Below, piece after piece: positions 1 through 64,000 of a stretch of 64,000 nucleotides of DNA. Made by a program: the position numbers and the translations under genes. Source of the DNA: Thioalkalivibrio thiocyanodenitrificans ARhD 1 (GTDB lineage: Bacteria > Pseudomonadota > Gammaproteobacteria > Ectothiorhodospirales > Ectothiorhodospiraceae). The DNA is taken from contig NZ_KB900536.1 of assembly GCF_000378965.1 (NCBI RefSeq), forward strand, positions 3,225,407 through 3,289,406. The letters run 5' to 3'. The stretch's first letter is position 1. Each line of letters opens with the position of its first letter. The notes below the pieces were generated by a model. It was not told the origin of the DNA. It was given only the letters and a program-made list of their open reading frames with translations, and made no database searches.

Positions 1-189
1 CGTGGTGTCGTGGCCCTGCACCACCATTCCCAGTGAATCGCCCACCAGTATGACGTCCACGGCCGCTTCGTCCAGCAGGCGGGCGAAGCCGGCGTCGTAG
101 GCGGTCAGGCAGACAATGGGTGAGCGCGCCTTGCGCATCTCCTGGAGGCGCCGGATGGTGGTGCGTGGCTGTTCGGTCTGTACACTCAT
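1..189 (-). CDS. panB: 3-methyl-2-oxobutanoate hydroxymethyltransferase, N-terminal part (cut by window edge)
   Basis: PanB transfers a hydroxymethyl group from methylenetetrahydrofolate to 3-methyl-2-oxobutanoate, the first committed step of pantothenate synthesis in the cytoplasm. The first 63 residues are visible, starting [19 protein letters not shown]. They contain the family segments [14 protein letters not shown] and [20 protein letters not shown], the latter including the Asp of the metal site. The ATG at 189 lies 39 bp after the kinase gene, so it is likely the last visible gene of the pcnB-folK-kinase-panB operon. The rest lies outside the window. Confidence 0.96.
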
Positions 190-228
190 GGGTAACACCC
201 TCGCCGGCTCGTGGCGCCGACCTGACGA

Positions 229-879
229 TCACATGGCAAAAGGCAGCGGATTGAAATAATGGCGACCGGCGCCCATGCCGCGCATGAAATCCAGCAGTTG
301 CTGATAGTCGGCCTCGCGATTGACCCAGTCGATGCCGCTGGCATTGACGATCAGCAGCGGCGCATTCTCGTAATGATAGAAGAAGCCGGCATAGGCCTCA
401 CTCAGGCGGTGGAGATAGGCGCTGTCCATGAGCCGCTCGTAACTGCGTCCGCGCCGCGCCACCCGCTCCAGCAGCACCTCCACCGGGGCCTGGAGATAGA
501 TGACCAGGTCCGGCGTGGGGGCATCCAGGGTCAGTTGTTCGTAGACCTGCTCGTAGAGGCTGTGTTCCGCGTCGTCCAGGGTCACCTGGGCAAACAGGCG
601 ATCCTTCTCCACCAGAAAATCCGCCACCCGCACCGGTTTGAAGATGTCCCCCTGGCGCAGGGCGGCCAGCTGACGTACCCGCTGCATGAGAAAAAACAGT
701 TGGGTGGGCAGGGCGGCGCCCCTGGGGTCGTGGTAGAAACGCTCCAGGAACGGGTTGTCCTCCGGCGTCTCCAGGATCAGTTCGGCGTTGAAGGTGTCCG
801 CCAGGCGCCGGGCAAGGCTCGTCTTGCCCACGCCGATGGGTCCCTCCACCGCGATATAGGACGGCGTCTCCCGGCTCAT
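229..879 (-). CDS. Deoxynucleoside kinase (deoxyguanosine/deoxyadenosine kinase family)
   Basis: This 216-residue protein probably phosphorylates purine deoxynucleosides for dNTP salvage. It shows a P-loop GPIGVGKTS at residues 13-21, the segment DFLVEKDRLFA and a lid-like RRGRSYERL, all typical of the dNK/thymidine-kinase-2 family. The start was placed at MSRETPSY because homology begins there; the frame stays open far upstream only by overlapping folK. Its ATG overlaps the folK stop as ATGA, so the two are translationally coupled. A salvage kinase between folK and panB is a recurrent gammaproteobacterial arrangement. The exact nucleoside preference cannot be read from the sequence. Confidence 0.9.
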   Translation of the reverse strand: MSRETPSYIAVEGPIGVGKTSLARRLADTFNAELILETPEDNPFLERFYHDPRGAALPTQLFFLMQRVRQLAALRQGDIFKPVRVADFLVEKDRLFAQVTLDDAEHSLYEQVYEQLTLDAPTPDLVIYLQAPVEVLLERVARRGRSYERLMDSAYLHRLSEAYAGFFYHYENAPLLIVNASGIDWVNREADYQQLLDFMRGMGAGRHYFNPLPFAM

Positions 880-1382
880 GCATCCCCCCCGAGTCGCTTC
901 AGTTCCCCTCGCGGACAGCGGCGCAGCGAATCCGCCAGCAGTCCCAGACCCCGGATCTCCAGATCCGCCGGCGCAATCTCTGCCAGAGGGTACAGGACAA
1001 AGGCCCGCTCCGGGATGCCCGGATGCGGAATCCGGAGTTCCGGTGAGTCGATGCACGCGTCCCCGTAGGTCAGGATATCCAGATCCAGGGTGCGGGGGCC
1101 CCAGCGGGTGCCGTTACGCACCCGGCCATGGGTCTGTTCCACCGCCAGCAGGGCGTGCAGCAACTCCGGGGCGGCCAGTCCGGTGGCCAGGCAGGCCACC
1201 GCATTGACGTACTCGGGTTGGTCAGGCGGCCCCAGCGGGGGACTGGAATACAGGGATGAGCGGGCCGTGCAACGGGTGCGGGGCAGATGATCAAGGGCCT
1301 GAAGGGCCCGGGACACCTGACTCCGGGGGTCCTGCAGGTTGCTGCCCAGACCGATGTAGGCAATGACCTCAGTCACCGGCAT
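876..1382 (-). CDS. folK: 2-amino-4-hydroxy-6-hydroxymethyldihydropteridine pyrophosphokinase
   Basis: FolK transfers pyrophosphate from ATP to 6-hydroxymethyl-dihydropterin in folate biosynthesis. The 168-residue product starts MPVTEVIAYIGLGSNL, with the GLGSNL entry motif, and carries the HPPK signature RWGPRTLDLDILTYGD with its two metal-binding Asp residues, then IPHPGIPERAFVL. Length is typical for the family. The chosen ATG at 1382 lies 14 bp inside the end of pcnB, and the stop overlaps the kinase start, so pcnB, folK and the kinase form one tightly packed operon. An upstream in-frame ATG would add an Ala/Pro-rich stretch with no homology. Confidence 0.96.
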   Translation of the reverse strand: MPVTEVIAYIGLGSNLQDPRSQVSRALQALDHLPRTRCTARSSLYSSPPLGPPDQPEYVNAVACLATGLAAPELLHALLAVEQTHGRVRNGTRWGPRTLDLDILTYGDACIDSPELRIPHPGIPERAFVLYPLAEIAPADLEIRGLGLLADSLRRCPRGELKRLGGDA

Positions 1383-2754
1383 CGGGCCGCCGGCGGCGGG
1401 GGCGTCGCCGGCGACGGCGGCCGCCGCCGGGACTGGCACCGGTTGCGTCGGGCGCGGAGATCATGCGCCGCTGCTCGTCGGCGCTGACCTCCTGGATCGT
1501 TGTCCACCACTGGCAGCCTTCTTCCAGGGCCTCACCGGAGGCGGCCCGCAGGCAGTAGAAATCATAGGCCGCACGGAAGCGCGGATGCCCCAGCAGGCGC
1601 AATGCGCGTCCGCCCCGGCGTTGCTCGAAACGCGGCTGCATCTCCCAGATCTCGCGCATGGGCAGACCGATGCGCTTGGGGATCGAGATATGCGCTGCCT
1701 GTTCCGCCAGCACGACGCCGCCCGCCTGCTGCAGGGCCTGAAGCCAGGGGGTATCCGATTCAATGAGTCGGTCCGCGATGCGGCGCACCGGCTCCCAGAG
1801 CATGACGGCGTACAGGAAGGCCGGGTTCACACCCTTGCCCTCGTGGATGCGCTCGTCCGTGTTCTTCAGGGCGTTGGCCACGAAGGTGATAGGGAATCCG
1901 TTCTCCTCGTGCGTCAGGGATTCCTCGGTGGCCGGGAACAGATAGCGGAACAGATCGTAGCGGCGCAGCATCTCGAAGGTCTGCAGGCCGTAGCCGCCGT
2001 GGAACAGCTTGATGGCTTCGTCGAACAGACGCGCCGGCGCCACCTCGGCCAGCAGCCCGGCCATGCGGGGAATGGCCGTCTCGCACGCCGGGTCCACGCG
2101 AAAGCCCAGTTTGCCGGCAAAGCGCACCGCCCGCAGCATGCGCACCGGGTCTTCCCGGAAGCGCACCTCCGGATCGCCGATCAGGCGCAGTACCCCCTCG
2201 CGCAGGTCTGCCATGCCGCCCGCGTAGTCCACCACGGAGAAGTCACTGATGTCGTAGAACAGGGCATTGATGGTGAAATCGCGCCGCCAGGCATCCTGTT
2301 CGATGGTGCCATAGACGTTGTCGCGGATGAGGCGGCCGTCCTCGATGAGCGCATCGCCGTTCCCGCCGTCGCCGGTGTCGTCGTCGCCGCTGGCGTGCGG
2401 CGCGCGGAAGGTGGCCACCTCGATGATCTCGCGACCGAAATGCACATGGGCCAGGCGGAAGCGCCGGCCGATGAGCCGGCAGTTGCGAAACAGCCGGTTG
2501 ACCTCCTCCGGATGCGCATTGGTGGCGATGTCGAAGTCCTTGGGCTCGCGCCCCAGCAGCAGGTCACGCACGCCGCCGCCCACCAGGCAGGCCCGGAACC
2601 CGGACTCCTTCAGGCGGTAGAGGACCTTGAGGGCATTCCTGCTGATGTTGGCCCGGGAGACGCCGTGTTCGGCCCGGGGTATGACCACCGGCAAGGCGGA
2701 CGAGGCATCGGATGACGGATGGCCGTGAGGGGTGACTGTGTTGTGCTGCTCCAT
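1369..2754 (-). CDS. pcnB: Poly(A) polymerase I
   Basis: PcnB adds 3' poly(A) tails to RNA and so promotes decay. The 461-residue protein has the nucleotidyltransferase core LVGGGVRDLLLGREPKDFD (GG plus DxD metal site) near residue 57, and RDFTINALFYD and EDPVRMLRAVRFAGKLGFR further on, which distinguish PcnB from CCA-adding enzymes only by context and the long C terminus. The C terminus ends in an Arg-rich run, as expected for the RNA-binding tail. An acidic and Gly-rich insertion (SGDDDTGDGGNGD) follows the catalytic core. It heads the operon to folK, and its start faces the tRNA-Glu promoter. Confidence 0.96.
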   Translation of the reverse strand: MEQHNTVTPHGHPSSDASSALPVVIPRAEHGVSRANISRNALKVLYRLKESGFRACLVGGGVRDLLLGREPKDFDIATNAHPEEVNRLFRNCRLIGRRFRLAHVHFGREIIEVATFRAPHASGDDDTGDGGNGDALIEDGRLIRDNVYGTIEQDAWRRDFTINALFYDISDFSVVDYAGGMADLREGVLRLIGDPEVRFREDPVRMLRAVRFAGKLGFRVDPACETAIPRMAGLLAEVAPARLFDEAIKLFHGGYGLQTFEMLRRYDLFRYLFPATEESLTHEENGFPITFVANALKNTDERIHEGKGVNPAFLYAVMLWEPVRRIADRLIESDTPWLQALQQAGGVVLAEQAAHISIPKRIGLPMREIWEMQPRFEQRRGGRALRLLGHPRFRAAYDFYCLRAASGEALEEGCQWWTTIQEVSADEQRRMISAPDATGASPGGGRRRRRRPRRRRPDAGD

Positions 2755-2768
2755 TGGCCGGTTATAAT
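2741..2768 (+). promoter_or_regulatory. Sigma-70-type promoter for tRNA-Glu
   Basis: TTGTGC (2741-2746), 16 bp, then a perfect TATAAT (2763-2768). The tRNA begins 28 bp downstream. The element overlaps the start of the divergent pcnB gene. Called by inspection only. Confidence 0.6.
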
Positions 2769-2796
2769 ACCAGCTTTGCCATTTCCGTAGTCACCT

Positions 2797-2872
2797 GCTC
2801 CCTTCGTCTAGTGGTCCAGGACGTCGCCCTCTCACGGCGAAAACAGGGGTTCGAGTCCCCTAGGGAGCGCCA
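2797..2872 (+). tRNA. tRNA-Glu (anticodon CTC)
   Basis: 76-nt cloverleaf with acceptor arms GCTCCCT / AGGGAGC, discriminator G and an encoded CCA. The anticodon stem TCGCC/GGCGA encloses the loop CTCTCAC, giving anticodon CTC (reads GAG). The T arm contains GGTTCGAGTCC. Most bacteria rely on a TTC-anticodon tRNA-Glu, so a second isoacceptor is expected elsewhere on the chromosome. Confidence 0.96.
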
Positions 2873-2879
2873 ATTTTCA

Positions 2880-2975
2880 AGGTTGAAGGCGGAAGGATGA
2901 AGGTTGAATGTACCTTCGTCCCCTTCATCTGTGGTCGTCCACCGGTTTCGTATTTCCCACTTCTCACTTCCCAAG
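2880..2975. repeat. Gene-end inverted-repeat region between tRNA-Glu and hslR
   Basis: The left part is a run of GGTTGAAGG/GGATGAAGG-like units that forms a hairpin, GATGAAGG (2896-2903) with CCTTCATC (2922-2929). The right part (about 2952-2975) holds TTCCCACTTCTCACTTCCCA, one arm of the same repeat family found at 14.2, 16.1, 45.5 and 63.3 kb. It overlaps the 3' end of hslR and provides that gene's TGA stop (2964-2966). Function unknown; it may end transcription from both sides. Confidence 0.6.
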
Positions 2976-3338
2976 GAATCTTCGTATATGGCGCCGCTGG
3001 CGCTTGTCCGGGCGATGTTCCGTGCGGGGCATGGCGGCGCGCAGCAGGCGGCGCTGTTCGGCGTCGGATTCCCGGCGTGCGCGGCTCTCGGGCGTTTCCT
3101 CATAGAGGCCCTGCGCCTCGGCGGCAGGGCGGCGCTGTTCATTGAAACCGCGGACGATCACCTCCCGGGTCTCGTGGCCCCGGGTAATGCGCAGCCGGTC
3201 GCCGGGTTGCAGGGTCCGGGCCGGTTTGACCCGCTCGCCGTCCACGTGCACCTTGCCGCCGTTCACGGCCTGTGCCGCCAGTGCGCGGGTCTTGAAGAAC
3301 CGGGCGGCCCAGAGCCATTTGTCGATGCGTTGTGACAT
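2964..3338 (-). CDS. hslR: Heat-shock protein 15 (S4-domain ribosome-associated RNA-binding protein)
   Basis: Hsp15 binds free 50S subunits that still carry a nascent chain and helps recycle them. The 124-residue protein opens with the S4 domain: RIDKWLWAARFFKTR, then AVNGGKVHVDGERVKPARTLQPGD. A basic C-terminal tail follows (RPDKRQRRHIRRFLGK), typical of HslR. The start MSQRIDKW was preferred over an ATG seven codons upstream because homology begins there. It lies 68 bp after the FAD-oxidoreductase gene on the same strand. The last codons and stop (GGGAAGTGA) lie inside a gene-end repeat, so the final two residues may be recently acquired. Confidence 0.93.
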   Translation of the reverse strand: MSQRIDKWLWAARFFKTRALAAQAVNGGKVHVDGERVKPARTLQPGDRLRITRGHETREVIVRGFNEQRRPAAEAQGLYEETPESRARRESDAEQRRLLRAAMPRTEHRPDKRQRRHIRRFLGK

Positions 3339-3406
3339 GAGGGCAGCTGCAAGTGGCAAGGATGGTATGGCGTGTCTCTGCTACCGTGGGAGCAATCGGT
3401 GTTGCG

Positions 3407-4393
3407 TCACCCTGCAAGGCACTCGGACAGGGCATGGCCGCTCAGGTAGGCAGCCTCGACTCGGGGTCCCAGACACCAGTCGCCGCACAGCGACAGCCCG
3501 AGGGTTTCGTCACGCAGGAACGGGTCGCCCAGGGTGTGAATGGGCGCCGCGTGGGGCCAGAAGCGCACTTCGGTGAACACCGGGTCCAACTCTTCGAGGT
3601 CCAGGGCCTTTTCCATGGCCCGCAGCAAGTGAACCAGGACCTCCGACTCCCCGAGGTCTGCGTGCACCGCCGACCATTCCGGGGTCGCGTGCAGCACCCA
3701 GGCCTCCCGGCTGGCGCGGCCGGGCTTGCTGTTGTTGCGTGCCACCCACCCCAGCGGTGACTGACTGACATAGGCCGCATCGAAGGGCACGGGCAGGGCC
3801 GTTTCGAATCCCAGCATGACGGCCCAGCAGGCGGTGGTCTCGAAGTGCCCGATACGCCCGGCGATCTCGGGTGCTTCCGCCAGGATCAGGGACCGGGCCT
3901 GCGGTGCCGGCATGGCCAGTACCAGCTCCCCGCAACGGGCCTGCTCCTCGCCGCGTTCGTCCAGGAGCCGCCACAGGCCGTCGCTGCGTGCCACGGTGGC
4001 GATACGGGTGCCTTCACGCACATCGCAATGAGTGGCCAGATGCCGCACCAGGGCGCCCATGCTGGGTTGGGCTACGAACAGCTCGGTGAGGTCGCGGTTG
4101 AAGAAATCGCCCCGTTCCACCTCGACCACCCAGCCATGCCACGGGGCGACACGCTGCTCCGCCAGCCAGGTCTCCACCTGGGCACGGAACAGGGGATCGC
4201 GCACGGTGAAGTACTGGGCCCCGGCGTCGAACTCATAGCCCTGGGTGCGCAGGCCGCTCATGCGCCCGCCCGCCTTGATGTCCTGTTCGACGACCACCGC
4301 CTGGCGGTCCGCCAGGATCATGCCCACGGCACAGGCCATGCCGGCCATGCCGCCCCCGATGATGACTGTATCCAGTTCCCCTTGGCCGGACAT
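3407..4393 (-). CDS. FAD-dependent amine-oxidase-like (renalase-type) oxidoreductase
   Basis: A 328-residue flavoprotein. The N terminus has the Rossmann FAD motif VIIGGGMAGMACA, followed by VVVEQDIKAGGRMSG and YEFDAGAQYFTVRD, the signature of the NAD(P)/FAD-binding amine-oxidase/renalase group. Near the C terminus LSLCGDWCLGPRVEAAYLSG closes the FAD site. The substrate is unknown. The ATG at 4393 was chosen because GGGAGG lies just upstream; a TTG at 4417 would add eight residues with no support. It sits between ycgN and hslR in a same-strand cluster, a pairing that gives no clear functional hint. Confidence 0.85.
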   Translation of the reverse strand: MSGQGELDTVIIGGGMAGMACAVGMILADRQAVVVEQDIKAGGRMSGLRTQGYEFDAGAQYFTVRDPLFRAQVETWLAEQRVAPWHGWVVEVERGDFFNRDLTELFVAQPSMGALVRHLATHCDVREGTRIATVARSDGLWRLLDERGEEQARCGELVLAMPAPQARSLILAEAPEIAGRIGHFETTACWAVMLGFETALPVPFDAAYVSQSPLGWVARNNSKPGRASREAWVLHATPEWSAVHADLGESEVLVHLLRAMEKALDLEELDPVFTEVRFWPHAAPIHTLGDPFLRDETLGLSLCGDWCLGPRVEAAYLSGHALSECLAG

Positions 4394-4425
4394 CTGCCCT
4401 CCCGCGTTTGTCCTCAAGCGGGAAT

Positions 4426-4878
4426 TTACACGTCCCGCCCCGGCCAGACCACGATTCGTGTCTCAAGGGGATCCCCCTCGTCCTCGCTGACCACCCGTCC
4501 GCGCACGGAGGCGCCGGCCGCATGGACGCTGTCGGGGTCACCGGTGATCAGCGGGTGCCATGCCGGCAGTCCGCGCCCCTCGGACAGTCTGCGGTAGGAG
4601 CAGCTGGGCGGAAGCCATTGGAAATCGCCGACGTCCCCGGGCGTCAGCCGGATGCAGTCGGGTACCCGCTGCGCGCGTCCCGGGTAATCACTGCAGCGGC
4701 AGCTATGCAGGTCCAGCAGCCTGCAGGCCACGGAGGTGTGGTAGATCTCCCCGGTGTCCTCGTCCTCCAGCTTGTGCAGACAGCAGCGTCCGCAACCGTC
4801 GCACAGGGATTCCCACTGGGCCTTGCTCATCCGCGCCAGGGGCGTGCTTTCCCAGAAGGGCGGCGATCCGCGGCTCAC
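4426..4878 (-). CDS. YcgN/YkgJ family cysteine-cluster protein
   Basis: A 150-residue protein of the UPF0260 (YcgN) family. Cysteine clusters [22 protein letters not shown] and C..Y later in the chain suggest a zinc or Fe-S site; the biochemical role is not established. The segment [22 protein letters not shown] is characteristic of the family. The start overlaps the stop of the upstream 227-residue gene by 4 bp (ATGA), and the stop is 32 bp from the start of the FAD-oxidoreductase gene, so the three are probably co-transcribed. Confidence 0.88.
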
Positions 4879-5558
4879 TGAATCAATGCCTCCAGGGCCT
4901 CGCTGCGCAGGATGCGTGCCCGGACTTCGTCGAAATGCGGCGGGGGTGCGTAATGGAGCATGTCCCGGCCGTTTTCACTGAGCATCAGCACCATGCCCTT
5001 GTCCGGATAGAGCCAGTACTGATCGCCGTCCGGGGTGGGCAGTCGCTGGTCAGGCTCTCCGAATCGGCGCAGGGCGATCTCCTGATCGTAGCTCGCCCTG
5101 GGCACGTAGGTGATCTCGCGAATGGGCAGTGCCATGGCCGCCGCCGCATTTGACGCGGAGAGGTTGAGCCGGCGGGCGCCGCTGGGCATGGGCTTGTCGC
5201 TCATGCCGTCGGCGGTCATGCGTGCCAGCGCCCAGTCGTCGGCATCCAGTATGACGACCAGGTTGGCCTGGAAGGGCCCGAGCTTGACCGCACCGAAGTA
5301 GGCCTCCAGGGAGCGGGTGCCGTCCGGGTGCACGAACAGCCCGAGGCTCGGGATCAGATGCAGCTTGTCACGCAGAGCGCCGAGGTGCGTCTCGCCCAGG
5401 GTGACGCCGAACACCTCGCTGGTCCGGCCATCGGGGGACACCGCCACCTGCCAGGGCAGGTCGTCGAAGTGGGTCTCGCGGGGTGTACCCCCAAGCCACC
5501 ACATGACGAGAGCCAGTACGGGCAGGGCCAGAAGCGTATAGAACAGGAACTTTTTCAT
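4875..5558 (-). CDS. Conserved hypothetical protein, N-terminally membrane anchored
   Basis: A 227-residue protein that I cannot assign to a named family. Residues 3-22 ([20 protein letters not shown]) form one N-terminal membrane segment or uncleaved signal. The remainder looks periplasmic and soluble, with no cysteine. It is translationally coupled to the YcgN-family gene (ATGA overlap), which suggests the two work together, but no function can be proposed. Codon use resembles that of its neighbours. Confidence 0.8.
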
Positions 5559-5716
5559 GGAGATCGTGGCCGGGTTCCGGCATGCGGGCCTGCAGTGCGG
5601 GGTGGTGATGTTAGCACTCCGGTCACGGGTGTCTCCAGTTGCCGGGATTGCGGCCTCCGATCATGCAAGGCCAAAGGCGATTTCCGGCCGACCATGAGAA
5701 CGACGGACTGATCCGG

Positions 5717-7195
5717 TTACCCCAACACCCACTCCACCAGCACCAGCACCGCCCCCGTCACCACCACCAGCGCCAGCAGGCTCAGGCGCCAGCCGGCATG
5801 CACCATGTCCGGCACACTGATGCGCCCGCTGCCGAACACGATGGCATTGGGCGGCGTGGCGACCGGCAGCATGAAGGCACAGGAGGCGGCCAGGGCCACG
5901 GGCACGGTCAGCAGCAGGGCATGTTCCCCGATCGTCACCGCCAGTGCCGCGGCCAGGGGCAGCAGGGTGGCGGCGGTTGCGGTATTGCTGGTGACATGGC
6001 TGAGAAGCATGGCCGTCAGCGCCACCATGGATACCACGATCCACACCGGCCACCCGGACAGCCCGCCCAGGGCGGTGGCCACCACCTCGGACAGGCCGCT
6101 CGAGCCGATGGCGGCCCCCAGGCTCAGGCCGCCGCCCACCAGTACCAGAACGCCCCAGGGAAGCTGGCGGGTGGCATCCCAGTCCAGGAGGCTCTCGCCG
6201 CGGCCGCCGCCCGCGGGAATCAGGAACAGGGCCAGGGCGCCCAGGATGGCGATGCCGGGATCGCTCAAAGACAGACCGGGGATGAATGCGTCCAGCAGGG
6301 GCCGGGTGAGCCAGGCAAGGGCCACCGCAGTGAACACCATGGCCACGCGCCGTTCCGGCCCCGATAGGGACCCCAGCGCCTCGTGCTGTTGCCGGATCAG
6401 GGCGTCAATGCCCGCGATATGCCGGTGTGACAGGGGAAACGCGAGGCGGCACAGGACCCACCAGCAGGCGACCAGCAGCATCAGCGCCACCGGCAGGCCG
6501 ACTGCCATCCATTGCACGAACCCGATACTGACCCCGTGATGGTCCGACAGGTATCCGGCCAGCAGCGCGTTGGGCGGCGTGCCGATCAGCGTGGCCATGC
6601 CGCCGATGTTGGCGGCGAATGCGATGCCCAGCAGCAGTGCCAGCGAGAAGTTGCGCCCCTCGGCTTCGGTGACGCCCTGGTCTTCCAGCAACACAAGCAC
6701 CGAGATGCCGATGGGCAGCATGAGCGCCGCCGTGGCGGTGTTGCTCACCCACATGCTCAGGCCCGCGGTGGCGGCCATGAAGCCGCCCACCAGCTGGTCG
6801 AGCCGCTGCCCGGCTGCCCCCAGGATCAGGAGCGCGATGCGCCGGTGCAGGTTCCAGCGCTGCAGCCCCAGGGCGATGATGAATCCGCCCAGGAACAGGA
6901 AGATCAGGGGATTGGCGTAGGGTGCGGCGGCCTCGTTGATGTCCACCACCCCCAGCAGGGGCAGCAGGGCCACCGGCAGCAGGGCGGTAACGGGAATGGG
7001 CACGGCTTCCGTGACCCACCAGACGGCCATGAGGAGCGTCAGTGCGGCCACCTGCCAGGCGGGCAGGGCCATCTCTCCGGGAGGGTCTGCCCAAAGCATG
7101 AGCAGGAACAGGGTCGGACCCAGCAACAACCCGAGCCGTTGTCGCCACGGGTGCGGGGGCGGGGTTGTGCCTTGGATGTCGTTCATGGCGGACAT
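5717..7195 (-). CDS. SLC13/DASS family sodium-coupled anion transporter
   Basis: An inner-membrane carrier of about 492 residues with about 11-12 hydrophobic segments. It has the two inverted SNT motifs that bind Na+ and substrate carboxylate in this family (VSNTATAALMLPI and TSNTATAATLLPL), plus GTPPNALLAG and ATPPNAIVFGSG. Likely substrates are C4-dicarboxylates, citrate or sulfate; the sequence does not decide. The start is uncertain: ATG codons at 7195 and 7186 are both possible, without a strong ribosome site. It is transcribed alone, 215 bp downstream of the GGDEF gene. Confidence 0.9.
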   Translation of the reverse strand: MSAMNDIQGTTPPPHPWRQRLGLLLGPTLFLLMLWADPPGEMALPAWQVAALTLLMAVWWVTEAVPIPVTALLPVALLPLLGVVDINEAAAPYANPLIFLFLGGFIIALGLQRWNLHRRIALLILGAAGQRLDQLVGGFMAATAGLSMWVSNTATAALMLPIGISVLVLLEDQGVTEAEGRNFSLALLLGIAFAANIGGMATLIGTPPNALLAGYLSDHHGVSIGFVQWMAVGLPVALMLLVACWWVLCRLAFPLSHRHIAGIDALIRQQHEALGSLSGPERRVAMVFTAVALAWLTRPLLDAFIPGLSLSDPGIAILGALALFLIPAGGGRGESLLDWDATRQLPWGVLVLVGGGLSLGAAIGSSGLSEVVATALGGLSGWPVWIVVSMVALTAMLLSHVTSNTATAATLLPLAAALAVTIGEHALLLTVPVALAASCAFMLPVATPPNAIVFGSGRISVPDMVHAGWRLSLLALVVVTGAVLVLVEWVLG

Positions 7196-7410
7196 GGGGC
7201 AGCGGGCTTCATGGACCTGCATTCTGCCGCCTGCGGGGCCGTCAGGTCCAAATGCGTCCGTCCCGTGAGCCGGCGTCACACCCGATTCGCCGAATCCGCG
7301 GGCCGCGTCGCTGCCCGGATGCGGCGAAGGAGCGGACCCTGTCGGGATGTGGGTGCACGAAATGTTCCCGCCCCGGAGCGTGGTGCGGGCGTGATTTCAC
7401 AACCGGCGGC

Positions 7411-9270
7411 TCATGACGGGTGGGGGTCGACAGGTGCCTGCGGATCGGTTCTGGAGTAAAACTGATACATGGAACGACCCTGTTCCTTGGCCTGATACAT
7501 GGCCATGTCCGCGCGCGTGATCAGTGCGTCCGGGTTGTCGCCGTCATCCGGGTACAGGCTGATGCCGATACTGCCGCCCACGTGGACAGGATGGCCGTTG
7601 CTCAGCGTGAAGGGTTGGGTCAGTCGATCGAGGAGGTCCCGGGCCAGGGAGGCAATGTGGCCGGTATCGGTGACTTCCTCCACCAGCAGGATGAACTCGT
7701 CGCCGCCCCAGCGTGCCAGGGTGTCCTCCTCCCGCACCCGTTCGTGAAGCCGTTCGGCCACGGCGCGAAGCACCTCGTCCCCACAGGCATGGCCCAGCCT
7801 GTCGTTCACCTGCTTGAACTCGTTCAGGTCCAGGAACAGGATCGCCACGCGCCGGTCGCGTCTGCGGGCCAGTTCCAGGGCATGCTCCAGGCGAGCCTGC
7901 AGCAGGGTCCGATTGGGGAGGCCGGTGAGCGGATCGTAATGGGCGATGTGCTCGAGTTGTGCCTCGGCGCGGCGGCGCTCGGTGATATCCAGCCCCATGG
8001 CGAAGAAGAATTCCGGCCGACCCGAGGCTCCTTTCACCGAGTTTGCATGCCATTCCACCAGACGCTGCTCGCCATTGCGGGTCAGCACGTGGCTCTCGCG
8101 ATGCACGGGCTTGCCGCTGACCCCCATGTGCCGGAGCAGGATGTGCAGGGATTCATGCTCCTCTGGAGACACACACAGCGATGCGAAGTCGCCCCCGATG
8201 ACCTCCTCCGCCGAATAGCCGAGCGCCTCCAGCATGGCCGGGTTCATCATGCGGATGCGCCGGTGCTCGTCGAGGGCCACGAAAAAGGCGGGCGAGGCGT
8301 CCAGCACGGAACGGGAGAAGTCACGTTCGGCCCGCAGTGCATCATTGATTTCGAGCAGGCGGCGGGTGTGCTGGTTCACCTGGCGTTTGAGCAGGCGGCT
8401 GTAGAGGATCAGGCTGCCCAGCAGCAGGGTGAGGATGCCTGCCGGCAGACCGGCCCAAAACCAATCGGGGACCTTCCCTACCGACTCGCTGCGCATCCAC
8501 TTCTGCGTGATCCGCGACAGCTCGTCGGCGTCCAGGCGGGTGATGGCGGCGTTGATCTGGGAGAGCAGGGCCGTCTCGCCCCTGGCCACCGCGATGCTTA
8601 GCTGGCGGGCATAGAGCACCTCCAGCACGCGAAACCTTTCCGGACTGGCGTGGCGGTCCAGCAGATACATGCCGACCGGATAGTCCGCCGCGAAGGCGGC
8701 GATCTCGCCGCCGGCGGCCGCGCGCACCAGGAGGTCGTTGTTCTCGTAGGTTTTCAGTTCGAGGCCGGGGTGATTTTCCCGAAGGAATTCCTCCTCGAAC
8801 CCGCCCCGTGTCACCCCGACCACGGTACCGCTCAGATCCGCCGCCTCCAGTGCCGGCAGGTCGGCGGCGGCGAACAGGGCCGCGCGAAGCGGAAAGATCT
8901 CCACGCCGAAATCCAGAAAGGTTTCCCGTTCCGGGGAGCGGAAGAGGCCGCCGTGCACGTGGGCGTGGCCGTCACGTACCTGGACCAGGCTGTCGTCCCA
9001 GTCGGTCAGGGCGAAGGTCACCGGCCGCTCCATGGCCGCGCCGATGAGCTGCCAGAAATCGATCAGCAGGCCGCGCGGCTCGCCGTTGTCGTCCCGGTAG
9101 GCAAAGGGGGGCCATGCGTGATCCTGGGAGACGATGAGGGGTTCGACGTCGTTGACGACGACGGATGCCGTTGCGGCAGGTGCCAGCCCGACAAGGAGTG
9201 CCATCACCAGACCGGCCGCGCATCGGGCGCGGCGGTCTGTTCTTCGGAAACGGGCTGTTGGGGTCATCAT
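7411..9270 (-). CDS. Periplasmic-sensing diguanylate cyclase (SBP_bac_3-TM-PAS-GGDEF)
   Basis: A 619-residue signalling protein. An N-terminal signal segment is followed by a periplasmic solute-binding domain (family 3, about residues 42-262), one transmembrane helix (271-290), a PAS domain with PAC end (about 318-434, finishing GLDITERRRAE) and a GGDEF domain (445-605). The active site reads RWGGDEF (GGDEF at 522-526), so it should make cyclic di-GMP from GTP. REED lies five residues before it and forms the RxxD inhibitory site, so product inhibition is expected. No EAL domain follows. An amino-acid-like ligand may be the signal. A CRP-type site lies about 78 bp upstream. Confidence 0.93.
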   Translation of the reverse strand: MMTPTARFRRTDRRARCAAGLVMALLVGLAPAATASVVVNDVEPLIVSQDHAWPPFAYRDDNGEPRGLLIDFWQLIGAAMERPVTFALTDWDDSLVQVRDGHAHVHGGLFRSPERETFLDFGVEIFPLRAALFAAADLPALEAADLSGTVVGVTRGGFEEEFLRENHPGLELKTYENNDLLVRAAAGGEIAAFAADYPVGMYLLDRHASPERFRVLEVLYARQLSIAVARGETALLSQINAAITRLDADELSRITQKWMRSESVGKVPDWFWAGLPAGILTLLLGSLILYSRLLKRQVNQHTRRLLEINDALRAERDFSRSVLDASPAFFVALDEHRRIRMMNPAMLEALGYSAEEVIGGDFASLCVSPEEHESLHILLRHMGVSGKPVHRESHVLTRNGEQRLVEWHANSVKGASGRPEFFFAMGLDITERRRAEAQLEHIAHYDPLTGLPNRTLLQARLEHALELARRRDRRVAILFLDLNEFKQVNDRLGHACGDEVLRAVAERLHERVREEDTLARWGGDEFILLVEEVTDTGHIASLARDLLDRLTQPFTLSNGHPVHVGGSIGISLYPDDGDNPDALITRADMAMYQAKEQGRSMYQFYSRTDPQAPVDPHPS

Positions 9271-9347
9271 GTCGGGGAGAAGGCGATCCGGGGCGGTCCA
9301 GGTCCCGGGTCAGGCGGACGTTCCATGGCTGTGAGCATACCGATAAA

Positions 9348-9363
9348 TGTGATGGCCGTCACA
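9348..9363 (-). promoter_or_regulatory. CRP/Vfr-type operator upstream of the diguanylate cyclase gene
   Basis: TGTGA (9348-9352), six bases, TCACA (9359-9363) is a perfect match to the CRP consensus, with A-rich flanks on both sides. It lies about 78 bp upstream of the minus-strand GGDEF start at 9270 and more than 200 bp past the end of queG. The rest of 9271-9589 shows no gene or strong hairpin. Confidence 0.6.
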
Positions 9364-9589
9364 AAAACAGGGACAGGAGGGTGGTTGAAGCGGACGGGTG
9401 GTGAGAAATGGGGCGAAGCGAATATCTTGGCCCTGGCCGGGACGATTCAAGACCGGTGACACGAGGCTCACGGCGCCAGGCAGGGCTGGCGGGGCCCGTC
9501 ACCCGGCGCGTATGCCGAAGCCGGATTGTCGATGCAGGACACCGGTGCGGCTGCGGCGCATCCCGGGTGCCGTGGCGGATGCGTCCGGG

Positions 9590-10660
9590 TCAGCGGGCGC
9601 CGAGCCGGGCCAGAGCCCAGCCCGCATGTTCACGGACCAGGGCCGAAGGGTGATCCATTCGCGACTCCAGAACGGCGATGGCGTCACGGCCGGGCTCGCC
9701 GTTGCCCAGTGCCACGGCCAGATTGCGCAGCCAGCGTTCATGACCGATGCGCCGGATGGCGCTTCCCTCGGTCCGGGCAAGAAAGACGGACTTGTCCCAG
9801 GAGAACAGTGCCGCCAGGGAAGGCGCGTCCAGACCATGGCGCGCCCGGAAATCCGGTTCGGCGCTTATCCGCGCGAAGCGGTTCCAGGGGCACACCAGCT
9901 GGCAGTCGTCGCAGCCGTACACGCGGTTGCCGATCAGAGGGCGCAGGGGTTCCGGGATCGATCCCGGTAGTTCGATGGTGAGGTAGGAGATGCACAGCCG
10001 GGCATCCAGCTCGTAAGGCGCCACGATGGCCCTCGTGGGGCAGACGTCGATGCAGGCCGTGCAGGTGCCGCAACGGGCCTCGCCCGGCGGGTCCGCCGGC
10101 AGGGGCAGGTCGGTGTACAACTCGCCCAGAAAGAACCAGGAGCCCGCCTCCCGGGAGAGCAGGTTCGTGTGCTTGCCGATCCAGCCCAGCCCGGCCTTCT
10201 CCGCCAGGGCCTTCTCCAGCACGGGCGCGCTGTCCACGAACGCCCGGTAGCCGAACGGTCCGATCTCCGCCTCGATGCGCGAGGCCAGTTTCTGAAGCCG
10301 CTGGCGCATGAGCTTGTGATAGTCCCGCCCGAGGGCATAGCGGGAGATGAATCCCAGGGATGCGTCCGCCATGACCGACCAGGAGTCGCGGGCGCCGGGG
10401 GGTTGATAGTCCATGCGCACCGAGATCACCCGCAGCGTGCCGGGGCGTAACTCGCCCGGCCGCGAGCGCATTGTCCCGTGGCGCGCCATATATTCCATGT
10501 CCCCGTGACGCCCGGCCTCCAGCCAGGCCAGGAGACGGGCCTCGTGTTCATCCAGCGCCGTATCGCTGATCCCCACCTGCTGGAAGCCCAGTTCCCGGCC
10601 CCAGGTCCTGATCCGTTCCGCCAGGGCCCGGGCTTCGGCATTGGAGAGTGTCTGAGACAT
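9590..10660 (-). CDS. queG: Epoxyqueuosine reductase
   Basis: QueG reduces epoxyqueuosine to queuosine in tRNA anticodons, using cobalamin and two [4Fe-4S] clusters. The 356-residue protein has the two ferredoxin-type cysteine sets: CGTCTACIDVCPT and, later, CDDCQLVCPWN. The middle segment FVDSAPVLEKALAEKAGLGWIGKH is diagnostic of the family. HEAT-like residues occupy the C terminus. It is divergent from nnr with 100 bp between starts, as in many gammaproteobacteria. Confidence 0.96.
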   Translation of the reverse strand: MSQTLSNAEARALAERIRTWGRELGFQQVGISDTALDEHEARLLAWLEAGRHGDMEYMARHGTMRSRPGELRPGTLRVISVRMDYQPPGARDSWSVMADASLGFISRYALGRDYHKLMRQRLQKLASRIEAEIGPFGYRAFVDSAPVLEKALAEKAGLGWIGKHTNLLSREAGSWFFLGELYTDLPLPADPPGEARCGTCTACIDVCPTRAIVAPYELDARLCISYLTIELPGSIPEPLRPLIGNRVYGCDDCQLVCPWNRFARISAEPDFRARHGLDAPSLAALFSWDKSVFLARTEGSAIRRIGHERWLRNLAVALGNGEPGRDAIAVLESRMDHPSALVREHAGWALARLGAR

Positions 10661-10760
10661 GGACCTAGCTTACGTGGATGAGCCGTCTGTACAAACGGGG
10701 TTCGCTTGGAAAGTGTCTGTTGACGTTCATTTGTCGACCTCTTGCGCGGATAATGCATTC

Positions 10761-12233
10761 ATGTACCGCTCATTGCCCGCAGAACTCTACACCGCCGCGC
10801 AGGTGCGTGAACTGGACCGGCGTGCCGTTCACGATCACGGCGTCCCCGGTTATACGCTCATGGTGCGTGCCGGGCAGGCGGCCCTGGATGCCCTGCGCGC
10901 CCGGTGGCCGGATGCGCGGCGCCTGGGCGTGTTGTGCGGGCCGGGCAACAACGGCGGCGACGGCTACGTGATCGCCCGGCTTGCCCGTGCGGCGGGGCTG
11001 GACGCCTGGCTGCTGGAAGCCGCGGATCCGGCGCGGATCAAGGGAGACGCCGCACGGGCCAGGTCCGACTGGATGAAGGCCGGTGGCACCTGTCTCACCG
11101 GCGGGGATGCCTGGCCGGCGGCCGACGTGCTGGTGGACGCCCTGCTTGGCACGGGGCTGGACCGGGACGTGGAGGGACCCATGGCGGGGCTGATCGATGG
11201 CATCAACGCCGCCGGTCTGCCCGTGCTGGCCGTGGACATCCCCTCGGGGCTGCACGCCGATACCGGTGCCATCATGGGCCGCGCGGTGCATGCCGAACTG
11301 ACCGTCAGTTTCATCGGCCTGAAGACCGGGTTGTTCACGGGCGAGGGCCCCGCCCGGTGCGGGCGGGTGTCCTTCGATGCACTGGCGGTTCCGCCGGAGG
11401 TCTGCGGTGGTCTGACGCCGGCTGCCAGGCGCCTGGATGCCGCCTGTATCGGCCGGCTGGGACGCCGGGGGCGGAGTGCCCACAAGGGGGATTTCGGTCA
11501 TGTGCTGGTGGTGGGCGGTGACCGGGGCATGCCCGGGGCCGTGCGCATGGCCGGCGAGGCCGCCGCCCGCTCGGGGGCCGGGCTGGTATCCGTGGCCACC
11601 CGTCCGGATCATGCGGCCCTGCTGCCCATGTCCCGGCCGGAACTGATGGCCCACGGTGTGGCCGGTCCCGGTGACCTGTCCCCGTTGCTCGCCCGTGCCA
11701 CGGTGCTGGCGGCCGGCCCCGGGCTCGGCCGGGGCGACTGGGGCCGGGATCTGCTCGGACGGCTGCTGGAAAGCGGGTTGCCCATGGTGGTGGATGCCGA
11801 TGCCCTGAACCTGCTGGCGGCGGAACCGGTTCATCGGGAGAACTGGGTGCTCACGCCCCACCCCGGGGAGGCCGCGTGTCTGCTGGGCTGTGATGCGGCA
11901 GCCGTTCAGGCGGACCGCCCGGGCGCCGCCCTGCGCATTCGCCAGTCCTACGGCGGCGTATGCGTGCTCAAGGGGGCCGGCACCGTGATCTGCGACGGGC
12001 AGGGTGTGGCCATCTGCACCGGCGGCAATCCGGGCATGGCCAGCGGGGGCATGGGCGATGTGCTCACCGGCGTGATTGCCGGTCTGATCGCCCAGGGATT
12101 CCCGCCGTGGGAGGCGGCACGCCTGGGGGTGTGTATCCATGCGCAGGCGGCGGACCGGGCCGCCGGGCCCGGGGAACGGGGATTGCTGGCCCTGGATGTA
12201 ATCGCCGAGCTGCGCGCCGTGGTGAACCCGTGA
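10761..12233 (+). CDS. nnr: Bifunctional NAD(P)H-hydrate epimerase / ADP-dependent dehydratase
   Basis: Repairs hydrated NADH/NADPH. The N-terminal epimerase (YjeF_N) carries VLCGPGNNGGDGYVIAR and the C-terminal dehydratase (carbohydrate-kinase fold) carries HKGDFGHVLVVGG, TPHPGEAACL and GNPGMASGGMGDVLTG. 490 residues, the usual fused length. The start MYRSLPAELYTAAQV at 10761 fits homology; an upstream extension in frame has none. Its stop overlaps the GTG start of tsaE. Confidence 0.96.
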   Translation: MYRSLPAELYTAAQVRELDRRAVHDHGVPGYTLMVRAGQAALDALRARWPDARRLGVLCGPGNNGGDGYVIARLARAAGLDAWLLEAADPARIKGDAARARSDWMKAGGTCLTGGDAWPAADVLVDALLGTGLDRDVEGPMAGLIDGINAAGLPVLAVDIPSGLHADTGAIMGRAVHAELTVSFIGLKTGLFTGEGPARCGRVSFDALAVPPEVCGGLTPAARRLDAACIGRLGRRGRSAHKGDFGHVLVVGGDRGMPGAVRMAGEAAARSGAGLVSVATRPDHAALLPMSRPELMAHGVAGPGDLSPLLARATVLAAGPGLGRGDWGRDLLGRLLESGLPMVVDADALNLLAAEPVHRENWVLTPHPGEAACLLGCDAAAVQADRPGAALRIRQSYGGVCVLKGAGTVICDGQGVAICTGGNPGMASGGMGDVLTGVIAGLIAQGFPPWEAARLGVCIHAQAADRAAGPGERGLLALDVIAELRAVVNP

Positions 12234-12709
12234 CCGCGGAGGGCATCGACCTGCATCTGGCCGACGAGCCGGCCACCCTGGCCCTGGGGGCCGACCTCGC
12301 CCGCAGTTGCCCGGACGGGGCGAGGGTGGTGCATCTCACCGGCGATCTGGGCGCCGGCAAGACCACGCTGGTGCGCGGCTGGCTCCGTGCCCTGGGGCAT
12401 TCAGGCGCGGTTAAGAGTCCCACCTATACCCTGGTGGAAAGCTACGAGCCCGCCGGGCGGACCGTGCACCATTTTGACCTGTACCGGCTCACCGACCCCG
12501 AGGAACTGGAGTACCTGGGACTGGACGGTTACTTCGACGGCCGTGCCCTGTGCCTCGTGGAGTGGCCCGAACGGGGTGCCGGCATGCTCGAGGCACCGGA
12601 CCTGATCATCCGGCTGCGGGTGGATGGGCCGGGTCGGAGGGCCCACTTGCAGCCCCAGACGGAAACCGGGCGGACGTGGTTGCGGGCATTATCTGATAAA
12701 TGGCAGTAG
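12230..12709 (+). CDS. tsaE: tRNA threonylcarbamoyladenosine biosynthesis ATPase
   Basis: TsaE is the P-loop ATPase of the TsaB-TsaD-TsaE machine that makes t6A37 in tRNAs reading ANN codons. The product is 159 residues. Walker A is LTGDLGAGKTTLVRG; SPTYTLVESY and HHFDLYRL follow, as in all TsaE proteins, and LVEWPERG holds the conserved Trp-Pro-Glu. The GTG start overlaps the nnr stop (GTGA), implying coupled translation and explaining why no ATG is found. Confidence 0.95.
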   Translation: MTAEGIDLHLADEPATLALGADLARSCPDGARVVHLTGDLGAGKTTLVRGWLRALGHSGAVKSPTYTLVESYEPAGRTVHHFDLYRLTDPEELEYLGLDGYFDGRALCLVEWPERGAGMLEAPDLIIRLRVDGPGRRAHLQPQTETGRTWLRALSDKWQ

Positions 12710-12778
12710 AAAATTCCCCTATCCACATGGATTTATTGAAAAACCAGGCTTGCAATTCCCGTCAATTTGGCCAAACTT

Positions 12779-14179
12779 ATGAATCATCAGGCCAGAAGCC
12801 TTGGGGAGCCCGTCTTGAGCCAGTCGCCCGGTGATCGTCTGCGGCGCCATTTTCTGCGCAGCGCCATGCGCGCCTTCGGCGCCACGGCCGCCTCGCTGCT
12901 GCTGCCCGGTGCCTTGTGGGCAGCCGGTCGCCAGCAGGTGGAGCGGGTGCGCCTGTCCGCCCACGAGGGGCAGACCCGGCTCGTGTTCGATCTCTCCGGG
13001 CCGGTGGAGCACAGCCTGTTCACCCTGACCGACCCGCATCGGGTGGTCATCGATATCCAGGGGGCGGGGACGCGCGAGCTGTCCGTACCCTCCGTTGCGA
13101 ATTCCCATGTCTCCCGTCTGCGCTATGCCACGCGCAACGAACGCGACCTGCGGGTGGTGCTGGACCTGCGGGAACAGGCGGTGCCCAGAAGTTTCGTGCT
13201 TCGTCCGGCCGACGGGGCGGGACACCGCCTGGTAGTGGATCTGCAGCGCCGGGGCGGCGGTCCCGGCCAGGCGCCCAGGACCGTGCGTTCCGCCGAACAG
13301 CCCGGTGAGCGTCTTCGGGAAGTGGTGGTGGCCATCGATGCGGGACACGGCGGACGGGATCCGGGCGCCGTGGGTCCGGGGGGGACTTACGAGAAGGACG
13401 TGGTGCTGGCCATCGCCCGGCGGCTTGAGCGGCTGGTGAGACAGGAGCCCGGCATGACGCCGGTGATGGTGCGTACCGGAGACTACTTCCTGCCCCTTCG
13501 CGAACGTATCCGCCGGGCCCGGGACCAGCGGGCCGACCTGTTCCTGTCCATCCATGCAGATGCGGCGCCGGATCGGCGCGTACAGGGCTCGTCCGTATAT
13601 ATCCTCTCCCAGGGCGGCGCGAGCAGCGAAGCCGCCCGGTGGCTGGCGGAGCGGGAGAATGCCGCCGACCTGGTGGGCGGCGTGAAGCTGGACGACAAGG
13701 ACGACGTCCTGGCCTCGGTGCTGCTGGATCTCTCCCAGACCGGCACCATCGAGGCGAGCGCCACCCTGGCCGATGCCCTGATCGGCGATCTGCACCGCGT
13801 GGGCAAGGTGCGCAGCCGCCGTGTCGAGCGGGCCGGGTTTGCCGTTCTCACATCTCCGGACATCCCGTCCGTCCTGGTGGAGGCGGCCTACATCTCCAAC
13901 CCGGACGAGGAGCGCAAGCTGCGCACGAGCGCCTTCCAGCAGTCCCTGGCCGAGGCCCTGATGACCGGCCTACGCTCCTATTTCGACGACCATGCGCCGC
14001 CCGGCACCCGTCTGGCCGAGGCGCGCCGTGGTCGCCACGTGATCCGCAGCGGCGAGACGCTCTCCGGCATCGCCAGCCGCTATCGGGTGTCCGTCAATGA
14101 ACTGCGCCAGCGCAACAACCTCTCCAGCGACCGTATCCGCGTCGGCCAGGAACTGGTGATTCCGAGAAGAGACAGCTAG
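12779..14179 (+). CDS. amiB: N-acetylmuramoyl-L-alanine amidase (AMIN-Amidase_3-LysM, Tat-type signal)
   Basis: Periplasmic amidase that cleaves the peptide stem from muramic acid during cell separation. About 466 residues. The N terminus has a twin-arginine motif, LRRHFLRSAM, before a hydrophobic stretch ending ALWA, so Tat export is likely. Next comes an AMIN domain (RVRLSAHEGQTRLVFDLSGP), then Amidase_3 with the zinc ligands in VAIDAGHGGRDPGAVG, SIHADA and the catalytic Glu in VLVEAAYISN. A C-terminal LysM (HVIRSGETLSGIASRYRVS) binds glycan. The operon place matches amiB, but E. coli AmiB uses Sec while AmiA/AmiC use Tat. ATG 12779 is preferred; a TTG 12 bp upstream is also in frame. Confidence 0.93.
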   Translation: MNHQARSLGEPVLSQSPGDRLRRHFLRSAMRAFGATAASLLLPGALWAAGRQQVERVRLSAHEGQTRLVFDLSGPVEHSLFTLTDPHRVVIDIQGAGTRELSVPSVANSHVSRLRYATRNERDLRVVLDLREQAVPRSFVLRPADGAGHRLVVDLQRRGGGPGQAPRTVRSAEQPGERLREVVVAIDAGHGGRDPGAVGPGGTYEKDVVLAIARRLERLVRQEPGMTPVMVRTGDYFLPLRERIRRARDQRADLFLSIHADAAPDRRVQGSSVYILSQGGASSEAARWLAERENAADLVGGVKLDDKDDVLASVLLDLSQTGTIEASATLADALIGDLHRVGKVRSRRVERAGFAVLTSPDIPSVLVEAAYISNPDEERKLRTSAFQQSLAEALMTGLRSYFDDHAPPGTRLAEARRGRHVIRSGETLSGIASRYRVSVNELRQRNNLSSDRIRVGQELVIPRRDS

Positions 14180-14290
14180 AAGTGCGAAGTGTGAATTGGG
14201 AAGTGGGAAACAGGCACCCTGTCATTTCACACTTCCCAATTCACACTTCTTACTTCATATTCCCACTTCCAAATTCTTACTTCTCACTTC
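14180..14290. repeat. Intergenic inverted repeat between amiB and mutL
   Basis: A perfect 20-bp inverted repeat, GAAGTGTGAATTGGGAAGTG at 14186-14205 and its complement at 14230-14249, with a 24-bp spacer. A further run of TTCCCACTTCC/TTCTTACTTC units continues to about 14290. It begins immediately after the amiB TAG and ends just before the mutL GTG. Same family as the elements at 2.96, 16.1, 45.5 and 63.3 kb. Confidence 0.85.
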
Positions 14291-14296
14291 CGTTCC

Positions 14297-16096
14297 GTGC
14301 CCATCTCCCCCCTCCCTCCGCAGCTCGTCAACCAGATCGCCGCCGGCGAGGTGGTGGAGCGGCCTGCCTCGGTGGTCAAGGAGTTGCTTGAGAACAGTCT
14401 GGACGCGGGGGCGCAAAGCATTCAGCTGGACGTGGAGCAGGGCGGTGTCCGGCGTATCCGTATCCGTGACGACGGTTCCGGGATTCCCAGGGATGAGCTG
14501 GCGCTTGCCCTGTCGCGTCACGCCACCAGCAAGATTGCCAGCCTGGAGGATCTGGAGCGGGTGGCGAGCCTGGGGTTTCGCGGCGAGGCGCTGCCGAGCA
14601 TCGCCTCGGTCTCCCGTCTCACCCTGACCTCGTCCGCTGCGGCGTCGGGCAGCGGGTGGACCATCAGGGGAGACGGTGGTGACCGTTTCCAGGCGCCCGA
14701 GCCCGCGGCCCATCCCCCGGGCACCACGGTGGAGGTGCGCGACCTGTTCTTCAACGTGCCGGCGCGGCGCAAGTTTCTGCGTACCGAGCGTACCGAGTTC
14801 GGGCACCTGGAAGAAGTGGTGCGGCGTATCGCGTTGTCGCGCTTTGCGGTGGCATTCGAGCTCAGTCACAACCGCAAACCGGGCCTGCGCCTGCCGGCCG
14901 CCCGGGACGGGGATGCGCAGCTCGCGCGCGTGGCCGCCATCTGCGGGGAGGCCTTCGCCAGCCAGGTGGTGCACCTGGAGCACGAGGGCGCCGGGCTGAG
15001 GCTTCACGGCTGGCTGGGTCTGCCCACCTATTCCCGCAGCCAGGCGGATCTGCAGTATTTCTATGTGAACGGGCGCATGGTGCGCGACCGGCTCATCAGT
15101 CACGCGGTTCGCCAGGCCTACCAGGACGTCCTGTTTCACGGCCGCCACCCGGCCTTCGTACTCTACCTGGAGCTGGATCCGGCCCTGGTGGACGTGAACG
15201 CGCATCCGGCCAAGCACGAGGTCCGTTTCCGGGAGTCGCGCCTGGTTCATGACTTCCTGTTTCGCAGTCTGCACCGTGTGCTGGCGGAACTGCGCCCGGG
15301 GCAGGCAACGGCACCCGCCCGCCTGGAGACGCCGGATGGGCAGGTCCCGTCCGCCGGCAGCGGGGGCGCGTGGGGCGGCTACCGGGGCGGTGCCGGGGCC
15401 CAGTCCGGGCTTGGCCTTCGGGTGGCGGAGGTCATGGATGCCTACGGCGCCCTGCATCCTGCGCCGGCGGATGACGCACGGCCCGGGACCGAGGCCCCGG
15501 GCGAGGCGGCCGTGCCGCCGCTCGGCTATGCAGTCGCGCAGCTGCACGGCGTCTACATCCTCGCCCAGAACGCCGACGGCCTGGTACTGGTGGACATGCA
15601 CGCCGCCCATGAACGCATCACCTATGAGCGCCTGAAGCTCGGTTACCGGGGTGAGGGTCTGAAATCCCAGCCCCTGCTGGTGCCGGCCCGGATGAACGTG
15701 AGCCGCAGGGAGGCGGACCTGGCGGAGACCCACGCCGAGGCCTTCACCCGCTTCGGGTTCGAACTGGACCGGTCCGGCCCCGAGCAATTGCAGGTGCGGG
15801 CCGTGCCCACCCTGCTGGCGCGCGCCGATACCGAGTCCCTGGTGCGCGACGTGCTCGCCGACCTCGTCGCACACGGGGAGTCCCGCCGTGTGGAAGACGC
15901 AGTCAATGCGCTGTTGGCGACCCTCGCCTGTCACGGTTCCGTGCGGGCGAACCGCCAGCTGACGATTCCGGAAATGAACGCCCTGCTGCGCGATATGGAA
16001 GCCACCGACCGCAGCGGCCAGTGCAACCATGGACGGCCCACCTGGGTGCAGCTGTCCATGGGGCAGCTGGATAAGCTCTTTTTAAGGGGGAAGTGA
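14297..16096 (+). CDS. mutL: DNA mismatch repair protein MutL
   Basis: MutL links MutS mismatch recognition to MutH/UvrD action. The 599-residue protein has the GHKL ATPase motifs [32 protein letters not shown] and GFRGEAL in the first 100 residues, then the transducer domain and a short linker. The C-terminal dimerisation domain starts near [19 protein letters not shown]. No DQHA(X)2E(X)4E endonuclease motif is seen ([14 protein letters not shown] is present at that place), so MutH-type incision is expected. GTG start. The last two codons and stop (GGGAAGTGA) lie in the next intergenic repeat. Confidence 0.96.
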
Positions 16097-16146
16097 GAAT
16101 TGGGAAGTGAGAAGTTGAACCCCAATTCCCAATTCCCAATTCCCAC
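16085..16146. repeat. Gene-end repeat between mutL and miaA
   Basis: GGGAAGTGAGAATTGGGAAG on the left faces three tandem AATTCCC units on the right, giving an imperfect hairpin. The left arm overlaps the final mutL codons and encodes its TGA (16094-16096). The right arm ends at the miaA start codon, so it fills the whole spacer and must contain or replace the miaA ribosome-binding site. Confidence 0.75.
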
Positions 16147-17076
16147 ATGTCTTTCCCTGCCATCTTCCTCATGGGCCCCACCGCTTCCGGCAAGACGGAT
16201 CTGGCGGTGGAACTGGTGCGGCGGCTGCCGCTGGAGATCATCAGCGTGGATTCGGCCATGGTCTACCGGGGCATGGACATCGGAACCGCAAAGCCCGGGC
16301 CGGAAGTCCTTGCCGAGGCGCCGCATCGGCTGATCGACATCCTGGATCCGGCCGAGCCCTACTCGGCGGCGCGGTTTCGAAAGGATGCCCTGGCCGCCAT
16401 GCGGGAGATCACCGCCGCCGGGCGCGTGCCCCTGCTGGTGGGCGGGACCATGCTCTATTTCCGCGCGCTGGAATTCGGGTTGGACCGGCTCCCGGCAGCC
16501 GATCCGGAAGTGCGCCGCGAGATCGAGGCGCAGGCGGCGGAGACCGGCTGGAGCTCCATTCACGATCGTCTGCGCCGGGTGGATCCGGATGCCGCGGCGC
16601 GCATCCATCCCAATGACCCGCAACGCCTGCAGCGCGCGCTGGAGGTCTACCTGCTCACCGGGCGCCCCCTGTCTTCCTTCCACGGGGGCCGGACGGAGGG
16701 GGTGCTGCCCTACCGGCTGCTGCGCCTTGCGCTGGTGCCCGGGGACCGGGCGGCATTGCGGGCACGAATCGCCCGGCGTTTTGACGAAATGTTGGAACTG
16801 GGCTTGATTCCCGAGGTCGAGACCTTATATCAGAGAAAGGACCTGAATCCGGGGCTTCCGGCCATTCGGGCGGTGGGTTACCGTCAGGTGTGGGCTTACC
16901 TGTCCGGGGAGTCGGATTTCGACACCATGCGGCGCCAGGCGATCACGGCCACCTGCCAGCTGGCCAAGCGGCAGTTGACCTGGATCGGAAGCTACCCCGG
17001 TTTGGTGACTCTGGAGCCAGGCGCGATGGATGTCGACTCGGTGGTGGAGCGCGTATCCAGGCATGTGATGGAGTGA
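16147..17076 (+). CDS. miaA: tRNA dimethylallyltransferase
   Basis: MiaA adds a dimethylallyl group to A37 of tRNAs reading U-starting codons. 309 residues. P-loop [11 protein letters not shown] at about 9-19, then [20 protein letters not shown], the substrate segment [10 protein letters not shown] and [11 protein letters not shown] are diagnostic. The C-terminal [11 protein letters not shown] and [12 protein letters not shown] are present. No Shine-Dalgarno sequence is apparent before the ATG: the repeat abuts it. Confidence 0.96.
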
Positions 17077-17313
17077 GCGGGTGGAGCGCCGGCCGGTGTG
17101 CTAGACTGCCAAAAGAGGTTGATTTGTCAACGTAAAATCTGACACGGCATCCATGCGGTGAGTTGGCGGCAGCGGGTTCGAAGGTGACATTGTCCCGGTT
17201 TGCGTCGGTTAAGCTCCAGGACAGGGCCGGTCAACGTGTCGCGCAGTCGCCGCATGACAGGCCACCCAACAACAGAATTTTCCTTTTAAGCGATCGATGC
17301 CAGGAGCAAGCTC

Positions 17314-17556
17314 ATGTCAAAGGGGCAAACCTTACAAGAACCCTTCCTCAACACGTTGCGCAAGGAACGGATACCGGTGTCCATCTATCTGGTCAATGGC
17401 ATCAAGCTTCAGGGCCAGATCGATTCCTTCGATCAGTTCGTGGTGCTGCTGAAGAACACCGTCAGCCAGATGGTGTATAAGCACGCCATTTCCACCATCG
17501 TCCCCTCGCGTCCGGTGAAGCTGGCCGTGTCCGAGGACATGCAGCCCGAGGACTGA
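17314..17556 (+). CDS. hfq: RNA chaperone Hfq
   Basis: Hfq forms a hexameric ring that pairs small RNAs with mRNAs. The 80-residue protein begins [20 protein letters not shown] with proximal-face Gln8, then [19 protein letters not shown] (Sm1) and the Sm2 motif YKHAIS (YKH at 55-57). The C-terminal tail is short and acidic. GGAG lies about 10 bp before the ATG. The 237-bp spacer after miaA shows no clear consensus promoter. Confidence 0.98.
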
Positions 17557-17619
17557 GGGCCGCAAGGCGTGAAATTCCGGTCCGCGCGGTTCTGGCGATG
17601 AAACAGGCAGGTCAAGCGA

Positions 17620-18918
17620 TTGTTTGAAAGACCCCAGCAGGGCGAACAGGCGGTGCTCGTGCACATGGCCCTGTCCGATGCATCCCGGGATGACGACTGC
17701 GTCGAGTTCACCGACCTGGCCCGGTCCGCCGGAGCACGGCCCGTTGCGCTGGTAACCGGCGCCCGCAAGTCGCCGGACCCGCGCCTTTTCGTGGGCAGCG
17801 GCAAGGCCGAGGAGATCCGCCGTCACGTGGTCGAGCAGTGCGCGGAACTGGTCATCTTCGATCACGAGCTTTCCCCCAGTCAGGAACGCAACCTGGAGCG
17901 CCTGTTCCAGTGCCGTGTGCTGGACCGCACCGGCCTGATCCTGGACATCTTCGCGCAGCGTGCCCGCTCCCATGAGGGCAAGCTTCAGGTCGAGCTGGCC
18001 CAGTTGCGCCACATGTCCACCCGCCTGGTCCGGGGATGGACTCACCTGGAACGCCAGAAGGGCGGTATCGGCCTGCGCGGGCCGGGCGAGACGCAGCTGG
18101 AGACCGACCGCCGGCTGCTGGCCGGGCGCATCAAACAGATCCTGCGCCGGCTCGAAAAGGTGGAAGGGCAGCGCGAGCAGGGCCGCCAGTCGCGCCGACG
18201 CGCCGAGATCCCGACCGTGTCCCTGGTGGGCTATACCAACGCTGGAAAGTCCACCCTGTTCAATCGGCTTACCGGCGCCGGTGTCTACGCCGCCGACCAG
18301 CTCTTTGCCACCTTGGATCCCACCCTCCGCCGTGTGGACCTGCCGGATCAGCAGTCCATGATCCTGGCCGACACGGTGGGCTTCGTGCGCCAGCTGCCCC
18401 ACGATCTCGTCGCCGCATTCAAGGCGACGCTCACCGAGACGCGTGAGGCCAGCCTGTTGCTGCACGTGGTGGATGCCGCCGACCCGCGACGCGAGGCCAA
18501 TATAGAGCATGTGAACCGGGTCCTGAATGAGATCGGCGCGAACGATGTGCCGCAGATTCTCGTTTTCAACAAGATTGACGCCGTGCCGGATTCCGGACCG
18601 CGTCTGGTGCCCGCGGCCCATGGGGAACCGGCCCGGGTGTATCTCTCCGCGCACACCGGCGAGGGTGTGGATCTCCTGATGGAGTGGCTGGCGGATCGTT
18701 TTGCCGACTCTCTGGTACAGGGCTGGATGACGCTGCCTCCCTCGGCCGGTCGGGAGCGGGCCGGGCTTTATGAGATGGGCGCGGTACTCGCCGAAGAGCT
18801 GCAGCCCAACGGCGATATGCGCCTGGAGGTTCGTCTGCCCCGCCGGCGGCTGGAGGAACTTTTCCGTGACACCGGGCTCACTCCTCTGGTGGAGTCCGAT
18901 CGCCAGCACGTCGCCTGA
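17620..18918 (+). CDS. hflX: GTPase HflX
   Basis: HflX is a translation-factor-like GTPase that splits stalled ribosomes, notably after heat stress. 432 residues: an N-terminal HflX domain with the glycine-rich GGIGLRGPGETQLETDRR, then the G domain with G1 GYTNAGKST, G3 DTVGF and G4 NKID. The start is taken as TTG at 17620 (homology starts at FERPQQGEQAVLVH), preceded by an AGGCAGG sequence. It lies 63 bp after hfq, probably in the same operon. Confidence 0.95.
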   Translation: MFERPQQGEQAVLVHMALSDASRDDDCVEFTDLARSAGARPVALVTGARKSPDPRLFVGSGKAEEIRRHVVEQCAELVIFDHELSPSQERNLERLFQCRVLDRTGLILDIFAQRARSHEGKLQVELAQLRHMSTRLVRGWTHLERQKGGIGLRGPGETQLETDRRLLAGRIKQILRRLEKVEGQREQGRQSRRRAEIPTVSLVGYTNAGKSTLFNRLTGAGVYAADQLFATLDPTLRRVDLPDQQSMILADTVGFVRQLPHDLVAAFKATLTETREASLLLHVVDAADPRREANIEHVNRVLNEIGANDVPQILVFNKIDAVPDSGPRLVPAAHGEPARVYLSAHTGEGVDLLMEWLADRFADSLVQGWMTLPPSAGRERAGLYEMGAVLAEELQPNGDMRLEVRLPRRRLEELFRDTGLTPLVESDRQHVA

Positions 18919-19096
18919 GTCCGGACGTCGGCGCGGCAGGCCAGCACGCATTTCGGCTCATCTTCATGAATGATAGACGTTTTGGCGGCGTGTCCGGACG
19001 CTGCGGATGACCGGCACCGACACCGAAGGCGGCCCCGGCACACGGGCATCCGGACGAATCGCGCCCTCGTCGGGAGTCAGGGAATTCATCCCCGTT

Positions 19097-19125
19097 TTGC
19101 GCAACGGCAGGCCGCCCTCTAGAAT
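19097..19125 (+). promoter_or_regulatory. Sigma-70-type promoter for hflKC
   Basis: TTGCGC (19097-19102), 17 bp, TAGAAT (19120-19125), 65 bp before the hflK ATG. It would allow hflK-hflC-DUF2065 to be transcribed separately from hflX. The rest of the 272-bp spacer shows no gene. Confidence 0.5.
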
Positions 19126-19190
19126 GGCTGCCTTGTTCGGGCCGATGGACATACGCCCGCAATCGATTGTGAACGTTGGAGAACTGATAC

Positions 19191-20489
19191 ATGCCCTGGA
19201 ATGAACCAGGAAAGAACAGCAACGACCCATGGGGCGGCGGTGGCCGCGGTGGGGGTGCGGGCGGCGGTCCGCCCGATCTGGACGAGCTGATCAAGAAGCT
19301 TACCAGCCGATTCGGCGGATTGTTCGGCGGCGGTGGCGACGGTGGCGGCGGTGGCGGCATGGGTCGTCATGCCTCTGCCGGCATCAGCCTGATTGTCATC
19401 CTCGCGATCGTGGTGTGGCTGGCCTCGGGCTTCTACATCGTCAGCGAGGGTGAACGCGGCGTGGTGCTGCGATTCGGCGCCTTCCAGACGGTGACCGACC
19501 CGGGCCCCAACTGGCATCTGCCCTATCCCATCGAACGGGTGGAGCGGGTCGACATCGGCAGTGTGCGAAGCCTGCAGCACCGGGCGCTGATGCTCACCGC
19601 GGACGAGAACATCATCGACGTGGATGTGGAAGTGCAGTTCCGGGTCAGTGACCCCGAGGCCTTCCTGTTCAACGTGCGTGATCCGGAACGTACCGTCCGC
19701 CAGGTGATGGAGTCCGCCATCCGTGAGCGGGTGGCCATGGAGCCTACGCTCGTGCGCGACCAGATGATGCGCGATCCTGCGGGCGCCATGGATGTGGATG
19801 CCGAGGTGGTGGAACCCCGCGAAACCGATGCCCTGCTGGCCAGCGACTTCGTGCCCATCGGCGCCGCCCGCCATGAGTGGAACGACCTGGAGTTCATTCT
19901 CGGTGAAGGGCGCGGCCAGATCGCCGATTCCTCCATGGAGGTGATTCAGCAGGCGATGGACGACTACGGTGCCGGGGTTGTGATCATCCGGGTCAACATG
20001 CCGCAGGCGCAGCCGCCCGAGGCAGTGCAGGAGGCGTTCGCCGACGCCATCCGTGCCCGCGAGGACCAGATCCGTTTCCGCAACGAGGCCCAGGCCTACG
20101 CCAACGGCATCGTGCCCCAGGCACGAGGCGAGGCAGCCCGTATCACGCAGGAGGCCGAGGCCTATCGCGAGCAGGTGCTCGCTCGGGCGGAAGGTGATGC
20201 CTCGCGCTTCAGCCAGCTCCTGGTGGAGTACCAGCGCGCGCCGGCCGTCACCCGCGAACGCCTCTATCTGGAGACCAGCGAGGCCGTGCTGAGCAACACC
20301 AACAAGGTGATCGTGGACATGAAGAGCGGCAACAACCTTATGTACCTGCCACTGGACAAGTTCATGCAGCAGCAGGCCACCGGCGCCGCCCCACGCCTGT
20401 CCACTGAACAGCGTGGTATCGACAGCACGCCGACCCCGCTGCCCAGCCTGGGCCAGCGGCCCGATCCCAGAACCCGGGAGGTGCGCTGA
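19191..20489 (+). CDS. hflK: FtsH protease modulator HflK
   Basis: HflK and HflC form a large ring-shaped membrane complex around the FtsH protease. The 432-residue protein has a Gly/Asp-rich N terminus (PWNEPGKNSNDPWGGGG), one transmembrane segment (about 64-82, SLIVILAIVVWLASGFYIV) and an SPFH/band-7 domain starting SEGERGVVLRFGAF. A coiled Ala/Glu-rich region (EAQAYANGIVPQARGEA) precedes the C terminus. Its stop overlaps the hflC start (ATGATG context). Confidence 0.97.
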   Translation: MPWNEPGKNSNDPWGGGGRGGGAGGGPPDLDELIKKLTSRFGGLFGGGGDGGGGGGMGRHASAGISLIVILAIVVWLASGFYIVSEGERGVVLRFGAFQTVTDPGPNWHLPYPIERVERVDIGSVRSLQHRALMLTADENIIDVDVEVQFRVSDPEAFLFNVRDPERTVRQVMESAIRERVAMEPTLVRDQMMRDPAGAMDVDAEVVEPRETDALLASDFVPIGAARHEWNDLEFILGEGRGQIADSSMEVIQQAMDDYGAGVVIIRVNMPQAQPPEAVQEAFADAIRAREDQIRFRNEAQAYANGIVPQARGEAARITQEAEAYREQVLARAEGDASRFSQLLVEYQRAPAVTRERLYLETSEAVLSNTNKVIVDMKSGNNLMYLPLDKFMQQQATGAAPRLSTEQRGIDSTPTPLPSLGQRPDPRTREVR

Positions 20490-21364
20490 TGATCCGCATT
20501 CTTGGAATCGTTGCGGTGGTGGCCGCAATCGTCATCGGCCTGGCCACCTATACCGTGGACGAACGCGAACGGGTGATCCTGTTCAGCCTGGGCGAGATCA
20601 AGGCCATGGACCTGGAGCCGGGCCTGCACTTCAAGTTCCCCCTGGTGAACAACGTGCGCAAGTTCGACGCACGGGTCCTCACCCTGGACATCCCGCCGGA
20701 CCGTTTTCTGACCAGTGAGGCCAAGAACGTCATTGTCGACTTCTACGCCAAGTGGCGTATCGACGACGTGGGCCAGTTCTTCGTGTCCACACGGGGTGTC
20801 GAACGCAACGCGGAGGATCGCATTTCGCAGATCCTGCGCACCAACATGCGTAACGAGTTCGGCCGCTACACCCTGGAACAGGTGGTCTCCACCGAGCGTC
20901 TGGCCATCATGCGTGCCGTGCGTGAACAGGCGGCGGATACCGCAAGGGAACTCGGCGTGGTGCTGGTGGACGTGCGCGTCCGGCGCATGGACCTCCCCGA
21001 CGAGGTGAGCGAATCGGTCTACGAGCGCATGCGCGCGGAGCGTGAGCGTATCGCCCAGGATTTCCGTGCCCGGGGCCGCGAGGAGGCCGAGCGCATCCGT
21101 GCCCGCGCCGACCGTGACCGCACAGTGATCCTGGCCGACGCTTACCGCGAGGCCGAACGGGTGCGAGGCGAGGGTGATGCGCGTGCCGCGGATACCTACG
21201 CGCGCGCCTTTGGCGAGGACGAGGAGTTCTTCTCCTTTTATCGAAGCCTGATCGCCTACCGCAATACCATGACGGGCGGCAACAGCATGTTCGTCATCGA
21301 GCCGGATTCGGAGTTCTTCCGTTATTTCGGAAACCCGGCCGGCACGACAGCCTCCCCGGAATGA
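20489..21364 (+). CDS. hflC: FtsH protease modulator HflC
   Basis: Partner of HflK. 291 residues, with an N-terminal membrane anchor (RILGIVAVVAAIVIGLATY), then the SPFH domain: DERERVILFSLGEI, GLHFKFPLVNNVRKFD, and DVRVRRMDLPDEVSESVYERM. The C-terminal segment ARAFGEDEEFFSFYRSLIAYR is characteristic. It overlaps hflK by one base, so the two are translated together. Confidence 0.97.
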   Translation: MIRILGIVAVVAAIVIGLATYTVDERERVILFSLGEIKAMDLEPGLHFKFPLVNNVRKFDARVLTLDIPPDRFLTSEAKNVIVDFYAKWRIDDVGQFFVSTRGVERNAEDRISQILRTNMRNEFGRYTLEQVVSTERLAIMRAVREQAADTARELGVVLVDVRVRRMDLPDEVSESVYERMRAERERIAQDFRARGREEAERIRARADRDRTVILADAYREAERVRGEGDARAADTYARAFGEDEEFFSFYRSLIAYRNTMTGGNSMFVIEPDSEFFRYFGNPAGTTASPE

Positions 21365-21420
21365 TCCGGCGCTGAAGGGCGGTACATCCGCCCTTCAGCG
21401 TCCGGGCTGTCCGTGCCCAG

Positions 21421-21612
21421 ATGCTCTGGAACGATCTCCTTGCCGCCGTGGCCCTGCTGCTGGTACTGGAAGGCCTCATGCCCTTCCTCAACCCGGCGGG
21501 ATTCAAGCGCGCGCTGACCCAGGTGGCCGCCTTGCCGGACCGGGTGTTGCGTGCCATGGGGCTGGCCGGCATGGTACTGGGCGCGCTGCTGCTCTGGTGG
21601 CTTCGGGGGTGA
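21421..21612 (+). CDS. DUF2065 (YjeT) family small membrane protein
   Basis: A 63-residue protein with two predicted membrane segments (about residues 4-22 and 45-61) and the family motif LEGLMPFLNPAGFKR. Its place directly behind hflC is conserved in gammaproteobacteria, suggesting a link to the HflKC-FtsH membrane complex, but no activity is known. Confidence 0.9.
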   Translation: MLWNDLLAAVALLLVLEGLMPFLNPAGFKRALTQVAALPDRVLRAMGLAGMVLGALLLWWLRG

Positions 21613-21858
21613 CGGGTTCTTCGCCGTGAAGCGCACAAACGGGGGCAAGCCGGGCTGAATCATCCATCATCTTCTCTCACCCCTTTGCTTCCTGAGCATT
21701 TCGCGCCGGTCCGGGTTCCGTCGGGCGTGGCCTGCTGACGGGTGTTTTCCGCCGGGGCACGACCGATTTGCACCGAGTATGTATAATCACGGGCCTTGAT
21801 CCGGGCACCCACCGGCCGGGTGCGTGGCCCGGTGTCCACGACGACGACGTACGGATTC

Positions 21859-24341
<2,483 letters not shown>

Positions 24342-24403
24342 CGGTTCCGGCGGACACGATTCCGCGCGGGGAGGCCGTCCCGCAATTCCTTTCTCCCGCG
24401 GCG

Positions 24404-24754
24404 ATGGGGGCATGGTTCCGTGCCTCGCCCGCAGGGCCTGTATCACACCACGGTGCGCCTGAAGGACAGCAGGCGGGTGTGATCATGGGGGCGGCAAATC
24501 GGGACGAGACGGAGTTTCCGGATCCAGACCGGTTCGACATACGGCGCGCCCCAAACCGTCATCTGGCCTTCGGGTACGGCCGCCACAAATGTCCGGGCAA
24601 GACGCTGGCCCGGTTTGAGGCCCGTATCGCCCTTCAATGCATCATCGCGCGTTTCCCCGACATGGCGCTTCTCGACGAAGCACCCGGCTGGCATACGAAC
24701 TCCTGCTTCTGCGGATTGACTGCCCTGAACGTCCGCCCGGCGGACACCACCTGA
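24404..24754 (+). pseudogene. Cytochrome P450 C-terminal remnant
   Basis: Only the last ~90 residues of a P450 can be read: PEGQQAGVIMGAANRDE, then FPDPDRFDI, then the heme-binding loop FGYGRHKCPGKTLARFEA with its Cys. The I-helix and ExxR regions that should precede it are missing; upstream bases to the purA stop (24342-24403) read as unrelated peptide. So this is a 5'-truncated, presumably non-functional relic. It sits beside an SDR gene, a pairing common in steroid, terpene or alkane oxidation clusters, but the original pathway cannot be told. Confidence 0.75.
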
Positions 24755-24891
24755 CGGTATTTGCGCGAGGACGCGGAAATCCGGATCGATGTCATCATGC
24801 GGTCATCACCGGCATGGTACGGTCAGGGATCGAACCTCCGGCGGCAGGAGTGATCGAACCATCAAGGCACATTGAGCGGGGGATCCGGGAA

Positions 24892-25671
24892 ATGACTGAC
24901 CGATTCAGGGATCGCAGCGTGATCGTCACCGGCGCCGGCAAGGGCATCGGGCGGACCATTGCCCGGGTGTTTGCCAGGGAAGGCGCGCGGGTACTGGTGG
25001 TGGACGTGGACGCACAGGGGGCCGCGGACACCGCGGCGACAATCCGCAAGGACGGCGGGCGGGCGGAGACCTGCGCCGCGGATGTCGGTGTACGTGCCGA
25101 CGTCGAGGTGATGGCCGGCGAGGCCCTCAAGCACTTCGGCGGGATCGACGTGCTGGTGGCCAACGCCGGGATCTTCCCGTCGGTGACCATCGAGGAAATG
25201 ACCGAGGCCGACTGGGATCACGTGCACAATGTGAACCTGAAGGGGGCCTTCTTCTGCGTGAAGGCCTGCGCCGCGCAGATGCGCCGCCAGGGTGGCGGAC
25301 GCGTTCTGCTGACCTCGTCGATCACCGGGCCCATTACCGGGTTCCCGGGCTGGGCGCACTACGGTGCCACCAAGGCCGGCATGCTGGGGTTCATGCGCAC
25401 CGCTGCCATCGAGTTCGCCCGGGACCGCGTCACCATCAATGCCGTGTTGCCGGGAAACATACGCACGGAGGGACTCGCGGACGTGGGGCCCGAGTATCTG
25501 CGCAAGATGGAGGCCTCCATTCCCATGGGGCACCTGGGCGAGCCAGAGGACATCGCCTATGCGATGCTGTTCCTGGCATCCGACGAGGCGCGCTACATCA
25601 CCGGGCAGACCCTGGTGGTGGATGGGGGGCAGACCCTGCCGGAATCGGCGCTGGCACTGGAATCGGAGTGA
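24892..25671 (+). CDS. SDR-family NAD(P)-dependent oxidoreductase (FabG-like)
   Basis: A 259-residue classical short-chain dehydrogenase. The cofactor site VTGAGKGIGR is near residues 12-21, NAG follows, and the catalytic Ser (LLTSSIT), Tyr and Lys (HYGATKAG) are intact. VVDGGQTLPE closes the domain. Substrate unknown; FabG-like 3-oxoacyl reductases and hydroxysteroid or polyol dehydrogenases share this pattern. Start MTDRFRDR is chosen by homology. It follows the P450 remnant and precedes tRNA-Leu, so it is likely part of a small acquired segment rather than the fatty-acid pathway. Confidence 0.88.
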   Translation: MTDRFRDRSVIVTGAGKGIGRTIARVFAREGARVLVVDVDAQGAADTAATIRKDGGRAETCAADVGVRADVEVMAGEALKHFGGIDVLVANAGIFPSVTIEEMTEADWDHVHNVNLKGAFFCVKACAAQMRRQGGGRVLLTSSITGPITGFPGWAHYGATKAGMLGFMRTAAIEFARDRVTINAVLPGNIRTEGLADVGPEYLRKMEASIPMGHLGEPEDIAYAMLFLASDEARYITGQTLVVDGGQTLPESALALESE

Positions 25672-25812
25672 GCCGGTCACCGGCACTTGCCGCAGGCACC
25701 GTCTGCGTGGGGCGGTAGGAATCTTGCTGCAACCGGCGTAGACTTGCGCCTTCGCCGAAAGCGCGATCGGCGCTCACCGGAATTTGTTTCGGGAAAAGCC
25801 GGACAGGAAAGA

Positions 25813-25899
25813 TGGTGCCGAGGAGAGGACTTGAACCTCCACGGGGTTTCCCCCACTAGCACCTGAAGCTAGCGCGTCTACCAATTTCGCCACCTCGGC
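25813..25899 (-). tRNA. tRNA-Leu (anticodon CAG)
   Basis: 87-nt class II tRNA with acceptor GCCGAGG/CCTCGGC, encoded CCA, and a long variable arm (TGGGGGAAACCCCG). The anticodon loop TTCAGGT gives CAG. It is transcribed opposite to its neighbours. Its 3' end faces the SDR/P450 segment, a common chromosomal insertion point. Confidence 0.95.
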
Positions 25900-26012
25900 A
25901 TCGAGACAGGAATGTCCTGCGCTTCAGGAAGCGCGCAATGTAACGTCACCCACAAACGATGTCAATGTTCCCGTAACGGCATCGAAACCTTCCCTAGACA
26001 ACCACGTGTCAA

Positions 26013-28586
26013 ATGACAAGAAAACAGAAGAAGCCCTCCAGAGACCCACAGTTTGAACGCGAGGCCGCGCGGTACGAACGGCCCATCCCCAGCCGGGAAA
26101 TGATTCTCGAGGTCATCCACGAAGCGGATGGCCCGGTCCCCTTTGACCCGCTCGCCGAGCGGCTCGGCCTGTCCGACCCCGTGGACATCGAGGCGCTCAC
26201 ACGGCGCCTGCGCGCCATGGAGCGCGACGGCCAGCTGGTGTGCAATCGCCGCGGTGCCTACGTGCCGGTCAACCAGGAGGACCTGGTGCGCGGGCGCGTC
26301 ATCGGCCATCCGGACGGTTTCGGCTTCCTGGTGCCGGACGAGGGCGGGGACGACCTGTTCCTTTCGCCCCGGCAGATGAAGAGTCTGTTGCACGGCGACC
26401 GGGCGGTGGCGCGGGTGGTGGGCGTGGACCGCCGGGGCCGGCGCGAGGGCGCCGTGATCGAGGTGCTCGAGCACAACACCGAGCAAGTGGTGGGCCGGCT
26501 GTTCTCCGAGGGCGGCATCGGTTTCGTGACCCCGGACAACAAGCGCATCACCCAGGACATCCTCATCCCGCCGGAGTCCATGGGCGGGGCCCGCGAGGGC
26601 CAGATCGTCATCGCCGCCATCCGCGAGCAGCCCACCAAGCGCACCCGGCCCATCGGCGAGATCGTCGAGGTGCTGGGCGAGCACATGGCGCCCGGGCTGG
26701 AGATCGACGTGGCCATCCGCGCCCACGGCCTGCCCTTTGTCTGGCCTGATGAGGTCACCGAGGCGGCCGACAAGCTGGGCGCCCGGGTATCGTCGGCCGC
26801 CAAGCGCAATCGCCTCGACCTGCGCGACATGCCGCTGGTGACCATCGACGGCGAGGATTCCAGGGATTTCGACGACGCGGTGTACTGCGAACCCCTGGAG
26901 AGCGGCGGATGGCGTCTGTGGGTGGCCATTGCCGATGTGTCGCATTACGTGTCGCCCGGCGATGCCCTGGATCAGGAGGCGCGCCATCGCGCGACCTCCG
27001 TGTACTTCCCGGAGCGGGTGATCCCGATGCTCCCGGAGGTGCTCTCCAACGGTCTGTGCTCCCTCAACCCGAAGGTGGACCGCCTGTGCATGGCCTGCGA
27101 GATGCACATCACCAGCCGCGGTCGCATCAAGTCCTACCGGTTCCATGAGGCGCTGATGCGTTCCCATGCCCGGCTCACCTACACGCAGGTGGCCGGCATC
27201 GTGCTGGACCGGGACGCCCGGCTGCACGCCGGGCACGAGGCGCTGGTACCCCACCTGGAGGAGCTGCATGTCCTGTTCAAGGTGCTGCGCAAGGCCCGGG
27301 ACAAGCGCGGCGCCATCGACTTCGACACCACCGAGACGAAGATCATCTTCGGCGAAGGCAAGAAGATCGAGCGCATCGTGCCCTACGAGCGTAATGACGC
27401 CCACAAGATCATCGAGGAATGCATGATCGCCGCCAATGTGGCGACGGCAAAATTCCTCAAGCAGCATAAGATCCCCACCTTGTACCGGGTGCATCCCGGC
27501 CCCAAGGCAGAGAAGGTCGAGGACCTGCGCCAGTTCCTGGGCGAACTGGGCCTGAGCCTGGGCGGCGGCGAGGAGCCCCAGCCCAAGGACTACACCCTGT
27601 TGCTGGATCAGGTGCGCGAGCGCCCGGACGCCCACCTGATCCAGACGGTGCTGCTGCGTTCGCTCAAGCAGGCGGTGTACAGTCCCGAGGACGTGGGTCA
27701 CTTCGGGCTTGCCCATGATGACTACGCCCACTTCACCTCGCCCATCCGCCGGTACCCGGATCTGCTGGTGCACCGGGCCATCCGCCACCTGCTGCGCGGC
27801 GGCACGGGCCCGAACTTCGCCTACAGTCACGAGGACATGGTCGCCCTGGGCGAACACTGCTCGATGGCCGAGCGCCGCGCCGACGAGGCCGCCTGGGATG
27901 TGGAGGGGTGGCTGAAGTGCGAGTTCATGCAGGACAAGGTGGGCGAGATCTATGACGGTGTGATCACGTCGGTCACCTCCTTCGGCCTGTTCGTGGAACT
28001 GAAGGACATCTACGTGGAGGGTCTGGTGCACGTGACCAGCCTGTCCAACGACTTCTACCGGTTCGACCCCGTCGGGCACCGCATGACCGGCGAGCGCGCC
28101 GGGCGCGTCTACCGTATGGGCGACCCCCTGCGGGTGCGGGTGGTGCGGGTGAACCTGGACGAGCGCAAGATCGACTTCGTGCCCGTCGACGAGGAGCCGG
28201 ATGCCGGGGATGCCGGTCCCGGCACGGCCCGGCGCGGGCGCGGCCGCAAGCGGCGCGAGGAGACACCGGCCCCCGGGGCAGAGCCGGCGACCGGCGACAG
28301 GAAGAAGCGCAGGCGCGGCAAGCGCAAGACCGGCGACAAGGCCCCGGCCGATGGCGCGGCCGCACAGGCGGCCGGCGGCAAGACCGCCGATCAGGACGCG
28401 GCCGCAGAACCGCCGGCGAAGCCGCCGCGCAAGCGACGTTCGCGCAAGAAGGCGGGCGGCGGCGAGAAGGACGCGCCTGCCGCCGAGGCCCCGACCAAGA
28501 CCGGCGGCAGCGAGACGGACGAGGGAGCTGCCACCAGGAAGCGCCGCCGTCCTCGGCGCAGCGGCCGGCGCACAGGCCGTACCTAG
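26013..28586 (+). CDS. rnr: Ribonuclease R
   Basis: 3'-5' exoribonuclease that degrades structured RNA, including rRNA and tmRNA-tagged transcripts. 857 residues: an N-terminal helix-turn-helix, cold-shock domains (RGRVIGHPDGFGFLVPDEGGDD), the RNB catalytic domain with the Asp cluster in TIDGEDSRDFDDAVYCE, the segment HFTSPIRRYPDLLVHR, and a C-terminal S1 domain (VGEIYDGVITSVTSFGLFVEL). The tail from about residue 735 is unusually long, Lys/Arg/Ala/Pro-rich and low-complexity, as in other RNase R tails that bind structured RNA and SmpB. Confidence 0.97.
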   Translation: MTRKQKKPSRDPQFEREAARYERPIPSREMILEVIHEADGPVPFDPLAERLGLSDPVDIEALTRRLRAMERDGQLVCNRRGAYVPVNQEDLVRGRVIGHPDGFGFLVPDEGGDDLFLSPRQMKSLLHGDRAVARVVGVDRRGRREGAVIEVLEHNTEQVVGRLFSEGGIGFVTPDNKRITQDILIPPESMGGAREGQIVIAAIREQPTKRTRPIGEIVEVLGEHMAPGLEIDVAIRAHGLPFVWPDEVTEAADKLGARVSSAAKRNRLDLRDMPLVTIDGEDSRDFDDAVYCEPLESGGWRLWVAIADVSHYVSPGDALDQEARHRATSVYFPERVIPMLPEVLSNGLCSLNPKVDRLCMACEMHITSRGRIKSYRFHEALMRSHARLTYTQVAGIVLDRDARLHAGHEALVPHLEELHVLFKVLRKARDKRGAIDFDTTETKIIFGEGKKIERIVPYERNDAHKIIEECMIAANVATAKFLKQHKIPTLYRVHPGPKAEKVEDLRQFLGELGLSLGGGEEPQPKDYTLLLDQVRERPDAHLIQTVLLRSLKQAVYSPEDVGHFGLAHDDYAHFTSPIRRYPDLLVHRAIRHLLRGGTGPNFAYSHEDMVALGEHCSMAERRADEAAWDVEGWLKCEFMQDKVGEIYDGVITSVTSFGLFVELKDIYVEGLVHVTSLSNDFYRFDPVGHRMTGERAGRVYRMGDPLRVRVVRVNLDERKIDFVPVDEEPDAGDAGPGTARRGRGRKRREETPAPGAEPATGDRKKRRRGKRKTGDKAPADGAAAQAAGGKTADQDAAAEPPAKPPRKRRSRKKAGGGEKDAPAAEAPTKTGGSETDEGAATRKRRRPRRSGRRTGRT

Positions 28587-28595
28587 CAGCGGGCC

Positions 28596-29336
28596 ATGGC
28601 GGGTTCGCAACAGGTGTTCGGCCTGCACGCGGTGCTGGCAGCACTGCGCCGCCGGCCCGTGCCGGTTCAAACGCTGTGGGTCGATGCAGGCCGCAGGGAC
28701 GCCCGCATCCGAGAGATCCTGGAGGCCGCCCGCAACGCCCGTGTGCCCGTGGAACGCGTGGACGGCGAAGCCCTCGACCGCCTCTGCCCCGGTGAGCGTC
28801 ATCAGGGTGTGGTGGCCGTCTGCGAGGCGCCTGAGCCGGCCACCGAGGCCGACCTTCCGGACTTGGTGGCGCGCGCCGGCAGCCCGCTGCTGCTGGTGCT
28901 GGACGGCGTCACCGACCCCCACAATCTCGGTGCCTGCCTGCGCACCGCGGATGCCGCGGGTGTGACCGCCGTGATCGTGCCCCGGGACCGGGCGGCCGGC
29001 CTGACCCCCGTGGCCCGCAAGGTGGCCAGCGGCGCCGCCGAAAGCGTGCCCTTCGTTCAGGTCACCAATCTTGCCCGCACCCTGGACCAGCTCAAGGAAG
29101 CCGGCGTCTGGGTGGTGGGCACCAGCGACGATGCCCCGCAGGATCTCTACCAGGCCGATCTCAAGGGCCCCCTCGCGCTGGTGCTGGGCGCCGAAGGCCA
29201 GGGCATGCGCCGCCTCACCCGGGAGCGCTGCGACCTGCTCGTTCACATCCCCATGCAGGGGACGGTGGAAAGCCTCAACGTGTCGGTGGCCACGGGGGTG
29301 TGCCTGTTCGAGGCGATGCGGCAGCGGCGGGGATAA
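28596..29336 (+). CDS. rlmB: 23S rRNA (guanosine-2'-O-)-methyltransferase
   Basis: RlmB methylates Gm2251 in 23S rRNA using SAM. 246 residues: an N-terminal L30e-like RNA-binding domain (QQVFGLHAVLAALRRRP), then the SpoU knot with DGVTDPHNLGACLRTADAAG, LVLGAEGQGM and IPMQGTVESLNVSVATG. Nine bases separate it from rnr; the rnr-rlmB pair is conserved in gammaproteobacteria. Confidence 0.96.
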   Translation: MAGSQQVFGLHAVLAALRRRPVPVQTLWVDAGRRDARIREILEAARNARVPVERVDGEALDRLCPGERHQGVVAVCEAPEPATEADLPDLVARAGSPLLLVLDGVTDPHNLGACLRTADAAGVTAVIVPRDRAAGLTPVARKVASGAAESVPFVQVTNLARTLDQLKEAGVWVVGTSDDAPQDLYQADLKGPLALVLGAEGQGMRRLTRERCDLLVHIPMQGTVESLNVSVATGVCLFEAMRQRRG

Positions 29337-29398
29337 GTCGCATGCCAGACCTGGCATCCTTGCCACCGGGCGGCACTGTCATATTCTAGGCCCAAGAG

Positions 29399-29650
29399 TC
29401 ATGTGCGCATGTTGACCGTGCCACAGGCGAGATCCTCGAGCATGTGTTGTCCGCGGGTTCCGTGCTGTTGAGAAACTGCAACCTTGGGTTGAATGGTTTC
29501 GAAGCGTTCACCCGACAGTTCTGCGATCAGTCCTAACCCGCTTCCAATCGCCATATCCGTAGCGCGCTTGAACCACATCCCCAGCGGTATCGCAGCAGTT
29601 TCCGTATCGGCGATTTCCGCCCGGGATGGACTATATTTTCCGAGAGGAGG
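29399..29650 (-). other. Unrecognised open frame in the spacer before the octaheme cytochrome gene
   Basis: The 438-bp spacer 29337-29774 holds one minus-strand frame whose lower half reads as plausible protein, including WFKRATDMAIGSGLGLIAEL and QPKVAVSQQHGTRGQHMLED, ending CGTVNMRT at 29399. I recognise no family. The upstream part of the frame becomes Pro/Arg-rich and overlaps the cytochrome gene, so only a gene remnant of 60-85 codons is likely. It may be the tail of a displaced gene. Nothing else is apparent in the spacer. Confidence 0.3.
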
Positions 29651-29774
29651 TGCCGGGCTCAGGGACGCTCCGGGCACCCCGGGGTAGTGGCATACGGGTG
29701 AGGTGAATCGGTCACCTTCCGGGCGGCGATTCCGCACACCCTGGCCGACCGGTGACCATGTGGAGAGACACGCC

Positions 29775-31370
29775 ATGTCAGAACGGCTTCGGAGAAAGAC
29801 GTGGTCGCCGCGGTTTCTTTTCGTGGGCCTGCCACTTGCGTGCCTTGCCCCGGCGCTCGCGACCACCGTTGATCACAGCAAGCTCGAGGAACTGCAAGGG
29901 CCCTTCCAGACGGGCGAGGACGTCACCAGGGCCTGCCTGGGTTGCCACACCGAGGCCGCCAGACAGGTCATGGCCACGCCCCACTGGACCTGGGACTACG
30001 AGGACCCGCTCACCGGCCAGCGGCTGGGCAAGAAGACCATGATCAACGCATTCTGCATTGGCCTTCAGTCCAACGAGGCGTTCTGCACCTCATGCCATGC
30101 GGGCTTCGGGTGGGAGGACGAGACCTTCGACTTCAGCGACGAGAGCAGGGTCGACTGCCTGGCGTGTCACAACACCGGCGGTTACAGCAAGATATCGGGC
30201 CTGGCGGGGCACCCGCCCTACGAGCGCATGGAGTGGCCGGCGGGTTCGGGTCAGTACCTGGAGCCGGTCGACCTGGTGTCCGTCGCGCAAGGCGTGGATA
30301 TCCCCTCACGCGCGACCTGCGGCAGCTGTCACTTCTACGGTGGCGGCGGTGACGGGGTGAAACACGGCGATCTGGACTCGTCGCTTGTGGATCCGCCGGA
30401 GTCACTGGATGTGCACATGGCCTCCGATGGCCTGAACTTCGCCTGTGTCGAATGCCACCTCACCGAGAACCATGTGGTGCCGGGCAGCCGCCTCGACATG
30501 ACGGCGGCCGATCCGCGCGGGCCGATCATGCGCGGCCGGGACGAGGATCGAAACCCGGCGACCTGCCAGGCCTGTCACGGGGATCGCCCTCATGTGCAGG
30601 GGCCGATGCATGCCGGGCGCCTGAACGACCACGCCCGGACGCTGGCCTGTCAGAGTTGCCATATCCCCAGCTACGCCCGCGGCGGAGTTGCGACCAAGAT
30701 GCGCTGGGACTGGTCCACCGCCGGCCGGCTCGACGAGGATGGCAAGCCATTCCTGATCCGTGATGAGCAGGGGAGGGTCATCTACGACAGCCGAAAGGGC
30801 GATTACACACTTGGCGAGGATGTCGTCCCGGCATACGTGTGGTTTGACGGGCGGGTGCACTATCTTCAGCCGGATGCGGTCATCGACCCCGACAAGCCCG
30901 TCAGGATCAACGAGTACCTGGGCCGGCCCGGAGCGGAGAACGCGCGGATCTGGCCGGTCAAGCCCTACCGGGGCAGGCAGCCCTACGACACCGTGTACAA
31001 CACCCTGCTGGTACCCAACGTCGCGGTGCACGCGGAGACTGCCTTGTGGCTGAACTTCGACTGGCCCGTGGCCCTTCGGGCGGGCATGGAAGCGTCCGGG
31101 CGGCCATACAGTGGCGAGTTCGATTTCGTCGATACCCTGATGCTCTGGCCGATCACCCACATGGTGGCGCCGGCGGAACAGGCGCTGCAATGCGGCGATT
31201 GCCACACCGTCGGCGGACGGCTGGAGGACGTGCCCGGCATCTGGATGCCGGGCCGTGACCGCAATCGCTGGCTCGACTTTTTCGGTTTCGGCCTTGCGGG
31301 TTTGATGCTGCTGGGTGTCGTCGTGCACGGCAGCCTGCGGGTGCTGACGCGCGGCAGACGCAAGGGGTAG
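29775..31370 (+). CDS. Octaheme c-type cytochrome, tetrathionate-reductase (OTR) family, membrane anchored
   Basis: A 531-residue exported multiheme protein. A signal sequence ends near ALA-TTVDH (about residue 29). There are eight CXXCH heme motifs: CLGCH 54, CTSCH 104, CLACH 128, CGSCH 182, CVECH 224, CQACH 264, CQSCH 292 and CGDCH 473. A C-terminal helix (about 500-520) with a basic end anchors it to the inner membrane. Spacing and content fit the OTR family; the Shewanella member reduces tetrathionate, nitrite and hydroxylamine in vitro. Lys196, in VKHGDLD after heme 4, is a candidate Lys ligand to the active heme; this is unverified. The physiological substrate is unknown. The start MSERLRRKTW fits the signal peptide. 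Three bases separate it from the cytochrome b gene. Confidence 0.88.
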   Translation: MSERLRRKTWSPRFLFVGLPLACLAPALATTVDHSKLEELQGPFQTGEDVTRACLGCHTEAARQVMATPHWTWDYEDPLTGQRLGKKTMINAFCIGLQSNEAFCTSCHAGFGWEDETFDFSDESRVDCLACHNTGGYSKISGLAGHPPYERMEWPAGSGQYLEPVDLVSVAQGVDIPSRATCGSCHFYGGGGDGVKHGDLDSSLVDPPESLDVHMASDGLNFACVECHLTENHVVPGSRLDMTAADPRGPIMRGRDEDRNPATCQACHGDRPHVQGPMHAGRLNDHARTLACQSCHIPSYARGGVATKMRWDWSTAGRLDEDGKPFLIRDEQGRVIYDSRKGDYTLGEDVVPAYVWFDGRVHYLQPDAVIDPDKPVRINEYLGRPGAENARIWPVKPYRGRQPYDTVYNTLLVPNVAVHAETALWLNFDWPVALRAGMEASGRPYSGEFDFVDTLMLWPITHMVAPAEQALQCGDCHTVGGRLEDVPGIWMPGRDRNRWLDFFGFGLAGLMLLGVVVHGSLRVLTRGRRKG

Positions 31371-31373
31371 GCC

Positions 31374-32000
31374 ATGAGCAGAGACATCTACCTGTTCACG
31401 CGTTTCGAACGATTCTGGCACTGGACGCAGGCTGCGCTGATCTTCGTGCTGCTGTTCTCCGGTTTTGCGATTCACGGCAGCCATGGGTTCATCGATTTCC
31501 GTACCGCGGTGGCGGTGCACGAGATCGCCGCCTACCTGCTGATCACCCTGTGGGTGTTTGCCATTTTCTGGCACTTCACCACCGGGGCATGGAGGCAGTA
31601 CATCCCCACTGTGCGCAACATCGATCGCATGATCCGCTACTACGTGTACGGCATCTTCGTGGGCGAGGAGCACCCCTACCGCATCACGGTGGAGCGCAAG
31701 CACAATCCCCTCCAGCGGCTCGCGTACCTGGGTGTCAAGCTGCTGATCAACCCGCTCATCTGGATCTCCGGGCTGATCTACCTGTTCTGGGGTCGGTTGC
31801 AGGGGTACCTGCCGGAGGCCATCGGTCTGCAGCAGGTGTCCCTCGCACACACGCTTGGCGCCTTCCTGATGCTGGCTTTCGTGATCATCCACGTCTACCT
31901 CACCACTACCGGGCACACGCCGTTCGAGAAAATCCGCGTGATGATCACGGGCTGGGAGACCCATCACGATGATGACGTGAAGATCGACAGAAGGGGCTGA
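31374..32000 (+). CDS. Di-heme cytochrome b, quinone-linked partner of the octaheme cytochrome
   Basis: A 208-residue inner-membrane protein of the hydrogenase/formate-dehydrogenase/thiosulfate-reductase cytochrome b type. Four hydrophobic segments carry the likely heme-ligating His residues: ERFWHWTQA, VAVHEIAAYLL with FAIFWHFTTG, and SLAHTLGAF with VIIHVYLTT. It should exchange electrons between quinol in the membrane and the octaheme protein outside. It starts three bases after the octaheme gene stop, so the pair is one transcription unit. Confidence 0.87.
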   Translation: MSRDIYLFTRFERFWHWTQAALIFVLLFSGFAIHGSHGFIDFRTAVAVHEIAAYLLITLWVFAIFWHFTTGAWRQYIPTVRNIDRMIRYYVYGIFVGEEHPYRITVERKHNPLQRLAYLGVKLLINPLIWISGLIYLFWGRLQGYLPEAIGLQQVSLAHTLGAFLMLAFVIIHVYLTTTGHTPFEKIRVMITGWETHHDDDVKIDRRG

Positions 32001-32008
32001 GGCCGGAA

Positions 32009-32032
32009 GGACGCAAATGGGCGTCCCTTTCT
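32009..32032 (+). terminator. Possible rho-independent terminator after the cytochrome pair
   Basis: Stem GGACGC (32009-32014) with GCGTCC (32021-32026), six-base loop, followed by CTTTCT. The stem is short but well placed, eight bases after the cytochrome b stop. Confidence 0.5.
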
Positions 32033-32233
32033 TCGTGGACATCGGATTGGTTCTCCCGGCCCCGATCGAGATCGCCCGGGACTGCACAGTGATGGTGAAA
32101 CGGATTCAGGAATGACTGCGTAGCGTCTCAGTAGAATGCGGGTTAGACTTTTCATGCGCCTGCCTGAAATGCAGATTTCCTATTGCAGGTTCTGCTTTAA
32201 CGGGCAGCTTGTTCACAGTTCGGGGGAGCACGC

Positions 32234-32833
32234 ATGAGATCCACATCATTTAAAAGAAAGTACATAGCCATGGCGGCAGGGGTTCTGCTCGCATCCTCTG
32301 CTCCGATAGCGCTGGCTGCTATCCAGCAGCATACATTCTCCATCTCAGGTGACAACGGTGAGACGGGGACCGGGATGTTTACCTGGGATGATCAGGTCGT
32401 GGCAGATGGGCAGCCGCTATCGCAGGATACGCAGAGCACCGGGGACCTCCTCAGCGTTTCCATCACCATATCGGGGGGCAATGTCGTGGGCGGGAGTACA
32501 ACCTTCTCACTGGCCGACTGCGGTGGTGCCTACCTTGAGTTTACGCCTGATTTCATGTCGGATATAAATTTCTGGTGTAACAACGGAACCAACTCTCTGT
32601 CTGGTATCGAGGTGTACACCAATATCCTCAACGATACCGTTGATCAGGGCGCGGGTGATCAGATGCCGCAGATTGGCGACAATAGCAGTACGTTGACATT
32701 CACGCCGGTCAGCACCAGTCAATTGATCCAGGACGCCCGGCCGATCCCGATCATGGGTTTGTACGGCTTGCTGGGCATGAGCGGCTTGCTTGGACTCCTC
32801 GGCGCCTGGCGGCTATATGGGCGCAAGCGGTAA
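32234..32833 (+). CDS. Exported protein with CTERM-like sorting tail
   Basis: A 199-residue protein of unknown function. The N terminus is a Sec signal (KRKYIAMAAGVLLASSAPIALA). The middle is Ser/Thr/Gly/Asp-rich and beta-like, with two Cys that could pair (ADCGGAY, NFWCNNG). The last 30 residues run PIPIMGLYGLLGMSGLLGLL-GAWRLYGRKR: a Pro-Ile-Pro start, one hydrophobic helix and a basic end, resembling IPTL/PEP-CTERM exosortase-type signals. No sortase gene lies in the window. The start region is visibly more AT-rich than neighbouring genes, which suggests recent acquisition. It is monocistronic. Confidence 0.7.
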   Translation: MRSTSFKRKYIAMAAGVLLASSAPIALAAIQQHTFSISGDNGETGTGMFTWDDQVVADGQPLSQDTQSTGDLLSVSITISGGNVVGGSTTFSLADCGGAYLEFTPDFMSDINFWCNNGTNSLSGIEVYTNILNDTVDQGAGDQMPQIGDNSSTLTFTPVSTSQLIQDARPIPIMGLYGLLGMSGLLGLLGAWRLYGRKR

Positions 32834-33036
32834 CAGTCAAGGATTCACGGGGCGTCTTTGCGGGAAGGGGAGGCTTGGCCGCGAACCATGGAGCGGGGAT
32901 TTGTGCGCTGGACGGCACATTGGTAACGGTTGCGGAATTATGGGGGTGAGCGTGGCTCTGGGTTGAGCGTCGCGGGAGGTCTGTTCTCCGTCCGTGGCGG
33001 ACTCGCCTGTCCGCCTGCCATCCTTCGCAGGAGAAA

Positions 33037-33055
33037 GCCCCCGACGTTTCGGGGC
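33037..33055 (-). terminator. Possible terminator after the DUF5362 gene
   Basis: Hairpin CCCCGA/TCGGGG (33039-33044 with 33049-33054), followed on the minus strand by CTTTCTC. A second hairpin AGTCATTG/CAATGACT lies at about 33062-33087, between this and the gene. The 281-bp spacer 32834-33114 otherwise shows nothing. Confidence 0.45.
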
Positions 33056-33114
33056 CCTTGAGTCATTGATCCCTGGAGCAATGACTGTCTTGCGCGCCTG
33101 GTGACATGCGCGTG

Positions 33115-33480
33115 CTACGCCATCCCGCCCATGCCCATGAGGCCTGCGCCGACGCCGAAGATCATGGCCGCCACCATGATGAGCAGATAGATCAGCAGGA
33201 ACACGCCGAAGATGGTGAAGTAGATACGCAGGCGACCGAGGGCGCGACCGAGGTCCTGCGGATTCGCCGATTCGTGGGCCCGCTGGACTGCGCCGGCGGC
33301 CTGCATCAGCACGATACCCGCCCAGATGGGGATCCAGGCCACGATGATGCCGACGATGGACAGTGCCGTGAGCACCCCGGAGATGATGAGCATCACGCCG
33401 ATCAACTGCATCCAGAACTTGGCGCGGTGCAGAGGCTCGATCAGTGCACGGATATCGCCGGAGGCGGTCTGATTTTCCAT
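33115..33480 (-). CDS. DUF5362 family membrane protein
   Basis: A 121-residue integral membrane protein with three hydrophobic segments (WMQLIGVMLIISGVLTALSI, IIVAWIPIWAGIVLMQAAGA and IYFTIFGVFLLIYLLIMVAA) and a Gly/Met-rich C terminus. It resembles the DUF5362 family, which has no known function. The start MENQTASG is supported by GGAGGG five or six bases upstream; a longer in-frame start lacks one. It lies downstream of the beta-propeller gene on the same strand, with 222 bp between them. Confidence 0.75.
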   Translation of the reverse strand: MENQTASGDIRALIEPLHRAKFWMQLIGVMLIISGVLTALSIVGIIVAWIPIWAGIVLMQAAGAVQRAHESANPQDLGRALGRLRIYFTIFGVFLLIYLLIMVAAMIFGVGAGLMGMGGMA

Positions 33481-33702
33481 GTTGTTCCCTCCCAGGGAGT
33501 CTGCTTGTTGTTTTGCGGTGAGAACCGGCGGGGCCGGGTCTTCCATTCACGGACCTGCCACGGAATGCGCAATCCAGTCTGAATGCAAGACCTTACATCT
33601 GTACGTCTGTTGCTGCGTGAATGCCAGCCCGGACGCCGGACCGGGGAAGGGGACGGCCCTTTGCCTGCACGACGAGACCAGACCGGCACCGGCGTTCGGA
33701 TT

Positions 33703-35436
33703 TCAGAACCACTTGAATACCCCATAGAGCGTCGTGAGCCCCAGGAGGGGCAGGACGGTGCCGGCGATGGCGGTGAACTGGCGCTGCTGGAACTGGTAAA
33801 TGGAGAAACGGATCGGTCCGAGGGTCCGGGAGCGGTCGAGCAGCGGTTTGATCTTCATTTCAAGCGTTTGCGCGTCATACAGGGAACGACGGTGAATGTC
33901 GCCCAGCACAACGGTGATCGGGCCATGGGCAATGGCCCTGCGGCTGCTGACCGCCACCTCGGGCGGGATCTCGAGTGCATTGCCCCGGTGGTCGCGGAGG
34001 TACAGAAGGCCGCCGCGCACGCCGAGCCGGGTCCTGAGGCCTCGCACGACCAGCCAGAGCATGAGCAGGGTCACCATGACGAACACTGCGAGTACGGCCA
34101 GAAATGCGCGGGTTTCGTGAGTGGAGAACCAGTCGGGCGGGGTGTTCTGCCGCAACGCGGCCATGACCAGGAACGGCAGCAGGAGAGTGAATGCAGTCAC
34201 CAGGCCCAATGCCAGTCGGACCAGGCCCATGGTCCTCGGATCGGGTTCGAGCCATTCCACGTTGGGGAACCGCTCTGCCGGGCGCAAGGAGGCTATCTTT
34301 CGGGACGTGACGGCCCGGCCTTCGGTACCCCGGGACAGTTGGGCGTGGTCATCCTGCCGCGACCGGGGGCGCTCCATCAGGCCGCCTCCGGCCAGCACGA
34401 GGCCGAGGGCCAGCGCCCCCAGGAGTGTCCAGAGTCCGGTGCTGCTCAATGCCGCGAAGCGCTGGCGCCCGGCGCGGAACTCGGCCATGCGTTCGGCGAA
34501 AGCACCCCCCAGTTCACTGACCTCCAGCGTGGTGAGATTCACGCGGTAGACAGTCATGCGCGAGCGGTCGGTGACGAACAGGCGGTCGTCCAGGCGCGTC
34601 AGAAAGACCGGGTCCGCATCGCCCGGCAGGGCGATGCGGGTCAGCGGTTGCCCGTCTGCGGAAAAGCCGAGCAGGTCGCCGTGGCCGAGGCTGTTGTCGC
34701 CGTTGATCACCCAGGCCCGGTCCCCGGTGTCGAAGGTGAAGGCGATGGGCCATACCCGCGTGCGGCGTGCGTCAGGGTGGGCGCCGGATTCAATGGAGCG
34801 GACCATCCGTCCCCCGGTGCCATCGATGCGGTACGCGGCGAGCCTGTGGTGGTTGGTGTCGGCCAGCCACAGGAGGCCGCCATGCATGGCAAGCTGATTG
34901 GGGAAACGCGGACGGGGGTCCAGCGCCAGTGACCGGGGTAGCGGGCCATCGAGGTTATCGGCTTTCAGCACCTGGTGCGCACCGCTGTCGGCGATGAACA
35001 GTCCTTCGCCGGCCGGGTCGGTCCACAGCTTGTACGCGCGGCCTTGCGGCAGCCGGTCACCATCGGCAAGCGAAGTGCACTCGGCGTACTCGAGCCGGCA
35101 GCGCAGAAGCTGCGGCGGGCGGCTGACGGCAATCAGCGTGGATCCGTCCGATAGCGCGTGCAGATCGGTGAGGTGGTCCGCCGCGCCGAGGGCGGCCAGC
35201 GGATACGTTCCGTGCAGAGCCCCCTCGGGGGATACCCGGAGCAGGGCATCACCCATGCTGATCAGCAGATCATGGCCCTGCGCCGTGATCTGCTGGGGGC
35301 CGGTGAGGTTCGCCATCTGCGTGCTGGCCCACAGGCGCAGGCCCAGTGCGGCAAACACGATCAGTATCAGGAACAGTGCGATCAGGTTGTTGCGCGAACT
35401 GTCGATACCGAATCCCAGTCTTTCCATGACTGCCAT
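33703..35436 (-). CDS. Membrane protein with periplasmic NHL/beta-propeller-like domain
   Basis: A 577-residue protein of unknown function. One N-terminal membrane helix (about 17-36) is followed by a long extracytoplasmic region (45-330) with propeller-like repeats such as GLFIADSGAHQVLKAD, LLWLADTNHHRLAAYR and RLFVTDRSRMTVYRVN (the FVxDxxNxRV style of NHL blades). Then come helices at about 332-352, 404-427 and 443-464, and a hydrophobic C terminus (554-575). The region 470-550 between them may be cytoplasmic. The layout suggests a sensor or scaffold for an envelope process. Start ambiguous between two ATG codons (residues 1 and 4). Confidence 0.72.
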   Translation of the reverse strand: MAVMERLGFGIDSSRNNLIALFLILIVFAALGLRLWASTQMANLTGPQQITAQGHDLLISMGDALLRVSPEGALHGTYPLAALGAADHLTDLHALSDGSTLIAVSRPPQLLRCRLEYAECTSLADGDRLPQGRAYKLWTDPAGEGLFIADSGAHQVLKADNLDGPLPRSLALDPRPRFPNQLAMHGGLLWLADTNHHRLAAYRIDGTGGRMVRSIESGAHPDARRTRVWPIAFTFDTGDRAWVINGDNSLGHGDLLGFSADGQPLTRIALPGDADPVFLTRLDDRLFVTDRSRMTVYRVNLTTLEVSELGGAFAERMAEFRAGRQRFAALSSTGLWTLLGALALGLVLAGGGLMERPRSRQDDHAQLSRGTEGRAVTSRKIASLRPAERFPNVEWLEPDPRTMGLVRLALGLVTAFTLLLPFLVMAALRQNTPPDWFSTHETRAFLAVLAVFVMVTLLMLWLVVRGLRTRLGVRGGLLYLRDHRGNALEIPPEVAVSSRRAIAHGPITVVLGDIHRRSLYDAQTLEMKIKPLLDRSRTLGPIRFSIYQFQQRQFTAIAGTVLPLLGLTTLYGVFKWF

Positions 35437-35623
35437 AAGTGCCTCCTGCAGATCTGTATCGCGTCGCTCACGCCCCGTTCAGGCGGTCGAGCCATCATTT
35501 TCCATGCATTACCATTGGTCTTGCAAGGCGGGCCAGCCATGGCTGGCCCGGGACGCGCCGGGTAACGTGAAGCGGAAGGCGGGTTTCTCCGAGCCCCGCG
35601 ACCGGCGTCGATCCCGGGGCGGA

Positions 35624-35652
35624 TTGCGCCACGGGCGGCCAGCGGCTATTAT
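35624..35652 (+). promoter_or_regulatory. Promoter for the rpsF operon
   Basis: TTGCGC (35624-35629), 17 bp, TATTAT (35647-35652), 85 bp before the rpsF start. It shares its -35 and spacing with the hflK promoter. The 300-bp spacer 35437-35736 otherwise holds only an inverted GGGCCCGGCCCGGG segment in the leader, which could serve as an S6:S18-type autoregulatory structure; this is a guess. Confidence 0.55.
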
Positions 35653-35736
35653 TGGCGGCTTTTCCGGGCCCGGCCCGGGAATTCTCCTTGCTTCACCGGA
35701 TGGTCCGGGAGGCTTTAACCCGTAAGGAGCAGGTAA

Positions 35737-36177
35737 ATGCGTCATTACGAAATCGTGTTCATGGTCCATCCGGACCAGAGCGAGCAGGTCTCGGCCATGA
35801 TCGAGCGTTATCGCGGCCTCATCGAGGGCGACGGCGGCACGATCCACCGGCTGGAGGACTGGGGCCGCCGCCAGTTGGCTTATCCCATCAACAAGATCCA
35901 CAAGGCCCATTACGTGCTCATGAATGTGGAGTGCGGCGACGGTGCGCTTGCGGAACTGGTCAGTGCCTTCCGCTTCAACGACGCGGTGATCCGTCATCTG
36001 GTCATGCGCATGGACCGGGCCTTCACCGAGACCTCGCTGCTGGCCAAGGGCCGTGACGAGGACGAGGGCAAGGGTGAGGACAAGGACGATGCGCCGCGCC
36101 GCGGACGCGGGGATGACAGCGACGACGCTGACGACAGCGACGACGGTCAGAACGAACGCCGCGCGTCCGCCGACTGA
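35737..36177 (+). CDS. rpsF: 30S ribosomal protein S6
   Basis: S6 binds with S18 to the central domain of 16S rRNA. 146 residues; it starts [18 protein letters not shown] and contains [25 protein letters not shown]. The tail from residue 108 is long and mostly Asp/Glu/Gly/Lys, like the acidic, glutamylated tail in E. coli. AAGGAG precedes the ATG. First gene of rpsF-rpsR-DUF2232-rplI. Confidence 0.98.
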
Positions 36178-36213
36178 CCCGCCCAGCCCCGATTACAGCC
36201 GAGGAATTGACCA

Positions 36214-36438
36214 ATGAGCCGTTTCTTTCGCCGCCGCAAGTATTGCCGGTTTACCGCCGAGGGTGTCGAGTTCATCGACTACAAGGATCTCAACACCCTG
36301 AAGAATTACATCACCGAGACGGGCAAGATCGTGCCCAGCCGCATTACCGGCACGAGCGCCCGCTATCAGCGTCAGCTGGCCACCGCCGTGAAGCGCGCCC
36401 GTTACCTGGCCCTGCTGCCCTACACCGACAACCATTGA
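36214..36438 (+). CDS. rpsR: 30S ribosomal protein S18
   Basis: S18 is the partner of S6. 74 residues: [19 protein letters not shown], then [48 protein letters not shown] compacted into the family form. 36 bp after rpsF. Confidence 0.98.
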
Positions 36439-36485
36439 TCGAGCGGATCCCGGCGGGCGGCTGACTCCCGCCGGCCCGTGAAATC

Positions 36486-37391
36486 ATGAAAGCGCTGGCG
36501 TCGTTTATCATGCAGAGCCGCACGCGCGCCGTGACCGCGACCGTCGGTTTCGGAGTGGGCGGGCTGGTGTTGCCCCCGCTGGGGATTGTCAGCAGTGCGG
36601 CGATCGCCCTGGTGACCCTGCGTGCCGGACCTGGCCATGGCGCGGCGCTGGCCGCCATCGCCGTGGTGATGCTCGCCGCGCTGGCGTGGGCCGTGGGCGT
36701 GGAGCCCCTGGTGGGTCTGGCCACGGGCCTTGTGCAGTGGCTGCCGGCCCTGGTTCTGGCGGAGGTGCTCAGGCGCACGGTGTCGTGGCCGATGATGCTG
36801 CTCACCGCCACGGGTCTGGGTTGCGGGGGCATCCTGCTGGTGCATGCGGCGGTGCCGGATGTGGCGCAGATGTGGGTGACGGTGCTCCAGGGCACGCTGG
36901 GTCCGGTGTTTCAGCAGACCGGCATGAGTCCGGCGGAACTGGAGGAGACCTTCCGCCAGGTGGCACCGATGATGACCGGCATGCTGGCGGCGGCCATGAT
37001 GCTGAGTCTCGTGCTGGCCATGATCATCGCCCGCTACTGGCAGGCGGCGTTGTACAATCCCGGCGGTTTTGCCGAGGAATTCCAGCAGTTGCGGTTGGGC
37101 AAGGTGCCGGCGCTGGTGCTGGTGGGCCTGCTGGCAGGGGCCTGGGTGGGACAGTCCAACCTGCTCACCGAGATGAGTCTGGTGTTCCTGGTGGCGTTCT
37201 TCATCCAGGGGGTCGCCCTGGTCCACGGCCTGACCCGGCAGCTGGGCATGAACAGGTTCTGGCTGGTGGGAATGTACGTACTGCTGGGGATTGCCATGCC
37301 GCACATGATGATCATGCTGGCGGCGTTCGGCGCCATGGACAGCATGCTGGATTTCAGAACTCGCCTGGGTAACCGCCCGGGTCCTGGTTGA
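36486..37391 (+). CDS. DUF2232 family membrane protein (YybS-like)
   Basis: A 301-residue integral membrane protein with seven or eight hydrophobic segments. DUF2232 proteins lie between rpsR and rplI in many gammaproteobacteria (where PriB lies in enterics), but their role is unknown. The segment NPGGFAEEFQQLRLGKVPA precedes the last three helices and is typical. Codon use matches the operon. Confidence 0.87.
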   Translation: MKALASFIMQSRTRAVTATVGFGVGGLVLPPLGIVSSAAIALVTLRAGPGHGAALAAIAVVMLAALAWAVGVEPLVGLATGLVQWLPALVLAEVLRRTVSWPMMLLTATGLGCGGILLVHAAVPDVAQMWVTVLQGTLGPVFQQTGMSPAELEETFRQVAPMMTGMLAAAMMLSLVLAMIIARYWQAALYNPGGFAEEFQQLRLGKVPALVLVGLLAGAWVGQSNLLTEMSLVFLVAFFIQGVALVHGLTRQLGMNRFWLVGMYVLLGIAMPHMMIMLAAFGAMDSMLDFRTRLGNRPGPG

Positions 37392-37456
37392 GGAAGCGCC
37401 GAATCTGTACGGCGTGTTCCCGAAGCAACAATCGTCAACGACGAAGGTGAACGAAG

Positions 37457-37909
37457 ATGGAAGTGATCCTGCTTGAGAAGGTGGATAACCTGGGCAACCT
37501 GGGCGACAAGGTGCGCGTGCGTTCCGGTTACGCGCGCAACTATCTGGTGCCCCAGGGCAAGGCCAGGTTTGCCACCGCTGAGAACATCGCCGAGTTCGAG
37601 GCCCGTCGCGCGGAGCTGGAGAAGGCCGCCGCCGAGGCGCTGGCTGCCGCCGAGGCGCGCCGGGAGAAGCTCGATGCCCTGGAACCCGTCACCATCGCCT
37701 CCAAGGCCGGGGGCGAGGGCAAGCTGTTCGGCTCCGTGGGGACCCACGATATCGCCGAGGCGGTCACCGCCGCCGGCGTCGAAGTGGAGAAGCGTGAAGT
37801 GCGCATGCCGCAGGGCCCCATCCGCCAGACCGGCGAGTTCGAGGTGGACGTGCACCTGCACACCGATGTGAACGCCACCGTGAAGGTGGTGGTGGTCGCC
37901 GAACAGTAG
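37457..37909 (+). CDS. rplI: 50S ribosomal protein L9
   Basis: L9 bridges the L1 stalk region and helps keep reading frame. 150 residues: [36 protein letters not shown] is the N-terminal domain, followed by a long Ala/Glu helix and the C-terminal domain [20 protein letters not shown]. Last gene of the operon, followed by a terminator. Confidence 0.98.
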
Positions 37910-38053
37910 ACAGGCGCGTACCCCGGGGCGCCGGGGGGCTGATCCACATCACCGCGGCAGCATCGGTCGGGTGCGCGCCCCCCCGGCGCCCCTGCCGCGT
38001 GCCGGACCCGGGTATCCGGCGCCGGAGCAGGGCACCCTGACCGCGACCCTTAG

Positions 38054-38085
38054 CGCCCGGGGGGGCCTCGTCCCCCGGGCGTTTT
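38054..38085 (+). terminator. Rho-independent terminator of the rpsF-rplI operon
   Basis: A perfect 10-bp GC stem, CGCCCGGGGG (38054-38063) with CCCCCGGGCG (38072-38081), eight-base loop, then TTTT. It lies between rplI and dnaB. The 245-bp spacer before it is GC-rich with other short palindromes. Confidence 0.8.
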
Positions 38086-38154
38086 GCCTCCGGCTTTCGT
38101 CCGGACGGGTGCGGTACCGTGCCGCCTGATGCATACTGTTCCAACCGCACTCCA

Positions 38155-39564
38155 ATGGCGGATCCCATGCCTGAACCGCAGCGCAATCCCGTATCCTCCG
38201 GCGGCACCGAGGCACTCAAGGTGCCCCCCCATTCCCAGGAGGCCGAGCAGGCCGTGCTGGGCGGTCTGCTACTGGACAACGATGCTTGGGATGCCGTGGC
38301 CGACCGCCTGTCCGAGGTGGACTTTTACCGCCACGATCACCGCCTGATCTTCCGCGCCATCGCCGAGCTCGCCGAGCGCAACACCCCCTTTGACGTGATC
38401 ACCCTGTCGGAACGCCTGGAGGCCCGGGACGATCTGGAGGCCGCCGGCGGGCTCGCTTACCTGGGCATGCTGGCACGGGACACCCCGAGCGCGGCCAATA
38501 TCCGCGCCTACGCGGACATCGTGCGCGAGCGCTCGGTACTGCGCCAGCTCATCAGCGTAGGCACCGAGATCGCCGATTCGGGCTTCAATGCCGAGGGCCG
38601 GGAAAGCCGCGAACTGCTGGATACCGCTGAGAAGAAGGTCTTCGAGATTGCCGAGCAGGGCACGCGCGCGCAACAGGGGTTTCGCGCCATGCGCGCGCTC
38701 ATGCGCAGTACCGTGGAGCACATCGAGATGCTCTACGAGCGTGACGACCCGATCACCGGGTTGCCCACCGGTTACAGCGAATTCGACGAGATGACCTCCG
38801 GCCTGCAGGGCGGGGACCTGGTCATCATCGCCGGGCGCCCCTCCATGGGCAAGACGAGCTTCGCCATGAATATCGCCGAGTACGCGTCGCTCAAGCAGCA
38901 GTCACCGGTGGCCGTGTTCAGCATGGAGATGCCGGGCGAGCAACTGTCCCTGCGCCTGCTCTCCTCGCTGGGGCGCATCAACCAGCAGCGCCTGCGCACC
39001 GGCCGCCTTGAGGACGATGACTGGCCCCGCTTCACCAGCGCCGTGTCCATGCTCTCCGAGGCGCAGCTTTTTATCGACGACAGTCCGGCCCTCTCCCCCG
39101 GCGAGGTGCGCGCCCGGGCCCGCCGGCTGATGCGTGAGCACAAGCAGCTGGGGCTCATCGTGGTGGACTACCTGCAGCTCATGCAGGTGCCCGGCAGCAG
39201 CGAGAACCGCACCACCGAGATTTCCGAGATCTCCCGGTCGCTCAAGGCGCTCGCCAAGGAACTCAGCGTGCCGGTTATTGCGCTCTCGCAGCTCAATCGC
39301 AGCCTGGAGCAGCGCCCCAACAAGCGTCCCGTGATGTCGGACCTGCGCGAATCGGGGGCCATCGAGCAGGACGCGGATCTCATCTGCTTCATCTACCGCG
39401 ACGAGGTCTACAACGAGGACAGCCCCGACAAGGGCACCGCCGAGATCATCATCGCCAAGCAGCGCAACGGCCCCATCGGCACGCTGCGCCTGACCTTCCT
39501 GGGCCAGTACACCCGCTTCGAGAACTATGTGCCCGAGGTCTATTCCAACGAGGCGTTTTCGTGA
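38155..39564 (+). CDS. dnaB: Replicative DNA helicase
   Basis: DnaB unwinds DNA ahead of the replication fork. 469 residues: N-terminal domain beginning VPPHSQEAEQAVLGGLLLDN, linker, and RecA-like ATPase with Walker A AGRPSMGKTSFAMN and Walker B LIVVDYLQLM, followed by SRSLKALAKELSVPVIALSQLNR. ATG at 38155 (MADPMPEP) was chosen; ATG 38167 is also possible, since the N terminus is variable. Its stop overlaps the alr GTG start. Confidence 0.97.
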   Translation: MADPMPEPQRNPVSSGGTEALKVPPHSQEAEQAVLGGLLLDNDAWDAVADRLSEVDFYRHDHRLIFRAIAELAERNTPFDVITLSERLEARDDLEAAGGLAYLGMLARDTPSAANIRAYADIVRERSVLRQLISVGTEIADSGFNAEGRESRELLDTAEKKVFEIAEQGTRAQQGFRAMRALMRSTVEHIEMLYERDDPITGLPTGYSEFDEMTSGLQGGDLVIIAGRPSMGKTSFAMNIAEYASLKQQSPVAVFSMEMPGEQLSLRLLSSLGRINQQRLRTGRLEDDDWPRFTSAVSMLSEAQLFIDDSPALSPGEVRARARRLMREHKQLGLIVVDYLQLMQVPGSSENRTTEISEISRSLKALAKELSVPVIALSQLNRSLEQRPNKRPVMSDLRESGAIEQDADLICFIYRDEVYNEDSPDKGTAEIIIAKQRNGPIGTLRLTFLGQYTRFENYVPEVYSNEAFS

Positions 39565-40643
39565 GAAGGGCCGCCCGCGCCCGCATCGACCTCAGCGCCC
39601 TGCGCCACAATCTTCGAGTCGCCCGTGACGCGGCATCCGGCAGCCGGATCATGGCCGTGATCAAGGCGCAGGCCTACGGCCACGGCATGCTGGAGGTGGC
39701 GCGGGCGATTGCCGGTGAATGCGACGGCCTGGCGGTTTCCTGCGTTCAGGAGGCCGCTGTGCTGCGCGATGCGGGCGTACAGAGCGGGATCATCCTTCTC
39801 CAGGGATTCAAGGACACCGAGGAGCTGGCGGCCGCGGCCCATCTGGGCGTTCGCTCGGTGGTGCACGAGCCGGGCCAGTTGGCCTGCCTGAAGGCGGCCC
39901 GGCTCAACTCGCCGGTTGCCGTGTGGCTCAAGCTCGATACCGGCATGTACCGGCTTGGCTTTGAGCCGGCACGGGTTCATGCCCTGCTGGAGCGGCTTGA
40001 CGACACCGGCAAGGTGGCGGGTACCCCCGGACTCATGACCCATCTGGCATGCGCCGACGAGCCCGGGCGCGACGAGACCACCGACCAGATCCGGGTCTTC
40101 GATGAGGCCACCGTGGATCTGCCGGGTGAACGCAGCATGGCCAATTCGGCGGCCATCCTCACCGTGCCCGAGGCCCGCCGCGACTGGGTGCGCCCCGGCA
40201 TCATGCTCTACGGGGCCTCGCCCATCGTGAGCGCCACGGCGGATGAGCTGGGGCTGCGGCCGGTGATGACCGTGACTGCGCCCGTGGTGGCGGTGAAATC
40301 CCTGAAACCCGGCGATGCGGTGGGCTATGGCGCCAGTTTCGTGTGCACCCGGCCAAGCCGCCTGGCGGTGGTGGCAATGGGCTACGGCGACGGTTATCCG
40401 CGTCACGCGCCCAGCGGTACGCCCGTGCTGTTGCATGGCAGGCGCTGCGGCCTGCTGGGCAGGGTATCCATGGACATGCTGGCGGTGGATGTGACGGACG
40501 TGCCGGATGTGCAGGTGGGCGACATGGCCACCCTCTGGGGCGAGGGACTCCCGGTGGACGAGATCGCTGTGGCGGCGGGCACCATCAGCTATGAGCTCCT
40601 GTGCAGCGTCGGGGGGCGGCTGCGGCTCGACTACGTTGAATGA
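39561..40643 (+). CDS. alr: Alanine racemase
   Basis: PLP enzyme converting L- to D-alanine for peptidoglycan. 360 residues. The PLP Lys lies in AVIKAQAYGHG near the N terminus (the common form is VKANAYGHG); the second catalytic base Tyr is in VGYGASF, and RVSMDMLAVDVT is also conserved. GTG start overlapping the dnaB stop (GTGA). dnaB-alr is a common pair. Confidence 0.96.
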   Translation: MRRAARARIDLSALRHNLRVARDAASGSRIMAVIKAQAYGHGMLEVARAIAGECDGLAVSCVQEAAVLRDAGVQSGIILLQGFKDTEELAAAAHLGVRSVVHEPGQLACLKAARLNSPVAVWLKLDTGMYRLGFEPARVHALLERLDDTGKVAGTPGLMTHLACADEPGRDETTDQIRVFDEATVDLPGERSMANSAAILTVPEARRDWVRPGIMLYGASPIVSATADELGLRPVMTVTAPVVAVKSLKPGDAVGYGASFVCTRPSRLAVVAMGYGDGYPRHAPSGTPVLLHGRRCGLLGRVSMDMLAVDVTDVPDVQVGDMATLWGEGLPVDEIAVAAGTISYELLCSVGGRLRLDYVE

Positions 40644-40763
40644 GTTCAAAGTTCAAAGTTCAAAGTTCAAAGTTCAAAGTTCAAAGGGCCTGCGCGTGCC
40701 TTGTTCGCCGGGTAGCGAGCCGAAAGCGCCTCTCCCTTGAACTTTGAACCTTGAACTTTGAAC
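40644..40763. repeat. Heptamer-repeat hairpin between alr and the MFS gene
   Basis: Six perfect tandem GTTCAAA units (40644-40685) start directly after the alr TGA. After a 50-bp GC-rich spacer, four inverted units (CTTGAAC, TTTGAAC, CTTGAAC, TTTGAAC; 40736-40763) lead to within 7 bp of the MFS stop. The arms can pair along about 28 bp. It lies between convergent genes and could work as a bidirectional transcription or decay barrier. Confidence 0.9.
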
Positions 40764-40769
40764 CTCCGT

Positions 40770-42017
40770 TTACCCCTTCAGGTCCAGTTCCGGCTCCACG
40801 TCGGTTCTCGGATCCATCTCGGCGGCCATGGGCGAGGTGCGGGTGACGGGCACGAACTCGCCCTGCTCCTCGGCGGGCACCGGGCGGTCGACGCGGATGC
40901 GGTGCTGGATGAACAGGGCCAGTATCACCAGCAGGATGCCCATGACCAGGGGCAGGGTGCGGGTGTCCGTGTAGTGCATGGCAAGGCCCGTGAGAACGGG
41001 GCCGAGGGAGGCGCCGACGCCATTGAGCAGCAGCAGGCCCCGTGTGGCCTCCAGCACGTGGTGCACGTCCACCCGGTCATGGGTATGGGCCACGCTCAGG
41101 GCGTAGAGGGAGAAGGAAAACCCCCCGTAGAGCACGGCCGCCACCAGCAGGGCGATCAGCGAGGTCCCGGCCACGGCGAAGATGGCGGTGGCGGCAATGG
41201 CGCCCACCAGACAGACCATCACCAGCACCACGCGCCGGTCGCGGTTGTCGGACAGGTGCCCGATGGGCCACTGCAGCAGGGCGCCGCCGAAGATCACCGC
41301 GCTGATGAACAGCGCCACGCCCAGGTTGTCCAGTCCGATGGACAGCGCGAACACCGCCGACAGACCCCAGAACGTACCGGTGATCATGCCGGAGACCAGT
41401 GACCCCACGAAGCCCACCGGCGAATTCCGGTACAGGCCCTTGAGGGGAAAGCGCGGTGTCTCCACCGGGATCGGTTGGGAGACATGGGTGAGCGCCACCG
41501 GCAGCAGCCCCAGCGAGAACAGCATGCCCACCAGTACGAAGCTCGCCAGGTTGCCGGGACCGTAGGCGAGGATCAGGAACTGCCCCACTCCCAGGGCGAT
41601 GAGGCTGACCATCATGTAGATGGCGAACACCTGGCCCCTTTTCTGCCGCACCTGTTCGTTGAGCCAGCTCTCGATGACCATGTAGAGGCCCAGCACCGCG
41701 AAGCCGGTGATGATCCGCAGTACCCACCAGACCACCGGGTCAATCAGCAGCCCGTGCAGGAGCGAGGCCGCCGAGGCCACCGCCGCCAGGGCTGCGAAGG
41801 TCCGGATGTGTCCCACACGGCGGATCAGGGCGGGCGACACGAAGGAGCCCACGATGTAACCCAGAAAGAAGGCCGACATGATCACGCCGATGATCAGTTC
41901 GGAGTAGCCCTCCATGGCGGCACGCAGCCCCAGAAGCGTGCCGAGCAGGCCGGAGCCCGCCAGCAGGATGCCCATGCCGAGCAGGAGCGAATAGATCGAG
42001 GCGACGGTGGCGAGCAT
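40770..42017 (-). CDS. Major facilitator superfamily transporter
   Basis: A 415-residue inner-membrane carrier with about 12 hydrophobic segments and an MFS loop motif LIRRVGHIRTF (loop 2-3) and GHLSDNRDRR (loop 8-9). It resembles the YcaD-type MFS group; the substrate is unknown. The C-terminal 35 residues are polar. Convergent with alr and divergent from metZ. Confidence 0.85.
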   Translation of the reverse strand: MLATVASIYSLLLGMGILLAGSGLLGTLLGLRAAMEGYSELIIGVIMSAFFLGYIVGSFVSPALIRRVGHIRTFAALAAVASAASLLHGLLIDPVVWWVLRIITGFAVLGLYMVIESWLNEQVRQKRGQVFAIYMMVSLIALGVGQFLILAYGPGNLASFVLVGMLFSLGLLPVALTHVSQPIPVETPRFPLKGLYRNSPVGFVGSLVSGMITGTFWGLSAVFALSIGLDNLGVALFISAVIFGGALLQWPIGHLSDNRDRRVVLVMVCLVGAIAATAIFAVAGTSLIALLVAAVLYGGFSFSLYALSVAHTHDRVDVHHVLEATRGLLLLNGVGASLGPVLTGLAMHYTDTRTLPLVMGILLVILALFIQHRIRVDRPVPAEEQGEFVPVTRTSPMAAEMDPRTDVEPELDLKG

Positions 42018-42055
42018 GGCCAGGCGGGTCCCGGGTGTGAGGTGGTGGGGGGCGC

Positions 42056-42067
42056 AATATTAATATT
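42056..42067. promoter_or_regulatory. AT-rich palindrome in the MFS/metZ divergent promoter region
   Basis: AATATTAATATT is a perfect 12-bp palindrome in an otherwise GC-rich 222-bp spacer between divergent starts at 42017 and 42240. It could hold -10 boxes or a repressor site. No methionine-type (SAM or MetJ) element is apparent. Confidence 0.35.
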
Positions 42068-42239
42068 CTGCGGCGCGGACTTCGACGGATTTCGTCCCGC
42101 CCATTGGACCAGCCGTCGGCCAGGAGTTCCACCGGTCGTGTATCATGGTGGCAGAGCCGATCCACGGCTTCCAGACACCATCGTATTGTGCGCTCCGAGG
42201 CCGTCTCAGCGTGGCCAGGGCACCAGGGCGGACCCGATC

Positions 42240-43421
42240 ATGAAAGATCCCGAGAATTACGCATTCGAGACCCGTGCCGTACGCGCCGGGCAGCACCGGA
42301 CCCATGAGGGCGAACACTCCGAGGCGATCTTCCCCACGTCCAGTTTCGTGTTCGAGAACGCGGCCCAGGCGGCGGCGCGGTTTGGCGGTACGGAACCCGG
42401 CAACATCTACTCCCGGTTCACCAACCCCACGGTGCGTACCTTCCAGGAACGCCTGGCGGCCATGGAGGGCGGGGAGGCCTGCATCGCCACTTCGTCAGGC
42501 ATGTCGGCGATCCTGTCCACGTGCATGGCGCTGCTCAAGGCCGGTGACCACATTGTCTCGTCACGCTCGGTGTTCGGCACCACGACCTCGCTGTTCACCA
42601 ATTACCTGACCCGTTTCGGCGTGCCGGTGGATTTCGTCCCCTTGCCCGATCTAGAAGCCTGGGAGGCGGCGATCCGTCCGGAGACGCGCATGCTCTACGT
42701 GGAGTCGCCGTCCAATCCGCTGACGGAACTGGTGGACATCCGCGCACTGGCGGATCTGGCCCGGTCCCGGGGCTGCCTGCTGGTGGTGGACAACTGTTTC
42801 TGTACTCCGGCGCTGCAGTTGCCGCTGGCGCTGGGGGCGGACATCGTCATCCATTCGGCCACCAAGTACCTGGACGGGCAGGGGCGCTGCGTGGGCGGCG
42901 CCGTGGTGGGCGATGCCGAACGGGTCGGCAAGGACGTGTTCGGTTTCCTGCGCACCGGCGGTCCCACCATGAGCCCATTCAATGCCTGGGTGTTCCTCAA
43001 GGGTCTGGAGACGTTGAGCCTGCGCATGCGTGCCCACAGCGAGAATGCGCTGCACCTGGCGCGCTGGCTCAAGGCCCATCCCCGGGTGGCACGGGTGCAT
43101 TTTCCCGGGCTCGAGGATCATCCCCAGCACGAGCTGGCCAAGGCCCAGCAGTCGGGGTTCGGGGGCATCGTCTCCTTCGAGGTCACGGGAGGGCGCGAGT
43201 TGGCCTGGCGGGTGATCGATGCCACCAGGATGCTTTCCATCACGGCCAACCTGGGCGATACCAAGAGCACCATCACCCATCCGGCCACCACCACGCACGG
43301 GCGGCTCACCCCCGAGCAGCGCGAGGAACAGGGCGTGGGCGAGAGCCTGATCCGGGTGGCCGTGGGCCTGGAGGCCATAACCGATATCCAGGCGGACCTG
43401 GCCCGGGGCCTGGACGGCTGA
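42240..43421 (+). CDS. metZ: O-succinylhomoserine sulfhydrylase
   Basis: PLP enzyme that makes homocysteine from O-succinylhomoserine and sulfide in methionine synthesis. 393 residues: YSRFTNPTV, ATSSGMSAI, and the PLP Lys in SATKYLDGQGRCVGGAVVG, with the MetZ-type HPATTTHGRLTPEQREEQG near the end. The PLP Lys region and length separate it from the longer MetY. The ATG at 42240 gives the normal N terminus MKDPENYAFETRAVRAG; the frame stays open far upstream, but that part has no homology. Confidence 0.92.
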   Translation: MKDPENYAFETRAVRAGQHRTHEGEHSEAIFPTSSFVFENAAQAAARFGGTEPGNIYSRFTNPTVRTFQERLAAMEGGEACIATSSGMSAILSTCMALLKAGDHIVSSRSVFGTTTSLFTNYLTRFGVPVDFVPLPDLEAWEAAIRPETRMLYVESPSNPLTELVDIRALADLARSRGCLLVVDNCFCTPALQLPLALGADIVIHSATKYLDGQGRCVGGAVVGDAERVGKDVFGFLRTGGPTMSPFNAWVFLKGLETLSLRMRAHSENALHLARWLKAHPRVARVHFPGLEDHPQHELAKAQQSGFGGIVSFEVTGGRELAWRVIDATRMLSITANLGDTKSTITHPATTTHGRLTPEQREEQGVGESLIRVAVGLEAITDIQADLARGLDG

Positions 43422-43437
43422 CGCCCGCGCAGCCCGC

Positions 43438-44691
43438 GTGACACGGCTCGCCTCCACGCTCGCCGATCCACAGCTGCCCCTAGCGTTGTTCCGGGCGGCC
43501 CTGGCGGCCGTGGACGGGGAAACCGTGGTGCGGGAGGCGCTGACGGATGCCCGGCGGGGATCACCGGTTCACGTGGTGGCCCTGGGCAAGGCGGCCGGTA
43601 CCATGATCCGGGGTGCGCGATCGGCTCTCGGCGCGGATCTGAAACGCGCGCTGGCCGTCTCCCGGCCCGGTCATCTGGATGCGGATCTGTGTGCCGATTC
43701 ACGCATCCGCTGCCTGGAATCGGATCATCCGCTGCCGGGCGCGCGCAGCCTGTCGGCGGGCCGGGCCCTGCTGGCGTTCATCGAGGACACACCCGGGGAT
43801 GAGCCGATCCTGTTTCTGATCTCCGGCGGCACCTCGAGCCTGGTGGAGGTACCGGTTGACGGCGTCGATGCCGGCCGGCTGGCTGACCTGAACCGGTGGA
43901 TGCTGGGCGCGGGTCTGGACATCGCCGCCATGAACCGCGCGCGCAGCGCGCTCTCCCGTATCAAGGGCGGACGCCTGGCGGAGCGGCTCGCGGGCCGCCC
44001 GGCGCGCGCCCTGCTGATCTCCGACGTGCCCGGCGACGATCCGGCCGTGATCGGCTCCGGTCTGCTGGTCGCCGGCGAGCCTCGGGGCGCCTGGCCCGAG
44101 TTTCCGGGCGAACTGGACTGGGTGGAGGAACTGGCCCGGGCGCCGCTGCGGCCCGGGGATATCCATGCCCCGCCACTGCGCATCGTGGCCAGCCTGGGGC
44201 GGGCCTGCGAGGCAGTGGTGGAGGCGGCGCGACGCCGGGGACTGCCCGTTTTCCGGCACTCGGAGTTTCTGGATGGCGAGGCGGCCGCCACCGGTGCGCG
44301 CCTGGCCCGGATGCTGCTCGATGCCGAACCCGGCGTGCACGTATGGGGCGGCGAGACCCACGTGCACCTCCCGGAGCACCCCGGGCGCGGCGGGCGCAAC
44401 CAGCACCTGGCACTCGCGGCGGCGCGGGTGCTCGCGGGGCATGACGGGATGCGCCTTCTGGCGGCAGGGACCGACGGTTCCGACGGCAACAGCGACGATG
44501 CGGGCGCCCTGGTGGACGGCGGCACCGTGGCGCGCGGCGAGACGGCGGGACTGGATGCCGGGCAGGCCCTCGCGCGCGCGGATGCAGGCCGTTTTCTAGC
44601 GGCGTCCGGCGATCTCGTCCACACCGGCCCCACCGGCACCAATGTCATGGACCTGGTGATCGGCGTGGTGGCGGATGGTGACCCGCAATGA
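43438..44691 (+). CDS. Glycerate 2-kinase (DUF4147/MOFRL type)
   Basis: A 417-residue class II glycerate kinase, which forms 2-phosphoglycerate from glycerate. Motifs: ALGKAAGTMIRGA, SDHPLPGARS, FLISGGTSSLVE, RSALSRIKGGRLA, SDVPGDDPAVIGSG and, in the MOFRL domain, GRGGRNQHLALAAARVL, AAGTDGSDGNSDDAGALVDG. The GTG start at 43438 lies 16 bp after metZ. Glycerate comes from glycolate/glyoxylate or tartrate metabolism; none of those genes is nearby. The stop overlaps the DUF455 start. Confidence 0.9.
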   Translation: MTRLASTLADPQLPLALFRAALAAVDGETVVREALTDARRGSPVHVVALGKAAGTMIRGARSALGADLKRALAVSRPGHLDADLCADSRIRCLESDHPLPGARSLSAGRALLAFIEDTPGDEPILFLISGGTSSLVEVPVDGVDAGRLADLNRWMLGAGLDIAAMNRARSALSRIKGGRLAERLAGRPARALLISDVPGDDPAVIGSGLLVAGEPRGAWPEFPGELDWVEELARAPLRPGDIHAPPLRIVASLGRACEAVVEAARRRGLPVFRHSEFLDGEAAATGARLARMLLDAEPGVHVWGGETHVHLPEHPGRGGRNQHLALAAARVLAGHDGMRLLAAGTDGSDGNSDDAGALVDGGTVARGETAGLDAGQALARADAGRFLAASGDLVHTGPTGTNVMDLVIGVVADGDPQ

Positions 44692-45509
44692 CCGATGCCG
44701 CCGAACCCGTCACCTGCGTGCACGCCGAGGCCTTCGAGGCGCTTATGCAGGCCGATCCGTCCGCCAAATGCCGTATGACCGCGGCCCTGCGCGCCCGTTG
44801 GCGGGCGGGCAGGGTGAACACACGGCACGAAGCGGAGGCGCCGCGGGCCGTGCCGGTGCCCGGGCGTCCCGGACGGCCCCGGCTGGTGGACCCCATGCGG
44901 GTGCCCCGCCGGAAGCTCACCACGCCCCGGGGGCAGGCGGCGCTGGTTCACGCCATTGCGCACATCGAGTTCAATGCCATCAATCTGGCGCTGGATGCGG
45001 TCTACCGTTTTCGCGGCCTGCCCGGGGACTTCTGCGGCGACTGGTTGCAGGTGGCGGCGGAAGAGGCGCAGCACTTTCTCATGCTGCGCCGGCGCCTGTC
45101 GGAACTGGGTCACGCCTACGGTGATTTCGAGGCCCACGACGGCCTCTGGGACATGGCGGTGAAGACCGCCCATGATCCCCTGCTGCGCATGGCGCTGGTA
45201 CCCCGGGTGCTGGAGGCCCGGGGGCTCGATGTCACGCCCGGGATGATGGAACGGCTCCGGGCAGCCGGCGATACGCGGACCCTGGAGATCCTCGGGGTCA
45301 TCCTGCGTGAGGAAATCGGCCACGTGGCCATCGGTACCCGGTGGTTCAGGTACCTGTGCGATCAACGGGGACTCGATCCGGATGCCACCTTCGGTGAGCT
45401 CGTGGCCGAATACATGCCGGGGCGCATCAGGCCGCCGTTTCACGAAGCGGCTCGAAAGGCCGCGGGGTTCACGGAGGCGGAGATGGCGATTCTGAAGTCG
45501 GAAGTGTGA
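44688..45509 (+). CDS. DUF455 family ferritin-like protein
   Basis: A 273-residue protein of PF04305. Conserved acidic and His residues of a di-iron ferritin-like bundle are visible: HAIAHIEFNAINLALDA, WLQVAAEEAQHFLMLRRRL and EEIGHVAIGTRWFRYLC. Family members are related to tRNA hydroxylase MiaE, but their reaction is unproven. The ATG overlaps the glycerate kinase stop (ATGA), so they are co-translated, though the link is obscure. The stop and last two residues (EV) come from the gene-end repeat, reading GAAGTGTGA. Confidence 0.88.
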   Translation: MTDAAEPVTCVHAEAFEALMQADPSAKCRMTAALRARWRAGRVNTRHEAEAPRAVPVPGRPGRPRLVDPMRVPRRKLTTPRGQAALVHAIAHIEFNAINLALDAVYRFRGLPGDFCGDWLQVAAEEAQHFLMLRRRLSELGHAYGDFEAHDGLWDMAVKTAHDPLLRMALVPRVLEARGLDVTPGMMERLRAAGDTRTLEILGVILREEIGHVAIGTRWFRYLCDQRGLDPDATFGELVAEYMPGRIRPPFHEAARKAAGFTEAEMAILKSEV

Positions 45510-45566
45510 ATTGGGAAGTGTGAAGTGGGGGTCAGGTTTTCCCTCCCACTTCCCGAATCACACTTC
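45501..45566. repeat. Gene-end inverted repeat between DUF455 gene and lpxH
   Basis: GAAGTGTGAATTGGGAAGTG (45501-45520) faces its near-perfect complement at 45547-45566 (two mismatches). It sits between convergent genes. Its left arm encodes the DUF455 TGA (45507-45509). The right flank continues as GCACTTCATTTCG to the end of lpxH. Confidence 0.85.
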
Positions 45567-45582
45567 GCACTTCATTTCGTGC

Positions 45583-46305
45583 TTACCCGATTGTCTCCAG
45601 CCGCATCCCCTCGGGCGTCACCCGGAGCATCCCGCCCGTCTCATACCAGTCCGCCAGTACAACGCGCTGCGCCGGCTGTCCATCCATCGTGAATTCGTGA
45701 ATCTTCGGGCGGTGGGTATGGCCGTGGATGAGCAGGGTCACGCCGTGACGGCGCATCGCGTCCTCTACGGCCGGAAGGGAAACGTCGGTGATCTCGGGCG
45801 CCTTGGTGCGCCCGTTTTCACGGCTGCGCTCGCGCGCGGCTTCGGCCTCGACTCGGCGCCTGTCCAGCGGCCGGGCCAGAAAATCGGACTGCCAGTCGGA
45901 ATCGCGCACCATGTCCCGGAAGGCCATGTACTCGTGGTCGTCGGTGCACAGGCTGTCACCATGCATGAGCAAGGCGCGCCGACCGTACAGGTCCACGACG
46001 GTTTCCTCCGCGAGCAGGCGCATGCCGGTGCTCCGCGCGAAGGCCTCGCCCAGCAGGAAATCCCGGTTGCCGTGGGCAAAGTACAACGGAACACCCCGGC
46101 TGCTGAGGGCACGCAGGCCGGCGGCGATGCCTTCCAGATGGGGCGCATCGTCGTCGTCGCCGATCCAGTATTCGAACAGATCACCGAGGATATACAGGGC
46201 ATCGGCACCCGCCGCGTCCTCGCGCAGGAAGCGCTCGAACAATGCGAGGATGTGCGGACGCTCCGGGTCCAGATGCAGGTCCGAAATGAACAGCGTTTGC
46301 TGCAC
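45583..46305 (-). CDS. lpxH: UDP-2,3-diacylglucosamine diphosphatase
   Basis: Calcineurin-type hydrolase of lipid A synthesis; it makes lipid X at the inner membrane surface. 240 residues: metal-binding FISDLHLDPERP, GDLFEYWIGDD, HGNRDFLLG, MHGDSLCTDD and HGHTHRP. It starts 11 bp after the cyclophilin gene on the same strand. Confidence 0.97.
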   Translation of the reverse strand: MQQTLFISDLHLDPERPHILALFERFLREDAAGADALYILGDLFEYWIGDDDDAPHLEGIAAGLRALSSRGVPLYFAHGNRDFLLGEAFARSTGMRLLAEETVVDLYGRRALLMHGDSLCTDDHEYMAFRDMVRDSDWQSDFLARPLDRRRVEAEAARERSRENGRTKAPEITDVSLPAVEDAMRRHGVTLLIHGHTHRPKIHEFTMDGQPAQRVVLADWYETGGMLRVTPEGMRLETIG

Positions 46306-46316
46306 GGGCCCGCCGG

Positions 46317-46901
46317 CTACCGGACGGGGGCGACCCTGGTCATGACCACCGGCTCGACGGGAACGTCCTGGTGCATGCCCTGGTTCCCGGTGGGCACGTT
46401 CTCGATGGCCGAGACCACGTCCATACCCTCCACCACCCTGCCGAATACCGCGTAGCCCCAGCCCTGCTGGGTTTCGGCCTGGAAGTCCAGGAACCGGTTG
46501 TGCTTCACGTTGATGAAGAACTGCGCGGTGGCGGAATGGGGGTTGGGGGTGCGAGCCATGGCCAGGGTGCCCACCTCGTTGCTCAGCCCGTTGTTGGCTT
46601 CATTGCGGATGGGGTCGCGGGTGGGCTTCTGGGACATGTCGGCCGTGAAGCCGCCGCCCTGAATCATGAAGCCGGGGATGACCCGGTGAAAGATGGTGCC
46701 GTCGAAGAAGCCGTCGTTCACGTACTCCATGAAGTTGGCCACCGTGTCCGGGGCCTTGTCGGCAAACAGTTCGACGACGATGGCGCCCTTGGAGGTTTCG
46801 ATGGTCACTTTCGGATTCTCGTTCTCGGCCATTGCAAGGCTTCCCATGGTTGCGGACAGCAGGAGGCTCACTGTCAGGAGCTGTCGGATCAGGTGGGTCA
46901 T
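46317..46901 (-). CDS. ppiA: Periplasmic peptidyl-prolyl cis-trans isomerase (cyclophilin type)
   Basis: A 194-residue cyclophilin with a Sec signal ([18 protein letters not shown]), so it acts in the periplasm. Core: [20 protein letters not shown] with the catalytic Arg, [20 protein letters not shown], and [16 protein letters not shown]. The length and motifs fit PpiA; the cytoplasmic PpiB lacks the signal. Confidence 0.93.
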
Positions 46902-47026
46902 GGATCTGGATTTCCGTTTCTGTGATCGGAAGACCCTGCATCATAGCGCCTCGGGGTGGACGGTGAAACCCGCCGCGAGCCCACGGGCTTTGTTGTGTGA
47001 CACGGTTTTTCGCTACCATTCGCGCC

Positions 47027-48448
47027 ATGTCGAACACCCCCGTCAAGACGCGCTTCGCGCCGAGTCCCACCGGTCACCTGCACCTGGGCAACCTGCGCAC
47101 CGCGCTGTTCAGTGCCCTGCTGGCCCGCCGGGAGGGGGGCGTGTTCCTGTTGCGCATTGAGGACACGGACGCTGCCCGCAGCAGCGATGCACACGTCCAC
47201 GCCCTGATGGAGGACCTGCGCTGGCTGGGGCTGGAGTGGCAGGAAGGCCCGGAGGTGGGCGGCCCGAACGGACCATATGCCCAGTCTCTGCGCGGGCATA
47301 TCTACGCCGCTGATTACAGCCGGCTCGAATCGGCCGGGCTCGCCTATCCCTGCTTCTGCAGTGACGAGATCCTGCGCCTGTCCCGCAAGGCACAGCTTGC
47401 CGCCGGGCAGCCTCCACGCTACCCGGGCACCTGCGCACGCCTCTCCCCGCAGGACGTGCGCGCGCGCCTGGACAAGGGGCTCAAACCCACCTTGCGGTTC
47501 CGGGTGCCGCCGGGACGGCGCATCCGTTTCGATGATCTCGTGCGCGGATCCCAGGTCTTTGACACAGACACCATCGGTGATTTCGTCATCCGCCGTTCCG
47601 ACGGCACCCCGTCGTTCTTTTTCAGCAACGCGGTGGACGACGCCATGATGGGCGTGACCCATGTGCTGCGCGGCGAGGACCACCTGGCCAACACGCCGCG
47701 CCAGATGATGGTCATGGAGGCCCTGGATCTGCCCGTGCCCGCCTATGGCCACATCTCGCTGATCCTGGGCGAAGACGGCGCGCCCCTCTCCAAGCGGCAC
47801 GGAGCCCTGAGCCTTCGCGAGTTGCGCGACCGGGGCTACCTGCCGCAGGCCCTGCTCAATCACCTGGCGCGCCTGGGACACAGCTATGAAGCCGACGGTT
47901 TCATGGATCTGGATGCCCTGGCGCGAGGTTTCGACGCCGCGCGTCTCGGCCGGGCGCCGGCGCGTCATGATCCCGTGCAACTGGATCACTGGCAGCACCA
48001 GGCGGTGCTGGCCCTTGCCGATGACGGGCTGGCCCGGTGGTTGGGCCCGATGCTCGAAGACGAGGTGCCTGCCGGGGCCCGCGGGCCCTTCCTGCGCGTG
48101 GTGCGTGATAACATCAGCTTCCCCGGCGAGGCCCGGGACTGGGCGCGGCGCCTGTTCGGCGCGCCGCCCGTACCGGATGCCGAGGCCGGACAGGTCATGG
48201 CCCGTGCCGGCAGCGCGTTCTTTGACGCGGCGCTGGTCGCGCTGGCCGCATCGCCCGGGGATTTCCGGGTTCTGGCCGGGCAGGTGGGCACCGCCACCGG
48301 TCTCAAGGGGCGGCACCTGTTCATGCCCCTGCGCGCGGCCCTGACGGGCCGCACCCACGGCCCCGAGATGAAGGACCTGTGGCCGCTTCTGGGCCCGGAG
48401 CGGGTGGCCGAACGGCTTGCCCATGCCCGGGATTCGCTTTCCTCCTGA
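47027..48448 (+). CDS. gltX: Glutamyl-tRNA synthetase
   Basis: Charges tRNA-Glu. 473 residues with the class I HIGH motif in FAPSPTGHLHLGNLR, the KMSKS equivalent in PLSKRHGALS, and a Cys cluster YPCFCSDE ... YPGTC that could bind zinc. Start MSNTPVKTRFAPSP at 47027. Some gammaproteobacteria carry two GluRS, one preferring tRNA-Gln; this window cannot tell which this is. It is 9 bp upstream of cysS. Confidence 0.95.
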   Translation: MSNTPVKTRFAPSPTGHLHLGNLRTALFSALLARREGGVFLLRIEDTDAARSSDAHVHALMEDLRWLGLEWQEGPEVGGPNGPYAQSLRGHIYAADYSRLESAGLAYPCFCSDEILRLSRKAQLAAGQPPRYPGTCARLSPQDVRARLDKGLKPTLRFRVPPGRRIRFDDLVRGSQVFDTDTIGDFVIRRSDGTPSFFFSNAVDDAMMGVTHVLRGEDHLANTPRQMMVMEALDLPVPAYGHISLILGEDGAPLSKRHGALSLRELRDRGYLPQALLNHLARLGHSYEADGFMDLDALARGFDAARLGRAPARHDPVQLDHWQHQAVLALADDGLARWLGPMLEDEVPAGARGPFLRVVRDNISFPGEARDWARRLFGAPPVPDAEAGQVMARAGSAFFDAALVALAASPGDFRVLAGQVGTATGLKGRHLFMPLRAALTGRTHGPEMKDLWPLLGPERVAERLAHARDSLSS

Positions 48449-48457
48449 GACCGTTTC

Positions 48458-49840
48458 ATGCTCCAGATCCACAACAGCCTTACCCGTCGCAAGGAACCCT
48501 TCGAGCCCATGGAGCCCGGCCGCGTGCGCATGTATGTGTGCGGGATGACCGTCTACGACTATTGCCACCTGGGTCATGCCCGGGTGCTGGTGGTGTTCGA
48601 CGTGGTGTTTCGCTACCTGCGGGCGCTGGGCTTCGATGTCACCTATATCCGCAACATCACCGATGTGGATGACAAGATCATCCGGCGCGCCGCGGAGAAC
48701 GGCGAGGACATCCGCGCACTCACCGACCGGTTCATCCGGGCCATGCACGAGGACGCCGCCGCCCTCGGTGTGCTGCCGCCCACCGTCGAGCCGCGGGCCA
48801 CCGAGCACATCGGCGGCATGCTGGCCATGATCGGCACGCTCATCGAGCGCGGCTATGCCTATGCGGCGGACAACGGCGATGTCTATTACGCGGTGGCGAA
48901 GTTCGAGAACTACGGCCGTCTGTCCGGTAAGCGTATCGAGGATCTGCGCGCGGGCGAGCGGGTGGCGCCGGACGAGGCCAAGCACGATCCCCTGGACTTC
49001 GTGCTGTGGAAGGCGGCCAAACCCGGCGAGCCGGCCTGGGACTCTCCCTGGGGGCCGGGCCGGCCCGGCTGGCACATCGAGTGCTCGGCCATGTCCGTCC
49101 ATTACCTCGGCAACCACTTCGATATCCACGGCGGCGGACAGGACCTGCAGTTCCCTCACCACGACAACGAGATCGCCCAGAGCGAGGCAGCCACCTGCGA
49201 GCACTTCGTCAACTACTGGATGCACAACGGCTTCGTGCGGGTGAACGAGGAGAAGATGTCCAAGTCGCTGGGCAACTTCTTCACCGTGCGCGAGGTGCTG
49301 ACCCGTTACCCGGCGGAGGTGGTGCGCTGTTTCATCCTCTCCAGCCACTATCGCAGCCCGCTCAACTACTCCGACGAGCCCCTGGATGCCGCGCGGTCGG
49401 GACTGACGCGCCTGTATACCGCCCTGCGCGGCCTCGAGGCGGGCGAGGCGGGCGAGGCAGGCGAGGCGTATCGCCGCCGCTTCCGGGAGGCCATGGACGA
49501 TGATTTCAACACCCCGGTGGCCATGGCCGTGCTGTTCGACATCGCCCGGGAGATCAACCGCGTTCGGGAGGCGGATCTCCCGGCGGCCAGGCGGCTCGCG
49601 GGCCTGCTGCGGGAATTGGGGGGGGCGCTCGGGCTGCTGGAGGACGACCCGGAGGCCTTCCTGAAAGGGGCCGGGGAGGGAGGCCCGGACGAGGCGGCCA
49701 TCGAGGCCCTGATCCAGCAGCGCCTGGCGGCCAAAAAGGCCAGAAACTTCGCCGAGGCCGACCGCATCCGCGACGACCTCGCCGCCCGGGGCATCATTCT
49801 CGAAGACGGCCCGGGGGGTACCACCTGGCGGCGGGGGTGA
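48458..49840 (+). CDS. cysS: Cysteinyl-tRNA synthetase
   Basis: 460 residues. Zinc ligands and HIGH motif in [54 protein letters not shown], and [12 protein letters not shown] are all intact. The C terminus includes the [19 protein letters not shown] segment. A short local duplication gives [10 protein letters not shown] at about residue 328. Confidence 0.98.
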
Positions 49841-49841
49841 T

Positions 49842-49971
49842 TCGGGAAAGGCAAAGGCGACGCAAAGGCGCGAAGACGCAAAGGATCGCGAAAAGGCTTT
49901 CTTGAATTAATTCAAAATCATTTCTTCGCGCATCTTCGCGTCATTGCGTCATTGCGCCGCGGTTCCAGCCT
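49842..49971. repeat. Imperfect inverted repeat between cysS and folD
   Basis: The left arm contains degenerate GACGCAAAGG/GCGCGAAGACGC units and the right arm their approximate complement (TCTTCGCGTCATTGCGTCATTGCGC). At the centre is a perfect 14-bp AT palindrome, TTGAATTAATTCAA (49902-49915). It fills the gap between convergent genes and abuts folD's stop. Distinct in sequence from the GAAGTG family but alike in position and form. Confidence 0.75.
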
Positions 49972-50823
49972 TCAAATACGCGATTCGTAGGACTGCAGCG
50001 TGTTCTTCATGAGCATGGCGACGGTCATGGGCCCGACGCCACCGGGGACAGGGGTGATCCACGCGGCGCGTTCAGCGGCGGTGGCGAAGGTCACGTCCCC
50101 CACCAGGCGCCCGTCATCCAGGCGGTTCATGCCCACGTCGATCACCGTGGCACCGGGTTTGATCCATTCCCCGGGCACCAGGTCCGGGCGGCCCACGGCC
50201 ACCACGACGATGTCGCAACGGGCCACGTGCTCTGCGGTGTCGCTGGTGAAGCGGTGGCACACGGTCACCGTGGCACCGGCGAGCATCAGTTCCAGGGCCA
50301 TGGGCCGGCCCACGATATTGGATGCCCCCACCACCACCGCGTTGCGGCCCTTGTAGACCTCGCCCGTACTGTCCAGCAGGCGCATTACCCCGTAGGGTGT
50401 GCAGGGGCGCAGCGTGGGCAGGCGCACGGCGAGGCGGCCCAGGTTGTAGGGGTGAAATCCATCCACGTCCTTGGCCGGGTCGATGCGTTCGATCACGGTC
50501 TCGGTGTCGAAATGGGCCGGCAAGGGAAGCTGCACCAGAATGCCGTCCACGGCGAGGTCGGCATTGAGCTCGTCGATGAGCGCAAGGAGCGTCTCCTGGG
50601 AGATGTTCGCCGGCAGATCGTGGGAGCGCGAGTGGATGCCCAGTGCCTCGCAGGTGCGCCGCTTGTTGCGTACGTAGACCCGGGAGGCGGGATGCTCGCC
50701 CACCAGCACCACGGCAAGGCCGGGCGCGCGCCGGCCCCGGGCCCCATGGGCCTCGACCGCCCGCCGGACCTCCTCGTGCACCTGTTGGGCCACCTGGCGT
50801 CCGTCAATCAGGCGTGCGGGCAT
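49972..50823 (-). CDS. folD: Bifunctional methylenetetrahydrofolate dehydrogenase/cyclohydrolase
   Basis: Interconverts methylene- and formyl-tetrahydrofolate. 283 residues: [21 protein letters not shown] with the catalytic Lys, [29 protein letters not shown] (NADP site), [15 protein letters not shown]. Start at [15 protein letters not shown] (50823). Confidence 0.97.
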
Positions 50824-50909
50824 GTCGTGCGAGTCCTGGGGTCGTGTGTCGGGCCGCAAATTCTCTCATGCGGGCCCGGGAGGGACAAGGAAAGCGGGAC
50901 CCGGGTGCG

Positions 50910-50939
50910 TTGACGCCGGGAGCGGGCGGCGGGTATGAT
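50910..50939 (+). promoter_or_regulatory. Promoter of the tRNA-Pro-Arg-His-Lys cluster
   Basis: TTGACG (50910-50915), 18 bp, TATGAT (50934-50939), 58 bp before tRNA-Pro. Confidence 0.6.
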
Positions 50940-50997
50940 TCGCAGCTTCTCCGCAACGCAGGGCCGTCAGCTCGTGTGCGGCCAGCACTCGGATTTC

Positions 50998-51074
50998 CGG
51001 GGTATAGCGCAGCCTGGTAGCGCGCCTGCTTTGGGAGCAGGATGTCGGGGGTTCAAATCCCTCTACCCCGACCA
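50998..51074 (+). tRNA. tRNA-Pro (anticodon TGG)
   Basis: 77 nt, acceptor CGGGGTA/TACCCCG, encoded CCA, anticodon loop TTTGGGA giving TGG. First of four tRNAs read from one promoter. Confidence 0.97.
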
Positions 51075-51107
51075 AACGTTCCCGGGCACTCGAGGCGGAA
51101 GCAATCT

Positions 51108-51184
51108 GCGCCCGTAGCTCAACCGGATAGAGCATCGGCCTTCTAAGCCGAGGGTTGCAGGTTCGAGTCCTGCCGGGCGCGCCA
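51108..51184 (+). tRNA. tRNA-Arg (anticodon TCT)
   Basis: 77 nt, acceptor GCGCCCG/CGGGCGC, encoded CCA, anticodon loop CTTCTAA giving TCT. It reads AGA/AGG, which are rare in this GC-rich genome. Confidence 0.97.
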
Positions 51185-51227
51185 TTCCATGCGGGTGGTC
51201 CGGCGGGGTCCGGTTTGTTGAGTTTAT

Positions 51228-51304
51228 GGTGGCCGTAGCTCAGTTGGTAGAGCCCCGGATTGTGATTCCGGTTGTCGTGGGTTCGAGCCCCATCGGCCAC
51301 CCCA
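51228..51304 (+). tRNA. tRNA-His (anticodon GTG)
   Basis: Acceptor GTGGCCG/CGGCCAC with an additional G at -1 paired to discriminator C73, the HisRS identity element, so the 5' end is placed at 51228. Anticodon loop TTGTGAT gives GTG; CCA encoded. Confidence 0.97.
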
Positions 51305-51363
51305 TATTCCAGGGCATGTCCTGCGCCGCGCGCGGAGATGCCTGATCCGATCAAGACGGTTTC

Positions 51364-51439
51364 GGGCCGTTAGCTCAATTGGTAGAGCAGTGGACTCTTA
51401 ATCCATTGGTTGTAGGTTCGATTCCTACACGGCCCACCA
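51364..51439 (+). tRNA. tRNA-Lys (anticodon CTT)
   Basis: 76 nt, acceptor GGGCCGT/ACGGCCC, encoded CCA, anticodon loop CTCTTAA giving CTT (reads AAG). A TTT isoacceptor is expected elsewhere. Confidence 0.96.
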
Positions 51440-51446
51440 CCTCCCC

Positions 51447-51472
51447 AGGCCAGCCGGCGTGCTGGCCTTTTT
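51447..51472 (+). terminator. Rho-independent terminator of the tRNA cluster
   Basis: Stem AGGCCAGC (51447-51454) with GCTGGCCT (51461-51468), six-base loop, then TTTTT. Also the boundary before sdhB, which comes from the opposite strand. Confidence 0.88.
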
Positions 51473-51609
51473 CATGCCTGAACGAAACGCGTGCGAAGCG
51501 GCGGATGGCCGCGCGTGCCATGGGAATGGAGACCCCGCCAACGGACCGACCGCATGTGCCTCGGATCATGCTGAAACCAGCCACGGGCGAAGTGCTGCGC
51601 CGGAGACCA

Positions 51610-52305
51610 TCACATGGAGGATTTCAGCACATTGATGCGAATGTGTTCGATGGCACGGGACGGGCTGAGCTGTTTCGGGCAGACCTCTGTACAGTTCATG
51701 ATCGAACGGCAACGGTAAAGCCGGTACACGTCGTCAAGAAAGGCGAGTCGTTCCGCCGTGGTTGTGTCCCGGCTGTCCGCGATGAACCGGTAGCTGTGCA
51801 GGAGTGCGGCCGGGCCCAGGAATTTGTCCGGATTCCACCAGTACGATGGACAGAACCCGCTGCAGCAGCCGCAAAGAATACATTCCCACAGGCCGTCGAG
51901 CGCCGCGCGCTGTTCCGGTGTCTGCAGGCGCTCGCGCTCGGGAGGCGGATCATTGTTGACGAGATAGGGCCGGACTGACCGGAAATGGGCGAGAAACTGT
52001 TCCATGTCCACGATCAGGTCGCGAACGACCGGAAAACCCGGCATGGGACGCAGTTCAATCGGTTCGCGAAGCTCGTTGATGGGGGTGATGCATGCCAGGC
52101 CGTTTCGCCCGTTGATGTTCATGGCATCGGAACCGCAGATGCCCTCACGGCACGAACGGCGAAACGAGAGACTTTCATCCGTGGATTTGATGCGAAGCAG
52201 GAGGTCAAGCAGCATCTTGTCGGAGTCTTCGGGCTCGACGTCGTAGTCCTGCATGTACGGCGCGCAGTCCTGATCGGGGTCGTAGCGATAGATGGACAGG
52301 CGCAT
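51610..52305 (-). CDS. sdhB: Succinate dehydrogenase iron-sulfur subunit
   Basis: SdhB carries electrons from the flavoprotein to the membrane anchor by three Fe-S centres. 231 residues with all Cys sets: CREGICGSDAMNINGRNGLAC ([2Fe-2S], shown across residues 53-73), CILCGCCSGFCPSYWW ([4Fe-4S]) and CRSIMNCTEVCPKQLSP ([3Fe-4S]/[4Fe-4S] sets). GGAG overlapping the sdhD stop serves as its ribosome site, eight bases downstream of sdhD. There is no sdhA between sdhD and sdhB, nor after sdhB: the next feature is the tRNA-Lys terminator 137 bp on. Confidence 0.95.
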   Translation of the reverse strand: MRLSIYRYDPDQDCAPYMQDYDVEPEDSDKMLLDLLLRIKSTDESLSFRRSCREGICGSDAMNINGRNGLACITPINELREPIELRPMPGFPVVRDLIVDMEQFLAHFRSVRPYLVNNDPPPERERLQTPEQRAALDGLWECILCGCCSGFCPSYWWNPDKFLGPAALLHSYRFIADSRDTTTAERLAFLDDVYRLYRCRSIMNCTEVCPKQLSPSRAIEHIRINVLKSSM

Positions 52306-52313
52306 GCCGACTC

Positions 52314-52658
52314 CTAGATGGTGCTCGCTTGAAGGCTGAACAGGACGATGGCGACTCGAAGCGCCATTGCAAGTAGGGCGAACAGACCCAGGCCGAGCAC
52401 CAGGGCGCGCAACGGCACCGAGTGGATGTAGTCGAGCACAATGTCACGCAGGCCGATCCAGGCGTGCAGGAAGACCGCTGAGAAGAACAGGGTGACGGCG
52501 ATCGATACGGGCGGCGATGCGATCCAGTCGCGCCAGCGCGCGAAGTCCATGCCGTCGGCGCTTGCCAGGACAGTGGCGAATACGGCCAGGAAAAACAGCA
52601 TGTAGATTGCCGAGAGGCGCTGCCAGACCCATGGGCGCAATCCGCCAAACAGCCTCAT
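52314..52658 (-). CDS. sdhD: Succinate dehydrogenase membrane anchor subunit
   Basis: 114 residues with three membrane helices: IYMLFFLAVFATVLASADG, IAVTLFFSAVFLHAWIGLRD (heme/quinone region with His65, and the LRD-x-x-LDY-like IVLDYIHS after it) and LGLGLFALLAMALRVAIVLF. ATGA overlap with sdhC. Short but full length for the family. The frame stays open far upstream, antisense to sense of sdhC, but only this part has homology. Confidence 0.9.
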   Translation of the reverse strand: MRLFGGLRPWVWQRLSAIYMLFFLAVFATVLASADGMDFARWRDWIASPPVSIAVTLFFSAVFLHAWIGLRDIVLDYIHSVPLRALVLGLGLFALLAMALRVAIVLFSLQASTI

Positions 52659-53041
52659 GGCCACAGGATCCAGAGCACAATGGCGGTGCCGAGTGCCCCG
52701 CCGATGAGCACCATCCGGGCGGAGCGCCGCCCGTCGCGCAGGGCCGACCCGATGCCCACGTCCATCAAGAGGTGACGGATCCCCGCCAGTACGTGCTGGA
52801 CGACGGCCCACACCGGCACCAGCAGCACCATCAGGGTCAGCGGGTTGCGAACCAGGGACAGCAGTGCGTCGTAACCGGCTTCGGAACGCAGGCTGAGCGC
52901 GAAGGCCTCGACCAGAAAAGGCAGGCTCAGGACGAGAATCGTGCCGGAAATGCGATGGCTGATCGACGCGACGGCGCCGATGGGAAAACGGATCTTCAGG
53001 AGGTTCAGGCTCGATATGTGCCGTGATGTCGGCGATGACAT
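52655..53041 (-). CDS. sdhC: Succinate dehydrogenase cytochrome b556 subunit
   Basis: 128 residues. N terminus LNLLKIRFPIGAVASISHRISG holds the conserved quinone-site Ser and Arg; three helices follow, with the heme His in AGIRHLLMDVG. Start MSSPTSRH was chosen by homology. It follows the hemerythrin gene by 31 bp on the same strand and overlaps sdhD by 4 bp. Confidence 0.92.
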   Translation of the reverse strand: MSSPTSRHISSLNLLKIRFPIGAVASISHRISGTILVLSLPFLVEAFALSLRSEAGYDALLSLVRNPLTLMVLLVPVWAVVQHVLAGIRHLLMDVGIGSALRDGRRSARMVLIGGALGTAIVLWILWP

Positions 53042-53072
53042 GCATCCGGTCTCCGGTTTGCGGGACACGACA

Positions 53073-53642
53073 CTAGCTGACCGGTGTGCATTCGCAGCCG
53101 ACCTGTTCGGCGATGCGTTGTTGCAGCGCAACATAGCGCTGGTCCACGGAGCCCCCGAAGATCGGGTCGGCCGCGAGATCGATTCGGGCGTCCAGGGATG
53201 CCCAGTCGGCTCCCTCGAGTACCTGCTCAAGGGCGGGGAAGATCAGTTCGTGTTCCTGCTGCATGTGCTGTCGCAAGGTGTGCGTGTAGGCCGCCGAGTC
53301 GGTCTCCACGGCCGCCCGGGCAATGAGCGCCCCGTTCACGATGGCGTTCAGGTCCTGCACCAGTCTGGTGCCTGAGGCGGCAATGCGCGCGTGCTGACCG
53401 GCAAGGTCCTCGACCGCCTCGCGATAGGCGGGCTCGCGTTCCAGGAGCACCTGGCAGGCGAGATCCTCATGGGGATGGTGGTAGTGGTCGGGATAGTGGG
53501 TCATGTAGTGCATGACGTCGAGCATGAGTTCGTAGTCCGGCCGCTCCCCTTCGTGAAAGAGTGCAATCTGCGCATCCATCAGATCCAGCAGGCGGCTGAA
53601 GTTGGCGTGTTCAGCCTTCCATCGGGCGATAGGGTCTGTCAT
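53073..53642 (-). CDS. Hemerythrin-like (HHE) di-iron protein
   Basis: 189 residues. The di-iron site residues are visible: ARWKAEHANFSRLLDLMD (His), MTHYPDHYHHPHEDL (His/Glu), DLAGQHARI and LRQHMQQEHELIFPALEQV. These proteins sense or bind O2 or NO, or store iron. It is the first gene of the hemerythrin-sdhC-sdhD-sdhB operon. A palindrome resembling the NsrR operator lies 41 bp upstream, which points to NO control. The C terminus ends in EQVGCECTPVS, with a Cys pair that could bind metal or be redox-active. Confidence 0.9.
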   Translation of the reverse strand: MTDPIARWKAEHANFSRLLDLMDAQIALFHEGERPDYELMLDVMHYMTHYPDHYHHPHEDLACQVLLEREPAYREAVEDLAGQHARIAASGTRLVQDLNAIVNGALIARAAVETDSAAYTHTLRQHMQQEHELIFPALEQVLEGADWASLDARIDLAADPIFGGSVDQRYVALQQRIAEQVGCECTPVS

Positions 53643-53682
53643 CGGACACCTCCTGGTGGGACCGTATTGGCCGAGGGTTAAT

Positions 53683-53701
53683 AATGTATTATAAATACAT
53701 T
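53683..53701 (-). promoter_or_regulatory. NsrR-like operator overlapping a -10 box
   Basis: AATGTATT (53683-53690), three bases, AATACATT (53694-53701): perfect 8-bp inverted arms in the ATGTATT-N3-AATACAT geometry of NsrR sites. On the minus strand it contains TATAAT, so a bound repressor would block a hemerythrin-sdh promoter. It is 41 bp upstream of the hemerythrin start. No nsrR gene lies in the window. Confidence 0.6.
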
Positions 53702-53838
53702 TTAAGAGTGCCCGAGTGCCTGCTTCAACCCTGAAGAAAGTGCTGTGACTCCCCCTTGTGCCCCCGCCGGCGGCCGGCCGCCGGCATTTCGGTGTGCCCG
53801 ATCGGACGCGGTGTTTACGCGGGAGGCGCCGAACGGGC

Positions 53839-53844
53839 TATAAT
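53839..53844 (+). promoter_or_regulatory. Likely -10 box for tRNA-Leu(TAG)
   Basis: TATAAT, 32 bp upstream of the tRNA; a weak TTTACG -35 lies 19 bp further up (53814-53819). Confidence 0.5.
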
Positions 53845-53875
53845 TCCCCGTTTTACGCCGCAAGCCGCGGCGACG

Positions 53876-53960
53876 GCGAAAGTGGCGGAACTGGTAGACG
53901 CGCTGGATTTAGGATCCAGTGGGGAAACCCGTGAGAGTTCGAGTCTCTCCTTTCGCACCA
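53876..53960 (+). tRNA. tRNA-Leu (anticodon TAG)
   Basis: 85-nt class II tRNA, acceptor GCGAAAG/CTTTCGC, encoded CCA, long variable arm (TGGGGAAACCCG), anticodon loop TTTAGGA giving TAG (reads CUN). Confidence 0.97.
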
Positions 53961-54108
53961 CACTCGCGAGTCGGGCGTGCGTCACAACCGGCCCGGAATC
54001 GATTCCCGGGGCTGCCGATGTACGGAAGATCGGCCTGCCGGGCCGACGGCGGCCGAACCGACCGGAATCTTTACTTCATCAGATTGAACCCCTAGAGGAC
54101 CCGTCAAC

Positions 54109-55419
54109 ATGCAAGTTTCAGTGGAAACCGTCAGTAACCTGCAACGCCGGATGACCGTGCAGGTCCCTGCCGAGCGCATCGAGCAGGAGGTGGACCGTCG
54201 CCTGAAGTCCCTGATGAAGCGCGTGCGCATCGACGGCTTCCGTCCGGGGAAGGTCCCCCTGAAGGTGGTGCGGCAGCGCTACGGAGCGGGTGTCTATCAG
54301 GAAGTGGTGGGCGAGGTGGTGCAGAGCACTTATCAGGAGGCCATCGCCCAGGAAGAGCTGCAGCCGGCGGGCGGGCCGAGCATCGAGCCCAAGGTCATGG
54401 AGCAGGGGAAGGGCCTGGAATACATTGCCACCTTTGAGGTCTTCCCGGCGGTGGAGGTGGCCGATCTGAGCCAGGTGGCCGTGGAGCGGCCCAAGGTGGT
54501 GATTACCGACGAGGATGTGGACAAGGTCATCGAGACCCTGCGCCGTCAGCACAAGACCTTTGTGGCAGTGGATCGTCCGGCCCGGGAGGGCGACCAGGTG
54601 GTCGTGGATTTCGAGGGCAGCCTGGACGGTGAGGCCTTTGAGGGCGGCAAGGCCGAGGCCGCGCCGGTGGAACTGGGCGCGGGTCAGATGCTGGCGGCCT
54701 TCGAAGAGCAGCTGACGGGCCTTCGCCCCGGCGAGGAAAAGACCCTGGATGTGCCTTTCCCGGAGGATTATCCCACCGAGCATCTGGCTGGCAAGACTGC
54801 CCAGTTTGCCATCAGGGTGCACGAGGTCAAGGAACCCTCGCTGCCGGCGGTGGATGAAGACTTCGCCAAGGCCTTCGGGATCGAGGAAGGCGGCGTGGAA
54901 AAGCTTCGCGAGGAAGTCCGCGCAAACATGGAGCGGGAGGTGGAACAATCCGTGAAGAACCGCGTCAAGGGTCAGGTCATGGACGCCATCTACAAGGCCC
55001 ATGATCTGGAATTGCCCGAGGCCCTGATCAAGGACGAGATCGGGCGCTTGCGCGAGCAGGCTGCGGCCAGGTTCGGCGGACAGGTCCAGGGGCAGAATTT
55101 ACCCGACGAACTGTTCAGCGAGGAAGCCCGGCGCCGGGTGGCCCTGGGGCTGATCATTCGGGAACTGGTACGCGCCAATGACCTGAGCGTGGACCCCGAC
55201 AAGGTACAGGCCGCTCTGGAGACGATGGCCGCCGGATACGAGGACCCGAAGCAGGTGGTAGACTATTATCGCACCAACTCGCAGGCCATGAGCGGACTGG
55301 AGGCCATGGTGCTTGAGGAACAGGTGGTGGACTGGGTTGTGGCCCAGGGATCGGTCACCGAAAAACCCATGAGTTTTGACGAATTGATGAACCCCCAGAA
55401 GGAGGGTCAGTCTGAATGA
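54109..55419 (+). CDS. tig: Trigger factor
   Basis: Ribosome-bound chaperone and prolyl isomerase. 436 residues: ribosome-binding N domain with [20 protein letters not shown], an FKBP domain ([19 protein letters not shown] ... [19 protein letters not shown]) and a helical C domain. Length and order are normal. It heads tig-clpP-clpX-lon. Confidence 0.98.
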
Positions 55420-56069
55420 GTATGCAAGGTACCGACAGCCGCGGCGCACTGGACACCCGGGCGCTCAATCTGGTGCCCATGGTGGTCGAGCAGACCGCCC
55501 GTGGCGAGCGTGCCTACGACATCTATTCCCGCCTGCTCAAGGAGCGCGTGGTGTTTGCCGTGGGGCCCGTGGAGGATTACATGGCCAACGTCATCGTGGC
55601 CCAGCTTTTGTTCCTGGAGTCCGAGAATCCGGACAAGGACATCAGCCTCTACATCAACTCCCCCGGCGGCGCGGTGACCGCGGGCATGGCCATCTATGAC
55701 ACCATGCAGTTCGTCAAGCCGGATGTCTCGACCCTGTGCATCGGCCAGGCGGCCAGCATGGGCGCGGTGCTGCTGGCCGGTGGTGCACACGGCAAGCGAT
55801 TCTGTCTGCCCCATTCCCGGGTCATGATCCACCAGCCCCTGGGCGGCTTCCAGGGGCAGGCCACCGACATCGACATCCATGCGCGGGAGATCCTCAAGAT
55901 CCGCGAGGAGCTCAACCGCATCCTGGCGCATCACACAGGCCAGACGGTGGAGCGCATCGAGCAGGATACGGACCGCGATCGTTTCCTTAATCCCGCCGAG
56001 GCGGTGGAGTACGGGCTGATCGATCAGATGCTCTCCAGCAGGGACGTGGCGCAGCCGCCGCAATCCTAG
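55416..56069 (+). CDS. clpP: ATP-dependent Clp protease proteolytic subunit
   Basis: Serine protease of the ClpXP/ClpAP machines. 217 residues; catalytic Ser in [14 protein letters not shown] and His in [14 protein letters not shown]; Asp in the following segment. ATG at 55416 overlaps the tig stop (ATGA); ATG at 55422 is an alternative. An N-terminal propeptide precedes [23 protein letters not shown]. Confidence 0.98.
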
Positions 56070-56205
56070 TGCGGAGCGGGTGCCACACGGCTGCACACGG
56101 CTCCGCTGATATGGATCACGGAATCAGGAAAACCCTGTCTTTTCACGGCTTGCATCCCGGCTGGAAAAGTAGCAAGGTGAAATCGGAGAAAAGAGAGGCC
56201 CGCCG

Positions 56206-57483
56206 ATGAGTGACAACAAGTCCAAAGATACCGACAGCGGCAAGCTGCTGTACTGTTCTTTCTGCGGCAAGAGTCAGCACGAGGTCCGCAAGCTCATCGC
56301 CGGACCGTCCGTGTTTATCTGCGACGAGTGTGTCGAACTGTGCAATGACATCATCCGCGAGGAGATGCAGGAGCAGGGCGCGTCCGTCGGCGAGAAGCTC
56401 CCCAAACCCCACGAGATCAAGCAGATCCTGGACGAGTATGTGATCGGCCAGGAACGCGCCAAGAAGATCCTGGCGGTGGCGGTGTACAACCACTACAAGC
56501 GCCTGGAGGCCCGCGGGTCCAAGGACGACGTGGAACTGGCCAAGAGCAATATCCTGCTCATCGGCCCCACCGGCTCCGGCAAGACCCTGCTGGCGGAGAC
56601 CCTTGCACGCCTGCTCAACGTGCCGTTCACCATCGCCGATGCCACCACGCTGACCGAGGCGGGCTACGTGGGCGAGGATGTGGAGAACATCATCCAGAAG
56701 CTGCTCCAGAAGTGCGACTATGACGTGGAGAAGGCGCAGACCGGCATCGTCTATATCGACGAGATCGACAAGATCTCCCGCAAGGCCGACAACCCCTCCA
56801 TCACCCGGGACGTCTCCGGCGAGGGAGTGCAGCAGGCCCTGCTCAAGCTGATCGAAGGCACGGTGGCCTCGGTGCCGCCCCAGGGCGGCCGCAAGCATCC
56901 CCAGCAGGAGTTCCTGCAGGTGGACACGCACAACATCCTGTTCATCGTAGGGGGCGCCTTTGCCGGCCTGGACAAGGTCATCCTCGATCGCACCGAGAAG
57001 GGCGGGATCGGATTTGCCGCCAAGGTCAAGAGCAAGCAGGAAAGCCTGCCGGCGTCCCGGATCCTGTTCGGCGTGGAACCCGAGGATCTGATCAAGTACG
57101 GGTTGATTCCCGAGTTCGTGGGGCGCCTGCCCGTGGTGGCCACCCTGGAGGAACTGGACGAGGATGCGCTCATCCAGATCCTCACCGAGCCCAAGAACGC
57201 GCTCACCAAGCAGTACGGCAAGCTGTTCGACATGGAAGGGGTGGAGATCGAGTTCCGGGAGGATGCCCTGCGCGCCGTGGCCACCAAGGCCATGGAGCGC
57301 AAGACCGGGGCCCGTGGTCTTCGCACCATCCTGGAGCAGGTGCTGCTGGATACCATGTATGATCTGCCCTCCGTGGAGAACGTCTCCAAGGTGGTGATCG
57401 ACGACGCGGTCATTCGCGGCGAGGCGAAACCCTATCTCATCTACGAGAACACGGACTATCAGAAGGCGGCGGCGTCCGATTGA
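56206..57483 (+). CDS. clpX: ATP-dependent Clp protease ATP-binding subunit ClpX
   Basis: AAA+ unfoldase partner of ClpP. 425 residues: N-terminal zinc finger [15 protein letters not shown] ... ICDECVELC, Walker A GPTGSGKT, Walker B YIDEIDK, pore [10 protein letters not shown] and [13 protein letters not shown]. Spacer from clpP is 136 bp. Confidence 0.98.
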
Positions 57484-57653
57484 CACCTCGCCGGCCGACG
57501 CCGGTGGGCGGGCCGTTGAAAGCGGTTGCCCCCGGGCGGAGCTCCTGAATCCGGCCATTGGGCGGCGGCACCCGCGCATTCCACATCCCGCCTCCGGTTA
57601 TGCCCCGCAAGTCGCTGTCGGACCCGGATTTTTCGTCCGGGCACCGTGCGCCC

Positions 57654-57680
57654 CTTGATTTATGCACCGTTCTCCCCCAT
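57654..57680 (+). promoter_or_regulatory. Sigma-32 heat-shock promoter of lon
   Basis: CTTGATT (57654-57660), 14 bp, CCCCAT (57675-57680). It closely matches the sigma-32 consensus (CTTGAAA, 11-16 bp, CCCCAT) and lies 82 bp before the lon ATG. The rest of the 278-bp spacer has a CCCGGA/TCCGGG hairpin and no gene. Confidence 0.65.
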
Positions 57681-57761
57681 CAATAGGATTGACGTAATCG
57701 TGGCGGCGCCGTGGATGCCCCGCGATCCGGCAATTGCCACCCGACCTATCAGAGAGCCCAA

Positions 57762-60203
<2,442 letters not shown>

Positions 60204-60232
60204 TCGGGCCGGTTTTCCGGCCATGGTGGAAG

Positions 60233-60259
60233 AGCGGGTCCTGACGGGCCCGCTTTTTT
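60233..60259 (+). terminator. Rho-independent terminator after lon
   Basis: Stem AGCGGG...CCCGCT (60233-60241 with 60246-60254, one wobble), short loop, then T6. Confidence 0.88.
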
Positions 60260-60355
60260 GCGGGCGATCTCATGGTGTAAAGCGTCGTGCCGAGTGTAGC
60301 CCGTCACAGATTTCCGCTCGTATCCGGATGGTCCGGCAGCGGCGCTTGGCGCTTG

Positions 60356-60385
60356 TTGACAGCTTTCTGAAGCGCTTGGTATAAA
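60356..60385 (+). promoter_or_regulatory. Strong sigma-70 promoter of hupB
   Basis: Perfect TTGACA (60356-60361), 18 bp, TATAAA (60380-60385) with an extended TGG before it. It lies 168 bp upstream of hupB; the leader holds no clear gene. The 349-bp spacer 60204-60552 contains only this and the lon terminator. Confidence 0.72.
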
Positions 60386-60552
60386 GTTCTGGGCACCATT
60401 GAGCCATTCATAACAACGCCACCCATTGGGGAAATCGCCAGTATTCTCACCAACGCCGGCCTCGTGACAGTGGTCAGCGGGTTCTGTCATCATCCTGCGC
60501 CAGCAGCCCGGCTGGCGGGTTATCCATTCCGCTTAACTGAAGGAACACATGA

Positions 60553-60825
60553 ATGAACAAATCCGAACTCATCGACGCCGTTGCCAACTCCTCCGATTTG
60601 CCGAAGGCCCAAGCCGCCCGTGCGGTGGATGCCATGATCGATGTGATCTCCAGCGCCCTGAAGGGCGGTGACCAGGTGACCATCGTCGGCTTCGGGACCT
60701 TCCTGGTTCGTGAGCGAGATGCCCGTACCGGTCGCAATCCCCGCACCGGTGAATCCATCCAGATTCCCGCCTCCAAGATGCCCAGCTTCAAGGCTGGCAA
60801 AGGCCTGAAGGATGCAGTAAACTAG
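60553..60825 (+). CDS. hupB: DNA-binding protein HU-beta
   Basis: Nucleoid protein that bends DNA. 90 residues: [20 protein letters not shown], then [26 protein letters not shown] (beta arm) and [18 protein letters not shown]. The place after lon matches hupB in E. coli. tRNA-Val begins 12 bp after the stop, so both may share the promoter. Confidence 0.98.
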
Positions 60826-60837
60826 CGCGCCTTTAAC

Positions 60838-60913
60838 GGGTGCTTAGCTCAGCTGGTAGAGCGTCGCCCTTACAAGGCGAATGTCGGGGGTTCGATCCCC
60901 TCAGCACCCACCA
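60838..60913 (+). tRNA. tRNA-Val (anticodon TAC)
   Basis: 76 nt, acceptor GGGTGCT/AGCACCC, encoded CCA, anticodon loop CTTACAA giving TAC. Confidence 0.97.
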
Positions 60914-60934
60914 AGGTGTAGAATTAACGAACAA

Positions 60935-61011
60935 GGAGTGGTAGTTCAGCTGGTTAGAATACCGGCCTGTCACGCCGGGGGTCGCGGGTTCGAGTCCCGT
61001 CCACTCCGCCA
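60935..61011 (+). tRNA. tRNA-Asp (anticodon GTC)
   Basis: 77 nt, acceptor GGAGTGG/CCACTCC, encoded CCA, anticodon loop CTGTCAC giving GTC. Confidence 0.97.
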
Positions 61012-61020
61012 GTACATGGA

Positions 61021-61047
61021 AAGGGTGCCTCGTGCACCCTTTTTTTT
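61021..61047 (+). terminator. Rho-independent terminator after tRNA-Asp
   Basis: Stem AAGGGTGC (61021-61028) with GCACCCTT (61034-61041), five-base loop, then T8. The rest of the 349-bp spacer to ppiD shows no gene; TATCAT at 61312-61317 may be the ppiD -10 box. Confidence 0.9.
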
Positions 61048-61360
61048 GGCCGGTCCGCCGAGGCAGTGCATGCGGATACCCCGATGGTCCGCCAGAGGGA
61101 ATAAGGCCTTGGCTGCCCTGCATGACGTCCGGCAGTTGCGGTCTCCGGGCTCGTCGGGTTTGGGGCCGGTCGCGACGCCGCCAGGATCTGCCGGAACCGC
61201 CGCATGGAACTCAGGGCCTCGCGTGTCGTCTATCCGGCATACGATGTCCCCGCGCGGGTACCGGTGACGCACCCGGCCGTGCTGCAATACCCCCGCCAGC
61301 CGCAAATTCGTTATCATGGGCCGGCTTGCCTGATTCATCCGACAAAGTGACCTCCTGACC

Positions 61361-63262
61361 ATGCTGCAGAAGATCCGAGACAAGGCCACGGGCTGGATTG
61401 CCTACGCCGTTATTATTCTCATCAGTATTCCGTTCGCCCTCTGGGGCCTGAACGAGTACCTTGGCGGGGCACCCGACCGCGTGGTGGCCGAGGTCAATGG
61501 CGTGGAGATCTCACAGCGCGCCTTTCAGCAGGAATACCAGAGCCAGCGCCAGCAGCTTGCCAGCATGTTCGGGGGCCGCATTCCATCTGGTGCCGTGGAT
61601 GATCAGGTGTTGCGGGACAATACGCTGCAGCAGCTGATTCGCCGTGAACTGGTCAGCCAGGTGGCCGAAAAGAAGGGTTTTCGCGTGAGTGCCGAGGCGG
61701 TGGCTGCCGAAATCCGGCGGATCCCCGGATTCCAGCGCGACGGTGCGTTCGATCCGCAGCGTTATCGTCAGGTTCTGGATGCCCAGCGCCGTTCGCCCGC
61801 CGAGTTCGAGTCACTGATGAGAAACGCCATGCTCCTGGAGCAGTTCGAGAGCGGCTACCGGCAGGGGACCTTCCTGCCCGGACCCATGCTGGATGACTAC
61901 CTGAAGCTGCGCAATGAGCGCCGTCAGGTCAGTGTGCACACCGTGCCCGCCGAGGCCTTTGTGGACGATATCCAGGTGGATGACACGCGGGTGGCGCAGT
62001 ACTACGAGGCGAACTCCGACGAGTTCCGCACCCCGGAACGGATCCGGCTCGCCTACCTGATGCTCGATGATTCGACCCTGCGTGACGAGGTCAGTGTCAC
62101 GGAATCCGACCTTCGCCGCGAGTACGAGCAGCGCATGGATCAGTTCACCCGGCCCGAGGAGCGGCGGGCCCGGCATATCCTCGTGAGCGTGCCGGACGAT
62201 GCCGGTCCGGATGCCGTGGCCGTGGCTGAGGAACGCGCGCGGGAACTGTACCGGCGCATCGACGAAGGTGGGGATTTCGCGGCACTGGCCGCCGAAGCCT
62301 CCGACGACCCGCTGGCGGCCACCGGGGGTGGTGACCTGGGTTTCATTGCCCGGGGGGATATGGACCCCGACATGGAGGCGGTGCTGTTTACACTTCGGGA
62401 AGGGGACGTGAGTCAGCCGATCCGGACGCGCCTGGGTTTCCAGGTGATCGAGCTCACCGAGATCCGCCCGGCGGAGCGTACGCCCTTTGCGGAGGTGCGC
62501 GAGGAGGTCGAGGCCGAGTATCGCAGCCGCCGTATCGAGCGTCTGCAGATCGAGCTGACGGAACGGCTGCTGACGGAAAGCTATGAGCAGCCCGGCAGCC
62601 TGGAACCGGCCGCGGAAGCCACGGGCCTGGAGATTCGTCACACGGACTGGTTTACCCGCGAGGGTGCTTCCGAGGGGCTGGCGGCCGAGCCCGAGGTATT
62701 GCAGGTGGCCTTCAGCGACGATGTGCGTGATGGCAGGAACAGTGATCTGATCGACCTGCCCGACGGGCGCGTGGCGGTGATCCGGATTGAGGATCGTCAA
62801 CCCGCGGCACCGCGGCCGTTGGAAGAGGTGGCCGACGAGATCCGCCTGAGGCTCGTGTGGGAGGAGGCCCGTGCCCGGGCCGAGACCGCCGGTGAACAGG
62901 CTCTGGAGCGCCTGCGCGAAGGCGTATCATTTGACGAGGCCGTGGCGGACCTGCCCGGTGTCGGCAGCGACGGCCTGTGGATCACCCGCGAGTCCGGTGA
63001 TATCTCCTCCCGGCTCCTGCATCGGATCTTCACCATGCCCCGTCCGTCCGCGGATGCCCCCTTGTACGGCGGCGTGGCCGTGGACGGCGGTGATTATGCG
63101 ATCTTCGTGCAGCATGACTGGGAAGCCGGCGAAGTGGATCCGTCGCTTCGCAGCGATGCCGCGGCGCAACTGGCCGGGCTCTATGGCGGCCTCGAGTTCG
63201 AGGCGCTGTATCGGGCCCTGGAGGCGGAAGCCAGGATTGAGATCTTCCGCGACAACCTGTGA
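61361..63262 (+). CDS. ppiD: Peptidyl-prolyl cis-trans isomerase D (SurA-like periplasmic chaperone)
   Basis: A 633-residue inner-membrane-anchored chaperone that meets proteins leaving the Sec translocon. One N-terminal helix (about 12-30, WIAYAVIILISIPFALWGL), a SurA-N-like domain (VNGVEISQRAFQQEYQSQRQ), a parvulin domain (RRARHILVSVPDD ... GGDLGFIARGDM ... GFQVIELTEIRPAE) and a C-terminal domain. Position after hupB is conserved. Its stop is followed within nine bases by the gene-end repeat. Confidence 0.95.
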   Translation: MLQKIRDKATGWIAYAVIILISIPFALWGLNEYLGGAPDRVVAEVNGVEISQRAFQQEYQSQRQQLASMFGGRIPSGAVDDQVLRDNTLQQLIRRELVSQVAEKKGFRVSAEAVAAEIRRIPGFQRDGAFDPQRYRQVLDAQRRSPAEFESLMRNAMLLEQFESGYRQGTFLPGPMLDDYLKLRNERRQVSVHTVPAEAFVDDIQVDDTRVAQYYEANSDEFRTPERIRLAYLMLDDSTLRDEVSVTESDLRREYEQRMDQFTRPEERRARHILVSVPDDAGPDAVAVAEERARELYRRIDEGGDFAALAAEASDDPLAATGGGDLGFIARGDMDPDMEAVLFTLREGDVSQPIRTRLGFQVIELTEIRPAERTPFAEVREEVEAEYRSRRIERLQIELTERLLTESYEQPGSLEPAAEATGLEIRHTDWFTREGASEGLAAEPEVLQVAFSDDVRDGRNSDLIDLPDGRVAVIRIEDRQPAAPRPLEEVADEIRLRLVWEEARARAETAGEQALERLREGVSFDEAVADLPGVGSDGLWITRESGDISSRLLHRIFTMPRPSADAPLYGGVAVDGGDYAIFVQHDWEAGEVDPSLRSDAAAQLAGLYGGLEFEALYRALEAEARIEIFRDNL

Positions 63263-63270
63263 CAAAGTCG

Positions 63271-63368
63271 GAAGTGTGAATTGAGAAGCACGAATAAACG
63301 CAAATAACGCAAGAGGCGAGCCAGTGGCTCGCCTCTTGCGTTTAGTCCCACTTCTCAATTCACACTTC
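63271..63368. repeat. Nested inverted repeat between ppiD and fabI
   Basis: An outer 18-bp perfect inverted repeat, GAAGTGTGAATTGAGAAG (63271-63288) and its complement (63351-63368), encloses an inner 15-bp perfect GC-rich hairpin (63308-63322 with 63326-63340, three-base loop) followed by TTT. Convergent genes; the right arm supplies the fabI stop. The inner hairpin could be a bidirectional terminator. Confidence 0.9.
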
Positions 63369-64000
63369 AGCGGGCCCCAGTCCGAGGATGTTGTATCCGG
63401 AATCAACGTACAGGATCTCTCCGGTGATCCCGGAGGCCAGATCCGAGGCCAGGAAGGCACCTGCATTGCCCACGTCGTCGATGGTTACGTTCCGGCGCAA
63501 CGGGGCGTTCTTCTCGACGTGGTCGAGGATCTTGCGAAAGTCGCCGATGCCGGCGGCCGCCAACGTGCGGATGGGACCTGCGGAAATGGCGTTGACGCGG
63601 ATGGCCTCGGGGCCCAGGGTGTAGGCCAGGTAGCGGACATTGGCCTCCAGGCTCGCCTTGGCCAGACCCATGACGTTGTAGCTCGGCATGGCACGTACCG
63701 CCCCCAGGTAGCTCAGGGTCAGGATGGCGGCATTGCGGTCCTTCATCATGTGCCGGCCGGCCTTGGCCAGCGCAGCCAGGCTGTATGAACTGATGTCATG
63801 GGCGGTACGGAAACCTTCCCGGGTGACGTTGTCCAGGAAATCACCCTCCAGTTCTTCCTTGGGGGCGAAGGCCACCGAGTGCACCAGCACGTCGAGGCTC
63901 TCCCAGTAGTTGTCCAGGTGCTCGAAGACGGCATCCACCTCCTGGTCGCTCTCCACGTTGCATGGCACCAGGATGTCGGAGTCGAACTCCGCGGCGAGTT
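63360..64000 (-). CDS. fabI: Enoyl-[acyl-carrier-protein] reductase [NADH], C-terminal part (cut by window edge)
   Basis: FabI catalyses the last reduction of fatty-acid elongation. The visible 213 residues start (E)[20 protein letters not shown] and include [49 protein letters not shown] in the catalytic Tyr/Lys region ([10 protein letters not shown]), [16 protein letters not shown] and [11 protein letters not shown]. An internal GTG at 63968 is not the start; the frame continues to the edge. The stop (TGA 63362-63360) and last two residues (EV) lie in the repeat. Confidence 0.95.

Follow-up and report, generated by a model that had tools for sequence, protein, structure and literature searches.

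Octaheme c-type cytochromes of the OTR family have been described as respiratory enzymes from the soluble Shewanella protein, which has left their electron supply elsewhere a puzzle. The active-site heme of OTR takes a lysine from outside its own CXXCH motif (PMC12285233); in Shewanella OTR the catalytic heme is heme II, and the protein is fed by periplasmic carriers and interacts with STC (PMC4484225). For Thermosulfurimonas dismutans, a membrane link of OTR via a nearby cytochrome b (TDIS_1882/TDIS_1883) was presumed in the 2016 genome paper (PMC4911364). In vitro reduction of both nitrite and tetrathionate, the latter at up to 93 umol/min/mg, was reported in 2019 for the octaheme protein BOGUAY_2386 of the orange Beggiatoaceae (PMC6449678). 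Caldithrix also possesses an otr gene, but its growth tests gave no support for the predicted respiration of sulfur compounds (PMC5317091).

The window analyzed here (a stretch of 64,000 nucleotides from Thioalkalivibrio thiocyanodenitrificans ARhD 1) encodes an octaheme cytochrome of this family and, immediately downstream, a cytochrome b (Table 1). The octaheme gene runs from an ATG at 29775 to a TAG at 31368-31370, and the cytochrome b gene from an ATG at 31374 to a TGA ending at 32000; the spacer between them is GCC, exactly the 3 bp given in an earlier note on this DNA, and its length suggests that the two genes are co-transcribed. The upstream neighbor, more than 400 bp away, is rlmB (rRNA methyltransferase). 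The same note stated that no accessory or regulatory gene follows, which agrees with the terminator-like hairpin beyond the cytochrome b gene (identified in a consensus scan that found 4 sites versus 1.8 expected) and with the next gene (32234-32833, + strand), which encodes a secreted protein of 199 aa that belongs to no known family and is unrelated to the pair; its hydrophobic C-terminal stretch and basic end resemble an exosortase sorting signal. Among 150 neighbor genes of octaheme loci, called via a codon-position score in GC-rich DNA, cytochrome bd, the bc1 Rieske protein and rhodanese were each found six to seven times. Because recurrent operon partners are only loose, the octaheme and cytochrome b genes appear to form a self-contained unit of two genes. 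The source genome (3.75 Mb) has a single OTR copy, and the closest named relatives are in Thioalkalivibrio, the octaheme protein of Thioalkalivibrio denitrificans being approximately 89% identical.

Table 1. Coordinates of the octaheme-cytochrome b locus within the window
Feature	Position	Strand	Basis
Octaheme c-type cytochrome, OTR family (TIGR04315), 531 aa	29775..31370	+	TIGR04315, PF11783 and 1SP3 matches
Probable Sec signal peptide MSERLRRKTWSPRFLFVGLPLACLAPALA	29775..29861	+	Sequence reading: basic n-region, hydrophobic core, AxA before mature start
Heme site 1, CLGCH, residue 54	29934..29948	+	Invariant, 105 sequences
Heme site 2, CTSCH, residue 104	30084..30098	+	Invariant, 105 sequences; heme 2 catalytic in Shewanella OTR
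Heme site 3, CLACH, residue 128	30156..30170	+	Invariant, 105 sequences
Heme site 4, CGSCH, residue 182	30318..30332	+	Invariant, 105 sequences
Lys196, putative active-site heme ligand	30360..30362	+	Aligned with 1SP3 residue 153; invariant, 105/105
Heme site 5, CVECH, residue 224	30444..30458	+	Invariant, 105 sequences
Heme site 6, CQACH, residue 264	30564..30578	+	Invariant, 105 sequences
Heme site 7, CQSCH, residue 292	30648..30662	+	Invariant, 105 sequences
Heme site 8, CGDCH, residue 473	31191..31205	+	Invariant, 105 sequences
C-terminal membrane anchor helix, residues 499-524 (about)	31269..31346	+	Kyte-Doolittle 19-residue mean 1.98
His518, within anchor helix	31326..31328	+	101/105 in alignment
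Cytochrome b (PF01292, FdnI/HyaC/PhsC type), 208 aa, four TM helices	31374..32000	+	PF01292; AF2; FdnI fold
His16, TM1, putative heme b ligand	31419..31421	+	Invariant, 104/104; aligned with HyaC His
His49, TM2, putative heme b ligand	31518..31520	+	Invariant, 104/104
KHNPLQ motif, residues 109-114, candidate quinone-site loop	31698..31715	+	K109, P112 and Q114 invariant
His159, TM4, putative heme b ligand	31848..31850	+	Invariant, 104/104
His173, TM4, putative heme b ligand	31890..31892	+	Invariant, 104/104
Terminator-like hairpin GGACGC-loop-GCGTCC, then CTTTCTT	32009-32026	+	Consensus scan; 9 nt past cytochrome b stop

The octaheme protein scores 579 bits against the NCBIfam model TIGR04315 (cut-off 375; E = 7e-174; model positions 1-436 of 440), matches PF11783 (E 6e-63), and aligns with the Shewanella OTR structure 1SP3 (E = 7e-113) across nearly the whole soluble domain; the first and last of these values place its family membership beyond chance. 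No Pfam or NCBIfam model of the NrfA, HAO or ONR families was matched above its cut-off, and a match to NrfH was weak and below cut-off. All eight CXXCH sites reported earlier are present. Lys196, singled out in the earlier note for comparison with OTR structures, proved to be the right residue: its counterpart in 1SP3 is the residue that we take to be the lysine ligand of the OTR catalytic heme. Eight histidines outside the CXXCH motifs (34, 70, 197, 214, 233, 273, 286 and 462) are conserved in the 105-sequence alignment, enough for seven distal ligands. With Lys196 kept, the hemes would not all be bis-histidine and an open site would be left, and an OTR-type active site is the favored assignment for this protein.

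By the absence of a membrane helix that marks a soluble OTR, the octaheme protein of the window is not one. The C-terminal anchor that the earlier note described is supported both by hydropathy and by the AF2 model of a natural fusion protein (L108, discussed below), in which the homologous segment is a confident helix (487-514). Within this segment a histidine equivalent to His518 is found at every one of the 143 anchored loci surveyed. Shewanella-type OTR, in contrast, is missing the anchor segment altogether and its histidine with it, so that the distinction drawn in that note between the two forms holds.

The cytochrome b matches PF01292 at 84 bits (cut-off 30.1; E = 1e-23) but stays below the NCBIfam equivalog cut-offs for PhsC, hydrogenase cytochrome b or the formate dehydrogenase gamma subunit; its score against PhsC (PRK15006) is 129.7 bits, under the cut-off of 204. 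Its AF2 model (pLDDT 91) finds its best solved fold match in FdnI (1kqf_C, TM 0.69), followed by HyaC, and the original description of it as PhsC/FdnI-like is therefore right in kind. A profile search aligns its KHNPLQ motif with HNPIAQ of HyaC, and the equivalent region of FdnI lies near the quinone site. The protein is probably a diheme cytochrome b of the quinone type and a dedicated partner of the octaheme protein, as had been proposed. The source genome encodes two other PF01292 proteins. In the same genome, the gene for an FDH-N alpha subunit (G000:C1:1076137-1077780) contains a single in-frame TGA that probably encodes selenocysteine.

Octaheme loci were collected from one genome-contig scan, from genomes sampled within the class (369) and the phylum (398), and from the family of the window; 151 distinct loci had enough downstream sequence to be counted. 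Anchored octahemes have such a cytochrome b directly downstream or fused in 142 of 143 cases, whereas seven of the eight unanchored octahemes have none (Fisher p = 2e-10 for the link between anchor and cytochrome b, a value that overstates independence because the loci are mutually related, although the contrast is plain). The distance from the octaheme stop codon to the cytochrome b match, measured with a trimmed profile, is 20 nt or less in 107/137 cases. Evolutionary distances of the two proteins correlate across 96 loci (r = 0.85, a value reached by no permutation), as expected if octaheme and cytochrome b have been inherited together. The pair occurs at more than 100 other loci, in Pseudomonadota and Bacteroidota, and so is far from peculiar to this genome; confinement to this genome was the outcome that the earlier note had named as fatal to its reading. 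The sole anchored OTR homolog with no adjoining cytochrome b is L193 (G453), in a genome that has other copies. L006 was considered as an unanchored pair and rejected, its tail resembling a frameshifted anchor.

The unanchored octahemes mostly cluster together in the tree. They include two proteins approximately 80% identical to 1SP3 (L180 and L181) and the related L182. The neighbors of these three genes encode a small monoheme cytochrome c and an outer-membrane-like protein of the DUF3373 type or similar (the DUF3373 match was tested on L180 only). Soluble OTR is the exception within the sampled loci, and the survey suggests that the quinone-linked anchored pair, not the textbook soluble protein, is the usual form of OTR in the genomes sampled.

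Octaheme, membrane anchor and cytochrome b are joined in a single reading frame at L107, L108, L109 and L173 (745-788 aa), and such fusions are extended by a receiver domain at L171, L172/L188 and L174. The first four group together in the tree and L171/L188 form a separate clade, so that OTR and cytochrome b were fused on two or more occasions. The AF2 model of the L108 protein (pLDDT 87, pTM 0.80) brings together the octaheme domain (TM 0.86 by target versus 1SP3), the anchor helix and a four-helix cytochrome b, its membrane part matching FdnI. Separately encoded cytochromes b likewise end in a receiver domain (PF00072) at L152/L190, L155 and L157/L189; these receiver-bearing forms, fused or not, come from genomes of other classes. 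At L189 a gene for a DctP/periplasmic-binding protein follows, and the triple-fusion gene of L188 is followed by genes for an NMT1-type binding protein and a hybrid histidine kinase. Two Bacteroidota cytochromes b (L110:7629-8963 and L111:7526-8860) have two C-terminal PAS domains each (Pfam was run on L110), and just upstream of the octaheme gene both loci encode a protein of two rhodanese-like halves; rhodanese genes near some relatives count in favor of the reductase reading given below. The receiver and PAS domains suggest recruitment of the complex into signaling in the lineages that have them, a use of OTR-cytochrome b of which no description was found in the limited, open-licence literature searched. 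At L176:1145-3397 (- strand) and L175:3741-7415 (+ strand), a heptaheme cytochrome is fused to a similar anchor, with its histidine, and to a cytochrome b; at both loci OTR itself is soluble and is adjoined by this protein.

The pair of the window probably forms one inner-membrane complex that, fed by quinol, reduces tetrathionate and/or nitrite and hydroxylamine in the periplasm. The octaheme subunit would face the periplasm with an OTR-type active site made of heme 2 and Lys196, and its C-terminal helix would pack on the four-helix diheme cytochrome b, tethering the octaheme to the membrane. Quinol would be oxidized by the cytochrome b, and the electrons would cross the two b hemes and pass the helix with His518, which may have a role in this transfer, into the chain of c hemes, at whose end tetrathionate and/or nitrite or hydroxylamine would be reduced. 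Several points count against such a reading. In FdnI-type cytochromes b the quinone site is on the cytoplasmic side, which energetically favors quinone reduction and disfavors quinol-driven reduction; a quinol oxidase with a site on that side spends proton-motive force, which is awkward for ubiquinol and tetrathionate. In the genome of a sulfur oxidizer with cytochrome cd1 proteins, neither tetrathionate nor nitrite reduction is an obvious need. The anchored L193 with no cytochrome b and the Caldithrix growth tests (PMC5317091) weigh on the same side. Reduction in vitro was viologen-driven and is therefore a poor guide to the in vivo direction.

The same complex might run in reverse, the octaheme oxidizing a reduced sulfur or nitrogen compound in the periplasm and the cytochrome b reducing quinone at the cytoplasmic face, with energy conserved as in FdnI and HyaC. 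This is unlikely, although both nearest folds, FdnI and HyaC, are quinone-reducing and the organism is akin to sulfur-oxidizing Thioalkalivibrio. Its genome encodes SoxB, SoxX and four SoxA (near G000:C1 1951620, 1797445, 3203627 and 3205364, one of them a SoxX-SoxA fusion), and no TsdA was recognized there, the candidates having been rejected because all four proteins with a SoxA-TsdA domain fall under SoxA. Thiosulfate oxidation with quinone as acceptor would be uphill, the tetrathionate/thiosulfate couple lying above ubiquinone, and the characterized members of the OTR family reduce tetrathionate, nitrite and hydroxylamine (PMC4484225, PMC6449678).

Somewhat less probable still is that the octaheme serves mainly as a conduit from quinol to periplasmic or extracellular acceptors, or detoxifies nitrite or hydroxylamine, instead of being a respiratory reductase of a single substrate. 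A conduit is how PMC11024163 describes MmcA, a multiheme protein treated alongside OTR, the interaction of Shewanella OTR with the periplasmic carrier STC (PMC4484225) points the same way, and few substrate-specific neighbors recur around the octaheme genes; yet an active-site lysine kept in all aligned sequences is needless for a plain conduit. Because a search of the source genome for NrfA found none, the octaheme may conceivably act on nitrite or hydroxylamine; among the families searched, it is the sole candidate there for ammonium-forming nitrite reduction. The genome does encode cytochrome cd1-domain proteins and two NapC/NirT proteins; at G000:C1:3400717-3402569 (- strand) a NapC/NirT gene adjoins one for a cytochrome cd1-domain protein in the same orientation.

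That the complex of the window senses redox state or a substrate on behalf of a signaling pathway is very improbable: the receiver and double-PAS domains on the cytochromes b of its relatives and the hybrid histidine kinase gene at L188 would fit such a function, but the cytochrome b of the window stops at 208 aa with no signaling domain, and no kinase gene follows it. Least credible of all is a chance proximity of the two genes, with the cytochrome b serving another enzyme, since the near-complete association of anchor and cytochrome b and the repeated fusions contradict it, even though the further PF01292 proteins of the genome show that such genes are not rare.

The survey bears on OTR at large, for it suggests that most of the sampled members draw electrons from a quinone-linked cytochrome b of their own. 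A wider proposal can be offered tentatively, with the balance somewhat against it: that OTR in nature, in Pseudomonadota at any rate, exists predominantly as a quinone-linked complex; that the invariant histidine of the anchor lies in the interface with cytochrome b, as a heme ligand or in the electron path; and that the module of anchor and cytochrome b has also been plugged into other multiheme cytochromes (the heptaheme of L175 and L176) and, with receiver or PAS domains, has given rise to transmembrane redox-sensing proteins. The cultured hosts of the pair include Thauera, Stutzerimonas, Halomonas and Thioalkalivibrio, and the result has a bearing on the annotation of sulfur and nitrogen cycling in metagenomes.

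The cytochrome b resembles FdnI, HyaC/HydC and PhsC in its predicted four-helix diheme fold, conserved histidines and HNPxxQ loop, but the partners of those proteins are Fe-S or hydrogenase small subunits, whereas here the partner is an octaheme c-type cytochrome. The octaheme protein shares with Shewanella oneidensis OTR (1SP3) the octaheme fold, the eight CXXCH sites and the active-site lysine; unlike that soluble protein, it has a C-terminal helix and an adjoining cytochrome b. BOGUAY_2386, another octaheme of OTR type, likewise has a cytochrome b gene of the thiosulfate reductase type downstream, but it was assayed as the octaheme alone, and genes of a thiosulfate/polysulfide reductase also follow there that are missing at the window. 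At TDIS_1882/TDIS_1883 a cytochrome b gene again lies close to that of an OTR-type octaheme, on genome annotation only, and the passages of PMC4911364 concerned with them do not discuss the anchor helix, its conserved histidine or the generality of the arrangement. What the survey adds is that generality, together with the invariant histidine, the independent fusions and the signaling variants. The features that the earlier note read from this locus stand, but the novelty it implied is weaker, the anchored pair being usual in the sampled genomes and already in print (PMC4911364, PMC6449678). Thus, the pair of the window belongs to an already known arrangement, since a membrane link between OTR and cytochrome b was proposed in 2016 (PMC4911364).
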